Assembly: GCA_947499255.1 (NCBI GenBank)
Contig: CANMNF010000003.1
Location: 186,001-250,000, forward strand
Origin: an uncultured Sphingomonadaceae bacterium
Lineage (GTDB): Bacteria > Pseudomonadota > Alphaproteobacteria > Sphingomonadales > Sphingomonadaceae
Direction of reading: 5' to 3'
Length of the DNA stretch: 64,000 bases
In this document: positions 1 to 64,000 of the stretch, piece by piece
How the letters are laid out: each line of letters begins with the position of its first letter
How positions within the stretch are numbered: the first letter of the stretch is position 1
Program-made: the position numbers and the translations under genes
Notes under the pieces: model-generated
What the model saw: the letters and a program-made list of their open reading frames with translations, nothing else
The model's database searches: none
What the model was told of the DNA's origin: nothing

Positions 1-1
1 C

Positions 2-634
2 CCCTTATACAGGGCTTTCACGCAAATATGGTCTAGCGCCAATGTTGAAGTTGGCAGCAGTGACAGCGCGGCCGGAACGCATGAAACCGGCGCACAGGAA
101 CAATTGGGCCGGATCACTCCGGTCAATCGCCAAGCTTTGTTGCTGACCACGGTTGAAGACTTTTCCACCAGTGATGCAGCCGCGATTATCGGAATCAGCG
201 AAAGCGATGTTTCGGCAATGGTGCGCGAAGCGGTGGAAGAGATTGAACGTGAAAACACTACCAGCGTGCTGATCATTGAAGATGAGCCGTTAATATCGAT
301 GCAGCTGGAAGATCTTGTGCGTTCGCTTGGCCATGAAATTTGCGGCACAGCAGCAACCCGCACGCAAGCGCGCGAAGTTGTTGCTCAAGCAACGCCGGGT
401 TTGGTCCTTGCCGATATTCAATTGGCCGACGGATCATCTGGTCTCGATGCAGTCGATGATATTCTGGCAAATGATTCCATGCCGGTGATCTTCATTACCG
501 CATATCCTGAACGTTTGTTGACAGGTGATCGGCCAGAGCCGACATATCTGATTACCAAGCCGTTCAAGGAAGATACGGTCCGTGCTGCGATTTCGCAGGC
601 TTTGTTCTTCGGCTCCAGCCGCCCGCTGGATTAA
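2..634 (+). CDS. phyR: PhyR-type response regulator (sigma-like domain plus receiver domain), 5'-truncated by window edge
   Basis: Frame 2 is open from the window start (LYRAFTQIW...); C-terminal receiver VLIIEDEPLISMQLEDLVRSLGHEICG...LADIQLADGSSGLDAV...PVIFITAYPERLL...LITKPF. Confidence 0.85.
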   Translation, partial: PLYRAFTQIWSSANVEVGSSDSAAGTHETGAQEQLGRITPVNRQALLLTTVEDFSTSDAAAIIGISESDVSAMVREAVEEIERENTTSVLIIEDEPLISMQLEDLVRSLGHEICGTAATRTQAREVVAQATPGLVLADIQLADGSSGLDAVDDILANDSMPVIFITAYPERLLTGDRPEPTYLITKPFKEDTVRAAISQALFFGSSRPLD

Positions 635-2037
635 TTCTTGGATTTGGCGAATATCCGCCACGCAATCCCGGCAGCGAGCAAGCCGCCAAGGATGTTGGCA
701 ATCAGCTCAGCGCTATATATCGCATCTCCGCCCCAGCTTGGCCGCATAAACCAGGCAAACGGCAGCATCACAAGAAACACGCGGGCCAGCGAAAGTATCA
801 GCGCGCTTGTCGCTTTGTCGATGGCGTTGAGCACGCCATTGATCATGATCAAAACACCAAAGCCGGCAAAGCCCCAGACAGAAATGCGCAAATATCGGGA
901 CGTTGCCGCGATAACTTCGGGCTCATCACTGAACAGGCCAGCGAACCACTCGCACGCCATATACAATCCCAACGCCGCGGCAAAACCGTAAGCCAGGCAA
1001 AATACGCCAGCCTGCCATATAGCGCGATAGGCGCGGTCGTAATATTGCGCGCCCCAGTTCTGGCCCACAATCGCGCCAATTGATCCTGATAAAGCGAGCA
1101 GCGGCACAAGGACCACAGCCTGAATCCGCCCGCCCGCCCCATAGCCTGCAACCGCGGTTTGCCCTTCTGCTGCAAGCAACGCTGTCAGCACCGCAAGGGC
1201 GGCAGGACTTATCGAACTGGTGAAGGAGGCAGGGACTGCAACTTTGAGCAATGCACGAAGCCCGATGCCCCATCGTCTTCCGCGCAAAGCGGCTGGATTG
1301 AACGGGATATCGCCTTTTTTAAGGAAATAAAACGCCGCGATAACGCCAACGATCCATCCCGCTCCCGACGCATAAGCAGCCCCGGCCACTCCATATCCTG
1401 CAAAGCTGCCAATGCCGCCAATCAGGATCGGATCAAGCGCCCAATTGACCACGGAATACGCTATCAAAACTGCCGTGGAGCTTTTTGCCATACCTTGTGC
1501 GCGCAGGACGCCATTGATAGCCATCATTGCCAGCAGGATCGGAAATACGATTGAGAAAGGCAGGATGTATTCGTCAATAATGACAAGGATATCTGGCTCT
1601 GCCTGCATAAGCGCAAACAGCGGTTGGCGCACAGCATACAAAATACCGCCAAACAACAATCCGGCCGCTATGCCAGCCAGCATACCAAGGTTCGCGCGGC
1701 CAATTGCCCGCGCTTCGTCGCCTTCGCCAAGCGCCCGGCTGACCACCGATGCAACGCCGACCATAATGCCCACCCCAAGACTGGAAAGCGCAGTGATGAC
1801 AGGGAAGATAAAGCTGATAGCAGCAAGCTCATCACCGCCCAACTGGCCGATGAAATACGCATCGATCACACCCACTGACATAATCGCCAGCACGCCCACA
1901 ATGCCCGGCGCGGTCTGGCTGACCAGATGGCCCGGAATTGATCCGGTGATCAGTTTCGCACTGCCATTGCCAGAGGCCTTGGCAGTATCCCTCGATGCGT
2001 CCTTTTCTCCGGTGGTCTTTGAGGTACTGGTCATCAA
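631..2037 (-). CDS. MATE family efflux transporter
   Basis: 468-aa multi-TM protein with MATE-like repeats (GHLVSQTAPGIVGVLAIMSVGVIDAYFIGQLGGDELAAISF). Confidence 0.85.
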   Translation of the reverse strand: MMTSTSKTTGEKDASRDTAKASGNGSAKLITGSIPGHLVSQTAPGIVGVLAIMSVGVIDAYFIGQLGGDELAAISFIFPVITALSSLGVGIMVGVASVVSRALGEGDEARAIGRANLGMLAGIAAGLLFGGILYAVRQPLFALMQAEPDILVIIDEYILPFSIVFPILLAMMAINGVLRAQGMAKSSTAVLIAYSVVNWALDPILIGGIGSFAGYGVAGAAYASGAGWIVGVIAAFYFLKKGDIPFNPAALRGRRWGIGLRALLKVAVPASFTSSISPAALAVLTALLAAEGQTAVAGYGAGGRIQAVVLVPLLALSGSIGAIVGQNWGAQYYDRAYRAIWQAGVFCLAYGFAAALGLYMACEWFAGLFSDEPEVIAATSRYLRISVWGFAGFGVLIMINGVLNAIDKATSALILSLARVFLVMLPFAWFMRPSWGGDAIYSAELIANILGGLLAAGIAWRIFAKSKN

Positions 2038-2175
2038 GGCTCCGCGGTAACCGGCATTCGCGCACTAGCAAAGCACAGATATCCCCCCTTTTGACGCCTT
2101 TCACATCAGTCACAAGTGCAAAAGACCGCCCGGTGGTGGCGACAAAGGCTTTGCGCCCGTGCTAGGCATCGTTTC

Positions 2176-2733
2176 ATGCCACGCATGACCGTCAATGACC
2201 GTCCCGTTTTGTTTGACATGGATCCTGAAACGCCGCTGCTATGGGCGTTGCGTGATGCAGCCAATTTGACGGGTGCAAAATATGGTTGCGGTGTGGGTGA
2301 TTGCGGCGCGTGCATGGTGCTGGTCGATGGCGAAGCGTTGCGTTCGTGCCTTGTTACCATTGCAGAGGCGGAAGGGCGCTTTATCACCACCATTGAAGGG
2401 TTATCACCAGACCGCGCGCATCCTGTGCAACAAGCGATGGTGGCACAGCAGGCCATTCAGTGCGGCTTTTGTACACCCGGCATCACTATCGCTGCGGCAG
2501 CTTTGCTCCGCCGCAATGCCAATCCCAGCGAAGAAGAGATCAAAGCTGCGATAGGCAATCTTTGCCCATGCGGCACGTTTCCCCGCCTTATCGAAGCGAT
2601 CCAGCGTGCAGGCAGAGTTGTACGCCGGCTTGAAACGATCAGCGCCGCCCCGGCACCCGGAATTAATCCCGAAGATGCCGCAGCCGCTGTTCCGGCGCTG
2701 CGCGTTGATGGCGTAGCGCCGGAACAGCCTTAA
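2176..2733 (+). CDS. (2Fe-2S)-binding protein, IorA/CoxS-like small subunit of molybdopterin hydroxylase
   Basis: Cys patterns GAKYGCGVGDCGACMVLVDG and QCGFCTPG / GNLCPCGTFPR; internal ATG at 2176 preferred over GTG at 2116. Confidence 0.85.
   Translation: MPRMTVNDRPVLFDMDPETPLLWALRDAANLTGAKYGCGVGDCGACMVLVDGEALRSCLVTIAEAEGRFITTIEGLSPDRAHPVQQAMVAQQAIQCGFCTPGITIAAAALLRRNANPSEEEIKAAIGNLCPCGTFPRLIEAIQRAGRVVRRLETISAAPAPGINPEDAAAAVPALRVDGVAPEQP
2689..2725 (+). terminator. Strong hairpin inside 3' end of the 2Fe-2S gene (possible terminator/attenuation structure)
   Basis: GTTCCGGCGCTGCG - 9 nt - CGTAGCGCCGGAAC, 14-bp stem with one G.U; no clear U-tract. Confidence 0.3.
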
Positions 2734-2745
2734 CCGGCCTGGCGC

Positions 2746-4959
2746 TTAGAAGCGGGCCTGCATGGAAACCCGCGCATTGAGCGGACGGCCGACGGTCACC
2801 TGATGGGTCGAATGCGAGTTGGGAAAATACAGCTCATCGGTGATGTTTTCGATATTGACCTGCACGCGCAGATCATCGCTTACATCATAATAGGCGGCGG
2901 CATCAAAGCGGGTGTAGCTTGGCAGGAAGGCGCTGTTGCCATTGTTGACGAAGCTTTTGCCTTGATGGGTAACCCCAAAGCCAAGGCCCAGCTGATCGGT
3001 GACTTGCAGATCATTCCATAACGAGAACATATGTTCAGGCAGTTCCCGCGGACGAAGGCCGGTGGGACCAGTGCGGTTCACCTGCTCACCATCGAGGTAG
3101 CTATAGCCTGCTGTAATCGCCCACATATCGGTGATGTGTCCGGCCAGTTGCAGTTCAAACCCCTGAATTTGGGAATCGATCACATCCAGCGTTTCAGCGT
3201 TATTGTCCGATACTTGCGGAGAGCTTTGTTCAATTTCGAACACGGCCGCAGTAAAGCTCATATCGCGGGCGAAATCCCATTTCAGGCCCGCTTCCAGATT
3301 GGTGAACGTGTCGGGATCAAGTGCATTGTTATCGCCGTTGATATTGGCAAACTGCTCGCCCGAACGCGGCAGGAAGCTTTCCGAATAGCTCGCATAGACC
3401 GAGATATTGTCCTGCGGCTTGAAAATCAGGCCAAGGCGCGGGGAAATTTCCTCATCCTTGCGGGTGCGCGTGTCAGCGGCGGGCACATCGACCACTTCGA
3501 TATCAAAGCTGTCAAAACGCGCGCCGACAACCACGTTGAGCCAATCGGTCAGCGCAATCTCATCCTGTATATAGGCTGAGAAAACTTCGATTTCGACTTG
3601 GGTGAAATCGTTGAGGATGTTGGGGTTGGCGACATCGGCATTGGCAACACTTGTATCGCCAAAACGGTTGATGTTTGGCTCGCCGTCGGCCCGCACGCCA
3701 ACGCCGCCACGCAATTCGAGCTGGCGCTGTACGATAAAGTTCGTCTGGTCAGTGCGGATCGAGGAGCTTCCCGTCGCCATGATCTCTGCGGCGCGATCGG
3801 CGCCTTGCGCGGACCAAAACGGGTTTATACGATCCTGATCCGAAGATGTGGCGATATATTCAACGCCCGCGATGATCGTGTGATCAAGGCTGCCTTGCGA
3901 AAACTCGCCTACAAGATTGCCGGTAACAATGGCATTCTCGCGCACAGTCGTATCGACATAGCCATCCAGCGTTACGACACCCGGCGTATTCGCCTGATCA
4001 TATCCTGAGGCATAGAAGTTGGAATAAACCTTGTCATAATCGCCGTAAAAGGCGCTGATATTGGCCTTCACACTGTCTGAGAAGCTGTGCTGCAAGGCGC
4101 CGCGTATGGTGTGCGCTTCCAGATCGTTGAAATTGAGTTCCGGATCGCCGAACACGATGTCTTCAAAAGCAGCAACCGGGCTGCCATCCGATCCTGTGGG
4201 GATGCCGCGATCGATAAAACGTTCGTGATCGATAAACTCGTATGACAGATCAAGCACAGTGTCCGGGCTCAGCGCGAATTTGAAAGTTGGATTGATGCCG
4301 ATGCGTTCGCCGTCGTAAAAATCGCGGTGATTGTTCAGGCTTTCATACATCGCATTGATGCGCAAAGCTGAATTGTCGCTGGTCGCGATATTGGTGTCGA
4401 TCTGGAAGTCATACGCGCCGAACGTATCAACGCCTGCGCGCACGCCGGTAAAGGTTTCCCCGATGACGCCTTTCTTGGTGACACGATTTAAAACGCCGCC
4501 CGCACCGCCTCGGCCAAACAATAAAGCATTGGGGCCGCGCAGGATCTCCACCTGCTCCAGATTATAGAGTGCGCGGTAATATTGCACATCGTCGCGCGTG
4601 CCATCGATGAAGAAATCGGCAGTAGAACGGACGCCGCGAAATACGATGGAATCGCGGTGGCCTTCGCCTTGTGAATTGTTCACGCCGGGGGTGTAATCCA
4701 CGATCTGACCAATGGCAGTGAACCCGCGCCGGGACAGCTCATCCTGCGTTACAATGGTCAGGCTTTGGGGAACGTCCAAGATCGGTGTGGGCGATTTTAG
4801 CGCGTTGACTTCATTGGTATAAAGGACATCGCCGCGTACAACGATATCGCCTTCGCCAATATCGCTGCTCATTTGATCGTCTGCCATTGCAGGCGATGCG
4901 ATGGCCGCACCGACACTTGCCAGCAACACTACCCGAACCGATTTGTAAAATTCCAACAT
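2746..4959 (-). CDS. TonB-dependent siderophore receptor
   Basis: 737 aa, signal peptide, plug domain (DVPQSLTIVTQDELSRRGFTAIGQIVDYTPGV), C-terminal beta-barrel ending ...NARVSMQARF. Confidence 0.9.
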   Translation of the reverse strand: MLEFYKSVRVVLLASVGAAIASPAMADDQMSSDIGEGDIVVRGDVLYTNEVNALKSPTPILDVPQSLTIVTQDELSRRGFTAIGQIVDYTPGVNNSQGEGHRDSIVFRGVRSTADFFIDGTRDDVQYYRALYNLEQVEILRGPNALLFGRGGAGGVLNRVTKKGVIGETFTGVRAGVDTFGAYDFQIDTNIATSDNSALRINAMYESLNNHRDFYDGERIGINPTFKFALSPDTVLDLSYEFIDHERFIDRGIPTGSDGSPVAAFEDIVFGDPELNFNDLEAHTIRGALQHSFSDSVKANISAFYGDYDKVYSNFYASGYDQANTPGVVTLDGYVDTTVRENAIVTGNLVGEFSQGSLDHTIIAGVEYIATSSDQDRINPFWSAQGADRAAEIMATGSSSIRTDQTNFIVQRQLELRGGVGVRADGEPNINRFGDTSVANADVANPNILNDFTQVEIEVFSAYIQDEIALTDWLNVVVGARFDSFDIEVVDVPAADTRTRKDEEISPRLGLIFKPQDNISVYASYSESFLPRSGEQFANINGDNNALDPDTFTNLEAGLKWDFARDMSFTAAVFEIEQSSPQVSDNNAETLDVIDSQIQGFELQLAGHITDMWAITAGYSYLDGEQVNRTGPTGLRPRELPEHMFSLWNDLQVTDQLGLGFGVTHQGKSFVNNGNSAFLPSYTRFDAAAYYDVSDDLRVQVNIENITDELYFPNSHSTHQVTVGRPLNARVSMQARF

Positions 4960-5021
4960 TAAACCCCCTAAGGAACGAGCATCCCGACTCGTTATTGCAA
5001 GTGATTTGCAAGAGCGCCTCT

Positions 5022-5040
5022 ATTGCGAATGATTATCAAT
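5022..5040 (-). promoter_or_regulatory. Fur-box-like site upstream of the TonB receptor
   Basis: attgcgaatgattatcaat; reverse complement attgataatcattcgcaat resembles GATAATGATAATCATTATC. Confidence 0.55.
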
Positions 5041-5117
5041 GGCAACAGAAAATGTGGCCTTGGCGCATATTTATCTACGCGCTAGGGCGCGCCGCAGATC
5101 AATTGGAGAGATCAAAA

Positions 5118-5462
5118 ATGAAAGCGACCATTTGGCACAATCCCAAGTGCGGCACTTCGCGCAACACGCTCGCCATCCTGCAAGAGCGTGACGGCGTGGA
5201 AGTTGAAGTGATCGAATATCTCAAAACACCGCCCTCCCGCGCCAAGCTCGCGCAGCTTTATACCGAGGCTGGAATGGCGCCGCAAAAGGGGCTGCGGATG
5301 CGCGGAACCGATGCCACAGAGCGCGGCCTGCCTGATGCCGATACAGACACCGTGCTTGATGCGATGGTGGCGGAACCGATCCTAATTGAACGGCCTTTGG
5401 TCGAAACAGACAAAGGCGTTCGCCTTTGTCGGCCTAAAGAGACGGTTGAAGAAATACTGTAA
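5118..5462 (+). CDS. arsC: ArsC-family arsenate reductase (glutaredoxin-dependent)
   Basis: MKATIWHNPKCGTSRNTLAIL...LIERPLVETDKGVRLCRPKETVEEIL. Confidence 0.88.
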   Translation: MKATIWHNPKCGTSRNTLAILQERDGVEVEVIEYLKTPPSRAKLAQLYTEAGMAPQKGLRMRGTDATERGLPDADTDTVLDAMVAEPILIERPLVETDKGVRLCRPKETVEEIL

Positions 5463-5590
5463 TTCCGCAGGGAGGATTTGCGCAGTACTGCGCGGCGGTG
5501 CTTGCATTGCCTCGTTATGTTTGCAAAACCAAAGGCATGGTTGCTTCGGAGCGTATGGGCGTTCGGGTGAAGTCGCTAGGGAGATAGTTT

Positions 5591-6217
5591 GTGTCGCAAG
5601 GCGAATTGGCCCGGCCCCGCAAGTGGGACCGTATTAAGCAGCGAGTGAAGGCTAAACTCGGACCGGCAGGCGTCTTTTTCCGCGGCTTTCTTGAAGAGCC
5701 GCGCATGGTTGGCTCTATCATCCCCTCATCACGGTTTTGCATCAATGCCATGCTGGAGCCGGTGGATTGGTCCAATTGCAAATTGTTTGTTGAATATGGC
5801 CCTGGTGTCGGCACCTTTTGCCGCCCGGTGTTGGAACGTCTTGCACCCGATGCCGCTTTGATCGTTATCGATACCAACCCGCTTTATATCGATTATCTGC
5901 AACGCACGATCCCGGACAGCCGCTTTACCGCAGTGCTTGGCTCTGCTGCCGATGTCGAGGAGATTGTAAAAGCGCATGGCCACGAACAGGTCGATTATGT
6001 GCTGTCCGGCTTGCCATTTTCAACACTGCCCGATGGTGTGGGGCAGGCGATTGCTGAGGCGACATCGCGCGTTGTGGCCAAAGGCGGTGCATTTATGACC
6101 TATCAATTCAGCGCGACCGCACGCGATTTAACCGCGCGCCATTTTCCGCATGTGGAAACAGGTTTCGCCTTGGCCAACATCCCCCCGTGCCTTTTGGCAT
6201 GGGGTTGGCAGCGTTAA
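5591..6217 (+). CDS. SAM-dependent methyltransferase, PmtA-like phospholipid N-methyltransferase
   Basis: FVEYGPGVGTF SAM motif; GSIIPSSRFCINAML and LSGLPFSTLP typical of PmtA-like proteins. Confidence 0.7.
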   Translation: MSQGELARPRKWDRIKQRVKAKLGPAGVFFRGFLEEPRMVGSIIPSSRFCINAMLEPVDWSNCKLFVEYGPGVGTFCRPVLERLAPDAALIVIDTNPLYIDYLQRTIPDSRFTAVLGSAADVEEIVKAHGHEQVDYVLSGLPFSTLPDGVGQAIAEATSRVVAKGGAFMTYQFSATARDLTARHFPHVETGFALANIPPCLLAWGWQR

Positions 6218-6223
6218 ACGGGC

Positions 6224-7045
6224 TTAATCGAAAACTTCAGCCGCGCCGCCCGTATCCCCGCTAAGCTGGTAATAGATCGCTGCCAAAACGGTGAGCGAAA
6301 CGGTTGTCGTGAACATCGAAATCAACCCGTTGCCAAGCGCTATCACGATACCGCCCACACTATCGCCAAGCGCTGCGAAAAGGCTGAACAGCAAGCCAGC
6401 GATAAGCGTGATGACAATCAGCACGATCATCAAAAGCAAGAAGAACGCCAGAATCCGAAACGAATTGCCTTTGGTAAGCTGCCAGGAACGCTTGATTGCA
6501 GCGAGAGGATTGCGTTCCCGCTCAATCGCGATGACAGGCGTCAACAGGCTCACTTTGATCGAGACATAGAGGAACGCGATCAAAAGCGGCAGAGCTAGTA
6601 ATGCTCCAACTGCGGGGCTGATTAAAAAGCCGATGGCGAACACGGCTGCAAAGATCCCGTACACGCCGATTTGCGCTGCGAAATAAGGCAGCAAGCCTGC
6701 CGCTCCAGCCTGCAAAGCTTCGCCAACGGTTGGACGGGCGCGGTCCGTCAACAAAGTCAGCAGGCCCAAAACTCCGATAGTTTGCACCACACCCAACAGC
6801 AGATAAGTCCACCAATAGCTGGAAAAATGTGCGCTCAATTGTTCAGCTGCCTGCGCGTAGACCATCTCGATATCATCGGGGTTGGCGCTGCTGCTTGGTT
6901 CGGCGACTTCCGGGATCACCATAGTAAAAATCGCATTGGGCAGGAAAAAGAACACGCCCGCCACCACCAAAATGACGTCCTTATTGGCGGACATTAGCGC
7001 CACTGCGCTGTTCCAAGCCGCGCCCAAATCCAGCTTATTTCCCAT
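6224..7045 (-). CDS. Multi-TM integral membrane protein (glycerophosphoryl diester phosphodiesterase membrane-domain-like)
   Basis: Start at [14 protein letters not shown]; several TM segments; [22 protein letters not shown]. Confidence 0.6.
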
Positions 7046-7115
7046 TTTGCGTATACCTTCTCTCGCTTTCCCCCTTGATAACCGGGGCAGGCCACGCCAC
7101 GCAATGCCCAGAACC

Positions 7116-7790
7116 ATGTCGACCACCGATTTCCGAGCTGATCCCACTATCGAATGGCGTACCTCATCTGCGCAGGTGCCTTATCGAGAAGCGCTGGCTG
7201 CGCAAGAAGCGCGCAATAGCGAGATCCAGCAAAGCACCGCGCGCGAACTGATCTGGCAGTTGGAGCACCCGCCCGTTTATACCGCCGGAACCAGCGCAAA
7301 GGCGGATGATCTGGTCGATCCGCGTTTTGATGTGGTGGAAACGGGGCGAGGGGGCAAATACACCTATCACGGCCCTGGACAGCGGGTGACTTATGCGCTG
7401 CTCGATCTGCGCAATCGCGGGCGCGATGTACGCCGGTTTGTGCATGGGCTGGAAAGCTGGGTGATTGCCACGCTTGGCGATTTTGGGATTGAGGCGTGGG
7501 CGGTTTGTGACCGTGTAGGCATCTGGACCAAAGGTGCTGACGGGCGCGAGGCGAAGATCGGGGCCATCGGTGTGCGTGTGCGGCGCTGGGTCACTATGCA
7601 TGGCCTTGCCGTCAATCTTGATCCTGATTTGAAGCATTTCTCCGGCATCGTGCCTTGTGGCATTGCCGAATTTGGCGTCACCAGTCTGGCACAGCTTGGC
7701 GTGACCCTTGCGCCTGAGGAGTGGGATGCGGCATTACAGAAAAACGGCCATGATTTTCTTGGCGCTTTAACGCAGCAGGCAGAGCAATGA
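7116..7790 (+). CDS. lipB: Octanoyltransferase LipB
   Basis: [32 protein letters not shown]...[22 protein letters not shown]...GIVPCGI. Confidence 0.95.
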
Positions 7791-8137
7791 TGATCGCAAG
7801 GCAATTTGGGCGCAGAACGGCTTTGGCGCTAAGCGCTGCGCTTTTTGTGTCGGCATGTGGTGAGGATGATGTCGTGGTGGAGCCGGAGACCGGCGATGAA
7901 CGCCTTGCATCAGGAGAAGTGCTGGACAGCACGATTACCGATGCGATGATCCCGCTGGATCAATTGCAATCGCAGGCACCGCCTTTGCGTGTTGCACCCA
8001 ATGGAAATGGCGCAATTGCAAGCGATGATAGCGATGGCGATGAAGGAGCTGGTGAGGCACCTTCGATTGAAGCCGAACCGGTCATTGAGCCTGCGCCGCC
8101 CGCTGATCCGGTATCAATTGCACCAGCGCCTGAGTAA
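7787..8137 (+). CDS. Small lipoprotein-like hypothetical protein with acidic/Pro-rich tail
   Basis: [28 protein letters not shown] lipobox; 4-bp overlap with lipB. Confidence 0.6.
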
Positions 8138-9007
8138 TTAAAGAGCCTGCTCGATCACCGCGCGCGCTGCGGAAAGGTGCGGTTGGTCCAACATCATGCC
8201 ATCAAGCTGGATGGCCTGTGCGCCGGGATGATCCTCAAACGCGCTTACAATCGCATGAGCATAGGCCAGTTCCTGGTGGCCAGGCGTGAAAGCGGCATTG
8301 ATGATGGGCACTTGATCGGGATGGGTTGCCATCATGCCGGTCCATCCATCGGCATAAGCGGCGCGGGCATATTTTTTGAGGCCATCACTATCGCGCGGAT
8401 TGCCAAACGGTGCGTCAATCGCGGCAACGCCGCGTGCCTTTGCAGTAAGCAGCGTTTGTGCACGGATCATGCGGAACAAATCTGTCCAATGGCCACCGGT
8501 ATCGCGTTTACAGGTGGCGCCAATGGCGGCGAACAGATTATCCGCGCTCCAAGTCAGAGCGGTCAGGCGCGGCATGGTTGCATCGCGGCTGGAATAGGCG
8601 GCAATAGCGGCGGCAGCTTGCGGCGTATCGCTTACAATCGGAAGGATTTGCGTGGAATTGGAGGCAATACCGCTGCGCTGTTCATGCTCGTAAATTTCGG
8701 CTGCAACTGTGCGTAATTGATCTGGGTTCGCCACTTTGGGGACGATTATGCCGTGGGGTTTACAGGCGATCATGGCGGCCAGATCATCACGCCAGTGCGG
8801 CGTTCCCACCGGATTGATGCGTATCCAGGCCTGCGCTTCATTGGCCAAAAGCCATTCGCGAGCGGTTTGACGCGCGCCCGCTTTGTTCTGCGGCGTTATC
8901 GCGTTTTCCAGATCGATAACAAGGATATCGGCCCCGCTGGCTTGCGCGCTGGAAAGCGTGCTGGCACTATCGCCGGGAATGGATAGCCAGCTGCGCATTT
9001 TGGTCAT
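8138..9007 (-). CDS. HpcH/HpaI aldolase/citrate lyase family protein (CoA ester lyase)
   Basis: RSWLSIPGDSASTLSSAQASGADILVIDLENAITPQNK...GIIVPKV...IDAPFGNPRD. Confidence 0.85.
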   Translation of the reverse strand: MTKMRSWLSIPGDSASTLSSAQASGADILVIDLENAITPQNKAGARQTAREWLLANEAQAWIRINPVGTPHWRDDLAAMIACKPHGIIVPKVANPDQLRTVAAEIYEHEQRSGIASNSTQILPIVSDTPQAAAAIAAYSSRDATMPRLTALTWSADNLFAAIGATCKRDTGGHWTDLFRMIRAQTLLTAKARGVAAIDAPFGNPRDSDGLKKYARAAYADGWTGMMATHPDQVPIINAAFTPGHQELAYAHAIVSAFEDHPGAQAIQLDGMMLDQPHLSAARAVIEQAL

Positions 9008-9131
9008 AACAATGCCCTCTTTGTGAGAGCATCATGTAGCGCAGCGATGCTTAAAGGATGGGGGAAGGAAGCTCCCGCAATTTCCCTTAATCAACCCCGA
9101 CGATCAAACAGGGCCGATCAAACCGGGCCGA

Positions 9132-10127
9132 TCAATCTCCGTCAATTGCTCCCAAATCGCCTTTGCCGACCGTTCCGCCGGCCATTTCCAGCATCTTGTC
9201 GAGGCTCTTTTGTGCATCAGCTCTCAGGCTCTCTTCAATCTCGATGCGCGGTTCCATGTCGCGCAGACACAGATACAGCTTCTCCAGATTGTTGAGCGCC
9301 ATATACGGGCAGATATTGCAATTGCAGTTCCCGTCCGCACCCGGCGCGCCGATAAAGGTCTTTTCCGGCAGCGCCTTTTCCATCTGGTGCATAATATGCG
9401 GCTCGGTCGCCACGATCAGCGTGTCGCCGGGGAAATTCTTCGCATAGGTCAGGATCGCGCTGGTTGAGCCGACCATATCGGCATGGTCGATAATGTGCGG
9501 CGGGCATTCAGGATGCGCGGCAACGGGCGCTTCTGGATGCTCGGCTTTGAGCTTGAGCAGCTCGGTCTCACTAAACGCTTCGTGCACAATGCACACGCCC
9601 GGCCATAACAGCATATCGCGATCAAACTTGCGATTGAGATAGCCGCCAAGGTGGCGATCAGGGCCGAAGATGATCTTCTGATCTTTCGGGATTTGTTGCA
9701 GGATCGTCTCCGCGCTGGAGCTGGTGACGATCACATCGGACAGCGCCTTCACTTCGGTCGAGCAATTGATGTAAGTCAGCGCGATGTGATCGGGATGACG
9801 TTCGCGAAAAGCCTTGAATTTCTCTGGCGGGCAGCTGTCTTCCAAGGAGCATCCGGCATCCATATCGGGCAGCACAACGATTTTTTCAGGCGAGAGGATT
9901 TTCGCCGTTTCTGCCATAAATTTCACACCGCAAAAGGCGATGACGTCAGCATCAGTATCCGCTGCCTTGCGCGATAGCTCCAGCGAGTCACCCACAAAAT
10001 CGGCCAAATCTTGCAATTCCGGCTTCTGGTAATAATGCGCAAGAATCACGGCATTGCGCTCTTTACGCAGGCGATCAATCTCTTCGCGCAGGTCAATACC
10101 GGCGGGGATGGCAGTTTGGTTAGTCAT
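9132..10127 (-). CDS. nadA: Quinolinate synthase NadA
   Basis: AVILAHYYQKPELQDLADFVGDSLELSRKA...ALTYINCSTEVKALSDVIVTSSSA...CNCNICPYMALN. Confidence 0.97.
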   Translation of the reverse strand: MTNQTAIPAGIDLREEIDRLRKERNAVILAHYYQKPELQDLADFVGDSLELSRKAADTDADVIAFCGVKFMAETAKILSPEKIVVLPDMDAGCSLEDSCPPEKFKAFRERHPDHIALTYINCSTEVKALSDVIVTSSSAETILQQIPKDQKIIFGPDRHLGGYLNRKFDRDMLLWPGVCIVHEAFSETELLKLKAEHPEAPVAAHPECPPHIIDHADMVGSTSAILTYAKNFPGDTLIVATEPHIMHQMEKALPEKTFIGAPGADGNCNCNICPYMALNNLEKLYLCLRDMEPRIEIEESLRADAQKSLDKMLEMAGGTVGKGDLGAIDGD

Positions 10128-10194
10128 AGAAATTCCCGTGGTGAAACAGTCTTGCCCGTTTCATATAGGCGATGGGCCGCGATTGGCGAGGGGG

Positions 10195-10860
10195 TTACTG
10201 CGTTAAAGATTGCGCAGCAGAAAAGCCTACATTGACTTGCACGTCACCAAACCCGGCGGCTTGCAATGGCAAGGCAAGGTTGCCGCGCACCGCTTCGCGC
10301 GCGGCAGAGCGGGCCAGTTCCATCAGCGCGGGTTCTTTTGCCGCGTCCATCGCAAGGTCTTGGGCAAGCTGCGAGTTTTGGCGGGTCAGATCGTCCTGCG
10401 CTTCCCGCGTGATCCAGATGCCTTCGCGCAGATATTGCGCCCGCGTCTCATCCAGATTGGGCGCGGAGACGATAAGATCGGGCAGCGTCACACTGAGCGA
10501 ATTGGTGTCCGCATCCCACGCCATATCCTCTGCGGTAATGCGTGACATATCCAGCGTATATCGCACCGTAGCCGGGATCACAGCGACCTGGCGGCTTTGC
10601 ACAAGGTCGAAATACCGGCTGTCTTGCGCGGCGACAACGGGTGAGAGTTGCGCGGAAAACACCGTGAGCTCGTTCTGCTTTTCAAAAGCGGCAAGGCTGG
10701 TGGCAACCGGATCACCATAACCACGCGGTCCAAACGCTTCCCAGCCAAGCCACACAATCGCGCCCAGCAACACTGCCACCAATGCCCAAGGCGCACCGCG
10801 CAACCGCGCGGGCACACGGTTATGCTGGGTATCATCAGGATTGCTCACTAGGTCGACCAT
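10195..10860 (-). CDS. DUF4230-like membrane-anchored protein
   Basis: Single N-terminal TM; TVFSAQLSPVVAAQDSRYFDLVQSRQVAVIPATVRYTLDMSRI. Confidence 0.6.
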   Translation of the reverse strand: MVDLVSNPDDTQHNRVPARLRGAPWALVAVLLGAIVWLGWEAFGPRGYGDPVATSLAAFEKQNELTVFSAQLSPVVAAQDSRYFDLVQSRQVAVIPATVRYTLDMSRITAEDMAWDADTNSLSVTLPDLIVSAPNLDETRAQYLREGIWITREAQDDLTRQNSQLAQDLAMDAAKEPALMELARSAAREAVRGNLALPLQAAGFGDVQVNVGFSAAQSLTQ

Positions 10861-11714
10861 ATCTCTGCCTCACAGGCCACTTTGCCGCGCCGCTCCAGCT
10901 CCAGCATATGCGCCAAAACGCTCTGCGCAGCAGCGGGCCTAAGCTTCTCGTTCAAACCTTTATACATAATCGGGACCAGCGCCGCGATGCTGCGCGCCTC
11001 TTCGCCCAAAAGCCGCAAAATCTGCTTCTCGCGCATCCGGCGGTGGCCCATCATACCGCGCACCAATTGCTGCGGCTTTTCCACCGCTGGCCCATGGGCG
11101 GGATAATAGATGCGATCATCGCGGTTATAGAGCTTTTCAAGGCTCGCCATATAATCGGCCATATCGCCATCGGGCGGGACGACGACGCTGGTGGACCAGC
11201 CCATCACATGATCGCCGGTGAACAGCGCGCCGCTTTCTTCCAGCGCAAAGCACAGATGGTTGGAAGTGTGGCCGGGCGTCGCCACCGCACGCAATGTCCA
11301 ACCCTTGCCGGACATCGCTTCGCCATCATCCAGCACACGGTTGGGCGCGTACGTCTTGTCAAACGGTGCATCAATGCGCGGATGCGCGCTTTCCAGCACC
11401 AGCGGCGCACAGCCAACAATGGGTGCGTTCGTCGCGTGCGCCAAAGGGATGGCGGCGGGTGAGTGATCGCGGTGGGTATGGGTGCACATGATCGCGTTCA
11501 CCTGCGCATCGCCAATCGCGGCGGTGAGAGCGGCGAGATGCTGTGTCTCATCAGGGCCGGGATCAATCACGGCGAGCGATTGGGTGCTGCCCACCAGATA
11601 GGTCTGTGTGCCCGTAAAGGTAAAAGGTGAAGCATTGGGCGCGAGCACGCGGCGAACCAACGGCTCAATATGTTCCGCCGTTCCGGTCGGCCAGGGTTGC
11701 GGGGGGAGTGCCAT
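10848..11714 (-). CDS. MBL-fold metallo-hydrolase (LACTB2-like)
   Basis: CTHTHRDHSPAAIPLA, ATPGHTSNHLCF, LFTGDHVMGWSTS; start at MALPPQPWP. Confidence 0.85.
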   Translation of the reverse strand: MALPPQPWPTGTAEHIEPLVRRVLAPNASPFTFTGTQTYLVGSTQSLAVIDPGPDETQHLAALTAAIGDAQVNAIMCTHTHRDHSPAAIPLAHATNAPIVGCAPLVLESAHPRIDAPFDKTYAPNRVLDDGEAMSGKGWTLRAVATPGHTSNHLCFALEESGALFTGDHVMGWSTSVVVPPDGDMADYMASLEKLYNRDDRIYYPAHGPAVEKPQQLVRGMMGHRRMREKQILRLLGEEARSIAALVPIMYKGLNEKLRPAAAQSVLAHMLELERRGKVACEAEIWST

Positions 11715-11749
11715 GGTGGGCATATGGAGCGAAAGGAGACAGATTGCCA

Positions 11750-13225
11750 ATGGCCGATAAATTGATCCTGGTTCTGGATGAAGGCACCACCAGCACGCGC
11801 GCCATGTTGTTCACGCGCAAAGGCACGCCAATGGGCAGTGCGCAGGAGGAGTTGACGCAGCATTACCCGCAAGATGGCTGGGTTGAACATGATGCAGGCG
11901 AGATTTGGGACAAAACACTGCGCGCAGCCCGCGCAATGGTCGAGAAAGCGGGCGGGGCAGACAAAATCGCCGCGATAGGCATCACCAATCAGCGGGAAAC
12001 CGTGGTAGCCTGGGACCGTGAGACGGGCGAACCTTTGGCGCGCGCGATTGTGTGGCAGGATCGGCGCACGGCGGGCTTTTGCTCTGAATTGAAGAATGCT
12101 GGCCATGAGGCGTTGGTGCGCATGAAAACCGGCTTGCTGCTCGATCCGTATTTCTCGGGCACAAAGATGCGCTGGATGCTCGATCATGATGGCGAGGTCG
12201 CAGATGCGGCCGGGCGCGGCGCTTTGGCCTTTGGCACCGTTGAAAGCTGGCTGGTGTGGAAGCTGACCGGAGGTGGTGCGCATATTAGCGATGCGAGCAA
12301 TGCCAGCCGGACTTTGTTGATGGCTTTGGATGGCGCGGAATGGGATGCGAATTTGTGCGCCTTGTTGGGCGTGCCGCAAGACGCTTTGCCGCGCATTGTC
12401 GATAATGCCGGGGAGCTGGCACAGACTGCGCCGGAGCTGTTTGGCGGTACAATCCCCATTTGCGGGATGGCGGGCGATCAGCAAGCGGCTACCATCGGAC
12501 AAGGCTGCCTGTCCCCCGGCGAAACCAAAGCGACTTATGGCACCGGTGCTTTCATCCTGGCGAACTTTGGGGCGGATCTGCCAAAGCCGGAAAATCGCCT
12601 GCTCGGCACAGTGCTGCATCAACTGGATGGTCAGCGGCATTATGCGATTGAAGGTGCGGTGTTTGTGGCCGGGAGCTTGATCCAGTATTTGCGCGATACG
12701 CTGGGCCTGATTGATGATGCACAAGAGACAGAAGCGCTAGCCCGTTCTATCGATCATAGCGGCGGGGTTGTGATCGTGCCTGCGCTATCTGGCCTTGGCG
12801 CGCCGCATTGGTTGCCCGATGCGCGTGCCAGCATTTCGGGCCTCTCTTTTGCTTCGGGCAAAGCGCATATTGTGCGCGCTGCCTTAGAGGCGATGGCGCA
12901 CCAGACAGCGGACCTTGCGCAAGCTTTTGCCGATGATGACGTGGAGTGGACCCGGCTTAAAATTGATGGCGGGATGACGGCGAATAACTGGATGGCGCAG
13001 GATATTGCGGACTTTTTGCAGATCGAAGTGATCAGGCCGCAATTTGTTGAGACAACCGCGCTTGGCGCAGCGATGCTGGCTGCGGTGGGTTGCAGGATTT
13101 ACGCTGACTTGGATGCGGCGGCACAAGCGATGATTGGCGAGGTGGAAAGCTTCCAACCGGCCATGTCAGATTACGATCGCAACAGGCGCGACGTCCATTG
13201 GGCGCGCGCTATCGAAAAGCTTTAA
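11750..13225 (+). CDS. glpK: Glycerol kinase
   Basis: LILVLDEGTTSTRAMLF...GITNQRETVVAWDRETGEPLARAIVWQDRRT...MAGDQQAATIGQGC. Confidence 0.95.
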   Translation: MADKLILVLDEGTTSTRAMLFTRKGTPMGSAQEELTQHYPQDGWVEHDAGEIWDKTLRAARAMVEKAGGADKIAAIGITNQRETVVAWDRETGEPLARAIVWQDRRTAGFCSELKNAGHEALVRMKTGLLLDPYFSGTKMRWMLDHDGEVADAAGRGALAFGTVESWLVWKLTGGGAHISDASNASRTLLMALDGAEWDANLCALLGVPQDALPRIVDNAGELAQTAPELFGGTIPICGMAGDQQAATIGQGCLSPGETKATYGTGAFILANFGADLPKPENRLLGTVLHQLDGQRHYAIEGAVFVAGSLIQYLRDTLGLIDDAQETEALARSIDHSGGVVIVPALSGLGAPHWLPDARASISGLSFASGKAHIVRAALEAMAHQTADLAQAFADDDVEWTRLKIDGGMTANNWMAQDIADFLQIEVIRPQFVETTALGAAMLAAVGCRIYADLDAAAQAMIGEVESFQPAMSDYDRNRRDVHWARAIEKL

Positions 13226-13719
13226 CGCTGCATCGCCAACCGCGTGCCGAGCCGTTCGCGCAGGCGATGCACTGCGCTTGGCTCCATCGCAAAGTGATCA
13301 CGCCAAGCCCGGTCAAGCCGCGCAATGCGTGCATGCAGCGCGCGCGATTTGCGCACAATCTGCTGCAAATCGATCGGCAGCATCAACAATTGTTCTGCGT
13401 GTCCTGCTGGTTGGGCAGGGGGCAATCGGCCATGGCGGCGCAATTGAAACTCGCTCATATCGCCAGCCAGATAAGCGCGGTGGTTGAGCAGCCATGCCAG
13501 CGAATGCATCAGCAAAGTGGTGGTGCGCAAAGCTTCACATGACAATGCGATGCGTGCGGGCGAGGCATCTTCGGCATAACTTTCCGAAACTGGCGTGTTG
13601 TCAAAGCCCAGCCGCGCCTCCTCCGCCAGAAGCAGAGCTTCATCATAGAGCGCGTCAACAATGGCAGAAGTTATGGAAGAAGGCGTAGGCATCAGATCTA
13701 TGGCGCTAGACCCGCGCAC
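13222..13719 (-). CDS. DUF1465-like hypothetical protein
   Basis: ALYDEALLLAEEARLGFD...LSCEALRTTTLLMHSLAWLLNHRAY; coding-like, compact gene context. Confidence 0.55.
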   Translation of the reverse strand: MRGSSAIDLMPTPSSITSAIVDALYDEALLLAEEARLGFDNTPVSESYAEDASPARIALSCEALRTTTLLMHSLAWLLNHRAYLAGDMSEFQLRRHGRLPPAQPAGHAEQLLMLPIDLQQIVRKSRALHARIARLDRAWRDHFAMEPSAVHRLRERLGTRLAMQR

Positions 13720-13834
13720 CCGGTGTGACCAGAGCCGCTTAGTTAATTTCCCTCATCAATGTTGCTTTGTCCCGATCAGACACGTGTGCGCCATTGCGGA
13801 TTGTGCCCCAATGATGGCTGGCAAAGATGCGCAA

Positions 13835-14032
13835 TCAGGCGATGATATCTGGCGTGAGATAATCCTCGATCTGTGAAACCTGATCTTTCAAACGCAGCTT
13901 GCGCTTTTTTAATCGGGCGACCTGCAATTGATCCGGCCCACCAGCGTCCGTGAGCGCGGCAATCGCTGCATCAAGATCGCGATGTTCGATCTTTAGCGCT
14001 TGAAGGCGTTTGCGCATTTCATCTTCGGTCAT
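13835..14032 (-). CDS. YdcH/DUF465-family small protein
   Basis: RLQALKIEHRDLDAAIAAL...QLQVARLKKRKLRLKDQVSQIEDYL. Confidence 0.75.
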   Translation of the reverse strand: MTEDEMRKRLQALKIEHRDLDAAIAALTDAGGPDQLQVARLKKRKLRLKDQVSQIEDYLTPDIIA

Positions 14033-14229
14033 GATGGGGCCCGGATCTTCATTGGGGCGTTAATTGCGCGTTTCGCCGTGATTGGCCACCATTATGTCGT
14101 GCTACGCAATTGCCGGATTTGGAAAGTTATGTTTTGATGACAATTGCGCGGCGATAGTCGCATTGGCGAGTCGTCGCGGAGCCTAGGATGGGCCGAGCGA
14201 ACTTGGCCAATGATGATAGGAGCACGCAG

Positions 14230-14385
14230 ATGGAATCTACGCATGAAAGCGCCCTGCAAACCAAGCATGAAGGGCTGGATCGTCGGTTAAAAGCGGAACT
14301 GAACCGACCCTCTCCTGACCTCACGAAAATCCAGACACTCAAAAAGATGAAACTGCGCATCAAGGAAGAGTTGCAGCACATTTAA
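14230..14385 (+). CDS. YdcH/DUF465-family small protein (paralogue)
   Basis: MESTHESALQTKHEGLDRRLKAEL...LTKIQTLKKMKLRIKEELQHI; AGGAG 8 nt upstream. Confidence 0.7.
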   Translation: MESTHESALQTKHEGLDRRLKAELNRPSPDLTKIQTLKKMKLRIKEELQHI

Positions 14386-14391
14386 TCGCCG

Positions 14392-14454
14392 CATGGGCGG
14401 AGGGAGCCGGATTGGCGTATCCATCGAAATGGCGTCAATCCGGCATTGCCCATG
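14392..14454 (+). other. Nested inverted repeats forming a long hairpin (putative structured RNA or terminator)
   Basis: CATGGGC ... GCCGGATTGGCG TAT CCAT CGAA ATGG CGTCAATCCGGC ... GCCCATG, between DUF465 gene and ptsP. Confidence 0.4.
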
Positions 14455-14490
14455 ATTTGCAAACATATTCCTGTGCTATAGGCGGTAGCC

Positions 14491-16764
14491 ATGCCGACCG
14501 CCGCTAACTCTGCACGTACGATTCTTACCAGCCTGCATGAGGTTATGGCAGCGCGTACTCATGCGCAGGCCAAGCTTAATCAGGTTGTCGAAACGATCGG
14601 CGAAGCTCTCGATAGCGAGGTGTGTTCGATTTATTTGCTGCGCGGCGGAATGCTGGAACTGTATGCCACGCGCGGGCTTAATCAGGCCGCTGTGCACGTC
14701 ACCCGGTTGGGCGTTGGCGAAGGGCTGACAGGCACGATTGCGCAGAATATCGAAACGCTGAACCTTGATGAAGCGGCCAAGCATCCAGAATTCCAGTTCC
14801 GCCCGGAAACAGGTGAAGACAAATTCCACAGCTTTGCCGGCGTGCCTATTGTTCGGCGCGAACGTGCAGTGGGCGTTCTTGCGGTGCAGCATGTTGATCC
14901 GCGCCGCTATGAAGATGTTGAAATCGAAGCGCTGCAAACCACCGCGATGGTGCTCGCTGAACTGATCCACAATGCCGAATTGGTGGATGCCGAAGAACTT
15001 GATCGCCTGCCCGAAGCGCAATCAGGTCAGCTGGTTATTGATGGGATGGAGCTGGTCAAAGGCTTGGCCAGTGGCAATGCGGTTTTCCATCAGCCGCGTA
15101 TCCAGATCGAACAGACCGTTGCCGAAGATATCGAAGCCGAGCGCCAGCGCGTCTATCTCGCCTTTGACCGGATGCGCGAGCAGATCGATCATATGACCGG
15201 GCAAGCCGATTTTGGCGTGGGCGGAGAGCATGAAACCGTGCTCGCAACCTATAAGATGTTTGCTTATGACGAAGGCTGGTCGCGCCGCATCAACGAAGCG
15301 ATTGATTCAGGCCTTACCGCCGAAGCCGCGATTGAACGTGTGCAACAACATACACGTATGCGCATGCGCGAGATTTCCGATCCGTTATTGCAAGACCGGA
15401 TGCACGATCTTGAAGATCTGTCCAACCGCCTGATCCGCATCGTTTCTGGCCAATTGGGCACAGCTGCACAAACTGGCCTGCGCGGCGATTCCATTTTGCT
15501 GGCGAAAAATCTCGGCCCGGCTGAGCTGCTTGAATATGACAAGCGCCGATTGAAAGGCGTGGTGTTGGAAGAAGGCTCTGCCACCGCGCATGTGGTGATT
15601 GTGGCGCGCGCCATGGGTATTCCTGTGGTGGGCCGGGTGCGCAATGTTCGCGGGCTGGTGCGCGAAGGCGATCACATGCTGCTCGATGGCGATGGTGCCA
15701 GTGTAACCGTGCGCCCGGCGCAAGGACAAATCAGCGCGTTCGAAGCGCGCTTTGCCCGCAATAAGGAAAAGCAGGCAGGCTATGCCAAGCTGCGCGATGT
15801 CGAACCGATCACGCGCGATGGGCAACGCATTGAAGTGATGATGAATGCAGGCCTGCGCGATGATGTTGGCATGGTCAGCGTGACGGGCGCGGATGGCATT
15901 GGTTTGTATCGCACCGAATTTCAGTTCCTCGTCTCCGCCGCTTTGCCCGCGCGCGAGCGGCAGATGCGCCTGTATCGCGAAGTGTTGGACGCAGCAGCTG
16001 GCAAGAAAGTGATCTTCCGCACGGTCGATATTGGCGGCGACAAATCGCTGCCATATCTCGTGAATGAAACAGGGCGTGAGGATGAAAATCCCGCCATGGG
16101 CTGGCGCGCATTGCGCTTGGCGCTGGAACGCGAAGGCTTGTTAAAAGCGCAAGCGCGCGCACTGCTCGAAGGGGCGGCGGGCCGCGAATTGAATGTGATG
16201 TTCCCCATGGTGAGCGAACCGTGGGAATTCGATGCGGCGAAAGAGGTGTTCGACAAACAGCTCAAATATCTGCGCCAACGCAAGCATCAATTGCCAACAT
16301 CGATCCGGTATGGCGTGATGTTGGAAGTGCCATCCTTGGCCGAAACGCTCGATCTGTTGATGGAACGGGTGTCCTTCATCTCCATCGGCACCAATGATCT
16401 GACGCAGTTTCTGTTCGCAGCGGACCGCGCCAACCCGATGCTGGCATCGCGCTATGACTGGTTGAGCATATCGATCATGCGGTTCTTATCGCGCGTCACA
16501 AAAGGCGTTGAAGGGCATAAGGTTGATCTGGGCGTATGCGGTGAAATGGGCGGACGCCGGTTGGAGGCGCTGGCTTTGATCGGCCTTGGCATCAGGCGCT
16601 TGTCCATCACGCCCGCTGCCGTCGCGCCGATCAAGGAGCTGGTGTGCAACGTGGATACCGCTGACATCACCGCCGCAATGGATGGCTGGCTGGCCAATCC
16701 GCCGGTAAGTTTGCGCAAAACATTGCAGGAATGGGCGCAAGCACGCGGAATTGAGACTGATTAG
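14491..16764 (+). CDS. ptsP: Phosphoenolpyruvate--protein phosphotransferase PtsP (EI-Ntr, N-terminal GAF)
   Basis: GAF domain, then LEEGSATAHVVIVARAMGIPVVGRV, GIGLYRTEFQFL, RTVDIGGDKSLPYL, SIGTNDLTQFLFAADR, GVCGEMGG. Confidence 0.95.
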   Translation: MPTAANSARTILTSLHEVMAARTHAQAKLNQVVETIGEALDSEVCSIYLLRGGMLELYATRGLNQAAVHVTRLGVGEGLTGTIAQNIETLNLDEAAKHPEFQFRPETGEDKFHSFAGVPIVRRERAVGVLAVQHVDPRRYEDVEIEALQTTAMVLAELIHNAELVDAEELDRLPEAQSGQLVIDGMELVKGLASGNAVFHQPRIQIEQTVAEDIEAERQRVYLAFDRMREQIDHMTGQADFGVGGEHETVLATYKMFAYDEGWSRRINEAIDSGLTAEAAIERVQQHTRMRMREISDPLLQDRMHDLEDLSNRLIRIVSGQLGTAAQTGLRGDSILLAKNLGPAELLEYDKRRLKGVVLEEGSATAHVVIVARAMGIPVVGRVRNVRGLVREGDHMLLDGDGASVTVRPAQGQISAFEARFARNKEKQAGYAKLRDVEPITRDGQRIEVMMNAGLRDDVGMVSVTGADGIGLYRTEFQFLVSAALPARERQMRLYREVLDAAAGKKVIFRTVDIGGDKSLPYLVNETGREDENPAMGWRALRLALEREGLLKAQARALLEGAAGRELNVMFPMVSEPWEFDAAKEVFDKQLKYLRQRKHQLPTSIRYGVMLEVPSLAETLDLLMERVSFISIGTNDLTQFLFAADRANPMLASRYDWLSISIMRFLSRVTKGVEGHKVDLGVCGEMGGRRLEALALIGLGIRRLSITPAAVAPIKELVCNVDTADITAAMDGWLANPPVSLRKTLQEWAQARGIETD

Positions 16765-16873
16765 GCCAAAGCCCGGCACAAAGCTTTGAGAACCCCTTGA
16801 CTTGCAGCCTTGGCGCAATGCAACAAGCGGCTACAGGATCGCATGTAGGCTTCGATCTTGTGCCGGAGCAACG

Positions 16874-17992
16874 ATGTCCGAGGAAATTAAAGAGGTCGCA
16901 GCAGGCGCGCCCGAACCGGGCGTGGGCGAAATATTGCGTGCGGCCCGTGAGGCAAAGGGCCTCTCTCTCGAACAAGTCGCATCTGAAACACGCATCTCCA
17001 TGCGGCATTTGCAACAGATCGAAGCGGGGTCTTTTGAAGGCTTGCCGGGGCGCACCTATGCTGTGGGATTCGCCAAGAGCTTTGCCAAGACGGTGGGCCT
17101 CAATCAAAATGAGATCGCTGATAAGGTCCGTGCTGAGATGGAGCTGGAGCCGATTTCCACCCCGGTCAGTTCTGATTTTGAACCCGGCGATGCCTCACGC
17201 GGGCCAAGCGGGCGGTTGGTGTGGTTCTCGCTGTTTGCTGTCGTGCTGCTTTTGGCGGGATTGTTCTTTGCCGGACAACATGTCTTTGGCGGCGATGTTG
17301 AATGGGACCCGATGGTTGAGGATTCGCCCTCCGGTGAAGAGATAATCGCCGCCGATGATGACGCGGATGACGTGGCCATATCGGATGCATCTGGATCAGT
17401 TGTGTTCACCGCGCAGGACGCTGTCTGGGTCCGCTTTACTGACGCGGCCGGATTGGTGCTGATGGAAAGCGAAATGGCGGCGGGCGAAAGCTTTGCGGTT
17501 CCCAGCGATGCAGATGGGCCGTTGTTGATCACCGGGCGGCCTGATCTGTTGGAAATCACCATTGGCGGACAAAGCGTGCCCAAGCTGTCCAATGAACCTG
17601 AAACGATAGTGGATGTGCCGGTAAGCGCGGCGGCATTGCTGGCCCGCGATGCACAAACATTGCCAGAGCAGGTCGAAGTGGACACGGATGCAACGCCGAG
17701 TGCACCACGCACAAGCCAACCAACACCCGCCGCTTCGCCAAGTGCAGCCCCTGCGCGATCAACGCGCGATGCTGGCGCGGATGCCGGAGCCAGGGCAGGT
17801 GCCCGTGCCGGTGCGGATGCGGGAACTGAAACGCCAGCTGCACGGCCTCAGCCAAGTTTCGTATCGGAGCCGGTTGTGCAGGAATTGGATCCCACGCCGC
17901 AGCCTCAACAGCCAGTGCCAGATAGCGATGCAAATTCAGATCAGGAAGCGGCCGAAGAGCCATCGGACGAAGAGACAACCCAAACCCCATAA
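16874..17992 (+). CDS. RodZ-like helix-turn-helix membrane protein (DUF4115)
   Basis: VGEILRAAREAKGLSLEQVASETRISMRHLQQIEAGSFEGLPGRTYAVGFAKSFAKTVGL; TM; AQDAVWVRFTDAAGLVLMESEMAAGESFAVP; low-complexity tail. Confidence 0.8.
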   Translation: MSEEIKEVAAGAPEPGVGEILRAAREAKGLSLEQVASETRISMRHLQQIEAGSFEGLPGRTYAVGFAKSFAKTVGLNQNEIADKVRAEMELEPISTPVSSDFEPGDASRGPSGRLVWFSLFAVVLLLAGLFFAGQHVFGGDVEWDPMVEDSPSGEEIIAADDDADDVAISDASGSVVFTAQDAVWVRFTDAAGLVLMESEMAAGESFAVPSDADGPLLITGRPDLLEITIGGQSVPKLSNEPETIVDVPVSAAALLARDAQTLPEQVEVDTDATPSAPRTSQPTPAASPSAAPARSTRDAGADAGARAGARAGADAGTETPAARPQPSFVSEPVVQELDPTPQPQQPVPDSDANSDQEAAEEPSDEETTQTP

Positions 17993-18115
17993 CAATATTA
18001 TAACGAGCCGGGGATTAGAGGGCTTGTACGGGCTGTCTCTCCAGCGTTAATCGTCTATCTCACTGCGCACTGCCATAAGGGCGGCTTACAAAGTGATGAC
18101 GGAGGAATTCTGGGA

Positions 18116-19051
18116 ATGAAACGGGCGATCCTATCAGCAGGTCTGGCAGCGATAATGGCAGGGACCATGCCTATGCCCGCACAGGCACAAAGCATTGATG
18201 CCCGGCTGGAGCGTATCGAAACGCAGCTGCGCGCTGTCCAAAGGCAGGTGTTCCCTGGCGGCGATCAACGTTTTTTCGAACCGGAAATTACTGCGCAACA
18301 ACCAGTTGTGGAGCGTCAGACACCCGGCGTGACGGGAAGTGCTTTAACCGATGTGCTCAACCGGCTTTCCGCAATCGAAGGACAATTGGCGCGCCTGACC
18401 GCCGCCAGCGAAGTCAGCGAAAACGCCATGATGGGTCTTGAAACCCGTCTGGCGGCGTTGGAAATGGCGGCGCAGGGACCAGCAATTGCCGCCACGGCTG
18501 AAACTGTACCAGCACCTGCGCGGCCCACTGGCGTTATTCCGGTGCCCGGCGCGCAGGAAACCGCCGAAATCGCGGTGGAAGAAGAACTCCCACCAGCTGC
18601 CAGCGGGCCAACATCTGCGCGCATTGCTGCGGTTGAAGCGATTGCCAAGCCCGCTTCAGGCGATGCGGGCGAGGACGAATATGTCTATGGCTTCCGCTTG
18701 TGGGATGCCGGGTTCTATCCCGAAGCGCAGCAACAACTGGCGTTGTTCGTTGATCGCTACTCCAATCACAGCCGCATCAGCCGTGGCCGCAATTTGTTGG
18801 GCCGCGCGTTCCTTGACGCAGGCGAACCGCGCGAAGCTGCCACCCATTTCTTCGACAATTACCGCGCCGATCCGCAAGCAGACCGGGCACCTGACAGTCT
18901 GCTTTATCTGGCAGAATCGATGCTGGCTCTTGGCGATACCGGCCGCACCTGCCGCGCATTGGCAGAGTTTGGCGATGTCTATCCCGCGCTCGCGGTAGGT
19001 CGATTGCAGGGGCAATATGATGGGCTCTTCAGCCGGGTCGACTGCGAGTGA
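18116..19051 (+). CDS. Tol-Pal system YbgF/CpoB-like TPR periplasmic protein
   Basis: Signal peptide, coiled coil, YVYGFRLWDAGFYPEAQQQLALFVDRYSNHSRISRGRNLLGRAFLDAGEPREAATHFFDNYRADPQADRAPDSLLYLAESML. Confidence 0.75.
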   Translation: MKRAILSAGLAAIMAGTMPMPAQAQSIDARLERIETQLRAVQRQVFPGGDQRFFEPEITAQQPVVERQTPGVTGSALTDVLNRLSAIEGQLARLTAASEVSENAMMGLETRLAALEMAAQGPAIAATAETVPAPARPTGVIPVPGAQETAEIAVEEELPPAASGPTSARIAAVEAIAKPASGDAGEDEYVYGFRLWDAGFYPEAQQQLALFVDRYSNHSRISRGRNLLGRAFLDAGEPREAATHFFDNYRADPQADRAPDSLLYLAESMLALGDTGRTCRALAEFGDVYPALAVGRLQGQYDGLFSRVDCE

Positions 19052-20024
19052 TGCAGACCTGATCCAGCGCTTTAAACAGGCGCTGGACCGGGTAAATCCG
19101 CACGCGCAGCGCATTGGGCTGGCCGTATCGGGCGGGCCGGATTCGATGGCGATGTTGCTGCTGGCACATGAAGCCATTCCGGGCAGATTTGACGTGGCAA
19201 GTGTCGATCATGGTCTCAGACCAGAAGCGCGCGAGGAATGCGGTTTGGTCGAAGCAGCTTGTGCACAGCGGGGAATTTCCTGCGATGTGCTGCGCGTTAA
19301 GGTTGGCGCAGGCAATGTGCAGTCCCGTGCGCGATATGCACGGTATAACGCGCTTGGTAGATGGGCGACCGCTCAAAAACTTGGCGCAGTTGCCACTGCG
19401 CATCATGCTGATGATCAGGCCGAAACGGTTTTGATGCGCCTTAATCGGGCCAGCGGGATTGATGGGCTTTCAGGTATTCTTGAGCGGATTGAAATGCCCT
19501 ATGACGGTTTCGGGCCTGGAACCGCTTTTCAAATTGTCAGGCCGTTATTGGGATTTCGCCGTAGTGAGTTGACCGATATCGTTGCTACCAAAGGCGTGCG
19601 TGTTGCCCATGATCCATCGAATGATGATGTCTCTTATGACCGCGTTCGTATGCGCAACGCCCTCAAAAAAGCAGATTGGCTGGACCCGGCAGCCATCGCT
19701 GCCTCCGCGCAGCATCTCGAAGAAGCCCGCACAGCTTTGAACCACGCCTTTCAGGATTATTATAAGGCCAATATCAGGCGAGCTGAGCACGGTGGCGAAG
19801 TGGATGTCTGGTTGAAAATTCCGACAGAAACGCCGCGATATTTTGTGCGAGAGGCGGTTGATCGCGCGGTGCGGAACGTTGGCGGCGATCCGCGAGGCGG
19901 GGACGTTGCGCGGCTTGTCGATCTTTTGCAAAACGCAAAAGGGGGCAATATTGCGGGCGTTTTGGCTACAGTTGAAGGCGACGAATGGTGCTTTCGCCGT
20001 GAACCTGCACGCAACACCGGTTGA
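19017..20024 (+). CDS. tilS: tRNA(Ile)-lysidine synthase
   Basis: IGLAVSGGPDSMAMLLLAHEA (PP-loop), ARYARYNALGRWA, TAHHADDQAETVLMRLNRASGIDGLSG. Confidence 0.92.
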   Translation: MMGSSAGSTASDADLIQRFKQALDRVNPHAQRIGLAVSGGPDSMAMLLLAHEAIPGRFDVASVDHGLRPEAREECGLVEAACAQRGISCDVLRVKVGAGNVQSRARYARYNALGRWATAQKLGAVATAHHADDQAETVLMRLNRASGIDGLSGILERIEMPYDGFGPGTAFQIVRPLLGFRRSELTDIVATKGVRVAHDPSNDDVSYDRVRMRNALKKADWLDPAAIAASAQHLEEARTALNHAFQDYYKANIRRAEHGGEVDVWLKIPTETPRYFVREAVDRAVRNVGGDPRGGDVARLVDLLQNAKGGNIAGVLATVEGDEWCFRREPARNTG

Positions 20025-20840
20025 TTACGCACCTGTTTCCAGCGAACCGCCAACGCCGGTGCGCACACCGTCAGTGATGATCACCACATCGCCCAGCTTG
20101 GCGATATCATACAATTTGCTCACAAATTGATCGGGCACACCAATACAGCCATGGCTGGCATAGCCACGTTCGACGGTTGATCCGCCGTGGATCGCAATGC
20201 CATCCCAAGTCAGCCGCAATGTCCAAGGCATGGGAGCATTGTTATATTTTTCAGAAACATTGTGCCGCTCCTTGGTCAGGATCGGGAAAGTGCCGGTAGG
20301 CGTGGGGTGTTCCGGCGTGCCCAGCAATGCTGCGGCTGCGCCAATTTCATAGCCGCCGCGAAACACGCTGATCACGCGGGCTTGCAGGTCAACTGTCATC
20401 ACCAGCGGACCATCTGGCACGCCTTCATCGTCCCAATGCCATTCGCCATAGCGGATCGGACCTTCGATCGGCAAAACGCGGCGGATCACAAACGGATTGT
20501 CCGCATCATACGCTGGCACCTCCCGCGCCACAGCGTTGGAAGTCAATTGCTGCCGGTCATCCTCGGACACCGGGTCATTGCCGTAATATTGCTCATCGCC
20601 AGCCACTGGCCCGATAGCTACTGGCTCCCCAGTCACTGGATCGCCAGTCACTGGATCGCCAAGTGCAGTCACTTCTGGTTGGGAGAGGGTCACATCATCA
20701 TCGCTCAACACATCTTCAGCGGTGAGCCAATGGTCCATCATATCCTGCGGTTCTATCCCGCGCGCAGCAAACAAAGTGGTGCCCACGATTGCGAGCACGC
20801 CAAGCGTTGCGATGCCAATCCATTTAGTCGCCGGTTCCAT
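20025..20840 (-). CDS. L,D-transpeptidase (YkuD) family protein
   Basis: TPTGTFPILTKERHNVSEKYNNAPMPWTLRLTWDGIAIHGGSTVERGYASHGCIGVP (SHGCI active site). Confidence 0.88.
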   Translation of the reverse strand: MEPATKWIGIATLGVLAIVGTTLFAARGIEPQDMMDHWLTAEDVLSDDDVTLSQPEVTALGDPVTGDPVTGEPVAIGPVAGDEQYYGNDPVSEDDRQQLTSNAVAREVPAYDADNPFVIRRVLPIEGPIRYGEWHWDDEGVPDGPLVMTVDLQARVISVFRGGYEIGAAAALLGTPEHPTPTGTFPILTKERHNVSEKYNNAPMPWTLRLTWDGIAIHGGSTVERGYASHGCIGVPDQFVSKLYDIAKLGDVVIITDGVRTGVGGSLETGA

Positions 20841-20857
20841 ATGCGCGTATATGCCGC

Positions 20858-20887
20858 AAAAGCTGTGACTATTCCAGTAATCACAGC
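20858..20887 (-). terminator. Putative Rho-independent terminator after ppc
   Basis: Minus strand: GCTGTGA - 12 nt - TCACAGC followed by TTTT. Confidence 0.45.
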
Positions 20888-20940
20888 CTCCGCGTCCCTT
20901 TGCGAGACGCGAGCAGACGGTAAGTTAACGCCTGCGGTTT

Positions 20941-23718
20941 TTAGCCATGCGCGCCGAAGATATTGGCAATCGCCGTCGTCACCCGGCGCGATAAATCGTA
21001 AGCATCTTCGATCGGATCGACGAAATCGCGGTGGATCGCGTCATACCCCTCATCTGCACCTGCAGTTGGCCAATCGGTAGGCTCGTCCAGTTTAAACCGG
21101 TCAATGCGTGGGAAATGCCGTGGGAAAGCGCGGCGCAATTGCGCCAATGCTTCGTCCACGCGCAAAGTGAAGACCATTTCCAACACATCATCCCGGCTCA
21201 CATCATTTGCGCGGCTAAAGGCCGGCACGGAAACTGCGCGGATAAACATGTGTTGGAACAAAGCGAGGCGGATCGCTTGCAGGATGCCGATCATCCGGCG
21301 CTTGTCTTCGCGTCCTTCCACAGGCGCATCTTCGGGAATTAACGCAAGGAGGCGATGCAGTTTGAGCGCATCAACCCGCAAACGGCTGGCCAAACGGCGG
21401 AATACGCCGACCCGGTCATCCTTGACCAGATATTCGCCCAAAGCTTCGCACGCGGCGGAAAGGTGCGTTTCTGATCCGCGATACGGGCGGCTGGCCCAGT
21501 AAGCGGAATTGAACAGCTCACCATAAGCGGCCACCGTTTTTACGCTTGCCAACGCATTGGCAGAGCGCACCAGACGGACAAGCTGCCGCCCACGTTCAGA
21601 CCCGCTTAAAAGCGCGGCGACCTCTTCGTAATTGCCTTCCGCTGCATGGCCGACCCCGGCGATTACATTCACCGGGTAGCCCAGCTGTTGCAGGATCGAA
21701 TTGTGCGGAATGGCACGGATTTGGCGCAGGCTCATTTCGCGGTCAGCGTTGATATCTGATTGGCGGCGCGAAACGCGGCTACCGGTGGAATTGAGCATGC
21801 CCAGACCAAACGCAGTAATCGCGCGGGAATAGGTGCGGCTTTCCAGATGCTCGCTTTGGTGATCGCGGATCGCGCGGTAAAAATCGAGGCTGAGATCGGT
21901 GCGGCGATAAAACGGATCGGTCGGCGCATCAGGATCGGTTTCGCTTGGGCGCAAACAGGCAATACGTGTCAAAGTCGCACGGGCAAGTTCGGGGGTGGCA
22001 AACCACAAATACCCATCACCGCCCTGGAAGCTGACTTCCGGCTCCAGCGTGATATCTGCGCGCACAAAGCGGCGGCGCGTCCACGGGCTAAGTGGCCAGC
22101 CAAGGCGATCACCCAGCGATGAAGGATGCGCGCCGCGGCCCATGCTTTCACCGTGAGTGTTAAAAATCAGCGCGGCAATATCGCCAAGGCCATTATCGTC
22201 CATCGCCTTGGCAAGGCGGCCCTGCAGCCGCTCAATCGCGAGGCTTGCGGGGATTTGTCCGACAAAACGGCCCGCATCGGAAAAGCCTGTTTGAATGGCC
22301 ACGCGGCCCCGCTTGCGCGCATAATCGCGGTAAATTTCCTCAGCCAGCAATTCGTCCAGGAAACGGCCGCCATGTTCCAGCGCGGTTTCGGTTTCAAACA
22401 GAGGCGAGATATCGACACGGTCTTCAATGCCAAAAAGCTTGGCGAAATACAGCGCGGCGAGGATCGTTGCAGGCTCTTCACATTCGGCAATCAGCATGCG
22501 GATCGGCGCATCGGCATCGATATGTGCAAGGATCTGCGCCATTGCCAGGAATTGCCGGATTGCAGTGGATGCTTCGATTGCAAGCGCGCCAAAATTGCTT
22601 CGGCGCGGCTCTACATTCTCAATCGCTTTGCGCAGGTGAGACATCGCGCCTTTGCTGCCAAGATCGAGATTGTTTTCGGGATCAACCAGGCGGCGAATGG
22701 CGTTGTGCAGCTGTTTCGCGTTCACCCGGAAATGGATCCAGCCCATGCCCAAACCATCGGCACGCATCGCAGACGCCAGCGTTTTCAAGGCGGTGGCGCG
22801 CTCACGCTCGCTCGTGGCAGCTTCTTCATCGAGCTTTTCGATATAGTTTGCCAAGGACAAAAGCTTACGCGGATCACGTGCGGTCAGCCGGTTTGCAGCA
22901 ACGGACAACGCATCAGGCTCGCTCAAATCAGCGGCGAAATCAGCTGCGCGTTCGGCGGCATAAACAGCAGCAGGCTTCAATTCGGCCAGCAGCTTATGCT
23001 TGGGATCAATCGCCGCCAATTGCTCAACATAGCGGGCCAGTCGCACTGCCTTTTCAGACAGGCGAAAACCGATGGAGTTGGACCATTTGATGTCCGTGCG
23101 GCCATCCATGTCATAGCCAACCCAACTGGCAAAACGAAACGGCAGGGGTTTGAGATCAAGCCAATCCTGACCCCAATTGTCTTTTGCATGGCCAAGCAAT
23201 TGCGACACGATTGTATCGCGCGCATCCTGGGCATGGGCAATCGCGCGCATCGCGCATTCATGTTCGTAAGCCAGTGTGACAGACGGGCGTTCGCCGCCAA
23301 CGCAATCCTTGGTGATATCCCCTTCGCCCGAAGCAGCAGCGGCGACGGCATCCGATTGGGCAGGCGTCATCAAGAAAGTCGGGTGCGCGGTGAACACGGC
23401 GTGCAATTGCGGGCGTTCCCAGCGCGCACGGAAGGATGCGAAATCGGGTTCATCCAATGCGTCTTCAAGCGCGGCGGCGTTATCTGACGGGGCAATCGGG
23501 GCAGCAAGACGCGCCAGCCGTTCAGAGCGCTGATTAAGTGCAGCGACTTCCAGTTCGGCAATCATCCCCTCGCAATCGGCCAGCGTCAATTCGCCATTTT
23601 CCAATTGCCGCGAGAGATCAAGCGAGAGCTGAAACACCGGATTAAATAGCGGTGTTTCCACAGTATTGCGGTGCAATTCCTGCAAACGGGTGGTCAGCGC
23701 ATCAACAGTCTTCATCAT
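20941..23718 (-). CDS. ppc: Phosphoenolpyruvate carboxylase
   Basis: 925 aa; FTAHPTFLMTPAQ; GYDMDGRTDIKW; FNTHGESMGRGAHPSS; FQGGDGYLWF. Confidence 0.9.
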   Translation of the reverse strand: MMKTVDALTTRLQELHRNTVETPLFNPVFQLSLDLSRQLENGELTLADCEGMIAELEVAALNQRSERLARLAAPIAPSDNAAALEDALDEPDFASFRARWERPQLHAVFTAHPTFLMTPAQSDAVAAAASGEGDITKDCVGGERPSVTLAYEHECAMRAIAHAQDARDTIVSQLLGHAKDNWGQDWLDLKPLPFRFASWVGYDMDGRTDIKWSNSIGFRLSEKAVRLARYVEQLAAIDPKHKLLAELKPAAVYAAERAADFAADLSEPDALSVAANRLTARDPRKLLSLANYIEKLDEEAATSERERATALKTLASAMRADGLGMGWIHFRVNAKQLHNAIRRLVDPENNLDLGSKGAMSHLRKAIENVEPRRSNFGALAIEASTAIRQFLAMAQILAHIDADAPIRMLIAECEEPATILAALYFAKLFGIEDRVDISPLFETETALEHGGRFLDELLAEEIYRDYARKRGRVAIQTGFSDAGRFVGQIPASLAIERLQGRLAKAMDDNGLGDIAALIFNTHGESMGRGAHPSSLGDRLGWPLSPWTRRRFVRADITLEPEVSFQGGDGYLWFATPELARATLTRIACLRPSETDPDAPTDPFYRRTDLSLDFYRAIRDHQSEHLESRTYSRAITAFGLGMLNSTGSRVSRRQSDINADREMSLRQIRAIPHNSILQQLGYPVNVIAGVGHAAEGNYEEVAALLSGSERGRQLVRLVRSANALASVKTVAAYGELFNSAYWASRPYRGSETHLSAACEALGEYLVKDDRVGVFRRLASRLRVDALKLHRLLALIPEDAPVEGREDKRRMIGILQAIRLALFQHMFIRAVSVPAFSRANDVSRDDVLEMVFTLRVDEALAQLRRAFPRHFPRIDRFKLDEPTDWPTAGADEGYDAIHRDFVDPIEDAYDLSRRVTTAIANIFGAHG

Positions 23719-23743
23719 GCAGGGTTCACAACATCAGGACGCA

Positions 23744-24721
23744 TTAGAGGGAATCTCCGTGTTCTTGCTGGAATGCTGCCGCGGCCCCAAACAGGCCTGG
23801 CTCGTCTTGTATTATCAGTTTTACCGGTATTTTGGACATCAATGTTTCGTACCGGCCTTTGAAACGAAACCTTTCGCCAAAAGCGGATGTTTTGAGATGT
23901 TCGCGGATGCGAAAGCCCAAGCCGCCTGCCATTACAACCGCATGGGCACCGTGTACCAAAGCATAATCGCCCGCCGCACTGCCCAATGTCATGCAAAAAT
24001 GCTGCATGGCGGCGCGCGCCATCGTATCGCTGCCCGCCAAAGCCGCTTCCCAGATGGCGCGATCCCCATTGAGCGTTTGATCGCGGCCCTCCAACTCGCA
24101 CAAAGCGCGATAGATCGGCACGATGCCGGGGCCAGAATTCACCCGCTCTGTTGAGACGCGGCGATGATCTTTGCGCAATTGGGCAAGGATCGCATCATCC
24201 ACCGCGTCCACCGGTGCAAAATCAATATGACCGCCTTCTGTGGGCGTAACGTGATATCCGCCGGAAAAGCGATGAAAGTGCGCAACACCAAGGCCGGTGC
24301 CGGGGCCTACAACGCTAACCGTGCCGATATCGGGCAGGGGGCTTTGGGGGCCGGTAAGATGCAGGAAATTATCGGCAGGCGCCTGCGCCGCAGCATGGGC
24401 AACAGCGGCAAAATCATTGCACACGGTCACGCGATCAAGGCCAAGCTGTTCATCCAGCGCCCCTGTTTGCAAGACCCAGCTATTGTTGGTCATGCGCACG
24501 GTTTCACCCGTTACAGGCCCGGCAATGGCAATCCCGGCAGCGCGCGGCACATCGCTATCCACTTGCGCTTCGAAAGCTTCCCATGCCGTTTGCAAGGAAA
24601 CATGATCGCTGGTTTTCAGAGTAATCGTTTCACCCAGCGAAATCGTGTGATCATCGTGCAGCGTCGCAATACAAAAGCGGGCATGGGTTCCGCCAATATC
24701 CGCTGCAACAAGCTGCATCAC
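23744..24721 (-). CDS. glk: Glucokinase
   Basis: [16 protein letters not shown]...[13 protein letters not shown]...[13 protein letters not shown]...[10 protein letters not shown]; 4-bp overlap with edd. Confidence 0.93.
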
Positions 24722-26529
24722 AGGCCCGCCGCGGCCAGAACGGGGGACGCGCCTTTTTCCGCTTCATCGGCGAATTTGCGGAACATGGCAAAAGCTTCGC
24801 GGCCCGTGCCATCTTCGGGCGCGGGATCGGCGCAAGCTTCACGCGTAACAAGATCGGCATCGGTTGAAAGCGAGCCCGTCTTTGCACACAGGCGGATCAT
24901 GTCGCCATCGCGGATCTTGGCCAATGGGCCACCGCCCAATGCTTCGGGTGTGCAATGAATCGCGCTGGGCACTTTGCCCGAAGCACCAGACATACGGCCA
25001 TCGGTGATCAATGCCACGCGGTATCCGCGATCTTGCAACACGCCTAATGCTGGCGTCAGCTTGTGCAATTCGGGCATGCCATTGGCGCGCGGCCCTTGAA
25101 AACGCACAACAACCACAACATCGCGGTCGAGCTCTCCAGCTTTGAAGGCATCGGCCACTGCGGCTTGGGTGGAGAATACGCGCGCGGGTGCTTCGATGGT
25201 CCAGCGTTTTTCGTCAACCGCGCTGGATTTAAAGCAGGCGCGGCCAAGATTGCCGGTGACAAGGCGCATGCCGCCATCGGCTTGAAAAGGTTGCGCGGCA
25301 GGCCGCAGCATCGTGTCATCGCCGCTTTCGCCCACATCGCGCCAGGCGACTTCTTCGCCATCGAGCCAAGGCTCTTTGCCATATTCGCCCATGCCGCCGT
25401 TTGCGACGCTGAGCACATCGCCATGCGCAAGCCCTGCGCCCAGCAATTCCTTGATGACATAGCCCATGCCGCCAGCATCCTGAAAATGGTTCACATCGCC
25501 AGAGCCATTGGGATAAACGCGCGACAATAGCGGCACGACGGACGACAATTCGGACAAATCATCCCAATCGATAATAACACCCGCAGCCCGCGCGAACGCC
25601 GGGATATGGATCGCATGATTGGTCGATCCGCCTGTGGCCAGCAGGCCCACAGCGGCGTTCACAATCGCTTTTTCATCAACGCATTTGCCAAGCGGGCGAT
25701 AATCATTGCCGCCATGACCGATGGCCGACACACGGTGCACAGCTTCGCGGTCCATCGCCTGGCGCAATTTTGTGCCGGGCTGAATAAAGGCAGCGCCGGG
25801 CATGTGCAGCCCCATCATCTCCATCATCATCTGATTGGAATTGGCGGTGCCATAAAAGGTGCAAGTGCCGGGCGAATGGTATGAACCAAGCTCGCTATCG
25901 AGCAATTCCTGACGCGTTGCTTTGCCTTCTGCATAAAGCTGGCGGGTGCGCTGTTTTTCCTTGTTGGAAATGCCAGAAGGCATGGGGCCAGACGGCACGA
26001 AAATCGCCGGCAAATGCCCAAAACGCAGCGCGCCCATCAACAATCCGGGCACGATTTTATCACAAATGCCCAGCAGCAGCGATCCATCGAACATCGCATG
26101 GCTGAGCCCAACAATAGTGGATTGGGCAATGACATCGCGGCTGAACAGTGACAGCTCCATGCCTGCCTCACCTTGCGTTACGCCATCACACATTGCCGGT
26201 GTTGCCCCGGCCACCTGCGCGGTCGCCCCCACTTCGCGGGCGTAAATCTTCAAGCGTTCGGGATAGCGGCCATATGGCTGATGCGCGCTGAGCATATCGT
26301 TATAGCTGGTGATGATCCCGATATTGGGGCCAGCATTGGTCTTGAGAGCTTCCTGATCTTCCAACGCGCCAGCAAAAGCATGCGCGAGATTGGAGCAGGA
26401 AACCTGTTCGCGATCGATCTGCTTGTCCGCTTCACGCGCAATCATATCGAGATAGGCATCGCGTGATGGCTTGGATTTTTCAATGATGCGCTGGGTTACG
26501 CGCTCCAGTGTGGAATTCAGATTACTCAT
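24718..26529 (-). CDS. edd: Phosphogluconate dehydratase
   Basis: [71 protein letters not shown]. Confidence 0.96.
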
Positions 26530-27952
26530 GCCAGGTCACCCCATCTCTTTCCGCCAGCGCGATTGCTGCACTGGGGCCCCAACTGCCAGCATTGTATGTC
26601 TTTGGTGTGAGGCCTTCTTTTTCCCATGTCGCACGGATGCCATCGACCCAGTTCCATTGCGCCTCGACCTCATCACGACGCACGAACAACGTCTGATCGC
26701 CAGCCACCAGATCGAGCAGCAACCGTTCATAAGCGATACGCTTGTGCTTGCCGGTAAAAGCATCGGGCATGGCAATATTGAGCGGCACTTCGCGCAGCGT
26801 CATGCCGTCCTGCTCAATACCGGGCACTTTGGTCATGAGGGACAAGGTGATGTCCTCTTCGGGCTGAATGCCGATCACCAGCTTGTTGGGCACAACTTTC
26901 GCGCCGGGGAAGATCGAGTGCGGAATACAGCGGAAATGCACCACGATCTCGCTCACGCGTTCATGCAGCCGTTTGCCGGTGCGCATGTAAAACGGAACGC
27001 CTTTCCAGCGCCAATTGTCGAGGTGGGCTTTGATTGCCACGAAAGTTTCGGTGTCGCTATCCTTGCCCAATTCCTCATCATAGCCGGGCACGATTTCACC
27101 ACCCGATGCGCCGCTGCGATATTGGCCCGTGACCGTTTCTTTCGCATCGATAGCGCGCAACGAGCGGAGCACTTTTACCTTCTCATCACGCACCGCGGTG
27201 GGGTTGAAATCAGTGGGCGGTTCCATCGCGAACAAGGCGAGCAATTGCAGCATATGGTTTTGCACCATGTCGCGCAGCGCGCCTGCATCGTCATAAAAGC
27301 TGACACGGCTTTCAAGGCCGACTGTTTCAGCAACGGTAATCTGCACATGTTCAATATGCTGCGCGTTCCACAGCGGTTCGAACAGGATATTGGCAAAACG
27401 CAGCGCGATCAGGTTTTGCACCGTTTCTTTGCCCAGATAATGATCGATGCGGAAGATCCGGTCTTCGGAAAAAGCGGAAGCGACCGCATCATTGATCGCG
27501 CAAGAGCTTTCCAAATCCGTGCCGAGCGGCTTTTCCAGACAGATGCGCGAATTTTCATCCGCCAGGCCATTGCTGGCAAGGCCTTTGATGGTGGGTTGAA
27601 ACAGGCTCGGCGCGGTGGAGAGGAAAATCGCCACCTGTTTATCGGCGCCAACTTTTTCGGCCAGTTCTGCATAGCCTTCCGGTTTGGTCACATCGAGTGT
27701 CTGGTAGCTTAGCCGATTCAGGAAATCGGCCATGCCGCCACGGCGATGATCGGGCAGATGCTTTTCAATTGCGGCGCGGGCAAAGTTGCGAAACTCCTGC
27801 ACTTCCATCGCTGAACGCGCTGTGCCGATAATGCGCAGGTCAGGGTGCAGCAGTTCGTCTGCGTCAAGCGCGCATAGCGAAGGGAGCAACATGCGCTGTG
27901 CCAAATCGCCAGTTGCACCAAAAAGAATAAGGGTGTCCGCTTTGCCAATCAT
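26522..27952 (-). CDS. zwf: Glucose-6-phosphate 1-dehydrogenase
   Basis: [57 protein letters not shown]. Confidence 0.97.
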
Positions 27953-28160
27953 TTATACCCGCCCATAGTCAAAAAACCTGCACCAAACCGCAATCATGAA
28001 TGCCCTGCATGGTAACGCAAACGCAAGGCCTAACGGGCGCGGGCGCGCAGTATTTTCATGGGTTGGTTGGCATATGTTGCATCGCAGCATCGACACATGG
28101 CTATAATATTTCGGGCAAGCTTACCAGTGCGCAGTTCTATAAGCTGCGCTTTTGCAGCAA

Positions 28161-28964
28161 TCAGGCAGAAATTTCGCGTGCTCTTACGCTTGTCTCATCA
28201 AAGCGAGCCGCCCCAAAAACGGTGAGGAAACTGACGTCGGCGGCATCGCGCCCGACGCCTATTTTCACCGTTCGCGCAGGGTCTGCCATTCGGGTTGCAT
28301 CGACCAAGTGCCATGCGCCGCCTGTTTGCGATGTTGGATCGGCCAGAAATACTTCGGCCACCGCGTGGAAATCCTGCGGGGTTACACCGGGGGCATAACA
28401 GCTGACATAACGCGCCGGGATTGCCACCGCCCGGGCAAAGCTGATCAAGACATGCGCAAAATCGCGGCAGATCCCGCGTTGTTGGTGAAAGCTGTCTATT
28501 GCTGTTGTATCGGCATTGGAAGCGCCGGGGGCATATTGAAAGTTTTGATACACCCAGTCTTGCATCGCGGCGATCTTTGCCCCGCCAGATACGTGGCCAA
28601 AGGTTTCGCCAACAAAGTTCTGGAATGTCTGACCGCGGCAATAACGCGAATCGAACAGGTATTGTGTCGCCTCGCTGGGCAAATTGCGCAATTCCACACT
28701 GTCCAAGCTGGAAAGATCGGCAAGTATGCGGGCAGGTTCTACTTCCGCTTCATATTCAACGATATAATCGCCCTGCGCGCGCACCCAGATCCGCTCACCA
28801 ATATCATCCTGGGCGCTGATCCGGGCCGTTTCAAACGCTTTGGGCACTCGGGTATGCGCTGAGATGATCTTTTGTTCAGGAATGGTCGCGGCCTCAAACT
28901 GCAACAGCAGATCGGTAGGTTCCGGCAGATTGAAAGCGAGCTTGGTGGAAATGGCGATGGTCAT
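28161..28964 (-). CDS. Transglutaminase-like domain protein
   Basis: QQRGICRDFAHVLISFARAVAIPARYVSCYAPGV...DFHAVAEVFLADP...WHLVDATRMADP. Confidence 0.85.
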   Translation of the reverse strand: MTIAISTKLAFNLPEPTDLLLQFEAATIPEQKIISAHTRVPKAFETARISAQDDIGERIWVRAQGDYIVEYEAEVEPARILADLSSLDSVELRNLPSEATQYLFDSRYCRGQTFQNFVGETFGHVSGGAKIAAMQDWVYQNFQYAPGASNADTTAIDSFHQQRGICRDFAHVLISFARAVAIPARYVSCYAPGVTPQDFHAVAEVFLADPTSQTGGAWHLVDATRMADPARTVKIGVGRDAADVSFLTVFGAARFDETSVRAREISA

Positions 28965-29039
28965 GATGCAGATGAAGTGTGGCTGACGACCGGCTTTGGC
29001 AAGGGGTATGCAAAATATAGGTGTTTCGAGATACAAATG

Positions 29040-29420
29040 TTATGCTGGCGCGGCTCGCAACGCATCGCCAATATCGCAAAAGTCGCGGCGGATGGTGCGT
29101 ACAGTCGGGCCATCAAAAGCCGCCATGCATCGCGCTAAAGAGCCATGCGCTGATCCGATCAGCTTGTGAAACGCATCTGCCATGGGGTGTTCGCTGGCCA
29201 GCGCGCTGCGCAATGCGGCCAGCGCATCTGCGGCACGGGCCAGGAAACGGCGCGCAGCGACCATATCGCCACTTTCGCCATGGCGCAGCGCTGCGCCCAG
29301 CGCATTGTCGAGCGCTTCAAAACACAGCCGCGCAAGCCCGCGTGCATCTGCACCTTTGGCAGCGGCGTCAAGCGCGACTTTGCGATAAGCGCGCGCGGCA
29401 TCGCCGGGTGTCCTAACCAC
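29040..29420 (-). CDS. fliS: FliS-like flagellar export chaperone
   Basis: 126-aa helical protein immediately downstream of fliD (8-bp overlap); ARAYRKVALDAAAKGADARGLARLCFEALDNALGAALRH. Confidence 0.65.
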   Translation of the reverse strand: MVRTPGDAARAYRKVALDAAAKGADARGLARLCFEALDNALGAALRHGESGDMVAARRFLARAADALAALRSALASEHPMADAFHKLIGSAHGSLARCMAAFDGPTVRTIRRDFCDIGDALRAAPA

Positions 29421-30849
29421 GCGAATTGCTCAAAATGGAAACCTGATCCTGCAAGAAGCTGAGCGTGGATTGCGATGAGGTGACCAGCCGTTCACTGCGT
29501 GAAAGCTGTGCCACCAATTGGCTGCGCAACTGGTCTTGCTGGGCAGTGATGTCTTCAAGCTGTTCGCTGATTTGAGAAGCTTGCGCAGTGTAGCGCTCCA
29601 CCGATCCTGCCAGTGTGCCCGGATCGCTGCTTGTCCCCATAGCGCGCGCCAGATTGTCCATCGTTGCAAACACGCCAAATAGGCCGGTGGTGAACATGGC
29701 CGCGGCGCCCTGAGGAGAAGCGGCGAGCGTTTCTGACAGCCGATCATTATCCAGCGTAAAGGTGCCATCGCGGTTGGTGGTGAGGCCCAATTCGCCCAGC
29801 CTTGAGGGTTCACCAGCCGCAGCGTTGGGCATGATCACTTCGCTGGCAAGCTGCGCCAATTCGCGTTTAAGCCGCCTTGCGCCAGGATCGCTCCCCAATT
29901 CCCCTGTCAACGGGTCAGCGCTTTGCTGGACCAATGCAGCCACGTCATTCAAAGCCTCGACAAAGTCATCCATCACCGTGTTGATCGATGTGGTGGAGCT
30001 GGCAAATTCGATCGTGGTGGGCGTGCCTTGGTTGGTGCCGTTCAATGTCAGCGTCAGCCCGCCGGGCAGGCCAGATAGTGTATTGCTGGCTGAACTAAGT
30101 GCCACGGTATCAAGCGCATAGAGCGCATCGACCGCGGTTTCGCGCAATTGTCCGGCATCGCTGGCGGGCGTCCAATTGAGAAAATCAATATTGCCCGCAG
30201 CCGCGCTGCCGCCAGATGCGCTGGTGCCTGTGCCAGTAAGGGTGTAGCCATTGGCCGCGCCGTCATCGCCTTTGATCACGATCTGCGCGCCGTCCGTGCC
30301 GTTCGCGACATAGGCGGTCAAACCCGCGCCAGCGCCATTGATCGCATCGGCCACATCGCTGAGCGTATCGGTGGCAGAAACCGTGATATTCAACGGATCG
30401 CGGTCCCCATCCGCTGTGAATGCGCCGCCCGAAACTGTACCAAAATCGATGGTCAGCGTGCCTTCGCCAACCAGCTCAGCTGCTGAGAGATAGGCGGGCG
30501 AAACCAGTGTTTGCGAGGCGGCCAATTGCTCGACCTCCAGCGTGTAGCTGCCACTGGGAACTGCGCCTGTCACAACGCCGGGCACAGCAACGCTGCTGTT
30601 TGCGATGGTTACTTTTGCGGCAAGATCGCCGGTACGAATCCGGTCACCCAGCGCATCGGCCAGACTGCTTAACTGGCTGCGCAATGTGGCAGCGGCAGAA
30701 ATGCGCGTTTCCAGCAATTCGCTGCGGTTTTCCAACCGTGAAATCCGCTGGGCAAAGCGCGCATCGGCCAGATCACGCGCCAATTGCGCGGTATTGATCC
30801 CGCTGCCCGCGCCAAGCGCTGTGATAATCGAGGAGGTTGTGTTTTCCAT
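29413..30849 (-). CDS. fliD: Flagellar hook-associated protein 2 (filament cap)
   Basis: SSIITALGAGSGINTAQLARDLADARFAQRISRLENRSELLETRISA...; C-terminal FliD_C-like region. Confidence 0.88.
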   Translation of the reverse strand: MENTTSSIITALGAGSGINTAQLARDLADARFAQRISRLENRSELLETRISAAATLRSQLSSLADALGDRIRTGDLAAKVTIANSSVAVPGVVTGAVPSGSYTLEVEQLAASQTLVSPAYLSAAELVGEGTLTIDFGTVSGGAFTADGDRDPLNITVSATDTLSDVADAINGAGAGLTAYVANGTDGAQIVIKGDDGAANGYTLTGTGTSASGGSAAAGNIDFLNWTPASDAGQLRETAVDALYALDTVALSSASNTLSGLPGGLTLTLNGTNQGTPTTIEFASSTTSINTVMDDFVEALNDVAALVQQSADPLTGELGSDPGARRLKRELAQLASEVIMPNAAAGEPSRLGELGLTTNRDGTFTLDNDRLSETLAASPQGAAAMFTTGLFGVFATMDNLARAMGTSSDPGTLAGSVERYTAQASQISEQLEDITAQQDQLRSQLVAQLSRSERLVTSSQSTLSFLQDQVSILSNSRG

Positions 30850-30855
30850 CGGATA

Positions 30856-32013
30856 TTAGGACGGCGCGTTGCCGCCTGCCTTAAGTGCGGTTTGCAGCTC
30901 ACCTTGCGCATCAAAATGCAGATCAGGCGGCAAAGCGATGCTGGGCCTGCGGCGATGTTCACCGCGCTTCAATGACAGGACAAAGGACAAGACACTGGCA
31001 ATCGCGCCATAAAGCTCCGCGCGGATCACCTGATTTTCACGCGTGGTGAAATAGACAGAGCGGGCAAGGGCGGGAAATTCCAGTACGGGAATGTCCAGAT
31101 CGCGCGCCAATTCGCGCATCGCAAGCGCTTTTTCCCCGCGCCCTTTGGCCAGCACAATCGGCGCATCGGCCAGCGCTGCATCATATGTCATCGCGACAGA
31201 AAAATGCGTTGGGTTGGTGAGGACGAATTGCGCTTTTTGCATCGCTTTGTTGATCCCGCCCATCGCAATTTGGCGCTGTTTGTTGCGGATCGCCATGCGC
31301 TTTTCAGGAGAGCCTTCCTTCTCCTTATTCTCCTCACGCACATCTTGATGCGACATTTTGAGGCGATTGTTGCGGCGCAGAAACTGGATCGGCCAATCGA
31401 TCATCGCGATAATGCCAAGGCCCAGCGCCATCAGCACCATCAGCTCAATGACGGTCACCCAAGCGACACCAAGTTGCCCGTTGAGATCGCCGCGACCCAA
31501 AGCGATCACCTCGTCAAAAGCATCGAGGCCCCACCAGATCGCCATGCCGCCAAGCAGCACGATCTTGAGCACGCTCTTGCCCAATTCGATAAGCCCTTGC
31601 GGCCCGAATATGCGGCCAAACCCTTTGATCGGATCAAGCCGCGATCCTTTGGGTTTGACATTGTCGGAAACGAATTTGCCTTCGCCAAACAGCAATTGCG
31701 AAGCGACGGTGAGAAACATGACCAACAAGCCCAGCGTCGCAATCGGTATAATAACGCCGCCGACCGCTTCGATCATCACTGCGCCGGGATCAAAGTGCGT
31801 GATTGTGTCGCGATCAAAACCCCATCCGCGCCGCGCCACTTCTTTGACGCTATCCATCAACCAACCGCCCAGCAGATAAAGCCACGCGGTCCCCGCCAAC
31901 ACGGCAACAGCTGTGCCCAATTCCTTGGAACGCAAGACATCGCCACGCTTGGCTGCATCGTCCTTTTTCTTTTGCGATGGTGCAAATTGCTTTTCGCCAG
32001 TCGTCTCACTCAT
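30856..32013 (-). CDS. flhB: Flagellar biosynthesis protein FlhB
   Basis: EKQFAPSQKKKDDAAKRGDVLRSKEL...; FVLTNPTHFSVAMTY autocleavage motif NPTH. Confidence 0.96.
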   Translation of the reverse strand: MSETTGEKQFAPSQKKKDDAAKRGDVLRSKELGTAVAVLAGTAWLYLLGGWLMDSVKEVARRGWGFDRDTITHFDPGAVMIEAVGGVIIPIATLGLLVMFLTVASQLLFGEGKFVSDNVKPKGSRLDPIKGFGRIFGPQGLIELGKSVLKIVLLGGMAIWWGLDAFDEVIALGRGDLNGQLGVAWVTVIELMVLMALGLGIIAMIDWPIQFLRRNNRLKMSHQDVREENKEKEGSPEKRMAIRNKQRQIAMGGINKAMQKAQFVLTNPTHFSVAMTYDAALADAPIVLAKGRGEKALAMRELARDLDIPVLEFPALARSVYFTTRENQVIRAELYGAIASVLSFVLSLKRGEHRRRPSIALPPDLHFDAQGELQTALKAGGNAPS

Positions 32014-32795
32014 GATCGCACCACATCGCCGGCATGGGTGATCATCGTTTCAGAAAGCGTGACGAACTGTTCAGAGGTAAATGGAGCGGCCGCAATCAAT
32101 GCCGCAAGGCCGCCCAACACACCGGCTGGCAGGCCAAGCGCGAACAGGTTGAGCGAAGGGGCAGAACGGCTGAGCACACCTGTCACCACCTGCACCAAAA
32201 ACAATACCAGCATGATCGGCAACGCAATCGCGACAGCGGTCGCAAACATCTCTGCGGCAAAGCCTGCCACGGCATAAGCGCGCTTCCCATCGCCCAGCCA
32301 ATTGGTGCCCGGTGGAAAGATCAAATAGCTTTCAATCACCAATCGCAACCACAGCAAATGGCCACCAATCGCAAGGAAGGTAAGAGTAAGGATGATTGTG
32401 AAGTATTGGCCCAAAGCCCCTGATTGCATTCCAGTATTGGGATCAATCGCTGTGGCAATGGCCATGCCCATACCGCCTGCAATCTGCTCTGCCGCAATCA
32501 CCGGTGCCGCAAAGCTTAATTGCAAAACAAAGCCCAAAGAAAGCCCGATGACCACTTCGCCAAGCAGCGCAATAATAGTGGCAAAGCTAAACACATCGCC
32601 GGGCACTTGTACTGGCGTCCACAGCATGATGAAGACGCCCATCGCACCTGCAATAATGATGCGCACCTGCACCGGAATTGTGCGTGCGCCAAAGATCGGT
32701 GCGACCAGCAAAGCGGTGCCCACACGCGTCATCAGGAACATCAGCGTCCACAGTTCAGCTTCCAGCTGACCAAGGCCAAGGACCGGCCCTGTCAC
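32010..32795 (-). CDS. fliR: Flagellar biosynthesis protein FliR
   Basis: Multi-TM FliR-like; position between fliQ and flhB. Confidence 0.93.
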   Translation of the reverse strand: MTGPVLGLGQLEAELWTLMFLMTRVGTALLVAPIFGARTIPVQVRIIIAGAMGVFIMLWTPVQVPGDVFSFATIIALLGEVVIGLSLGFVLQLSFAAPVIAAEQIAGGMGMAIATAIDPNTGMQSGALGQYFTIILTLTFLAIGGHLLWLRLVIESYLIFPPGTNWLGDGKRAYAVAGFAAEMFATAVAIALPIMLVLFLVQVVTGVLSRSAPSLNLFALGLPAGVLGGLAALIAAAPFTSEQFVTLSETMITHAGDVVRS

Positions 32796-33067
32796 CCTTT
32801 AATCCCGGCGATGAGATCAAAGATATCGCGCGCAAAATCGCTCACCAACCCCATCATGCCAGCGCCAAAAAGCACCAGCACCAGCGCAATGGTGGCAAGC
32901 TTTGGCACGAAGGTCAGCGTTTGTTCGTTCACCGATGTCGCGGCCTGAATAATGCCGACCAGCAAACCCACACCAAGCGCCGCCAACAAAACCGGCGCTG
33001 CCACCAATGCGGTGACCCAAAGCGCCCTGTCAGCCAGCGCCAGCAGCTCAATCGAGATATCGCCCAT
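32792..33067 (-). CDS. fliQ: Flagellar biosynthesis protein FliQ
   Basis: LVGIIQAATSVNEQTLTFVPKLATIALVLVLFGAGMM. Confidence 0.95.
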   Translation of the reverse strand: MGDISIELLALADRALWVTALVAAPVLLAALGVGLLVGIIQAATSVNEQTLTFVPKLATIALVLVLFGAGMMGLVSDFARDIFDLIAGIKG

Positions 33068-33074
33068 CGCTCCG

Positions 33075-33833
33075 CTACCCAAAGCTCATCGCGAGTGAGC
33101 CCATCAGAAGCACCCACCCATCGACCAGCACAAACAAAAGCAGCTTAAACGGCAGCGAGATGATGGTGGGGGAAAGCATCATCATGCCCAATGACATCAG
33201 CACGCTGGCCACCACCAGATCGATCACCAGAAATGGCAGGAACAGCATAAAGCCGATCTGAAATGCGGTCTTCAGCTCGCTGGTGACAAAAGCGGGCAGC
33301 AGAATGGAGAAGGGCACATCTTCAGGGCTATCAAATGCTGGCACATCCGCAATGTCGGCAAACATCATCAGATCGGTTTCGCGCGTCTGGCGCATCATAA
33401 AGCTGTGAAATTCACCGCCTGCCTCGGCAATGGCCTGTGTCGCTTCGATTTCTCCGGCGGCATAAGGTTCGATCGCGGAGGTATTTACCGCGTTGATTGT
33501 GGGGGCCATGATGAACATGGTGAGGAACAGCGACAGGCCGATCAGCACTTGATTAGGCGGCGATTGTTGCAGGCCCAGCGCTTGGCGCAAGATCGCCAGA
33601 ACGATGATGATGCGCGTAAAACTTGTCATCATCAACAGCATTGCTGGCAGAACTGTGAGCAGCCCCATCACCAGCAGGATTTGCAGACTTAGCGATAAAG
33701 GCGCGTCTTCACCGCCCGGTGTTTCACCCAAGGCCCGGTCCAGCGCCAACGACACTGCATCCTGCGCCAGAGCAGGTTCGGCAAAGCCCAGCAGGATCAG
33801 GCAAGGCAGCAATTTTAGAGCGACTTTAACCAT
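33075..33833 (-). CDS. fliP: Flagellar biosynthesis protein FliP
   Basis: LQILLVMGLLTVLPAMLLMMTSFTRIIIVLAILRQALGLQQSPPNQVLIGLSLFLTMFIMAP. Confidence 0.97.
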   Translation of the reverse strand: MVKVALKLLPCLILLGFAEPALAQDAVSLALDRALGETPGGEDAPLSLSLQILLVMGLLTVLPAMLLMMTSFTRIIIVLAILRQALGLQQSPPNQVLIGLSLFLTMFIMAPTINAVNTSAIEPYAAGEIEATQAIAEAGGEFHSFMMRQTRETDLMMFADIADVPAFDSPEDVPFSILLPAFVTSELKTAFQIGFMLFLPFLVIDLVVASVLMSLGMMMLSPTIISLPFKLLLFVLVDGWVLLMGSLAMSFG

Positions 33834-34101
33834 CACCGGTCTCGCTTTCAGGCACTCTGGCCTCGGCAAGGCGGACCAGGCCATGACGCGATGCACCCAC
33901 TAAGATTTCCCGTCCGCGAAATTCCACCACGGCAAGCCGCATTCCGGGCGCCAGCATGGTGCTTTCCACCAGCTTTGCTGCGCGTTCGCGCTGAGGATTG
34001 GCCAGCCGGGAATTGAGCCGCCTTGTAAGCCACAAGCTCCCCCAGATCATCCCTGCCAAAAGCGGCAGCAGCGCCGCCAGCTTGATCAAATACCACGTCA
34101 C
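33826..34101 (-). CDS. fliO: Flagellar biosynthetic protein FliO
   Basis: Single N-terminal TM; RLAVVEFRGREILVGASRHGLVRLAE; between fliN and fliP. Confidence 0.85.
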   Translation of the reverse strand: MTWYLIKLAALLPLLAGMIWGSLWLTRRLNSRLANPQRERAAKLVESTMLAPGMRLAVVEFRGREILVGASRHGLVRLAEARVPESETGDG

Positions 34102-34394
34102 GATGCAGCCTCTTCGCCATCATCGCCTGACACCATTTCCACAATGCGCAGCGCAAATTTGCCTTCTTGCGCAACCACTTCGCCGCGCGCGATCAGCTTG
34201 CCATTGACGAACACCTCAAGCAGTTCATCGGTTTGGCGATCCAGCGGCACGATGGCATCTGCGCCCAAAGCCAAGACCTTGCGCAGCGGCAAATTTGCAC
34301 GGCCAAGCTCAACTGAAAGGTTCACATCGATATTGCGCAGCATATCCAGCCCAAGGCCGAATTTGCCGCTCACATTTTCGGGATCGGAAGTCAT
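34098..34394 (-). CDS. fliN: Flagellar motor switch protein FliN
   Basis: MLRNIDVNLSVELGRANLPLRKVLALGADAIVPLDRQTDELLEVFVNGKLIARGEVVAQEGKFALRIVEMV. Confidence 0.96.
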   Translation of the reverse strand: MTSDPENVSGKFGLGLDMLRNIDVNLSVELGRANLPLRKVLALGADAIVPLDRQTDELLEVFVNGKLIARGEVVAQEGKFALRIVEMVSGDDGEEAAS

Positions 34395-35311
34395 TGCAGG
34401 TGTCCTTTTGCAGACGAAATCTGTGTAAGTTTGAGAGCCAGGTAATCGTCCATCGAACCGATCGTACCGCGCGCCAATTCATGGTCCGCAGCCAGCAAAG
34501 GCACTTCGCGGCGCAGGCTGATCGGCAGCACATCGCCTTTGGAAAGCGTGGAGATCTGCGCGACCGGCACCCGCATTTCAGCCAGCACAGCGCGCAAGCT
34601 TAACGGGATGCCGCAAAAAGGTTCATCCTGCGGTCCAGTAGGGGCTTTGCGATTGCTGCCGGAAGCATCAGGCTTATCGAGCGAGGCAAGGAATGCGCCA
34701 AAACCTGTGGCAAGGCCCATCAGGCCAATTTCCCATCCCTCACACTCTTCTTCTGCGATCGACAGAGTGAGCGAGAGCGTTTGCGCCTGACAGCCAAATG
34801 TTGCCAGCCGTTCCAGATTGGTTCCGCGCCCGGTAACCTGAACGGCATCGCCTGCACCAGATACTGCGCCCAATGCAGCGGCCAGCGTATCGCCCAGCCG
34901 CGCTATTGTCAGATCGGCGGAAAAGGGCATTTCAGCATCCGGCGTTTCGTGATCGAACACCGCGCCATTGCCGCCAAATGCGCGGTCACACATGGCCAGC
35001 GCGTGTTGGCGTGTTAGGCTGATGATCATGCTGGGCAGGACGGGCAGGCCGGTGACAATAAAGTGCGCGGCGGGCGGTTTGTAATGGCTAAAGACAAGGC
35101 GCGCTGCGGCGCGTTCGGCATCTTTGCACGTGATCGCCAGATGCGCGCCGCCCAGCAATGCTGACAGCGGATCGCGCAATGCTTTGCCAAGCATGGTGCC
35201 AAATTGCTGCGCGTTGGCGGCCATATCGGGTTTGGCCTCGCGCGGCTTGATCAGCTCATCGGCATGCTGCGCCAATGGGCGCTCTGCCACGATGTCGGAT
35301 TGCGGCTTCAT
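34391..35311 (-). CDS. fliM: Flagellar motor switch protein FliM
   Basis: FliM-like core plus C-terminal SpoA-like domain; between fliL and fliN. Confidence 0.88.
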   Translation of the reverse strand: MKPQSDIVAERPLAQHADELIKPREAKPDMAANAQQFGTMLGKALRDPLSALLGGAHLAITCKDAERAAARLVFSHYKPPAAHFIVTGLPVLPSMIISLTRQHALAMCDRAFGGNGAVFDHETPDAEMPFSADLTIARLGDTLAAALGAVSGAGDAVQVTGRGTNLERLATFGCQAQTLSLTLSIAEEECEGWEIGLMGLATGFGAFLASLDKPDASGSNRKAPTGPQDEPFCGIPLSLRAVLAEMRVPVAQISTLSKGDVLPISLRREVPLLAADHELARGTIGSMDDYLALKLTQISSAKGHLQ

Positions 35312-35886
35312 TGGACCAGAAACTCGCGGAAATGGACCTCTTCCACGCCGCCAAAGCCTTCTTTCGCGGTCAGCTCTTCATTGATGGCGTGGGCCAAGCG
35401 GGTTTGCAGGTTTTTGCGGCCATCGGGGGTGTAAACATCATCTTCGGGGGTATTGGCCAGCTCCACCAGGATGCGACTGCGAAGTGCCAGATCATGCTTG
35501 GCCAGCCATCGCACAACGCGGCCATCATAATGGGTGGAGGCGGCCATGCTGACCTGGATCAAAGCAGGCGATTGCAGAAGGTTAGAGGTAAAGCTGTCCT
35601 CAAATTCATAGTAAGCGGTGCGATAATCGCTACCGCCTTCTCCGGGGATTTCTGCCGAAGCGTCCCCATCGCCTTCGGGGGCATAAGGGTCTTCTTCGCC
35701 TTTAAGCACTTTTTTGGGCAAATCAGGCTTTGGCTCACCTGCTTCCTGGCCAAACAAGCCCATTGCATACGCGCCATAAGCACCTCCGCCCGCTGCTGCG
35801 AGCAAGGCCACAAGCAATACCAATATCTTGAGAAAGCCGCCTTTTTTGGGTGCAGGCGTGTGAATATCGTCTTTGTCTTCAGCCAT
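35308..35886 (-). CDS. fliL: Flagellar basal-body-associated protein FliL
   Basis: FLKILVLLVALLAAAGGGAYGAYAMGLFG TM; C-terminal EVHFREFLVQ. Confidence 0.88.
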   Translation of the reverse strand: MAEDKDDIHTPAPKKGGFLKILVLLVALLAAAGGGAYGAYAMGLFGQEAGEPKPDLPKKVLKGEEDPYAPEGDGDASAEIPGEGGSDYRTAYYEFEDSFTSNLLQSPALIQVSMAASTHYDGRVVRWLAKHDLALRSRILVELANTPEDDVYTPDGRKNLQTRLAHAINEELTAKEGFGGVEEVHFREFLVQ

Positions 35887-35909
35887 GCTGATAGTCTCCG
35901 ATGCAAAGC

Positions 35910-37181
35910 TTAGATGTAGAGGCCGCGCGATGGCGGATTGTCGGTTTGGGCAGGCGTATTGCTGTCGGCTGCATTGCGGTTGGACTGGCCATTTGCCGCG
36001 AGCTCTTGATCAAAGGTCGCGCGGTTAGAGGGGTCTTGATGCGAGCTGGAATTGTGCTGCATTTGCGCCTGAGATTGGGCTGATTGGCCCTGTTGGCCAG
36101 ACTGTTGACCAGATTGCTCACCACGGTTTTGGCCAAGCTCGCTGCGCACCGTTTCCCCCGCCGCGATCACGCGTTCAGCCAGAGCCGTGCGGGCGGTTGC
36201 GGCGAAATCGGGATCGGCATTTGTCATGGACACCGATAGGCCGCTCGCCCCAGTTTCGAAACGCAGCGCGACGGTTCCAAAATCGCTATTCGCGACAGAG
36301 AGGCGCGCGCTGCCCGGCTGTGCGGTTTCGCGGGCCTGCACAAGGCGTTCGACCAAAGTCTCAATCGCTTGCGGAGCAGGCGCGATGGCTTGCGCTGGCG
36401 CAGATGCGGAGGGTGCGGTGATCGCAGGGGCAGGGGCAGGGGCAGAGGCGGCCTGAACTGGCGCCGGCGCGGTTGCGGGTTTCGCGGCGCTCTCACCATA
36501 GAGGTTGAGCAAGCTTTCAGGACCAGATTTTGAGCCAGTTTTTGAGGCCGGCTGCGAATCTTCCTTAGAAGTGTTGGCTAGGGGTTCGGAAAAGCCGGCA
36601 CCTTTGGTGACCACCATTTGCACATCGCCCGGCCTAATCGCGTTTTCACTTGCTGGCTTGGTAGCCTGAGGCGGAGTGGGGGCCTGCGCAGGCTGCGGTG
36701 GCAGTTCGGCATTTAATGCCTTTGCTAAAAGCGGCGCTGGTGCATCGCTTGGCGTCGCTTGAGCTGGGGCAGTATTTTGTGAAGGCGCTTTGGGCGGGAG
36801 GATGGCAATGTCGCGATAGTTGGGCAATTCGGGCAATGGTTTTAACGCGGCGAACCCTTGGACCCCTTGTTTCGCATCAGCAGCAGGAGCATTTGCAGCC
36901 GCAGCCAATGGCGCATCGAGCGGCGCTTCACCATCCGGCAATTCCTTGCCGCTTTCTGGCAAAACCTTGCCGTCCACGGCGGCCAGAGGCGCATCTATAT
37001 CCACCGCGATTGCGGCGATACCAGCGGTCAGCAAGTCCCCTTCGAGATCTTGCTGGGCCAGCATAACATCTGCAAAGTTCCCTGCTTTATCAGCAGTTTC
37101 TGGCGTTGATTTGACAGCTTCTCCAGAATTTGCGCGCTGGGTTTTGCCCGATACTGCCTGCAAGATGGATTGTTCAATCAT
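35910..37181 (-). CDS. fliK: Flagellar hook-length control protein FliK
   Basis: Ala/Pro/Gln-rich protein with C-terminal LSVANSDFGTVALRFETGASGLSVSMTNADPDFAATARTALAERV; between fliJ and fliL. Confidence 0.75.
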   Translation of the reverse strand: MIEQSILQAVSGKTQRANSGEAVKSTPETADKAGNFADVMLAQQDLEGDLLTAGIAAIAVDIDAPLAAVDGKVLPESGKELPDGEAPLDAPLAAAANAPAADAKQGVQGFAALKPLPELPNYRDIAILPPKAPSQNTAPAQATPSDAPAPLLAKALNAELPPQPAQAPTPPQATKPASENAIRPGDVQMVVTKGAGFSEPLANTSKEDSQPASKTGSKSGPESLLNLYGESAAKPATAPAPVQAASAPAPAPAITAPSASAPAQAIAPAPQAIETLVERLVQARETAQPGSARLSVANSDFGTVALRFETGASGLSVSMTNADPDFAATARTALAERVIAAGETVRSELGQNRGEQSGQQSGQQGQSAQSQAQMQHNSSSHQDPSNRATFDQELAANGQSNRNAADSNTPAQTDNPPSRGLYI

Positions 37182-37636
37182 GCGCCATGCCTTTCTTGCC
37201 GATGAGGGGCGTTTGCGTTGCCCCCCTCACTCTTCAAGCTTCGTGCCAAAGCGGGACTGGCTTCGAGTTTCGGGCGATTTGCAGCGCGCTGCGCCTGCGC
37301 CAATTTGTCCTGCACAAGATCGCGTTCGCGGCTGCGCTTGGTCAGCGTGGATTGCGCGGCATTGGCGGCATCGCGGGCCATGCCGGCGGAACGCTGTGCT
37401 TCGTCGCGCAGATTTGTAAGGGCGGCGGCGAAAGTGAGATCGTCGCGCAATTCTTCGCCGGAAAGTGCCGCGTTAACAGGGTGCGTCAATGCCGCGCTGC
37501 GCCGTGCGACCGCTTCGGCGCGGGCAAGATCACCCAGCGCGCCTGCGGCATCGCGGATGGCCTGAACGCGGGCAATATCGCGCAAACGTTGCAGCCGTTC
37601 GAGGCGGCGCATTGTGGCAGGAACAGCGCGGGTCAT
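37178..37636 (-). CDS. fliJ: FliJ-like coiled-coil export protein
   Basis: Coiled coil RLERLQRLRDIARVQAIRDAAGALGDLARAEAV; directly downstream of fliI. Confidence 0.75.
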   Translation of the reverse strand: MTRAVPATMRRLERLQRLRDIARVQAIRDAAGALGDLARAEAVARRSAALTHPVNAALSGEELRDDLTFAAALTNLRDEAQRSAGMARDAANAAQSTLTKRSRERDLVQDKLAQAQRAANRPKLEASPALARSLKSEGGNANAPHRQERHGA

Positions 37637-38961
37637 GCCAGCACTTCGCCAAGTTCAGCGATGGATTGTGGCAGAGTGACAGCGTCGCCCGCCTCTTGTG
37701 CCAGAAACGCCATAATTGCAGGTTGCATCGCAATCGCGCGGTCCAGCGCCGGGTCTGCCCCTTCGCGGTATGCTCCCATCAAAACAAGATCGCGATTGGC
37801 GGCATAATCGGCCACCAATTTGCGCACGATGCGCGCGGCGTGCTGATGTTCAGGCGAGGCCACCTGGTTCATCACCCGGCTTAACGATGCAGGCACGTCA
37901 ATCGCAGGATAATGGCCTTGCTGCGCCAGATCGCGGGACAGGACGATATGTCCGTCCAAAATCGCGCGGGCGGTATCGACGACGGGATCATCATGATCAT
38001 CGCCATCGGCCAAAACGGTATAAATGCCGGTGATCGCACCGCCGCTGGTGGCGGAGTTTCCGGCGCGTTCCACCAGCTTGGTTATCGTTGCCAGAGCGGA
38101 TGGGGGATAGCCGCGCGCGGCGCCCGGTTCGCCCAGCAACAGCGCAATTTCGCGGCCCGCATGAGCGATGCGCGTCAAGCTATCCATGATCAAAACGGTG
38201 CGTTTGCCCTGGCTGCGGAAATACTCGGCCAAAGCAGTGGCGAACTGGGCTGCGCGCAGGCGCAGATTGGCGGCGTGATCGGCAGGGACGGCGACAATCA
38301 CCATGCGTTGCCGCATCGGCCCTGTCATATGGCGGGCAACAAAGTCAGAGACTTCGCGTGCGCGCTCTCCGATCAAGGCGACAATGGCAATATCAGCTTC
38401 GCAGCCATGGGTAATCATATCGAGCAGCACGGATTTGCCGACGCCCGATCCCGCCACAACGCCCAGCCTTTGCCCCACACCCATTGTGGCAACCGCATTG
38501 ATTGCGCGCACGCCGCAATCAAAGCTTTCCGCCACGCTGGCGCGCTCCAGCGCATGATCGCGGCGGCCAGCCAAAGGCCAGCGGGCTGGGCTGCGAATAG
38601 GTGCGCCGCCATCGATGGGAGTGCCAGTGGCATCAACCGCGCGGCCCAAAAACTCCTCGCCCACGCGCACCATGCCCGGTTCGCCCAAAGCTCTGACCCG
38701 TGCGCCGGGTTGCAACAAAACGGTATCGCCCAGCAGCATTGCGAGGCTGAAGCGGTCACGAAAGCCGATGATTTCGGCCAATGGTCCAGCATTCTCGCCC
38801 GTTTCGCGGCCAATTCGGCAAATTGTTCCGATTGCCACAGGAAGTCCGGAAATCTCCACCAGGCCGCCATCGCAGGCATGGACCCGGCCCATGCGTTGCG
38901 GCGCGAAGGGGACCGGCGCATTTTGCAAAGCGTCCAGCGTTTGCGCGGCGAGGTTCAGCAT
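37633..38961 (-). CDS. fliI: Flagellum-specific ATPase FliI
   Basis: GQRLGVVAGSGVGKSVLLDMI Walker A; GERAREVSDFV; VLIMDSLTRIAHAGREIALLLGEP. Confidence 0.97.
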   Translation of the reverse strand: MLNLAAQTLDALQNAPVPFAPQRMGRVHACDGGLVEISGLPVAIGTICRIGRETGENAGPLAEIIGFRDRFSLAMLLGDTVLLQPGARVRALGEPGMVRVGEEFLGRAVDATGTPIDGGAPIRSPARWPLAGRRDHALERASVAESFDCGVRAINAVATMGVGQRLGVVAGSGVGKSVLLDMITHGCEADIAIVALIGERAREVSDFVARHMTGPMRQRMVIVAVPADHAANLRLRAAQFATALAEYFRSQGKRTVLIMDSLTRIAHAGREIALLLGEPGAARGYPPSALATITKLVERAGNSATSGGAITGIYTVLADGDDHDDPVVDTARAILDGHIVLSRDLAQQGHYPAIDVPASLSRVMNQVASPEHQHAARIVRKLVADYAANRDLVLMGAYREGADPALDRAIAMQPAIMAFLAQEAGDAVTLPQSIAELGEVLA

Positions 38962-39638
38962 ATCTCAAGCGCCTCTGCCAAAGCGCGCGCCCATTCTTGC
39001 GGGCCATCAAGCACCGCGCCATCGCGCCCTTCAACACGCAATTCGCCTTGCGGCAAATCGGGATCGGGAGCGATGGTCCAGCTGTCTGCAAATTCGGGAT
39101 CGATCCGCGCGATATCATCTGGATTGAGACGCAATGTGATCGCGTCCTGCGCTTCGTCAAGCATGGTGGCGGCGCGCACGCAGCGGCTTTGCAAAAGCTC
39201 TTTATCCAAAGCGATGGGGGCAAAACTGGCGGAGCAAAGCGCTTTTACCGTTTCAGCCAGCATCGCGGCGAATTGATCGCGCATCTCTTGTTCCAATGTG
39301 CGCAAAGCGATGCCCAGCTTGCGCCGTTCACCCACTTCGGCCTCAGCCTGTGCAGCGCTTTCGGCGCGCCCTTGGGCAAGGCCGCGCTCAAACGCTTCGG
39401 TCAGGCGCAAATGTTCATTATCCACCGGCGGATTGGGAGCAGCTTGAGGCGCAGCGCCAAAGCGCGGATCGGCCAAAAAAGTACCAGCGGTGCCGCTCTC
39501 TCCTTCGAGCAGCGCCAGCCAGCCCGATGCGCCGCTTTGCGCCGAACCAAAGTCTGCCGCTTTGAAAAAGCTGGGGTCAGACAAATTCGTCGCCCCCGCC
39601 TTCGCCGCCACCTGCGCCGAATTCAATCTCGCCACCAT
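38955..39638 (-). CDS. fliH: Flagellar assembly protein FliH
   Basis: AFERGLAQGRAESAAQAEAEVGERRKLGIALRTLEQEMRDQFAAMLAETVKALC; between fliG and fliI. Confidence 0.8.
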   Translation of the reverse strand: MVARLNSAQVAAKAGATNLSDPSFFKAADFGSAQSGASGWLALLEGESGTAGTFLADPRFGAAPQAAPNPPVDNEHLRLTEAFERGLAQGRAESAAQAEAEVGERRKLGIALRTLEQEMRDQFAAMLAETVKALCSASFAPIALDKELLQSRCVRAATMLDEAQDAITLRLNPDDIARIDPEFADSWTIAPDPDLPQGELRVEGRDGAVLDGPQEWARALAEALEIC

Positions 39639-40614
39639 CGGCCAGTTTGCGCGCGGTTTCGATGATGGATTCCTGCGCGATGGAGACCGCAGAGCGTTTC
39701 ACTTTGCCGCGCAGTTCCAGTTCTTCTTTCAAGCCATCGGCGGCGCGGCGCGACATAGCCTCGTAGAAGACATTGCGCTCCTGCTCCTCAATGCCTTTGA
39801 GCGCATCGATCAGCGTTTCATTATCCAGATCGCGCAGCAGGCGGCCAATATCCTTGGCATCCAAAGCCAGCACCATGGAGAAGCGGAACATCTCTGCTTC
39901 GATCAGCGAGGCAAGCTCAGCATTGCGTTCATTAAGAGCGGGCATGACGGTTTGTTCAACCGTACCGGCTTCATTGATAAGATCAGCCGCTTCGCGCGGG
40001 CCGCCCATCGCTAGCGCGGCTTTGCCATAATGACGCGCAATACCTTGTTCGAGCATGGTGTTGAGCATCTCAACCGCATGAGGCGAAACGGGGCCACAAC
40101 GTGCCACGCGCTCCACAATTTCAGGCTGCATGGACGGCGGCAGGCCTGCAAGAACGTGTGCAGCTTGCACCGGATCAAGCAGCATCAGCAGCACCGCCAC
40201 GGCTTGAGGATGTTCGCTGGAAAGGAGTTTGATAAGCACCGGAGGCGCAAGCCAGCGGGCCATTTCAATACTGCGTCCGGCAGAAGGCGGGGTGATCTGT
40301 TCCATCAACCCATCCGCTTTCATATCGCCAACCGCGCGCGCCATCACATCGCGGAATTTTTGCGGCCGATTGCGGGCGGGCAATTCTTTCACATTGGCAT
40401 GGGAAACAAAGCCACCGATGGCATTGGCAATCCGGTCCGGCCCGATATCGGACATCGCGCACATGGTCTTGCCGATGACTTGCAATTCTTCGGGTTCAAG
40501 CCGTGCAAGAATGGTCGCAGCCTCTTCATCGCCCAGCAGCATGAGGATGACGCTCGCACGCTCTGGCTCGGTCAAGTTCTCCAGCTCAGACACAGCTTTA
40601 CGCCTCGGCTCCAT
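39577..40614 (-). CDS. fliG: Flagellar motor switch protein FliG
   Basis: ASVILMLLGDEEAATILARLEPEELQVIGKTM...LSSEHPQAVAVLLMLLDP...MVLALDAKDIGRLLRDLDNETLIDALKG. Confidence 0.96.
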   Translation of the reverse strand: MEPRRKAVSELENLTEPERASVILMLLGDEEAATILARLEPEELQVIGKTMCAMSDIGPDRIANAIGGFVSHANVKELPARNRPQKFRDVMARAVGDMKADGLMEQITPPSAGRSIEMARWLAPPVLIKLLSSEHPQAVAVLLMLLDPVQAAHVLAGLPPSMQPEIVERVARCGPVSPHAVEMLNTMLEQGIARHYGKAALAMGGPREAADLINEAGTVEQTVMPALNERNAELASLIEAEMFRFSMVLALDAKDIGRLLRDLDNETLIDALKGIEEQERNVFYEAMSRRAADGLKEELELRGKVKRSAVSIAQESIIETARKLADGGEIEFGAGGGEGGGDEFV

Positions 40615-42250
40615 TGGCCAGCATCCGGCGCAGGGCAGCGGTGGCGCGGTCGGGCTGTTTGGCGGCGAAATCCCGGGTCAGGCCGATTTGTTCGCGCAGT
40701 TCTGCTTCATCCAGCGATCCGGTGCCTTCCCCTTCTGCAGCAGGGTAAGCGATGGCGGATTGTGCGGGTTTCTTGGCGGTTTTCGCCTCGCTTGATGGTT
40801 TGTCGGAGGCAGAGGCGGATGTGGGCGGATTAAGCCGCGCGGTAATTGCTTTGAGCAGCGGACGCACAATCATGAAGAATGCCAGGATCACTGCGATCAG
40901 CGCGACCGTGTGGCGCACAACCATCGCGAACCAGCCGGTTTCATAAAATGGAGGCTGGGCCAATTCAGTGACTTCAAACGTACCCGGCATCACGGTCACT
41001 TCATCGCCGCGTTCAGGCACTGCGCCCACAGCGCTGGCGATCAAAGCTTGCAATTGTTCTTCATCAGCAGGCGCAATTTGGGTGAGCGCTTCGGAGCTGA
41101 CGGCGACGGCGACACTCAGACGTTTGATCGCGCCGGGCGTGCTGGTGGACACGGCCACTTCGCGGCCCAGCTCATAGGTGCGCTGCGCGCTGCTTTCCCC
41201 ATTGGTGATGGTTTGCGCTTCGGGCGCGCCAAGTGCTGTTTCGTTGGCGGGGACCAGTGTTGCATCGGGCGGCGGAGTGTTGGCTAAGACGCCCGGCACA
41301 CCGCCAACACCGCCAGCAATGCCATTGTCACCGCGCGTGCTTTCGCGCCGCGTTTCTGCGCGGATTACGCCTTGTGGGTCATAGCTTTCGCGCGCGCTGG
41401 TCACCTCATCCATATTGAGTTCGACCTGCACTTCGCTGGAGAAGCTGCCACCGCCCAGCATGGGGATGAGCAGCGCCGCGATTTGCGCGCGCAATTTGTC
41501 TTCATATTCGCGTTGCAGCGTCAGGCCTTCGCCGCCCGCGCTTTGCCGTTCGGACAACAATTGCCCGCGTTGGTTGGCAACGCGCACCATTTCCGGCAGC
41601 ATTCCAGGAACAGATCCGGCCACCAGATTGACGATCGCTCTGACCTGATCATCGGACAAAGACCGTCCGCGTGCCAGCCGCACCATAACCGAGGCCGACG
41701 GCGGTGCATTTTCGCGAATGAACACGGAGCGCTCGGCCTGGGCGAGATGCACGCGCACCGCTTCCACACCGTCAATTTCCATAATTGTGCGCGTCAGTTC
41801 CTGCTCTCGCACATTGCGCAGGCGTTCGCCTTCCAGCGTGCGGCTGGCCCCGATGGGCAGACTGTCAAGCATTTGGGCGGAGCTTTCCGGACTGGCGAGG
41901 GCGCCATCGCTGGCGACCAGCATCCGCGCACGGTACAGATCTTCTTCCGCCACGGTGAGCGATCCGGTGCCGGTGTCGATACGGTAAGCAATGCTGCCTT
42001 GATCGAGCGCTTGTGCAACAGCAGCGCGTTCTCCATCAGAAAGGCTGGCATACAAAATGCGCTGCGGCCCGGTGGCGAGCGAGATATACAAGATCACCGC
42101 CAGCGCCAGCGCGCCCAAGCCAACAAGCATCGGGATCGCTTTTCGTAAAGCAGGCTGTCCAAAGGCGCCGCGCAGCGCATTGGCTGCTCCGTTTTCAAGG
42201 GACACAGGAGGCGCAGCAGGAGCGGTGGAGGCAGGCAGCGTATCGGCCAT
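40598..42250 (-). CDS. fliF: Flagellar MS-ring protein FliF
   Basis: LDQGSIAYRIDTGTGSLTVAEEDLYRARMLVASDG...ERLRNVREQELTRTIMEIDGVEAVRVHLAQAERSVFIRE. Confidence 0.96.
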   Translation of the reverse strand: MADTLPASTAPAAPPVSLENGAANALRGAFGQPALRKAIPMLVGLGALALAVILYISLATGPQRILYASLSDGERAAVAQALDQGSIAYRIDTGTGSLTVAEEDLYRARMLVASDGALASPESSAQMLDSLPIGASRTLEGERLRNVREQELTRTIMEIDGVEAVRVHLAQAERSVFIRENAPPSASVMVRLARGRSLSDDQVRAIVNLVAGSVPGMLPEMVRVANQRGQLLSERQSAGGEGLTLQREYEDKLRAQIAALLIPMLGGGSFSSEVQVELNMDEVTSARESYDPQGVIRAETRRESTRGDNGIAGGVGGVPGVLANTPPPDATLVPANETALGAPEAQTITNGESSAQRTYELGREVAVSTSTPGAIKRLSVAVAVSSEALTQIAPADEEQLQALIASAVGAVPERGDEVTVMPGTFEVTELAQPPFYETGWFAMVVRHTVALIAVILAFFMIVRPLLKAITARLNPPTSASASDKPSSEAKTAKKPAQSAIAYPAAEGEGTGSLDEAELREQIGLTRDFAAKQPDRATAALRRMLANGAEA

Positions 42251-42253
42251 CTA

Positions 42254-42634
42254 TCAAATGCCCATCCGCATGACGTCTTGATAGGCAGTCAGCAGCTTGT
42301 TGCGCACTTGCAAGGTCGCTTCAAAGGCAATGCCTGCCTCTTCACGCGCCAGCATCACTTGCGCCACATCGGCCACTTCGCCGCGCTGATACGCCTCGCC
42401 TATCTGACTTGAACGTGATTGCGCATCGTTGACTGATGACAGCGCTTGGGAGAGCGTATCGGCGAAACTGCCCGCAGCGCCGCCAGCAGGGTCAATGGCG
42501 GGCTTGGCAGCGCCGCCAGTGGGCGGTTGCAGGCCTTTGAGCGCTTCGGATTGGTCGATCAGCTGGCGGCGCAGGGCAATGATTTCCTGCACACTGCCCG
42601 CGCTGCCGCCACCCGGAGGAATGGCGGTGCTCAT
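42254..42634 (-). CDS. fliE: Flagellar hook-basal body protein FliE
   Basis: SFADTLSQALSSVNDAQSRSSQIGEAYQRGEVADVAQVMLAREEAGIAFEATLQVRNKLLTAYQDVMRMGI. Confidence 0.93.
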   Translation of the reverse strand: MSTAIPPGGGSAGSVQEIIALRRQLIDQSEALKGLQPPTGGAAKPAIDPAGGAAGSFADTLSQALSSVNDAQSRSSQIGEAYQRGEVADVAQVMLAREEAGIAFEATLQVRNKLLTAYQDVMRMGI

Positions 42635-43914
42635 GCGTGGCCTCCAACGGCTTTCGTGCTGTCAAAGGCCATGCCGGCTTCGCGCATTTCGGCAAGGCGA
42701 TAGCGCAAGGTACGCTCCGATATGCCAAGCAGGCTTGCGGTATCGGCACGGTGACCATCGCACCGGTCAAGCGCATCAAGGATGGCTTGCGCTTCGCTAT
42801 CGCGGACAACATTGGCAAGGCTGCGCGGGGTTGTGGCAGGGTGCAGCGCAACAACCGTTCCGCCTTGCTCCGTGGGTTCATCGCGCACGCTATCAAAGAT
42901 GATGTGCTGGGCAGCGATCACATCCGTACCTTCGGCCAGAACCATCGCGCGGCGCATCACATTTTCCAGCTCACGCACATTGCCGGGCCATTTATGCGCG
43001 CCCAATCGCGCCATTGCATCGCAGCTGATCCAGGGGACGCGGCCAACAGGGGGCGAATGGCGCAGCAGCATTGCAAAGGCGAGCGGAGCAATATCAGCAG
43101 GACGCTGCGATAGCGGGCCAAGGCTGATGGGAAAAACATTAAGGCGGTAATACAGGTCAGCGCGCAATCGCCCTTCGGCGACCTCTACGGGGAGATCGCG
43201 ATTGGCGCAGGCGATAATGCGCACATTCACAGGCACAGGCCGCGTCGCGCCAACAGGCACAACTTCGCGTTCCTGCAATGCGCGCAGCAATTTGGCTTGC
43301 AGGCCCACTGGCATTTCGGCAATTTCGTCAAGCAGCAAAGTGCCGCCATCAGCTGCGCGGAAAAACCCTTCGCCTGATGCAGAAGCGCCGGTGTAAGCGC
43401 CTTTTACGTGGCCAAACAGCATCGCCTCCAGCATGGTTTCTGGCATGGCGGCGCAGTTGATCGCGATAAAAGGCTGATCAGCGCGGGGGGATGCTTGATG
43501 GACAAACCGGGCGAGGACTTCTTTGCCGGTGCCCGTTGGCCCTTCGATCAAAACCGGCACATCGCTGAATGCAACACGTTGCGCCAATGACAGCATCGCA
43601 AGGCTAGAAGGATCAGCGCATATTGGCGCGCCCGGCATCGATCCCGCCGCTATAGTAGCAGCGATAGCGCTGGGCTCTTCACAAGGCGTATAGCTTAACG
43701 AAAGGCGTGTTTCACCGAGGCGATCAAGACGGCATTCGTTGGCCTTGGTCAGCAAAACAGCGCTTTCATTGCAACGCCGCGCCGGGATGGGAGCTGCTGC
43801 ATCACACAGGACCACGCTGCCCGTTTCAGGCAAAAGTTCAAAAGCTGCGCGCGCCAAACTGGCGACAGGTGCGTGATCTTTTTCTACCTGTTTTGTCAGC
43901 GTTACCGCAGTCAT
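42631..43914 (-). CDS. Sigma54-dependent flagellar transcriptional activator (AAA+ plus Fis-type HTH, FlbD/FleQ-like, no canonical receiver)
   Basis: IEGPTGTGKEVLARFVH, GHVKGAYTGASASGEGFFRAADGGTLLLDEIAEMP, KWPGNVRELENVMRRAM, C-terminal HTH; ATGA overlap with fliE. Confidence 0.9.
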   Translation of the reverse strand: MTAVTLTKQVEKDHAPVASLARAAFELLPETGSVVLCDAAAPIPARRCNESAVLLTKANECRLDRLGETRLSLSYTPCEEPSAIAATIAAGSMPGAPICADPSSLAMLSLAQRVAFSDVPVLIEGPTGTGKEVLARFVHQASPRADQPFIAINCAAMPETMLEAMLFGHVKGAYTGASASGEGFFRAADGGTLLLDEIAEMPVGLQAKLLRALQEREVVPVGATRPVPVNVRIIACANRDLPVEVAEGRLRADLYYRLNVFPISLGPLSQRPADIAPLAFAMLLRHSPPVGRVPWISCDAMARLGAHKWPGNVRELENVMRRAMVLAEGTDVIAAQHIIFDSVRDEPTEQGGTVVALHPATTPRSLANVVRDSEAQAILDALDRCDGHRADTASLLGISERTLRYRLAEMREAGMAFDSTKAVGGHA

Positions 43915-44135
43915 TTCCCGGCCCCTTGTTAACCTTGAATTACGGATGCTTTCTGGGCGCAAACGACGAATGGGTGGGAAATTAAACCCACTGTAAAACC
44001 ACCTACGCATTTTGGCCGGTTGGGGCTGTCACCGGCCACCCGTGGCCCTTAAAGTTGGCGCTTGCCGGTCGCTCTTATTGGGGACAGTCACGAACCAATC
44101 AGGCTGTGGCTTTCACAATGAAGAGGGAAAGAACA

Positions 44136-44954
44136 ATGGTTGTAATCAATTCAAATATCAGTGCCTTGCGCGCCGCCAATGCGAGCATGCAGGCCGACAA
44201 AATGATGGGTGTAGCAATGGAGCGCCTGTCTACAGGCCGCCGGATCAATGGCGCGAAGGACGACGCTGCCGGCCTTGCTATTGCGACCCAGCAAACCGCC
44301 GATATCCGCGCGATCAATCAGGGCATTCGTAACGCGAATGACGGCATCGCTTTGGCGCAAACCGCTGAAGGCGCACTGGATGAAGTTTCCAACATGCTCC
44401 AACGTGTTCGCGAACTGGCAGTGCAATCCAGCACAGGGACATATTCCGATACCGAACGGGCTTACATGAACACCGAAGTGACCGAGCTGCAATCGCAGAT
44501 TGATGACATTCTCACCAACACAACGTTCAACGATGTGACCTTGTTCTCGACCACATCTGGCACCGATGTCGATTTCTCGATTGCGATTGATGCTACGCAA
44601 ACTGTGACGCTGACAAGCGCTGGCGTGGATGGCACGACTGTGTCCAGTTCAGCGCTTGATGTCTCCGGGGCCACGGCTGCCGGGACGACGATTACCAATG
44701 TCGATAGCGCGCTCGACAGCATCGCTTCAACCAGAGCCACTTTGGGCGCCGGGCAGAACCGTCTGGAATCAGCGATTTCGAACCTGACGACGCAATCAAC
44801 CAACCTTGCCGATGCACGGTCGCGGATCATGGATGCCGACTATTCGGCTGAGACGACCGCTCTTGCCAAGGCGCAAATCCTTGCTCAGGCATCCACCGCG
44901 ATGCTGGCGCAGGCGAATTTGAGCCAACAAAATGTCCTGTCGCTGCTGCGGTAA
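44136..44954 (+). CDS. fliC: Flagellin (short, 272 aa)
   Basis: MVVINSNISALRAANASMQADKMMGVAMERLSTGRRINGAKDDAAGLAIATQQTADIR...ARSRIMDADYSAETTALAKAQILAQASTAMLAQANLSQQNVLSLLR. Confidence 0.97.
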   Translation: MVVINSNISALRAANASMQADKMMGVAMERLSTGRRINGAKDDAAGLAIATQQTADIRAINQGIRNANDGIALAQTAEGALDEVSNMLQRVRELAVQSSTGTYSDTERAYMNTEVTELQSQIDDILTNTTFNDVTLFSTTSGTDVDFSIAIDATQTVTLTSAGVDGTTVSSSALDVSGATAAGTTITNVDSALDSIASTRATLGAGQNRLESAISNLTTQSTNLADARSRIMDADYSAETTALAKAQILAQASTAMLAQANLSQQNVLSLLR

Positions 44955-44975
44955 CCCTCGCCGGAGCGATAACGG

Positions 44976-45010
44976 GAAAGCCCGGAGCGTTGTCCACGCT
45001 CCGGGCTTTC
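44976..45010 (+). terminator. Rho-independent terminator of fliC
   Basis: Perfect 14-bp inverted repeat GAAAGCCCGGAGCG - TTGTCCA - CGCTCCGGGCTTTC followed by T-rich sequence. Confidence 0.85.
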
Positions 45011-45094
45011 TTTTGTTTTGGCTTTTGTTTTGGCTTTTGTTTTGGCTTTTGTTTTGGCTTTTGTTTTGGCTTTTGTTTTGGCTTTTGTTTTGGC
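45011..45094. repeat. 12-bp tandem repeat, seven perfect copies of TTTTGTTTTGGC
   Basis: Read directly: (ttttgttttggc)x7 = 84 bp. Confidence 0.97.
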
Positions 45095-45106
45095 ACCGAA
45101 GTTTTG

Positions 45107-47518
45107 TCAGGCAGCTTGCACATGTCGGGGCGCGATTTCAGCGGCCACTTCTTGGCGCAGCGCCGTCGGGCGGAAAGTGACCGCGACCAGCATCGGCTCA
45201 TCCACTTGCTGACCATCCGGCTCAATCACCAGCATCGCTTCTGGGCCATCGCATTGCAAAAGGCCCGGCGCAATTTCATCCATACCATCCAGCACCGGCT
45301 CCACCCGGCTGTGCAGGGTAGTATCGGCCTTCTCGCCTTTAAGGAAATGAGCGACCGGCATGGTCTCCACGCTGGCAAGCTCAATATGCGAATACATCCG
45401 GCCCACCGGCAGCGCGACTGTCATGGCGTTGGCACCGATCGGCAGCGCTGCGACATAAAATCCATCATGGGTTGGGCGCGCTTCGATGACGCTTTGCGAT
45501 GTTTCCTCCCCATCCAGGAATATGGCGGGCAAAGGCAGGCACTCCTCAGCAAAATCGGTATAGGTGAAGTCGAGCCCAAAGCGGCGCTGCGCAAACAGCG
45601 ACAGGCGAACGGACATATCCGTTTGCGATAGCTCGGCGGGCAGATACATCCGCTCTGACCCTTTCATGTAGAACAGCCCGCGCGTGCGCAGACCTGCCTG
45701 CGCAACCCTGTGATCGAAAAGCGGCACAGTGCGCTCACTGCCCAAATTCACATCATGCTCAAAATCGGCGATCACGCTGAGTTCGTCGGGCATGGGCAAG
45801 AACATCAGCCGCAGCAAAGCAGCGCTGGCCGCATCACGCCATTGCGGCAAATTATCGCGCGCACTCCCGCGTTTGGTCAGCGGGCCGCAAGCGGTGCGCA
45901 CAAAATCGAGCGCGCCGGCCTGCACCCCATCGCGCACCACGCTTTGGCGTTCTTTAATATCGTTGGCGCGGCGAATGGGCGTGCCATCCTCTTCATAATC
46001 CACGACAGAACCCATGCTGGCGGTACAAAGCTGTTCAAGCACCGCAACATTGGCGCACATCGCTTCGAGCAATTGCGGATCATGGGTTTGCGTTGAAAAC
46101 AGGCCGGTCTTGTCGAGGCCGGGACAGTCCTTTTCACGCAACAAAAGATAACGCCCCGCCACATGAACGCCGAGCCGATCTTGCAACAAGCCATCGATGC
46201 GGTTTTGCACCGTGCCGTTATAGCCCAGATCGACCAGCATCAAGACGTCGCCTGTTTGGGGATCACACAGCTTTTTGACATGCGCGATCAACCGGTCGGC
46301 AAAGGCACCCGCACGGCGCGCGAGTTGTTTCTGCCGTGTCCCGTGGCGGATATCAGACAACAGCGCATGGCTGGCCGTTTCCGGGCCATCCTCTTCCATC
46401 TTCAGCCGGGCGATTTCTTCTTGTGTAAACAAGACCTGCCGAGCCAAAGTTGGCGGGTTGAGGCCAAATTCGCGCTCCACATGGCGTTTGATCGCGCCGG
46501 GTTTGGCAAGGGCCGCAGCGGTGGCGGTGTATCGGCTGATTTCAGCGGCATGGCTGCTTTCCAGATCGCCACCGGACATGTGGTGCACTTCGCGCGGCAA
46601 ATGGCCATCGCGCATCAGAAACAGCCAATGAACTTTGCCGGCATGCTGCGTGGCCAAAGCCTTCGCCTCCTCTTGCAGCCAAAGCTCATAGGCATGAAAT
46701 AGCGGGCCCAGCGTTGTCAGCCCAAGCGCGTGGGCAGCATCGGCGCACTGCGGCTCTGCCACGGCCAAAGCGGCGCGGTGCGGCTGTGCGCCGTGCACCG
46801 TTTCAGCATGCGGGCCGCGCACCATGGCGGCCATGCTGGCCTCCAGACGAAGGCGTTTTTTGGCAGGCTTGGTGAATTGTTCCAGATGCAGAGCGGTGAT
46901 CCCGGCGCGTGTCGCGCCATCATAATCCGCCACCGGGTTATCGCCGATATGCAGGATGCTGTCAGGCGCCACTTTGAGCTTTTTGAGAACATCATCAAAC
47001 ATCCCTTCGGCTTTGGATCGGCCGATTTGGGAAGAGCAATAAACCCGGTCAATCAACCCTGCGACGTCGATCCCGGCAGCGCGCATGATGAGGCCGCGCA
47101 ATTGATCAACAGAGCAATAGGTGTCCGAGACGATCACCACCTGCAATCCGGCCGCTTTCGCAGCGCGCATCAGCTCCACCGTGGGCGCGAAGGCAAAGCA
47201 GTGTTCTGCTTCCAAGGCCAATTCCGCCGCAATCGCTTCCTCGCGCTCGCTTGGGGCGGCATTGGGCAGCAATTCGGCATAGATTTCTGTGAGGCAAACT
47301 TCGCCCCTTCCATGCCGATTGCGCGCAATCAAGCGCGCTTCGCCTTCGGCCTGAACGCGTTGTTGTAAAGTGCATAGTGGCAGCTGCGTAAAGACATGAA
47401 CGGGCGCATGGGTATCGCGCCATAACAGCGTATCAAAGCAATCCAGCGATAGGGTGGTGAGGCCCTCAAACCCCTCCAAAGCGCGCGGTAATTCGGCCGG
47501 TGTGATGGTGCGTGGCAT
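45107..47518 (-). CDS. Large HAD-superfamily-like protein (COG5610-like), 803 aa, in flagellar locus
   Basis: HAD motifs: LSLDCFDTLLWR, VVIVSDTYCS, IGRSKAEGMFDDVLKKL, ILHIGDNPVADYDGA; long uncharacterised C-terminal region. Confidence 0.75.
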   Translation of the reverse strand: MPRTITPAELPRALEGFEGLTTLSLDCFDTLLWRDTHAPVHVFTQLPLCTLQQRVQAEGEARLIARNRHGRGEVCLTEIYAELLPNAAPSEREEAIAAELALEAEHCFAFAPTVELMRAAKAAGLQVVIVSDTYCSVDQLRGLIMRAAGIDVAGLIDRVYCSSQIGRSKAEGMFDDVLKKLKVAPDSILHIGDNPVADYDGATRAGITALHLEQFTKPAKKRLRLEASMAAMVRGPHAETVHGAQPHRAALAVAEPQCADAAHALGLTTLGPLFHAYELWLQEEAKALATQHAGKVHWLFLMRDGHLPREVHHMSGGDLESSHAAEISRYTATAAALAKPGAIKRHVEREFGLNPPTLARQVLFTQEEIARLKMEEDGPETASHALLSDIRHGTRQKQLARRAGAFADRLIAHVKKLCDPQTGDVLMLVDLGYNGTVQNRIDGLLQDRLGVHVAGRYLLLREKDCPGLDKTGLFSTQTHDPQLLEAMCANVAVLEQLCTASMGSVVDYEEDGTPIRRANDIKERQSVVRDGVQAGALDFVRTACGPLTKRGSARDNLPQWRDAASAALLRLMFLPMPDELSVIADFEHDVNLGSERTVPLFDHRVAQAGLRTRGLFYMKGSERMYLPAELSQTDMSVRLSLFAQRRFGLDFTYTDFAEECLPLPAIFLDGEETSQSVIEARPTHDGFYVAALPIGANAMTVALPVGRMYSHIELASVETMPVAHFLKGEKADTTLHSRVEPVLDGMDEIAPGLLQCDGPEAMLVIEPDGQQVDEPMLVAVTFRPTALRQEVAAEIAPRHVQAA

Positions 47519-47625
47519 AGCAGCGGTACCCTTTATAAAATGATGGGCGCTGGAATATGCAGCTATGGTCAATAGGCACTGAGCATAAGGATAAGGGTTG
47601 GCGCGTAGAATGGCGCGCGGTCCTG

Positions 47626-48510
47626 TTAACGGAGCGCTTCGCCTGCGGGATTAAGCGTGATCGACATACGGCGATTGCGCGGATCTTCGGGATTGTCTGC
47701 GATCAAAGGTTCACGGTCAGCCACGCCTTCGATGCGGTGAATGCGGTCCACCGGAATGGAGTGACGCATCAATTCCTGCCGGGTGGCTTCTGCACGGCCC
47801 GCCGATAGCGACCAATTGTTTGCCACAACGCCGGGGCGCCAGGGCAAGGCATCGGTATGGCCGCGAATGGTGATTTCTTCATCGCCTTCCTCAATCACTT
47901 CGCTAACCAGTTCTAGCAGATCGCGCGCATCGGCTTGCAACACCGTAGTGCCCAGCGAAAACATTGAGAAATCAGCATCATCGATCAAATCAATGCGCAC
48001 GCCGCGCGTGGTGTTCATCACCCGCACCTGACGCGCAAGGCGATGCAGGCTGCGCGATTGTGCGAGCTTTTCGTCAATGCGCTGTTTTAGCTCTTCAGCG
48101 CGCCGGGTTTTGGTTGAAGCCACTGTGCCCTCGCGCGGACCGCCTGTTGCATCGCGTGGAATGGTAATAGACTTTGTACCGGTTTGGCCTGCAGCATTGG
48201 GGTAATTATCCACATCGGTTATCGATGATCCGCCCAGCAATCCATCAGCGCCCGCACTGCCTGCGCGCATTTTGACCAGCGTTGGGGTGAAGTGATCGGC
48301 AATGCCTTTGCGCTGATCCTCTGTGGTTGCGCCCAGCAGCCATAGCATCAGGAAGAACGCCATCATCGCAGTCACAAAGTCGGCATAGGCCACTTTCCAC
48401 GCGCCGCCATGATGCCCGTCGCCGCCCGACACGATGACTTTCTTGACGATGATCGGGCGCGGCTGTTCCTCGACCAGATCATCATCGCGCGCTTGCGCGG
48501 AGCTGGCCAC
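47626..48510 (-). CDS. motB: Flagellar motor protein MotB (OmpA-like C-terminus)
   Basis: GGAWKVAYADFVTAMMAFFLMLWLLG; ITIRGHTDALPWRPGVVANNWSLSAGRAEATRQEL. Confidence 0.95.
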   Translation of the reverse strand: MASSAQARDDDLVEEQPRPIIVKKVIVSGGDGHHGGAWKVAYADFVTAMMAFFLMLWLLGATTEDQRKGIADHFTPTLVKMRAGSAGADGLLGGSSITDVDNYPNAAGQTGTKSITIPRDATGGPREGTVASTKTRRAEELKQRIDEKLAQSRSLHRLARQVRVMNTTRGVRIDLIDDADFSMFSLGTTVLQADARDLLELVSEVIEEGDEEITIRGHTDALPWRPGVVANNWSLSAGRAEATRQELMRHSIPVDRIHRIEGVADREPLIADNPEDPRNRRMSITLNPAGEALR

Positions 48511-48511
48511 G

Positions 48512-49375
48512 TTACTTGCCTTTCAAATCGTCAAGCAGCTGGATCAAAGGTGGACGGATCGTATGCGGCAGGCCCGAACGCGCGCTTTCCACGGCCAGCG
48601 CATGGGGATAGCCATGCAGGCTGGCGATCAGCACTTGTTTGACCGAATGAAAGATCTTGGCGTCCTCCTCATTGATCTGTTTGAGCCGTCCGGCCAGCGG
48701 ACCCACCGCGCCATAAGCCAGCAGCACGCCCAAAAACGTCCCCACCAAAGCCGCACCGATCATTTTGCCCAGAACCTCAGGCGGTTCATCGATTGAACCC
48801 ATCGTTTTCACAATGCCCAAAACGGCCGCCACAATGCCCAATGCAGGCAACGCATCGGCAAGGTTCTGGATCGCATGTGCGGGCTCTTCCATCTCGTGCA
48901 GATTGGATTTGATGGCGTTATCCATGATTTCCTCGATCGCATGCGTTTCCAGCGAACCGGATGAGACGACCATCAAAGTCAGCGTGTCGCAGATAAGCGA
49001 GGTGACCTCGTGGCTTTTGAGGATGCCGGGATATTCGGCAAAAACAGCTGAACCATTGGGGTCCATCACATGCATTTCCAGCGCCACGGGGCCTTCTGTT
49101 TTGAGGATGCGCATCAGTTTCCCGACCAGGGCAATCGCGGCCACATGATCATCGGCTGAATAGCGTGGTCCTTTAAAAATACGCGCAAATCCGCCGCCAA
49201 GCGCTTTAAGGTGATGGGGCGAATTGCCTGCCACCAGTGACGCGATGGCGGCCCCGCCAATAATCATCATTTCGATAGGCATGGCCGCAAAAACCGGCCC
49301 CAACGCGCCGCCAGATAGCGCAAAGCCCCCGAATACGAGGACGAATAGAAGCACAAGACCGATTGCGGGAAACAT
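48512..49375 (-). CDS. motA: Flagellar motor stator protein MotA
   Basis: LPALGIVAAVLGIVKTMGSIDEPPEVLGKMIGAALVGTFLGVLLAYGAVGPLAGRLKQ. Confidence 0.95.
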   Translation of the reverse strand: MFPAIGLVLLFVLVFGGFALSGGALGPVFAAMPIEMMIIGGAAIASLVAGNSPHHLKALGGGFARIFKGPRYSADDHVAAIALVGKLMRILKTEGPVALEMHVMDPNGSAVFAEYPGILKSHEVTSLICDTLTLMVVSSGSLETHAIEEIMDNAIKSNLHEMEEPAHAIQNLADALPALGIVAAVLGIVKTMGSIDEPPEVLGKMIGAALVGTFLGVLLAYGAVGPLAGRLKQINEEDAKIFHSVKQVLIASLHGYPHALAVESARSGLPHTIRPPLIQLLDDLKGK

Positions 49376-49442
49376 GGACTGGCAATTCCTCGTAAATGGG
49401 ACGACCGGGGTGGCCGCGCTGGGAGACTGGATCGCGTTGAAG

Positions 49443-50360
49443 TCAGATCGCGTTGAATAGGGTCAGGCCGCTCATGCGAGCAAAAGCGGCTTGGCTCGCT
49501 TCCAGAACGACCAAAGTTTCCTGCAATTCAGCGATGGTGGCCGCAAAATCGACACCGCCAGTGGCAAATTGTTCTTCTGCGCGCGCTTCGCTGGTGGTGA
49601 TCTGGCGATCTTGTACCGTCTCCACCCACGCAACGCGCACGCCGATTGTGGTTTGCGCACGGGTGAGGCTGTCAAGCGCATCGCCAAAGCCTTCCAGAGC
49701 GCCGCGTGCAGCAACGGCAGGATCGCCAGCGCCGCCTTGCAAAGCTTCGCCCAAGGTTTTGACGTAAGCTATCAAATTGGTGGATGCGCCATTGGCGGTG
49801 AAATTAAAGACTTCGGGCCCGGTGACGCCGCGCCCGATTTCTACGCCATCACCCAGATCAACTTGCGCGGGTGCGCTGGTGCCAGCATAAATGGGCGCGC
49901 CGCTCGCATCCAGGATGTAGGCAGGCCCTTCACTATCACCTGCAAAAAGCGGGCGTCCGGCATTGTCCGTGCTGTTGGCGGCGGTTAGCAGATTGTTCGC
50001 AATCGCTTCCAACTCCGCGCCTATTAAAGCGCGATCATCATCGGCCAGCGTATCATTTGCCGCCTGCACGGTAAGTTCGCGCGCGCGGCCTATCTGCGTG
50101 GCTAGAGTGGAGAGGATGTCATCGGCAAATTGCAGCGATTGGCGGGTGTCCTCGGCAGTCGCCTGATCCACTTGCGCCAGCCGATCTGCACGGCTCAGCG
50201 CGCGAAGGCGGGCGGCTGCAACAGGATCATCGGATGAGGCAGAGAGCCGTTCCCCGCTGGCGATTTGCTGTTGCAATCCTTCGGCCTGACGGCGCAAATC
50301 GCCCATCTGCTCGGTTGCCCGGCGAAAGAATGTTGCGGTGCCTGCGCCAATCTCTGTCAT
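49443..50360 (-). CDS. flgL: Flagellar hook-associated protein 3
   Basis: LRRQAEGLQQQIASGERLSASSDDPVAAARLRALSRADRLAQ; between flgK and motA. Confidence 0.88.
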   Translation of the reverse strand: MTEIGAGTATFFRRATEQMGDLRRQAEGLQQQIASGERLSASSDDPVAAARLRALSRADRLAQVDQATAEDTRQSLQFADDILSTLATQIGRARELTVQAANDTLADDDRALIGAELEAIANNLLTAANSTDNAGRPLFAGDSEGPAYILDASGAPIYAGTSAPAQVDLGDGVEIGRGVTGPEVFNFTANGASTNLIAYVKTLGEALQGGAGDPAVAARGALEGFGDALDSLTRAQTTIGVRVAWVETVQDRQITTSEARAEEQFATGGVDFAATIAELQETLVVLEASQAAFARMSGLTLFNAI

Positions 50361-50362
50361 GA

Positions 50363-51700
50363 TCAGATGCGCAATATCGTATCAAAGATGGTGCGCGCGG
50401 TTTCAATGACGCGGCTCGATGCCTGAAACGCTTGTTGAAAACGGATGAGGTCGGCGGCTTCTTGATCAAGATCGATGGCGGTTTCCTGAGCCAATGCGGC
50501 CGCTGCGCTATCGGCAATGGTGTTGAGTGCTTGGCTGGTTAAATCGCGTCCGCTGATCTCGCTCGACAGGCTGAAAAGCAGATTGTCGATCCGTTTTCCC
50601 GGCCCTTCGCTATCGGCCAAAGCATCGCGCAAAGCGCCCAGATTGCCGATATTGCGGCTGTTGGCGGGGCTGCCTGCGGGCGCTGTGGCAAGGCCTGCGC
50701 CATTGGCGAGGGCAAGGGCGATATTGCTGGCATTGCTGCCGGAAAACAACGCGCTGCCGGTGGTGCCCGATGGCGTCACGCCAGCACTTTGCGCATCATT
50801 GGCAAGGGTGATGAGACGCGCGGCAGCAGCATCAAGTTCGGCGGTGCGGTTCGCGATGCCATCTGCCGCCAAAGCAGCGCCCGAAAGCCTGCCTGATTGC
50901 GGAGAAATCGCGCCGCCATCAAGGGTGAAGCTGATGCGGCCATCGGCATCGGTATTGGCGGCCAATGACCCGGCACCCTCGCCTGATACGAGCAGCGGCC
51001 CCGCACCATCGCCAATACGCACTTCGGCGCGGCCAAATTGGTCAAGGCTTGTGGCGATACCCAGCGTGCCGGACAATTCGTTGATCAACACATCACGTTG
51101 ATCAAGCAGCGCAATACGCGCCGAGCTGCCATCGCGGGTTCGCGCCAGATTGGTGTTGGTGCGCGCAAGTTCTGCGGCCAAAGTGTTGGCGCGATCAATA
51201 TCGGCATTGGTTTCAAACTGGATCGCTTGTGTAGCGCCGTTCAGCCTGCGTGCGGCAAGGTTGAAGCTTTCAGCAGCAATACGCCCGCTTTCAATCACTT
51301 GCCCGCGCAAAGGCGGTGACAAAGGATCATTGGCAAGTTGTGCCAGGCTGGCTTCGAATTCGGTAAGAGCAGGGAACAGGCCGGAGCTTTCAATCCCGCG
51401 CTCTGCCACACGCAATCCATCGATCTGAGTTGTTGCGCGGGAGGCATCGCTGCTTGTGCGCCGCGCCTCGTTTAGCAGGAAGGCGTTTTCTGAACGCGAT
51501 ATGCCATCGATCAAAACGCCGCCCAGCCGGATGGAGGATGTGCGCGCGATGGCGCCATTGCCCGATAGCTCGCGCACTTCAAGCGAGCGGCGCGAATACC
51601 CCTCAGTATTGGCATTGGCGATGTTTTGCGATGTAAGATCAAGCGCAGCTTTGGCCGCGCGCACACCGCTGGAACCGATAGTAAAAAGATCAGTCGCCAT
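50363..51700 (-). CDS. flgK: Flagellar hook-associated protein 1
   Basis: LFTIGSSGVRAAKAALDLTSQNIANANTEGYSRRSLEV...; C-terminal EAADLIRFQQAFQASSRVIETARTIFDTILRI. Confidence 0.95.
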   Translation of the reverse strand: MATDLFTIGSSGVRAAKAALDLTSQNIANANTEGYSRRSLEVRELSGNGAIARTSSIRLGGVLIDGISRSENAFLLNEARRTSSDASRATTQIDGLRVAERGIESSGLFPALTEFEASLAQLANDPLSPPLRGQVIESGRIAAESFNLAARRLNGATQAIQFETNADIDRANTLAAELARTNTNLARTRDGSSARIALLDQRDVLINELSGTLGIATSLDQFGRAEVRIGDGAGPLLVSGEGAGSLAANTDADGRISFTLDGGAISPQSGRLSGAALAADGIANRTAELDAAAARLITLANDAQSAGVTPSGTTGSALFSGSNASNIALALANGAGLATAPAGSPANSRNIGNLGALRDALADSEGPGKRIDNLLFSLSSEISGRDLTSQALNTIADSAAAALAQETAIDLDQEAADLIRFQQAFQASSRVIETARTIFDTILRI

Positions 51701-52034
51701 CGTTTAGCGCTCCGGTCTTTTCGGTCAGCGTGATTTGCGCAGCGAGATGCGCTTCGATCAGTTTTGCAAAGCCGAACGTTCCGCTTTCGGAAGCCAGCTG
51801 CGCGATATGTTCATCATGCATCTTTTCAAACTGTTCCAGCCCCGGTCCGCCAAACACATCGTCGCCGCCAAAATCAGTGGCGCGGGCGGCTGAGAGCATC
51901 TGGCGCAGGAAAATCGCTTCAAATGCCTGCGCAGCTTTGGTGAGATCACCATTGGCGGCGGGCACAGCTGCGTCCTTCCCGGCCAGATTGGCAAGGGCAA
52001 AGGCATCTGGGGCACCATGGGCATGGATGGTCAT
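51690..52034 (-). CDS. flgJ: FlgJ rod-binding domain protein (no muramidase domain)
   Basis: KAAQAFEAIFLRQMLSAARATDFGGDDVFGGPGLEQFEKMHDEHIAQLASESGTFGFAKLIEAHL. Confidence 0.85.
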   Translation of the reverse strand: MTIHAHGAPDAFALANLAGKDAAVPAANGDLTKAAQAFEAIFLRQMLSAARATDFGGDDVFGGPGLEQFEKMHDEHIAQLASESGTFGFAKLIEAHLAAQITLTEKTGALNDGD

Positions 52035-53143
52035 ATCACCACCATCTCTGCCTGAAGCGCGCCTGCTTGTTTGAGCGCATCGAGGATCACAACAAGATCC
52101 GCTGCACCAACGCCAAGCAAGTTTAACGCATCGACAATCTGCGACAGGTTCGCCCCGCCTTGCATTAGCGTGACGCGGTTGCCTTGTTCTTCGACATCAA
52201 TCTGCGTGTCCACTTCCAGCGCGGTTTCGCCATTGGCGAAGGGATCAGGCTGAACGATGCGCTCTGTTTCAGAAATGCGCACGACCAGCTTGCCGTGGCT
52301 GATCGCGGCAGGGGCAAGGCGCACCGCGCGGTTGATCACCACGGTGCCAGTGCGGCTGTTCACAATGACGCGCGCGGGCGTTTCTGCCGGGGTTACCTCG
52401 ACCATTTCGATAGCGGCCATCATGGCGCTGCGCCGGTCTGCACCAAAGGGCAGGACAAGCGCCAAAGTGACGCCATCGACAATCGAAGCGGTGCCGGGAA
52501 ATTGCGCGTTGATGCCATCGCGAATACGCTGGGCAGTCAAGAAATCGGCATCATGCAGGTGGAAGTTGAGCGTGCCTTCATCGGTAAACCCGGTGGAGAC
52601 CGCGCGCTCAACCGAAGCCCCGCCAGCAATGCGGCCAACGGTGGGCACATTGACGGAAAGCTGCGATCCATCGCGGCCCGATACGCCCAGTCCGCCCACG
52701 GCCAGAGAACCTTGAGCCATCGCGTAAATCTCGCCATCTGCACCTTGCAAAGGCGTAAGGATCAGCGCGCCTCCGCGCAGGCTGGTGGCTCTGCCAATGG
52801 TGGAGACGGTCACGTCAATGCGCTGTCCCGGCTTTGCAAAAGCGGGCAGTTCGGCGGTGATAATGACAGCGGCGGCGTTTTTCAGGCCGGGGCTGACGCC
52901 GGGCGGCAAGTTCAGGCCCAACCGGCCCGAAACACCGCGCATGGCTTGGGTGAGATAAGCAAGATTGTCATCTCCTGTACCTGCAAGACCGACAACAATG
53001 CCATATCCTGTCAGCTGGTTAGGGCGCACACCTTGAAATTCGCCCAGATCGCGCACGCGTTCTGCCTGTGCAGAAGTGGCGGATAATGTCAGGGCCAGCG
53101 CGAATGTAAGCGCGGCGAAGAAGCGTTTGAAAATCGTCATCAC
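52031..53143 (-). CDS. flgI: Flagellar P-ring protein FlgI
   Basis: RVRDLGEFQGVRPNQLTGYGIVVGLAGTGDD...KNAAAVIITAELPAFAKPGQRIDVTVSTIG. Confidence 0.97.
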   Translation of the reverse strand: MMTIFKRFFAALTFALALTLSATSAQAERVRDLGEFQGVRPNQLTGYGIVVGLAGTGDDNLAYLTQAMRGVSGRLGLNLPPGVSPGLKNAAAVIITAELPAFAKPGQRIDVTVSTIGRATSLRGGALILTPLQGADGEIYAMAQGSLAVGGLGVSGRDGSQLSVNVPTVGRIAGGASVERAVSTGFTDEGTLNFHLHDADFLTAQRIRDGINAQFPGTASIVDGVTLALVLPFGADRRSAMMAAIEMVEVTPAETPARVIVNSRTGTVVINRAVRLAPAAISHGKLVVRISETERIVQPDPFANGETALEVDTQIDVEEQGNRVTLMQGGANLSQIVDALNLLGVGAADLVVILDALKQAGALQAEMVVI

Positions 53144-53152
53144 ACCTCTCCT

Positions 53153-53824
53153 TCAAAATGGGCTTAGAATAGCGAAAAAGCGCGATAGCCAGCCCGGGCG
53201 GCTGGCGCGTTGGATCGCGCCATCGCCGGAATATATGATCTGCGCATCGGCCACTTGAGTGGAGAGGATCGCATTGTTCTCATCCACATCGGCCAGACGC
53301 ACGATACCAGCAAACTGGATCCATTCACGGCCCTGGCTTAGCGACATCTGCTTTTCTCCAACGACAAGCGCGGTCCCGTTGGGGCGCACTTCAGCAATGG
53401 TGACGGCCAGCGCAGTGTTGAGGCTGCTGGATTGGTCGGCAATGCCTGTTCCATTGAACGACCCGGATGAGGATGCGTTAAGCGCGTTCGGGTTGAGAAT
53501 ACTTAACGGCCCGGCGGTTGGCGGGGTGATCGAGGCAGAGCCAGCGCGGTTGGTGGTGGCGGTTGCGCGCTTGCTGCTTTGTACGGTTTCCACCAGCAGC
53601 ACGGTCATCACATCGCCCACGGCGCGTGCGCGATTGCCTTCGTGCAATCCAGCATAGCCATTGGCAATCTGGACGATCGCGCCATCGCGGGTTTCGGGCG
53701 CAAAACCGGGCAATGGGGCAGGCGGCATCGCGGCACGAAAACCAGCCTGCGGGCCGGTGCCACACGCAGCAAGCATCAGCGCAGTTGCCGCGACAAAAAG
53801 GGCGCGTTTGATGGAGAAGGGCAT
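53153..53824 (-). CDS. flgH: Flagellar L-ring lipoprotein FlgH (start at MPFSIK; frame is open upstream to 53926)
   Basis: MPFSIKRALFVAATALMLAACGT lipobox; GDVMTVLLVETVQSSKRATATTNR; GEKQMSLSQGREWIQFAGIVRLADVDENNAILSTQVADAQIIYSGDGAI. Confidence 0.93.
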   Translation of the reverse strand: MPFSIKRALFVAATALMLAACGTGPQAGFRAAMPPAPLPGFAPETRDGAIVQIANGYAGLHEGNRARAVGDVMTVLLVETVQSSKRATATTNRAGSASITPPTAGPLSILNPNALNASSSGSFNGTGIADQSSSLNTALAVTIAEVRPNGTALVVGEKQMSLSQGREWIQFAGIVRLADVDENNAILSTQVADAQIIYSGDGAIQRASRPGWLSRFFAILSPF

Positions 53825-53844
53825 TTGGGTTCTCACGCAATTGG

Positions 53845-53934
53845 GCCTCACAGGATCAGGCCTCACAGGATCAGGCCTCACAGGATCAGGCCTCACAGGA
53901 TCAGGCCTCATAAGGTCTGGCTTCACAGGGTCTG
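53845..53934. repeat. 15-bp tandem repeat (GCCTCACAGGATCAG), four perfect plus two degenerate copies, spanning flgG 3' end and flgG-flgH gap
   Basis: Units at 53845, 53860, 53875, 53890 identical; 53905 gcctcataaggtctg; 53920 gcttcacagggtctg overlaps flgG stop. Confidence 0.93.
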
Positions 53935-54711
53935 GTTCGCATTGCGCAGCATGTCATCGACTGCGCTGATCATTTTGGAATTGATCTCGTAAGAACGCTG
54001 CGCCTCGATCATTTCGACCAGCTCTTCCACCACATTCACATTGGAGGCTTCCAGCATTCCCTGACGGATATTGCCGCGCCCGTTTTCGCCCGCTGGCCCT
54101 GTTTCAGCAGCACCGCTGGCGGCGGTTTCGGTAAGGAAGTTGTCCGATGCTGCGCGCAAACCTGCTGGATTGACGAAGCTGGCAATGGTCAGCTGGCCCA
54201 GATTGGCAGGCTCAGCTTCGCCCGGAAGCACGGCGGAAACGGTGCCATCAGGCGCAACGCTAACCGAAGTCGCGCCTTGTGGAACGCTGATCTGGGGCTG
54301 CACGCTATATCCTTGCGCGGTGACCAGATTGCCTTCGCTATCAAGCTTGAAATTGCCCGCTCTGGTATAGCCCAATTGCCCGCCGGGAAGCTGGACTTCG
54401 AAAAAGCCATCGCCATCCAACGCCATATCCAGCGCATTGCCGGTATTGTTAAGCGTGCCTTGCGTGCCGATGCGGCTGGTGCCCATCAACGATACACCGG
54501 TGCCCAGATTAAGGCCGATGGCATATTGCGTCTCGCCAGTGGATTGCTGTCCGGCAATGCGCGCATCCTGATAAGCCAGCGTCGCAAAATCGGCGCGATC
54601 ACGTTTGAAACCTGTCGTCCCGATATTCGCCAGATTGTTGGCGATAACGCGCATCCGGGCATCTTGTGCCTCCAGCCCTGTACGGGCAACTTGCAGTGCG
54701 GAAGTGGGCAT
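53923..54711 (-). CDS. flgG: Flagellar distal rod protein FlgG
   Basis: LQVARTGLEAQDARMRVIANNLANIGTTGFKRDRADFATL...; SNVNVVEELVEMIEAQRSYEINSKMISAVDDMLRNANQTL. Confidence 0.96.
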   Translation of the reverse strand: MPTSALQVARTGLEAQDARMRVIANNLANIGTTGFKRDRADFATLAYQDARIAGQQSTGETQYAIGLNLGTGVSLMGTSRIGTQGTLNNTGNALDMALDGDGFFEVQLPGGQLGYTRAGNFKLDSEGNLVTAQGYSVQPQISVPQGATSVSVAPDGTVSAVLPGEAEPANLGQLTIASFVNPAGLRAASDNFLTETAASGAAETGPAGENGRGNIRQGMLEASNVNVVEELVEMIEAQRSYEINSKMISAVDDMLRNANQTL

Positions 54712-54732
54712 ATCTGTATTCCTTTCAGAGGA

Positions 54733-55473
54733 TTAACGCAGGCTCATGAGGCGCGCGCCTGTCTCATCAATGCTGGCAGCGGTGGTCAAAAGCTTGGCAC
54801 GCATTTCAAAGCTGCGCTGTGCCTCGATCATATCGGAAAGCACCTGAGTGGTGTTCACATTGCTTTGTTCCAATGATCCGCTGGTGATGCGCGCGGTTTC
54901 ATCGGCGGGCAAAATGCCGCCGCCTTGGACGCGCATAAATCCATCCAGATCCTTGGCGATAGCGCTGCCTTCGACGCTGGCGAGTTTGATGCGTCCCACC
55001 ACTTGCGGGGGTGCCTCTGGTGTTTGCGGATCGGCGGCCAGCACGCTGCCATCTTCGGCGAAGCTAATCGCTTGGCCAATGGGCACAGTGATTGGGCCGG
55101 TATTGCCCATCACCGGGCGGCCATCGCCGTTCTCCAGCACACCTGCTGGCCCCACGGACATATCGCCGCGGCGCGAATACACCTCGCTGCCATCGGGCGC
55201 TTGCAATGCGATCATCGCGTCGCCTTGCACCGCGATATCCAGCCTGGAGCCGGTGGCGATAAAGCTTCCTGCGGAAAGATCCGCGCCATACACCGCGCCG
55301 CGCCCCATGGCGCGCGCTTCCAACGCCTCGCCATCCAGCGCAACAGCCTGTGCCGCAAAGGTTTCTGCACGAAAGCCCGGTGTGTTCACATTGGCCATAT
55401 TGCTGGCGACAACGCGCTGCCGGTTCATCGCCGATTCCATCCCGGCAAAAGCGGTGTAAATGACGCGGTCCAT
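54733..55473 (-). CDS. flgF: Flagellar proximal rod protein FlgF
   Basis: IYTAFAGMESAMNRQRVVASNMANVNTPGFRAETFAAQ; QSNVNTTQVLSDMIEAQRSFEMRAKLLTTA. Confidence 0.93.
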   Translation of the reverse strand: MDRVIYTAFAGMESAMNRQRVVASNMANVNTPGFRAETFAAQAVALDGEALEARAMGRGAVYGADLSAGSFIATGSRLDIAVQGDAMIALQAPDGSEVYSRRGDMSVGPAGVLENGDGRPVMGNTGPITVPIGQAISFAEDGSVLAADPQTPEAPPQVVGRIKLASVEGSAIAKDLDGFMRVQGGGILPADETARITSGSLEQSNVNTTQVLSDMIEAQRSFEMRAKLLTTAASIDETGARLMSLR

Positions 55474-55478
55474 CGCTG

Positions 55479-56294
55479 TTAGGTCCGCAGGTTAATGATG
55501 GTCTGCGAGATTTGCGTCGCAGTATCGATGGCCTTGGCATTTGCCTGGAAATTGCGCTGTGCGGAAATCAGGCCGACCATTTCCTCTGCCAGATCGACAT
55601 TGGAACGTTCAATCGTGCCTGCCAGAAGATTGCCAAAGCTTCCTGCACCCGGCTCACCAAGGCTGGCATTGCCCGAAAGACCCGTCTGTTCCCAGCTTGA
55701 CGAACCCGTTTGGCGAAGGCCTGTAGGGGCTTGAAACAAGGCAAGGGCCACCTGCCCGATATCGTCATTGCTGCCATCGGTATAGGCAGCCGTTACGGTG
55801 CCATCGAAATTGACCGTAACCCCGGCCAGTTCCGCGCCTGCGCCATTGGTGGGCGGGGCAAAGGCATCAACGGTTGCAGTGGTGCTGACCGGATCGCCAT
55901 TGGTATCCAGTTCAAACATTTGCAGGCGATTGCCAAGACCATCCTGCAAGAAGTTTGTCCCATCAAGAGAGAACGCGCCATCGCGGGTATATAACGTGCG
56001 TCCAGTGTCTTCATCGCGGGTAATGAAAAAGCCATCGCCGTTAATCGAAAGGTCGGTCGCATTGCCGGTTTGCTCAATCGCGCCCAGCTCAAAATCCTGA
56101 CGCACTTCGGTAACAACCGCGCCAATGCCGCGCACGCTGCGCGGGTTGGAGGTTGTGCCATTGGCGACCAGATCGGCAAATTCGACGTTTGACCGTTTGA
56201 AGCCATTGGTTTCAACATTGGCGATATTGTGCGCAATCGCGCCAAGCTCTGTCTGCGCGTTGCGCATACCGGAAAGGGAGGTGTAAAAAGACAT
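55479..56294 (-). CDS. flgE: Flagellar hook protein FlgE, short form (271 aa)
   Basis: SFYTSLSGMRNAQTELGAIAHNIANVETNGFKRSNVEFADLV; ERSNVDLAEEMVGLISAQRNFQANAKAIDTATQISQTIINLRT; adjacent to flgD. Confidence 0.88.
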   Translation of the reverse strand: MSFYTSLSGMRNAQTELGAIAHNIANVETNGFKRSNVEFADLVANGTTSNPRSVRGIGAVVTEVRQDFELGAIEQTGNATDLSINGDGFFITRDEDTGRTLYTRDGAFSLDGTNFLQDGLGNRLQMFELDTNGDPVSTTATVDAFAPPTNGAGAELAGVTVNFDGTVTAAYTDGSNDDIGQVALALFQAPTGLRQTGSSSWEQTGLSGNASLGEPGAGSFGNLLAGTIERSNVDLAEEMVGLISAQRNFQANAKAIDTATQISQTIINLRT

Positions 56295-56300
56295 CGGGGT

Positions 56301-56741
56301 TTACTCCTGTGGGGTGAGGGGGCGGGTAATTTCGGTATCGCTGTACGCGTGAGGCGCTGCTTCTTCAGCAGCCGGTTCGGCAGCAGGATCAGCAGCAGGA
56401 TCAGCAGCGGGATCAGCAGCGGGGGGAGGCGGTGCTGCGGGCGCGGGTGTTTGCGCATCGATCAGCGTATCAAGACGGCGCACGATCTGTTCCAGCGTGG
56501 CGTTGCCTTCGGTGGACCCTGCCAGCGATGAGAACTGCGCCATCTGTGCCAGCATGTCCTTATTATCGACCGGCTCAAACGGATCTTGTTGCTGCAATTG
56601 GGTGATCAGCAATTTAAGGAAATCGCCTTGGTCAAGGCTGTTCAACCCGCCTGTTTGAGCGCGCGGGATTATCGCAGGAGCGCCGGCATTGGCAGTTATG
56701 CCAGTATTGGCGCCCGGTTGGGTGATTGCGGTGGTTTCCAT
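56301..56741 (-). CDS. flgD: Flagellar hook-cap scaffold FlgD, truncated, with low-complexity Pro/Ala/Asp tail
   Basis: [51 protein letters not shown] then [23 protein letters not shown]. Confidence 0.9.
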
Positions 56742-57148
56742 TATTTGCTCCTCAGTGTTTCGAGCATCAATTGCTTGGCGGTTTGCATCGCTTCGACGAG
56801 GTTTTGGTAGTGCCGCGCACTTTCCATGATCTCGACCATTTCGGCGGTTTCGTTGACCGGGCTGATCCACACATCGCCATTTTCATCGGCAAGCGGGTGG
56901 CCGGGATCGTGCAGCTTGGTGGCAGCGGTGTCTTCGCGCTGCATCTGCGTGACGCGCACGCTGGAAAGGCCGGTCTGCTGGTCCAGCTCCTGTGCAAATA
57001 CGGCGCGCAAAGGGCGGTATGCCTCAGCATCGCTGCTGGCGACCGAGCCGGCATTGGAAAGGTTGGAAGCGGCCGCGTTCATCCGCACCAATTGTGCCGA
57101 CATGCCGCGCTGGGCGAGGGCAAAGATGCTCATAGGTTGATCGGTCAT
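56741..57148 (-). CDS. flgC: Flagellar basal-body rod protein FlgC
   Basis: [45 protein letters not shown]...[18 protein letters not shown]-like C-terminus. Confidence 0.92.
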
Positions 57149-57149
57149 C

Positions 57150-57497
57150 TTATTGGCCTTTCAACGCGCGGCTCAGCGTGTCGCTGCGGCCCTTGATGAA
57201 AGACAAAGTGGCGGAATAGCCCACGGCATTTTCGGCAAAGGCCATCTGTTCGGTGGACAGCTCGACCGTATTGCCATCCATACTGGGCATGACGGGAACG
57301 CGGTACAAAGTGGCGTTATCAATCGCACCCTGGCGCGAGGAGCCGTTTTCGCGGGCGGCAAGCGCGCTGGCGAAATCGATGTCCTTGGCTTTGTATCCCG
57401 GCGTTGCGGCATTGGCGATGTTGGATGCGATCAGGCCCATGCGCTGAGAACGCAGTTCAAGCGCGCTGGCGTGGATGCCAAAAATGCTGTCGCTCAT
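57150..57497 (-). CDS. flgB: Flagellar basal-body rod protein FlgB
   Basis: IFGIHASALELRSQRMGLIASNIANAATPGYKAKDIDFASAL. Confidence 0.92.
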   Translation of the reverse strand: MSDSIFGIHASALELRSQRMGLIASNIANAATPGYKAKDIDFASALAARENGSSRQGAIDNATLYRVPVMPSMDGNTVELSTEQMAFAENAVGYSATLSFIKGRSDTLSRALKGQ

Positions 57498-57539
57498 GAT
57501 CTTGGGTCCTTTGCATCGATCGGTTCGCCCACCAGTTCA

Positions 57540-57555
57540 GCAAGCGCCGTGCCAA
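57540..57555 (-). promoter_or_regulatory. Sigma54 (RpoN) promoter upstream of flgB
   Basis: Minus strand TTGGCACG-GCGC-TTGC, GG-N10-GC spacing exact, ~43 nt from flgB start. Confidence 0.85.
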
Positions 57556-57733
57556 TTTGCCGCTCCCAAGGCGGGCTAGGTATTCATACAGATGGGCAGC
57601 AGACGGAACGGCAGCGCGCGGCAGGAGCGGGCGGCAGGGGCAGGCGGCAGCGACTTGCCGGTGCGGCAGGCATTTGCCGGGGTGAAAGCAGCGCGCGTCG
57701 CGCCGTTCTATGGCCTGAGGAAAGGCAGCTGGC

Positions 57734-58405
57734 ATGGAATGGACATATCTGTGGGATACGACAAGCGCGTGCGTGGTGCTGGGCGGAACGCTTCTGGCGA
57801 CAGTGCTGCGTAGCGGGGTGAGCGATCTGGGGCAGACGCTGGCGGCGCTGGCATCACTGGCGCACCCCCCTTTCGATATGCTCAAAGCGCGCAGCGAAAT
57901 CGCAGGGCAGGTGCGCGCTATTCGCCGCGATGGCATTCGGCTGGCAGAACCTGCTCACCCCAGCGATGCCGAGATGGCGGAGACGGCCGATGCGCTGGCC
58001 TATCGCGGATCGTTAGCTGCCGCGATGGAGGCGCATGATCGCCATGCAAGCAAGCGCGATCGACGCCGTGTCGCGGCGTTGGCGACTTTGATGCAGATGG
58101 GCGAGCTGGCTCCGGTGTTCGGGCTGGCCGGAACGCTGCTGGCGCTGGCCCAATTGCCGGGCGGCGAGGTGATGGCGCGCGATTTGCTCGGCGCGGTTTC
58201 GATTGCTGTGCTCAGCACGCTTTACGGATTGCTGCTGGCGCATCTTGTCATCATGCCATTGGCGCGCAAAATTGAACGGCGCGGAGAAGCCGAAGAACGC
58301 GCGCGCGAAGAATTGCTGCAATGGCTGCATGATCAATTGCACCGCGATGGCCCGCGCGGCAAAGGCTCCAAACTGCATTCGGTTGGTCCGGAAGCAGCGG
58401 CATGA
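57734..58405 (+). CDS. PomA/MotA/ExbB-like proton-channel protein (second, divergent stator-type subunit)
   Basis: LMQMGELAPVFGLAGTLLALAQLPGGEVMARDLLGAVSIAVLSTLYGLLLAHLVIMPLARKIERRGEAEERA. Confidence 0.75.
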   Translation: MEWTYLWDTTSACVVLGGTLLATVLRSGVSDLGQTLAALASLAHPPFDMLKARSEIAGQVRAIRRDGIRLAEPAHPSDAEMAETADALAYRGSLAAAMEAHDRHASKRDRRRVAALATLMQMGELAPVFGLAGTLLALAQLPGGEVMARDLLGAVSIAVLSTLYGLLLAHLVIMPLARKIERRGEAEERAREELLQWLHDQLHRDGPRGKGSKLHSVGPEAAA

Positions 58406-58833
58406 TCACGCGCGCTGCGCCCACATGGCAATTGCTGTTGGCAGACCTTTCCCTGATTTTGTTTATCGCCACCGCAGGCGCGCTAGCCCATGCCGAAGAG
58501 GCAGCGCAGGAGCCTTCCCTGAATGGCGCACTGACTCATGGCGGATTGGCCAGCGGTTCTCCCTTGGCCGTATTGCGCGGGGAAGGGAGTGCGCGCGATG
58601 CAGCGCTGCTGGGCCAGTGGCTGCGCGATTATCAACCCGATCCGCGTGAGCAATTGACGCTCACCTTGCGCTATCGCCCGCAGGATTTCGCGTCGGCACA
58701 GTCCCGCGCACAGGCACTAAGAGACCGCGCGCGAGAGGCCGGGCAGGTGCCGCGTATTGTGCTGGAAGAAGGCGCGACTTCTGCACTCCATGCCAGCTTC
58801 GCCTTTGATCACGCACCCGAAATGGCACGGTAA
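58402..58833 (+). CDS. Small single-TM MotB/ExbD/TolR-like partner (143 aa) with TM aspartate
   Basis: ATGA overlap with upstream MotA-like gene; TWQLLLADLSLILFIATAGALA (Asp15); short alpha/beta C-terminal region lacking a GHTD-type motif. Confidence 0.6.
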   Translation: MITRAAPTWQLLLADLSLILFIATAGALAHAEEAAQEPSLNGALTHGGLASGSPLAVLRGEGSARDAALLGQWLRDYQPDPREQLTLTLRYRPQDFASAQSRAQALRDRAREAGQVPRIVLEEGATSALHASFAFDHAPEMAR

Positions 58834-58891
58834 TTGCTACCCCATCAGATGACCCAGCGTGGCCGCGCCACCTGCCAATAGGAGTGTCTTG

Positions 58892-59434
58892 ATGCCGATG
58901 TCCCGCCAATGTTCCCTCCTCGCGCTGTGCGTTTGCGCAGCGTTGAGCTTTACTGTGGCCAGCCCTGCCAAAGCAGAGCCAGCCTTTGCCGATCACGCGG
59001 CCATTGATACCGCCGTCCAAGCTTTTACCGGCGCGCCTGTGGGCGCAATTGGCGGCGCGCGCGCAGGCGTTGATCGGCGTTTGCGTCTTGCCCCATGCAG
59101 CGGTGATCTGGTGCTGGGCTTTCATGGCAACCGTGTCGACATGCTCACCGTTGCCTGTCCAGATCCAGGCAGTTGGCGCATCTTTGTGGCGTTGAACACG
59201 GCCACGGGCACTGCCCCGCGCCAAGCGCGCGCTGAGCAGTCTATCGATATCGTTGCACGCGGCGATATGGTCAGCATCATTGTCGAAGGCCCCGGCTTTA
59301 GCGTTCAGCAATCTGGCGAAGCGATGGAAGCAGGCGCGCAAGGCGAATGGATCCGCGTGCGGCCCAGCGGCACGCGTGACACGCTGCGCGCCCACATCGA
59401 ACAGCCCGGCCGCGTGGTTATTTCAAGGAATTAG
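58892..59434 (+). CDS. flgA: Flagellar P-ring formation protein FlgA
   Basis: Signal peptide; RLRLAPCSGDLVL; ARAEQSIDIVARGDMVSIIVEGPGFSVQQSGEAMEAGAQGEWIRVR. Confidence 0.85.
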   Translation: MPMSRQCSLLALCVCAALSFTVASPAKAEPAFADHAAIDTAVQAFTGAPVGAIGGARAGVDRRLRLAPCSGDLVLGFHGNRVDMLTVACPDPGSWRIFVALNTATGTAPRQARAEQSIDIVARGDMVSIIVEGPGFSVQQSGEAMEAGAQGEWIRVRPSGTRDTLRAHIEQPGRVVISRN

Positions 59435-59445
59435 CGCATGGCCCT

Positions 59446-59471
59446 TAAACCATCTGCAACCATGCCGTTCT
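59446..59471 (+). promoter_or_regulatory. Weak sigma28-like promoter upstream of flgM
   Basis: TAAA-N14-GCCGTTCT versus TAAA-N15-GCCGATAA. Confidence 0.3.
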
Positions 59472-59500
59472 GCTAAGCGAACCAATGTAAGGAATGAGCG

Positions 59501-59812
59501 ATGTCTCCTACTGATATCTCCCGTATCCAAGGCGTAGCCGGTGTCCGGCAGGATAACGCAGCGCAAATACGCTTTGATGTCCCCGCAGCTGCCACGCCGG
59601 CGCCCGCCACCTCTGATGCAGCGGCAAGCACTGCCGCGCCCGAAGTGAAAGTTGACGCTGCACCCTCGACCGATCTGCGCACCGCGCCCGTTGATACTGA
59701 CCGCGTGAGGGAAATTCGCGCAGCAATTGAAAGCGGGAATTATCCGCTGATGCCGGCGCAGATTGCCGATGCGATGATTGCCGCGCCGTTGTTGTTGAGC
59801 GCTGAGGCATGA
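59501..59812 (+). CDS. flgM: Anti-sigma28 factor FlgM
   Basis: VDTDRVREIRAAIESGNYPLMPAQIADAMIAAPLLL. Confidence 0.85.
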   Translation: MSPTDISRIQGVAGVRQDNAAQIRFDVPAAATPAPATSDAAASTAAPEVKVDAAPSTDLRTAPVDTDRVREIRAAIESGNYPLMPAQIADAMIAAPLLLSAEA

Positions 59813-60168
59813 GCGAGCGTACACAATTGGCCACCATGTTGCGGCAAATGATTGCCGTTCTGGAAAATGAGCGGCAGGCGCTTGCCGGTTTGGACCTCGA
59901 TGCCTTGATTGCCAGCGCTTCGAACAAGCAATCCTTGTGCGATCAGCTTGATGCGGCGAACGATGATGCCACGGGTGATGGGGCCGCGCGCGATCTGGAT
60001 GAAGAATGTCGCACGCTTACCATTCAGGCGCGGCAATTGAACGAGGTAAACCGGCAGGTGCGCAACCTTTTGGCGCGCAATGTCGCCGCGCGGCTTGATG
60101 CGTTGACCGGCGCGTCCCCCACATACAGCGCAAAAGCGCGCACATCGCAAAACGCAGCGTCGCTTTAA
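59809..60168 (+). CDS. FlgN-like flagellar export chaperone
   Basis: LATMLRQMIAVLENERQALAGLDLDALIASASNKQSLCDQL; directly after flgM. Confidence 0.65.
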   Translation: MSERTQLATMLRQMIAVLENERQALAGLDLDALIASASNKQSLCDQLDAANDDATGDGAARDLDEECRTLTIQARQLNEVNRQVRNLLARNVAARLDALTGASPTYSAKARTSQNAASL

Positions 60169-60174
60169 CTGTAA

Positions 60175-60190
60175 TTGGCACGGCTCTTGC
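60175..60190 (+). promoter_or_regulatory. Sigma54 (RpoN) promoter upstream of SLT-flhA-fliA unit
   Basis: TTGGCACG-GCTC-TTGC, exact GG-N10-GC spacing, 39 nt before the GTG start. Confidence 0.88.
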
Positions 60191-60228
60191 TCAACTGATC
60201 TTCGTCCATTCGCGATGGAGACAAAAGA

Positions 60229-61023
60229 GTGAGTATTGCCGTTTTCTCAGAGCAGGTTTCGCCACTGGCCGCGTCCACCGTGGCCGCGCCGCCGCAAATC
60301 CGCACCGCGATTGCCAATGCCGCGCAGCGCGAAAATGTCAGCTTTGATTATCTGTTGGCACAGGCCCGGCTGGAAAGCGGGCTGGATCCATCTGCCCGGG
60401 CGAAGACATCATCTGCAGCGGGCCTTTTCCAATTCATCGAAAGCACATGGCTGACCACGATGGATCGCCATGGCGGCGCGCGCGATGGGGTGCAGCGCCA
60501 GGATGTGCTCGCCATGCGTTATGATCCTGCCACCGCGTCACAAATGGCGGCGGCTTTGGCAGGCGAGAACCGCACAGGCCTCAAGACAAGTCTGGGCCGA
60601 GAGCCTGATCATGCCGAACTGTATCTGGCGCATTTTTTGGGGCTGGGCGGTGCGCGCACTATGCTGTCCGCTGATCCTGCGACATCGGCTGCGGCGCTTT
60701 TGCCCGAAGCTGCCAAAGCCAATCGCGCGATCTTTTATGACAATGGCTCTGCGCGCAATGTGGGCGAGGTGATCGGTGTGATCCGCGATCGGATGGACGC
60801 GGCCAAAGCGCAAGGCGCTGCCGCCCCGCCGCCTATATCATCCAGCCAGCGCGCTTTTGCCGCTCACACTGCCGACGCTTTACCAAACGCGCCAAACCCG
60901 CGCCGGGCGAGCATGGCAGAAACCTTGCGCAGCGCCTTTGCCGGAAGCGAGCACACGCTGCCGCCTGCCGCGCATGACCGGGTAAACCGCGCCTATTCGC
61001 GCCTTGCGGGATTGGGATTGTAA
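60229..61023 (+). CDS. SLT-domain lytic transglycosylase (flagellum-associated)
   Basis: ENVSFDYLLAQARLESGLDPSARAKTSSAAGLFQFIESTWL. Confidence 0.85.
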   Translation: MSIAVFSEQVSPLAASTVAAPPQIRTAIANAAQRENVSFDYLLAQARLESGLDPSARAKTSSAAGLFQFIESTWLTTMDRHGGARDGVQRQDVLAMRYDPATASQMAAALAGENRTGLKTSLGREPDHAELYLAHFLGLGGARTMLSADPATSAAALLPEAAKANRAIFYDNGSARNVGEVIGVIRDRMDAAKAQGAAAPPPISSSQRAFAAHTADALPNAPNPRRASMAETLRSAFAGSEHTLPPAAHDRVNRAYSRLAGLGL

Positions 61024-61026
61024 GCC

Positions 61027-63180
61027 ATGGATATTGCGCGCCTGCCTTTCCGTATGCCGCCTGCCACACTGGCTTTGCCAGCGGGCATTTTGATGATCAT
61101 CGTATTGTTGGTGCTGCCAATCCACACCGCGATGCTTGATGCGCTCTTTGTCCTCAATATCGCGCTGTCGGTGGCGATTTTGATGGTGGCGATGAATGCG
61201 CAAAAGCCACTGGATTTCAGCTCTTTCCCCTCGGTTTTGCTGTTTGCGACATTGCTGCGGCTGGCGCTGAACGTTGCCTCCACGCGCATTGTTCTGGTGA
61301 ACGGCCACCAAGGCGAAGGGTCTGCGGGCAAAGTTATTGAAAGCTTTGGCCGGTTTCTGATCGAAGGCAATTTTGCCGTTGGCCTATTCGTCTTTGTGAT
61401 CTTGCTGATCATCAATATGGTCGTGATCACCAAGGGTGCAGGGCGCGTGTCCGAAGTGTCCGCGCGCTTCACTCTTGATGCTTTGCCCGGCAAACAGATG
61501 GCCATCGATAGCGATATTGCAGCAGGCCTGATGACCAGTGAAGAGGCGAAAGCCCGCCGCGCGGAAATCGGCACAGAAGCGGATTTTTACGGGGCAATGG
61601 ACGGTGCCTCCAAATTCGTCAAAGGCGATGCGATTGCCGCTTTGTTGATCCTGGGTGTGAACATTATTGGCGGGCTGACGCTGGGCATGATCACGCATGA
61701 CCTGGGCTGGGGCGATGCGGCAGAGCGGTATATCACGCTGTCGGTTGGCGATGCCTTGGTGGCGCAGGTGCCAGCTTTGCTGTTGTCTATTGCCGCAGCT
61801 GTCATCGTGACGCGTGTGACTGACAAATCGGACCTTTCCGGACATATTGCAGGCCAGTTTTCCGATCCGCGCAGCTGGTTGCCCGTGGCCTTTGTGCTGG
61901 GCGCTTTGGGAATGATCCCCGCCATGCCGCAAACGGTATTTCTGCCTGCGGCTGCGGGCGCGGCAGGCCTGTGGTGGAGCTTGACCAAGCTGAAACGCGA
62001 ACAGGCAAGGGTAGAGGCTTTGGCGCAAGAAGAACCGCCTGCCTCGCCAGACAAAATCGCTATTGAAGATGTGTCCGATCATACGCTGGTGACGCTGGAG
62101 CTGGGTTATTCGCTGGTCCATCTGGTGGACGAGGCGCGCGATGCGCCGCTGGTAGGCCGGATTGCCGGTGTACGGCGGCAATTGTCTGAAGAAATGGGCT
62201 TTGTCGTGCCGCAATTGCGCGTGCGCGATAGCTTGGACATCGTGCCTGATGCTTACCGTGTGATGATGGGCGGGGTGAGCATTGCCAGCGTGGCGATCAA
62301 GCCGCAAAAACTGCTCGCCATCGATGTGGGGGAAAGCAATCCCACCCATCGCCTGCGCGGTGAAGCGACCACTGATCCCACGTTCCAATGCCCCGCTTTG
62401 TGGATTGAGAAAGCCGCGCGCGAAGAAGCTGTGGCCGAGGGTTTCCTTGTCGTGGATGCCGCCACCATTATTGCCACCCATCTGGGCCAATTGCTGACCA
62501 ATCACGCTGCCGAAATGCTCGGCCCTGAAGAAGTGCGCGCGGCGATGGATGCGCTGGCAGAGCGGCGTCCGGGGCTGGTCGAGGCGGTTACGCCTGATCC
62601 GCTGTCACTGGCCGCTCTGACGCGCGTTTTGCGGATGCTTTTGTCGGACGGGATTACCTTGGCACACCCTGTGCCTTTGCTCGCCAGCCTTGCCAGCGCT
62701 TTGCAACAAACACAGGATGCCGAGCAATTGGTGGACCGGGTGCGCGCGGATTTGGGCGCGATGCTGGTCGCGCGCGCCTGTCCCGCCGCAGAGCGGCTGC
62801 CTGTCATTACGCTGGCCGCACCATTGGAAAGCGCTATCCTGCAAGGGCTGCGCGATCCGGCCACAGGACAAGTGATAGTTGACCCTGAACTTGCCGCACG
62901 CATTGCGGGCGAGGTTGGCGATCTGGTGGCCAGCGTTCCTGGCCCGGCGAGCCCTGCATTGATCGTACAGCCGCCAGCGCGCCGTCCACTGGCCGCCATG
63001 TTGAAACAGCGCGTGCCCGGCGCGCATGTCCTGTCCATCGCGGAATTGCCTGCCAGCCAGGCCATCGAAGTGCTCGCCGTGATCGGTGAAGCTGACGAGG
63101 CCGCTCCCGCTCCCGCTCCCGCTCCCGCAGCTCAGCCTGCATCCCAACCCATCTCCCATGCCGAGGCGATAGCTGCATGA
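61027..63180 (+). CDS. flhA: Flagellar biosynthesis protein FlhA
   Basis: MMVVPLP-type N-terminus; NVASTRIVL; GRVSEVSARFTLDALPGKQMAIDSDIAAGLM; 717 aa. Confidence 0.97.
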   Translation: MDIARLPFRMPPATLALPAGILMIIVLLVLPIHTAMLDALFVLNIALSVAILMVAMNAQKPLDFSSFPSVLLFATLLRLALNVASTRIVLVNGHQGEGSAGKVIESFGRFLIEGNFAVGLFVFVILLIINMVVITKGAGRVSEVSARFTLDALPGKQMAIDSDIAAGLMTSEEAKARRAEIGTEADFYGAMDGASKFVKGDAIAALLILGVNIIGGLTLGMITHDLGWGDAAERYITLSVGDALVAQVPALLLSIAAAVIVTRVTDKSDLSGHIAGQFSDPRSWLPVAFVLGALGMIPAMPQTVFLPAAAGAAGLWWSLTKLKREQARVEALAQEEPPASPDKIAIEDVSDHTLVTLELGYSLVHLVDEARDAPLVGRIAGVRRQLSEEMGFVVPQLRVRDSLDIVPDAYRVMMGGVSIASVAIKPQKLLAIDVGESNPTHRLRGEATTDPTFQCPALWIEKAAREEAVAEGFLVVDAATIIATHLGQLLTNHAAEMLGPEEVRAAMDALAERRPGLVEAVTPDPLSLAALTRVLRMLLSDGITLAHPVPLLASLASALQQTQDAEQLVDRVRADLGAMLVARACPAAERLPVITLAAPLESAILQGLRDPATGQVIVDPELAARIAGEVGDLVASVPGPASPALIVQPPARRPLAAMLKQRVPGAHVLSIAELPASQAIEVLAVIGEADEAAPAPAPAPAAQPASQPISHAEAIAA
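63103..63126. repeat. 6-bp tandem repeat (GCTCCC)x4 in flhA 3' end
   Basis: Encodes APAPAPAPA tail. Confidence 0.9.
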
Positions 63181-63911
63181 AACATGATCCTTCCGCTTTT
63201 GCCGCCAAGCAAGCGGCCCGCACCGCCTATGCCGATCCGCAAACCGTGGCGCGCCGTGTGCGCGATTTTCTGCCCATGGTGCACAAGGCCGCGTGGCACA
63301 TCTTTGGTGCTGGCCGTGATGGGTTGGAGGTGGAAGATCTGGTGCAAATCGGCCTGATGACATTGACCCAATGCGCGCGGCGCCATGATCGCCCGACCGA
63401 GGACGGCTTTGCAGCCTATGCCAAAATGCGGGTGCGCGGCGCGATGTTTGATCATTTGCGCAAAATGGCGCTCGACACCCGCTCCGCCATCCGCCGCCAG
63501 CGCGAGGTAGAAGCGGCAAGGCAAGCTTTTCACGCAGAACATGGCCGCGCGCCCGATGATGGCGAACTTGCCACAGCGCTTGACGTTAGTGCCGAGGAAC
63601 TGCTCGCCTACACCGCGCACCAATTGCGCGAAGTGGGCTTGGATGACAGCTATGACGAGCATCAAAGCGCCTTTGCCGATCCGGGCGAAGATGCTTTGGA
63701 GCAATTGCTGGAGGCAGAAGACAATGCGCTGCTTGCGCAAAAGCTGGGCGATCTGCCAGAGCGGTTGCAGATGGTTTTGCAGCTTTATTTCGTTGAAGAA
63801 ATGAACCTGTCAGAAATCGCCGCAACGCTGGAAGTCAGCGTGCCGCGTGTGCACCAGTTAAAAGCGCAAGCCCTGGGCAAATTGCGCAGCGCGTTAGAAG
63901 CGGCGCGTTAG
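63177..63911 (+). CDS. fliA: RNA polymerase sigma factor FliA (sigma28)
   Basis: LVQIGLMTLTQCARRHD...FAAYAKMRVRGAMFDHLRKM...LQLYFVEEMNLSEIAATLEVSVPRVHQLKAQALGKLR. Confidence 0.92.
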   Translation: MKHDPSAFAAKQAARTAYADPQTVARRVRDFLPMVHKAAWHIFGAGRDGLEVEDLVQIGLMTLTQCARRHDRPTEDGFAAYAKMRVRGAMFDHLRKMALDTRSAIRRQREVEAARQAFHAEHGRAPDDGELATALDVSAEELLAYTAHQLREVGLDDSYDEHQSAFADPGEDALEQLLEAEDNALLAQKLGDLPERLQMVLQLYFVEEMNLSEIAATLEVSVPRVHQLKAQALGKLRSALEAAR

Positions 63912-63927
63912 AAGAGGTGGGCACCGA

Positions 63928-64000
63928 TTAATCGCCCATCACATGCGCCACAATCTGGCGTTGATGCGGCGCGGCGCGATGTTCGATCAGATAAATGCCC
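63928..64000 (-). CDS. 3' end of an unidentified CDS truncated by the window edge
   Basis: Minus strand ...GIYLIEHRAAPHQRQIVAHVMGD*; too short to assign. Confidence 0.4.
   Translation of the reverse strand, partial: GIYLIEHRAAPHQRQIVAHVMGD

Follow-up and report, generated by a model that had tools for sequence, protein, structure and literature searches.

The described systems closest to the locus analyzed here are the flagellar stators MotA/MotB and PomA/PomB, the ExbB/ExbD and TolQ/TolR pairs, and the gliding motors GldL/GldM and AglR/Q/S. Stators are thought to need both a cell-wall anchor and a plug. Criteria for the flagellar stator (FIT) class, to which MotAB and PomAB belong, were taken from PMC12505986, and the stator residues that contact FliG are R88 and E96 in PomA and R90 and E98 in MotA (PMC7564593). 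For the gliding motors, GldM binds no peptidoglycan (PMC9389320).

The window analyzed here (64,000 nucleotides of DNA from an uncultured Sphingomonadaceae bacterium) contains a flagellar cluster in which two genes, called miniA and miniB below, lie between flgB and flgA (Table 1). A first-pass annotation of this DNA had described two overlapping plus-strand genes at this site in addition to an ordinary motAB pair; its coordinates for both open reading frames and for their ATGA overlap were reproduced, and the ordinary pair (47626-49375) gives Pfam matches to MotA_N, MotB_plug and OmpA and coexists with miniAB in one cluster. The -4 spacing at the miniA/miniB overlap is kept in nearly all homologous loci, across which the gene order miniA-miniB-flgA-flgM is conserved as well; miniAB and flgA are probably in one operon.

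Table 1. Positions of the miniAB genes, of neighbouring and comparison genes, and of promoter-like motifs in the window.
Feature	Position	Strand	Remarks
miniA	57734-58405	+	223 aa; PomA/MotA-type channel subunit without TM1, three predicted TM segments
miniB	58402-58833	+	143-aa mini-MotB; one TM with Trp9/Asp15, ~25-aa coil, small periplasmic domain
ATGA overlap	58402-58405	+	miniA stop coupled to miniB start
flgA (P-ring chaperone)	58859-59434	+	next gene, same orientation; 25-nt gap from miniB
flgB	57150-57497	-	head of divergent flgB-L/motAB run
canonical MotA (comparison)	48512-49375	-	TIGR03818 2.9e-94
canonical MotB (comparison)	47626-48510	-	plug PF13677 and OmpA peptidoglycan-binding PF00691
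sigma-28 (FliA)-like motif TGAA-N15-GCCGTTCT	57683-57709	+	upstream of miniA
FliA-type promoter motif TTAAACCATCTGCAACCATGCCGTTCT	59446-59471	+	before flgM; same motif as miniA
near-perfect sigma-54 motif TTGGCACGGCGCTTGCTG	57549-57575	-	flgB operon; 0-1 mismatches in 112/120 homologous intergenic regions

MiniA matches the Pfam family MotA_ExbB (PF01618, E 1.2e-10), and a profile of 19 miniA relatives, compared with solved structures, aligns with residues 28-225 of Vibrio PomA at 5e-20 and also matches MotA at 1e-15. The homology begins at PomA residue 28, that is, at TM2, and PomA TM1 is absent; since a stop codon lies in frame 5 codons ahead of the miniA ATG, TM1 cannot be encoded there and simply have escaped annotation. 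Without TM1, miniA does not have the four-helix (square fold) membrane domain of flagellar stator A subunits. The earlier description of a protein that ends in a PomA/MotA-like region therefore holds as to kinship and needs correction as to extent, since the whole protein, starting at PomA TM2, and not its end alone, is PomA/MotA-like. An AF2 model of miniA (pLDDT 87) has PomA as its best Foldseek match (TM-score 0.79, rmsd 2.3, E 6.5e-7), so that the check for a MotA fold came out positive; the top matches are all PomA/MotA, with ExbB/TolQ far behind (E 1e-2, TM-score at most about 0.5). An ExbB/TolQ-type identity of miniA was rejected because PomA/MotA is clearly closer by profile and by fold, and genuine TolQ/ExbB-like genes are present separately elsewhere in the genome. 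In the model three separate cytoplasmic helices (residues 29-41, 49-66 and 79-91) and a continuous helix (94-139) are predicted; in FIT stators the cytoplasmic (torque) domain is expanded to four or more helices and TM3 is unbroken.

The channel residues of miniA are strongly conserved. In a set of 119 A proteins Pro175, Gly133 and Thr134 are found in 119/119 and Pro127 in 116/119; Gly165 of A is invariant too. Where residues are assigned roles by PomA number, the numbering comes from the miniA-PomA alignment and the roles from established knowledge. The FliG-contact positions are variable in the window's clade (Arg in 62/110, acidic in 36/110), in which a new signature D66-G67-x-x-R70 occupies the contact region; the window's own miniA happens to carry R64 and E72 at these positions, and in a more divergent Sphingomonas type of the pair, described below, 9/9 A proteins are acidic where PomA has E96.

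MiniB has, at residues 11-29, the single TM segment with an internal Asp15 that had been ascribed to it. This Asp is invariant in all 158 distinct homologues (110/110 in the clade and 48/48 of the Sphingomonas type), and Trp9 of the TM is invariant as well. Pfam, NCBIfam and PADLOC gave no family match for miniB, and a miniB profile compared with PDB sequences gave nothing significant. An AF2 model predicts a TM helix, a coil and then alpha-beta-alpha-beta-beta, which is an OmpA-like topology. The ~110 residues said to lack a GHTD-type motif do lack it, the OmpA-type peptidoglycan-binding motif (HTD...R) being missing from miniB throughout the clade, but with this predicted topology they are not featureless. 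Foldseek comparison of miniB with the PDB gives weak matches, OmpA-like structures leading (SiiA, OprF and H. pylori MotB; E 2e-3 to 5e-2), and because these are weak the OmpA origin of miniB is based instead on a chain of hhalign profile comparisons. In that chain the OmpA domain of canonical MotB matches the Sphingomonas-type mini-MotB (E 3.4e-8), which in turn matches miniB of the window's clade (E 2.7e-6); compared directly with MotB, the latter matches in the TM helix alone, with no match to the periplasmic part.

The Sphingomonas-type pair that provides the middle link (loci L141-L155 and L178-L227) occupies the same flgB-flgA site with the same overlap, and combines an A subunit without TM1 with a B subunit of 147-218 aa that has the invariant Asp; it is intermediate between MotB and the window's miniB in that Pfam OmpA is still matched in 7/9 and MotB_plug in 6/9. 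Among 19 sampled miniB proteins of the window's clade, Pfam OmpA is matched in 0/19 and MotB_plug gives two weak matches (best E 0.069); the window's own miniB has no MotB_plug match and, in its model, a coil after the TM. Judged from these profiles, the proteins are a graded series, from MotB (plug, linker and GHTD motif) by way of a short MotB (plug and altered OmpA domain) to a miniB that would retain the fold only. MiniB is thus read as a degenerate MotB/OmpA protein which, in the Erythrobacteraceae/Novosphingobium clade that includes the window, is without plug, linker and peptidoglycan-binding residues. The hhalign chain accordingly bears out the MotB half of the earlier label "MotB/ExbD-like partner" and not the ExbD half.

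A scan of genome contigs with the window protein as single query gave no matches, and with an alignment as query instead 340 relatives were obtained. Within the genus, the pair is found at the same locus in 19 genomes, that of the window among them, arranged flgD-C-B / miniA-miniB-flgA-flgM. The miniB profile matches 84/401 genomes of the order (5 further weak partial matches being left out of this count), all of them in one family (f1, Sphingomonadaceae-type). All 84 genomes with window-type miniB are FlhA+, and in the 15 genera with miniB only 6 FlhA+ genomes are without it (three with weak or partial FlhA matches, three with other-type FlhA). The remaining FlhA+ genomes of the family have the Sphingomonas-type pair at the same locus in 80/125 cases, called by a strong miniA match with E below 1e-59, from which canonical MotA is clearly apart at E 1e-16 to 1e-8; the total is 164/215 sampled FlhA+ genomes of the family. 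Named relatives are mainly Novosphingobium and Erythrobacteraceae, and among 289 Alphaproteobacteria genomes clade miniB was found in this family only, besides two matches that were both weak and partial (E 3e-5 and 6e-3). The pair is therefore a family-wide feature of Sphingomonadaceae, which the first-pass annotation had missed. The conservation check that it had proposed, once run, found the pair in well over 100 genomes with the same order, the 4-nt overlap and Asp15, and its suggestion of a flagellum-dedicated system agrees with the occurrence of the pair in FlhA+ genomes only.

Several flagellated genera (g26, g39, g50 and others) are without the pair, which is thus dispensable for building a flagellum. 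One genome (G197, locus L152) has a degenerate miniA alone between flgB and flgA, with no miniB, and represents a case of loss. Another (G339, loci L168 and L177), with miniB and no MotB, was considered as a natural experiment and dropped because its cluster is broken inside flgG: flgH to motAB are gone while miniAB, flgA and flhA remain, which is a flagellum being lost. A large flagellar cluster including miniAB lies at 65140-95682 of a 270-kb plasmid of Qipengyuania citrea (NZ_CP098495.1; L176). In this record, the sole RefSeq plasmid record examined, A is annotated as 'MotA/TolQ/ExbB proton channel family protein' and B as 'hypothetical protein'. No published description of the pair was found in the open-access literature (most subscription papers being outside this scope), and it appears to be undescribed so far.

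Pairwise comparison of 36 pairs, among which one genome pair is counted twice under two locus ids, gave dN/dS values of 0.08-0.31 for miniA genes and 0.11-0.43 for miniB genes; such low values point to purifying selection on both genes and not to decay. In a tree of A subunits the members of the window's clade fall together (100/100), and to them three Sphingomonas (g23/g67) rows are adjacent (85/80), and a single mini clade separate from MotA, PomA-like and TolQ/ExbB proteins is not rejected (p-AU 0.615); a single origin of the mini pairs is thus allowed by the sequences, not proven. PomA-like genes located by flhA in other families were rejected as ancestors, since they have TM1, a sigma-54 regulator as neighbour and no MotB, and form a group of their own. 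In such loci of other families of the order (L157-L160) a full-length PomA-like gene lies between hook genes and an FlbD-like sigma-54 regulator, before flhA.

The motif upstream of miniA has the conserved form TGAA/TTAA-N14-15-GCCGTTCT across loci. The full sigma-28-like motif is found before miniA in 65/130 loci and before flgM in 68/108, and before every other flagellar gene tested in 0-1 loci. The flgM gene is a classic sigma-28 (FliA) target; since miniA has its motif in common with flgM, the pair, and probably flgA too, look like late genes, and the shared FliA-type motif may define the sigma-28 consensus of the family. Control of miniAB by sigma-54 was rejected, because the motif in the shared intergenic region points to flgB and none reading towards miniA was found in the 120 homologous intergenic regions.

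Compared with the known systems, miniAB is like PomA/PomB and MotA/MotB in the fold and channel residues of A, in the Asp of the B helix, in being an overlapping gene pair within a flagellar cluster, and in its putative sigma-28-like control. Unlike them, miniA has no TM1 and no conserved FliG-contact charges, miniB has half the length and no plug, linker or peptidoglycan-binding motif, and an ordinary motAB is present besides. With ExbB/ExbD and TolQ/TolR (the GIT class) it shares an A with three TM segments and a ~140-aa B in which a single Asp lies in the TM and the periplasmic domain is small; however, miniA is PomA-like by profile and fold, with an intact TM3 helix and three cytoplasmic helices predicted, the miniB remnant would derive from an OmpA domain, and the locus is flagellar. 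Like the gliding motors GldL/GldM and AglR/Q/S, it would be a 5:2-type motor re-used for a motility task, but it has no sequence relation to GldLM and no large periplasmic shaft, and it belongs to other machines and phyla. The defence system Zorya was set aside, as PADLOC gave no match to ZorA or ZorB and the locus is flagellar and not a defence neighbourhood. The proposal of an additional MotA/MotB-type ion-channel pair stands, given the MotA fold, the invariant channel Asp and the absence of a working peptidoglycan-binding motif. A 5:2 stoichiometry is presumed by homology to stators. The pair would work most like a stator-derived accessory unit, filed neither with ExbBD/TolQR nor with the flagellar stators, the latter because TM1, plug and peptidoglycan binding are missing although the homology and the ion path are there.

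The interpretation favored here, at about even confidence, is that miniAB is a flagellum-dedicated, late-expressed, ion-driven accessory motor unit of the 5:2 type that has lost cell-wall anchoring. It is based on the PomA/MotA homology, the retained channel residues, the restriction to FlhA+ genomes, the flgB-flgA site, the selection on both genes, the promoter motif and the presence of motAB alongside. The pair would have originated as an old second MotA/MotB-type pair of Sphingomonadaceae that was reduced stepwise. It would be made late, once the hook is finished, with five A subunits arranged around a B dimer and ion flow past Asp15 driving turning or switching; docking at the basal body would be through proteins contacted by the B remnant and by the altered cytoplasmic face of A, and not through the cell wall. 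MiniAB would add to or modulate the motor run by ordinary MotAB and not replace MotAB. Against this interpretation, the FliG-contact charges are variable in the clade, no structure is known against which a unit lacking a cell-wall anchor could push, the pair is absent from some flagellated genera, and the promoter motif is found in only about half of the loci. It is proposed tentatively, as a possibility below even confidence, that miniAB is a second, family-wide flagellar motor with no cell-wall grip, an accessory 5:2 unit docked at the basal body that does work other than ordinary stator torque, such as driving a periplasmic component of the motor.

The variable FliG-contact charges that count against the accessory unit would be expected of a periplasmic energizer resembling ExbBD, TolQR or GldLM, in which ion flow moves a periplasmic domain acting on an envelope part (for example the P-ring/FlgA-FlgI, or another ring of the basal body) and not on FliG. 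The ExbD/TolR-like size of B (143 aa), its lack of a working cell-wall anchor, the position of flgA next after the pair nearly everywhere, and the precedent of non-anchored 5:2 motors such as GldLM (PMC9389320) also fit. This explanation is nevertheless rather unlikely: A is PomA/MotA-like and not ExbB/TolQ-like, sigma-28-like control implies late expression whereas the P-ring is normally built earlier, flagellated relatives without the pair exist, and the flgA neighborhood may be chance inheritance. The main idea of the first-pass annotation was an alternative stator; as such the pair would generate torque and replace or be replaced by MotAB at FliG, with a scaffold protein of the periplasm as its anchor in place of peptidoglycan. 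Partial support comes from the PomA fold including its cytoplasmic domain, from the acidic residue that the Sphingomonas-type proteins keep in place of PomA E96, and from the scaffold-anchored stators known in polar motors (PMC7990780). In the window's clade, however, TM1, plug and linker are gone, as are the peptidoglycan-binding residues and the conservation of the charges facing FliG, and the idea is improbable for the pair in the window.

Retention of the core channel residues while mechanical parts were lost, and loss of the plug, would also suit a role in regulation or sensing, in which the pair would conduct ions or sense load so as to adjust the assembly of MotAB or the energy of the membrane and would do no work; as nothing specific points to sensing and an ungated channel would be costly, little credence is given to this role. 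Least credible of all is that a second stator pair has lost its function and is decaying. Parts have been lost stepwise, and G197 retains only its degenerate A gene, but the low dN/dS values, the invariant Asp15, the translational overlap, the conserved promoter motif and the intact state of the pair in more than 160 genomes all argue against decay.

A second stator-like pair has thus been kept under selection in this lineage while anchor and plug were lost. With forms intermediate between an ordinary MotB and the stripped protein alive today, the lineage offers a natural dissection of the stator parts that ion-driven motion requires, and miniAB is a concrete, easily deleted pair with which to ask if an unanchored 5:2 motor can serve a flagellum.

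Two tandem repeats were also observed in the window. At 53844-53929 a 15-bp repeat (MRPDPVRPDPVRP..., 5.7 copies) lies where the 5' end of flgH is annotated; as the lipoprotein signal begins only past the repeat (MPFSIKRALF), the true flgH start is probably internal. At 45010-45094, CTTTTGTTTTGG is present as seven perfect 12-bp tandem repeats within a minus-strand open reading frame (44827-45225, KPKQ repeats), just past the end of a HAD-like open reading frame (45107-47572).
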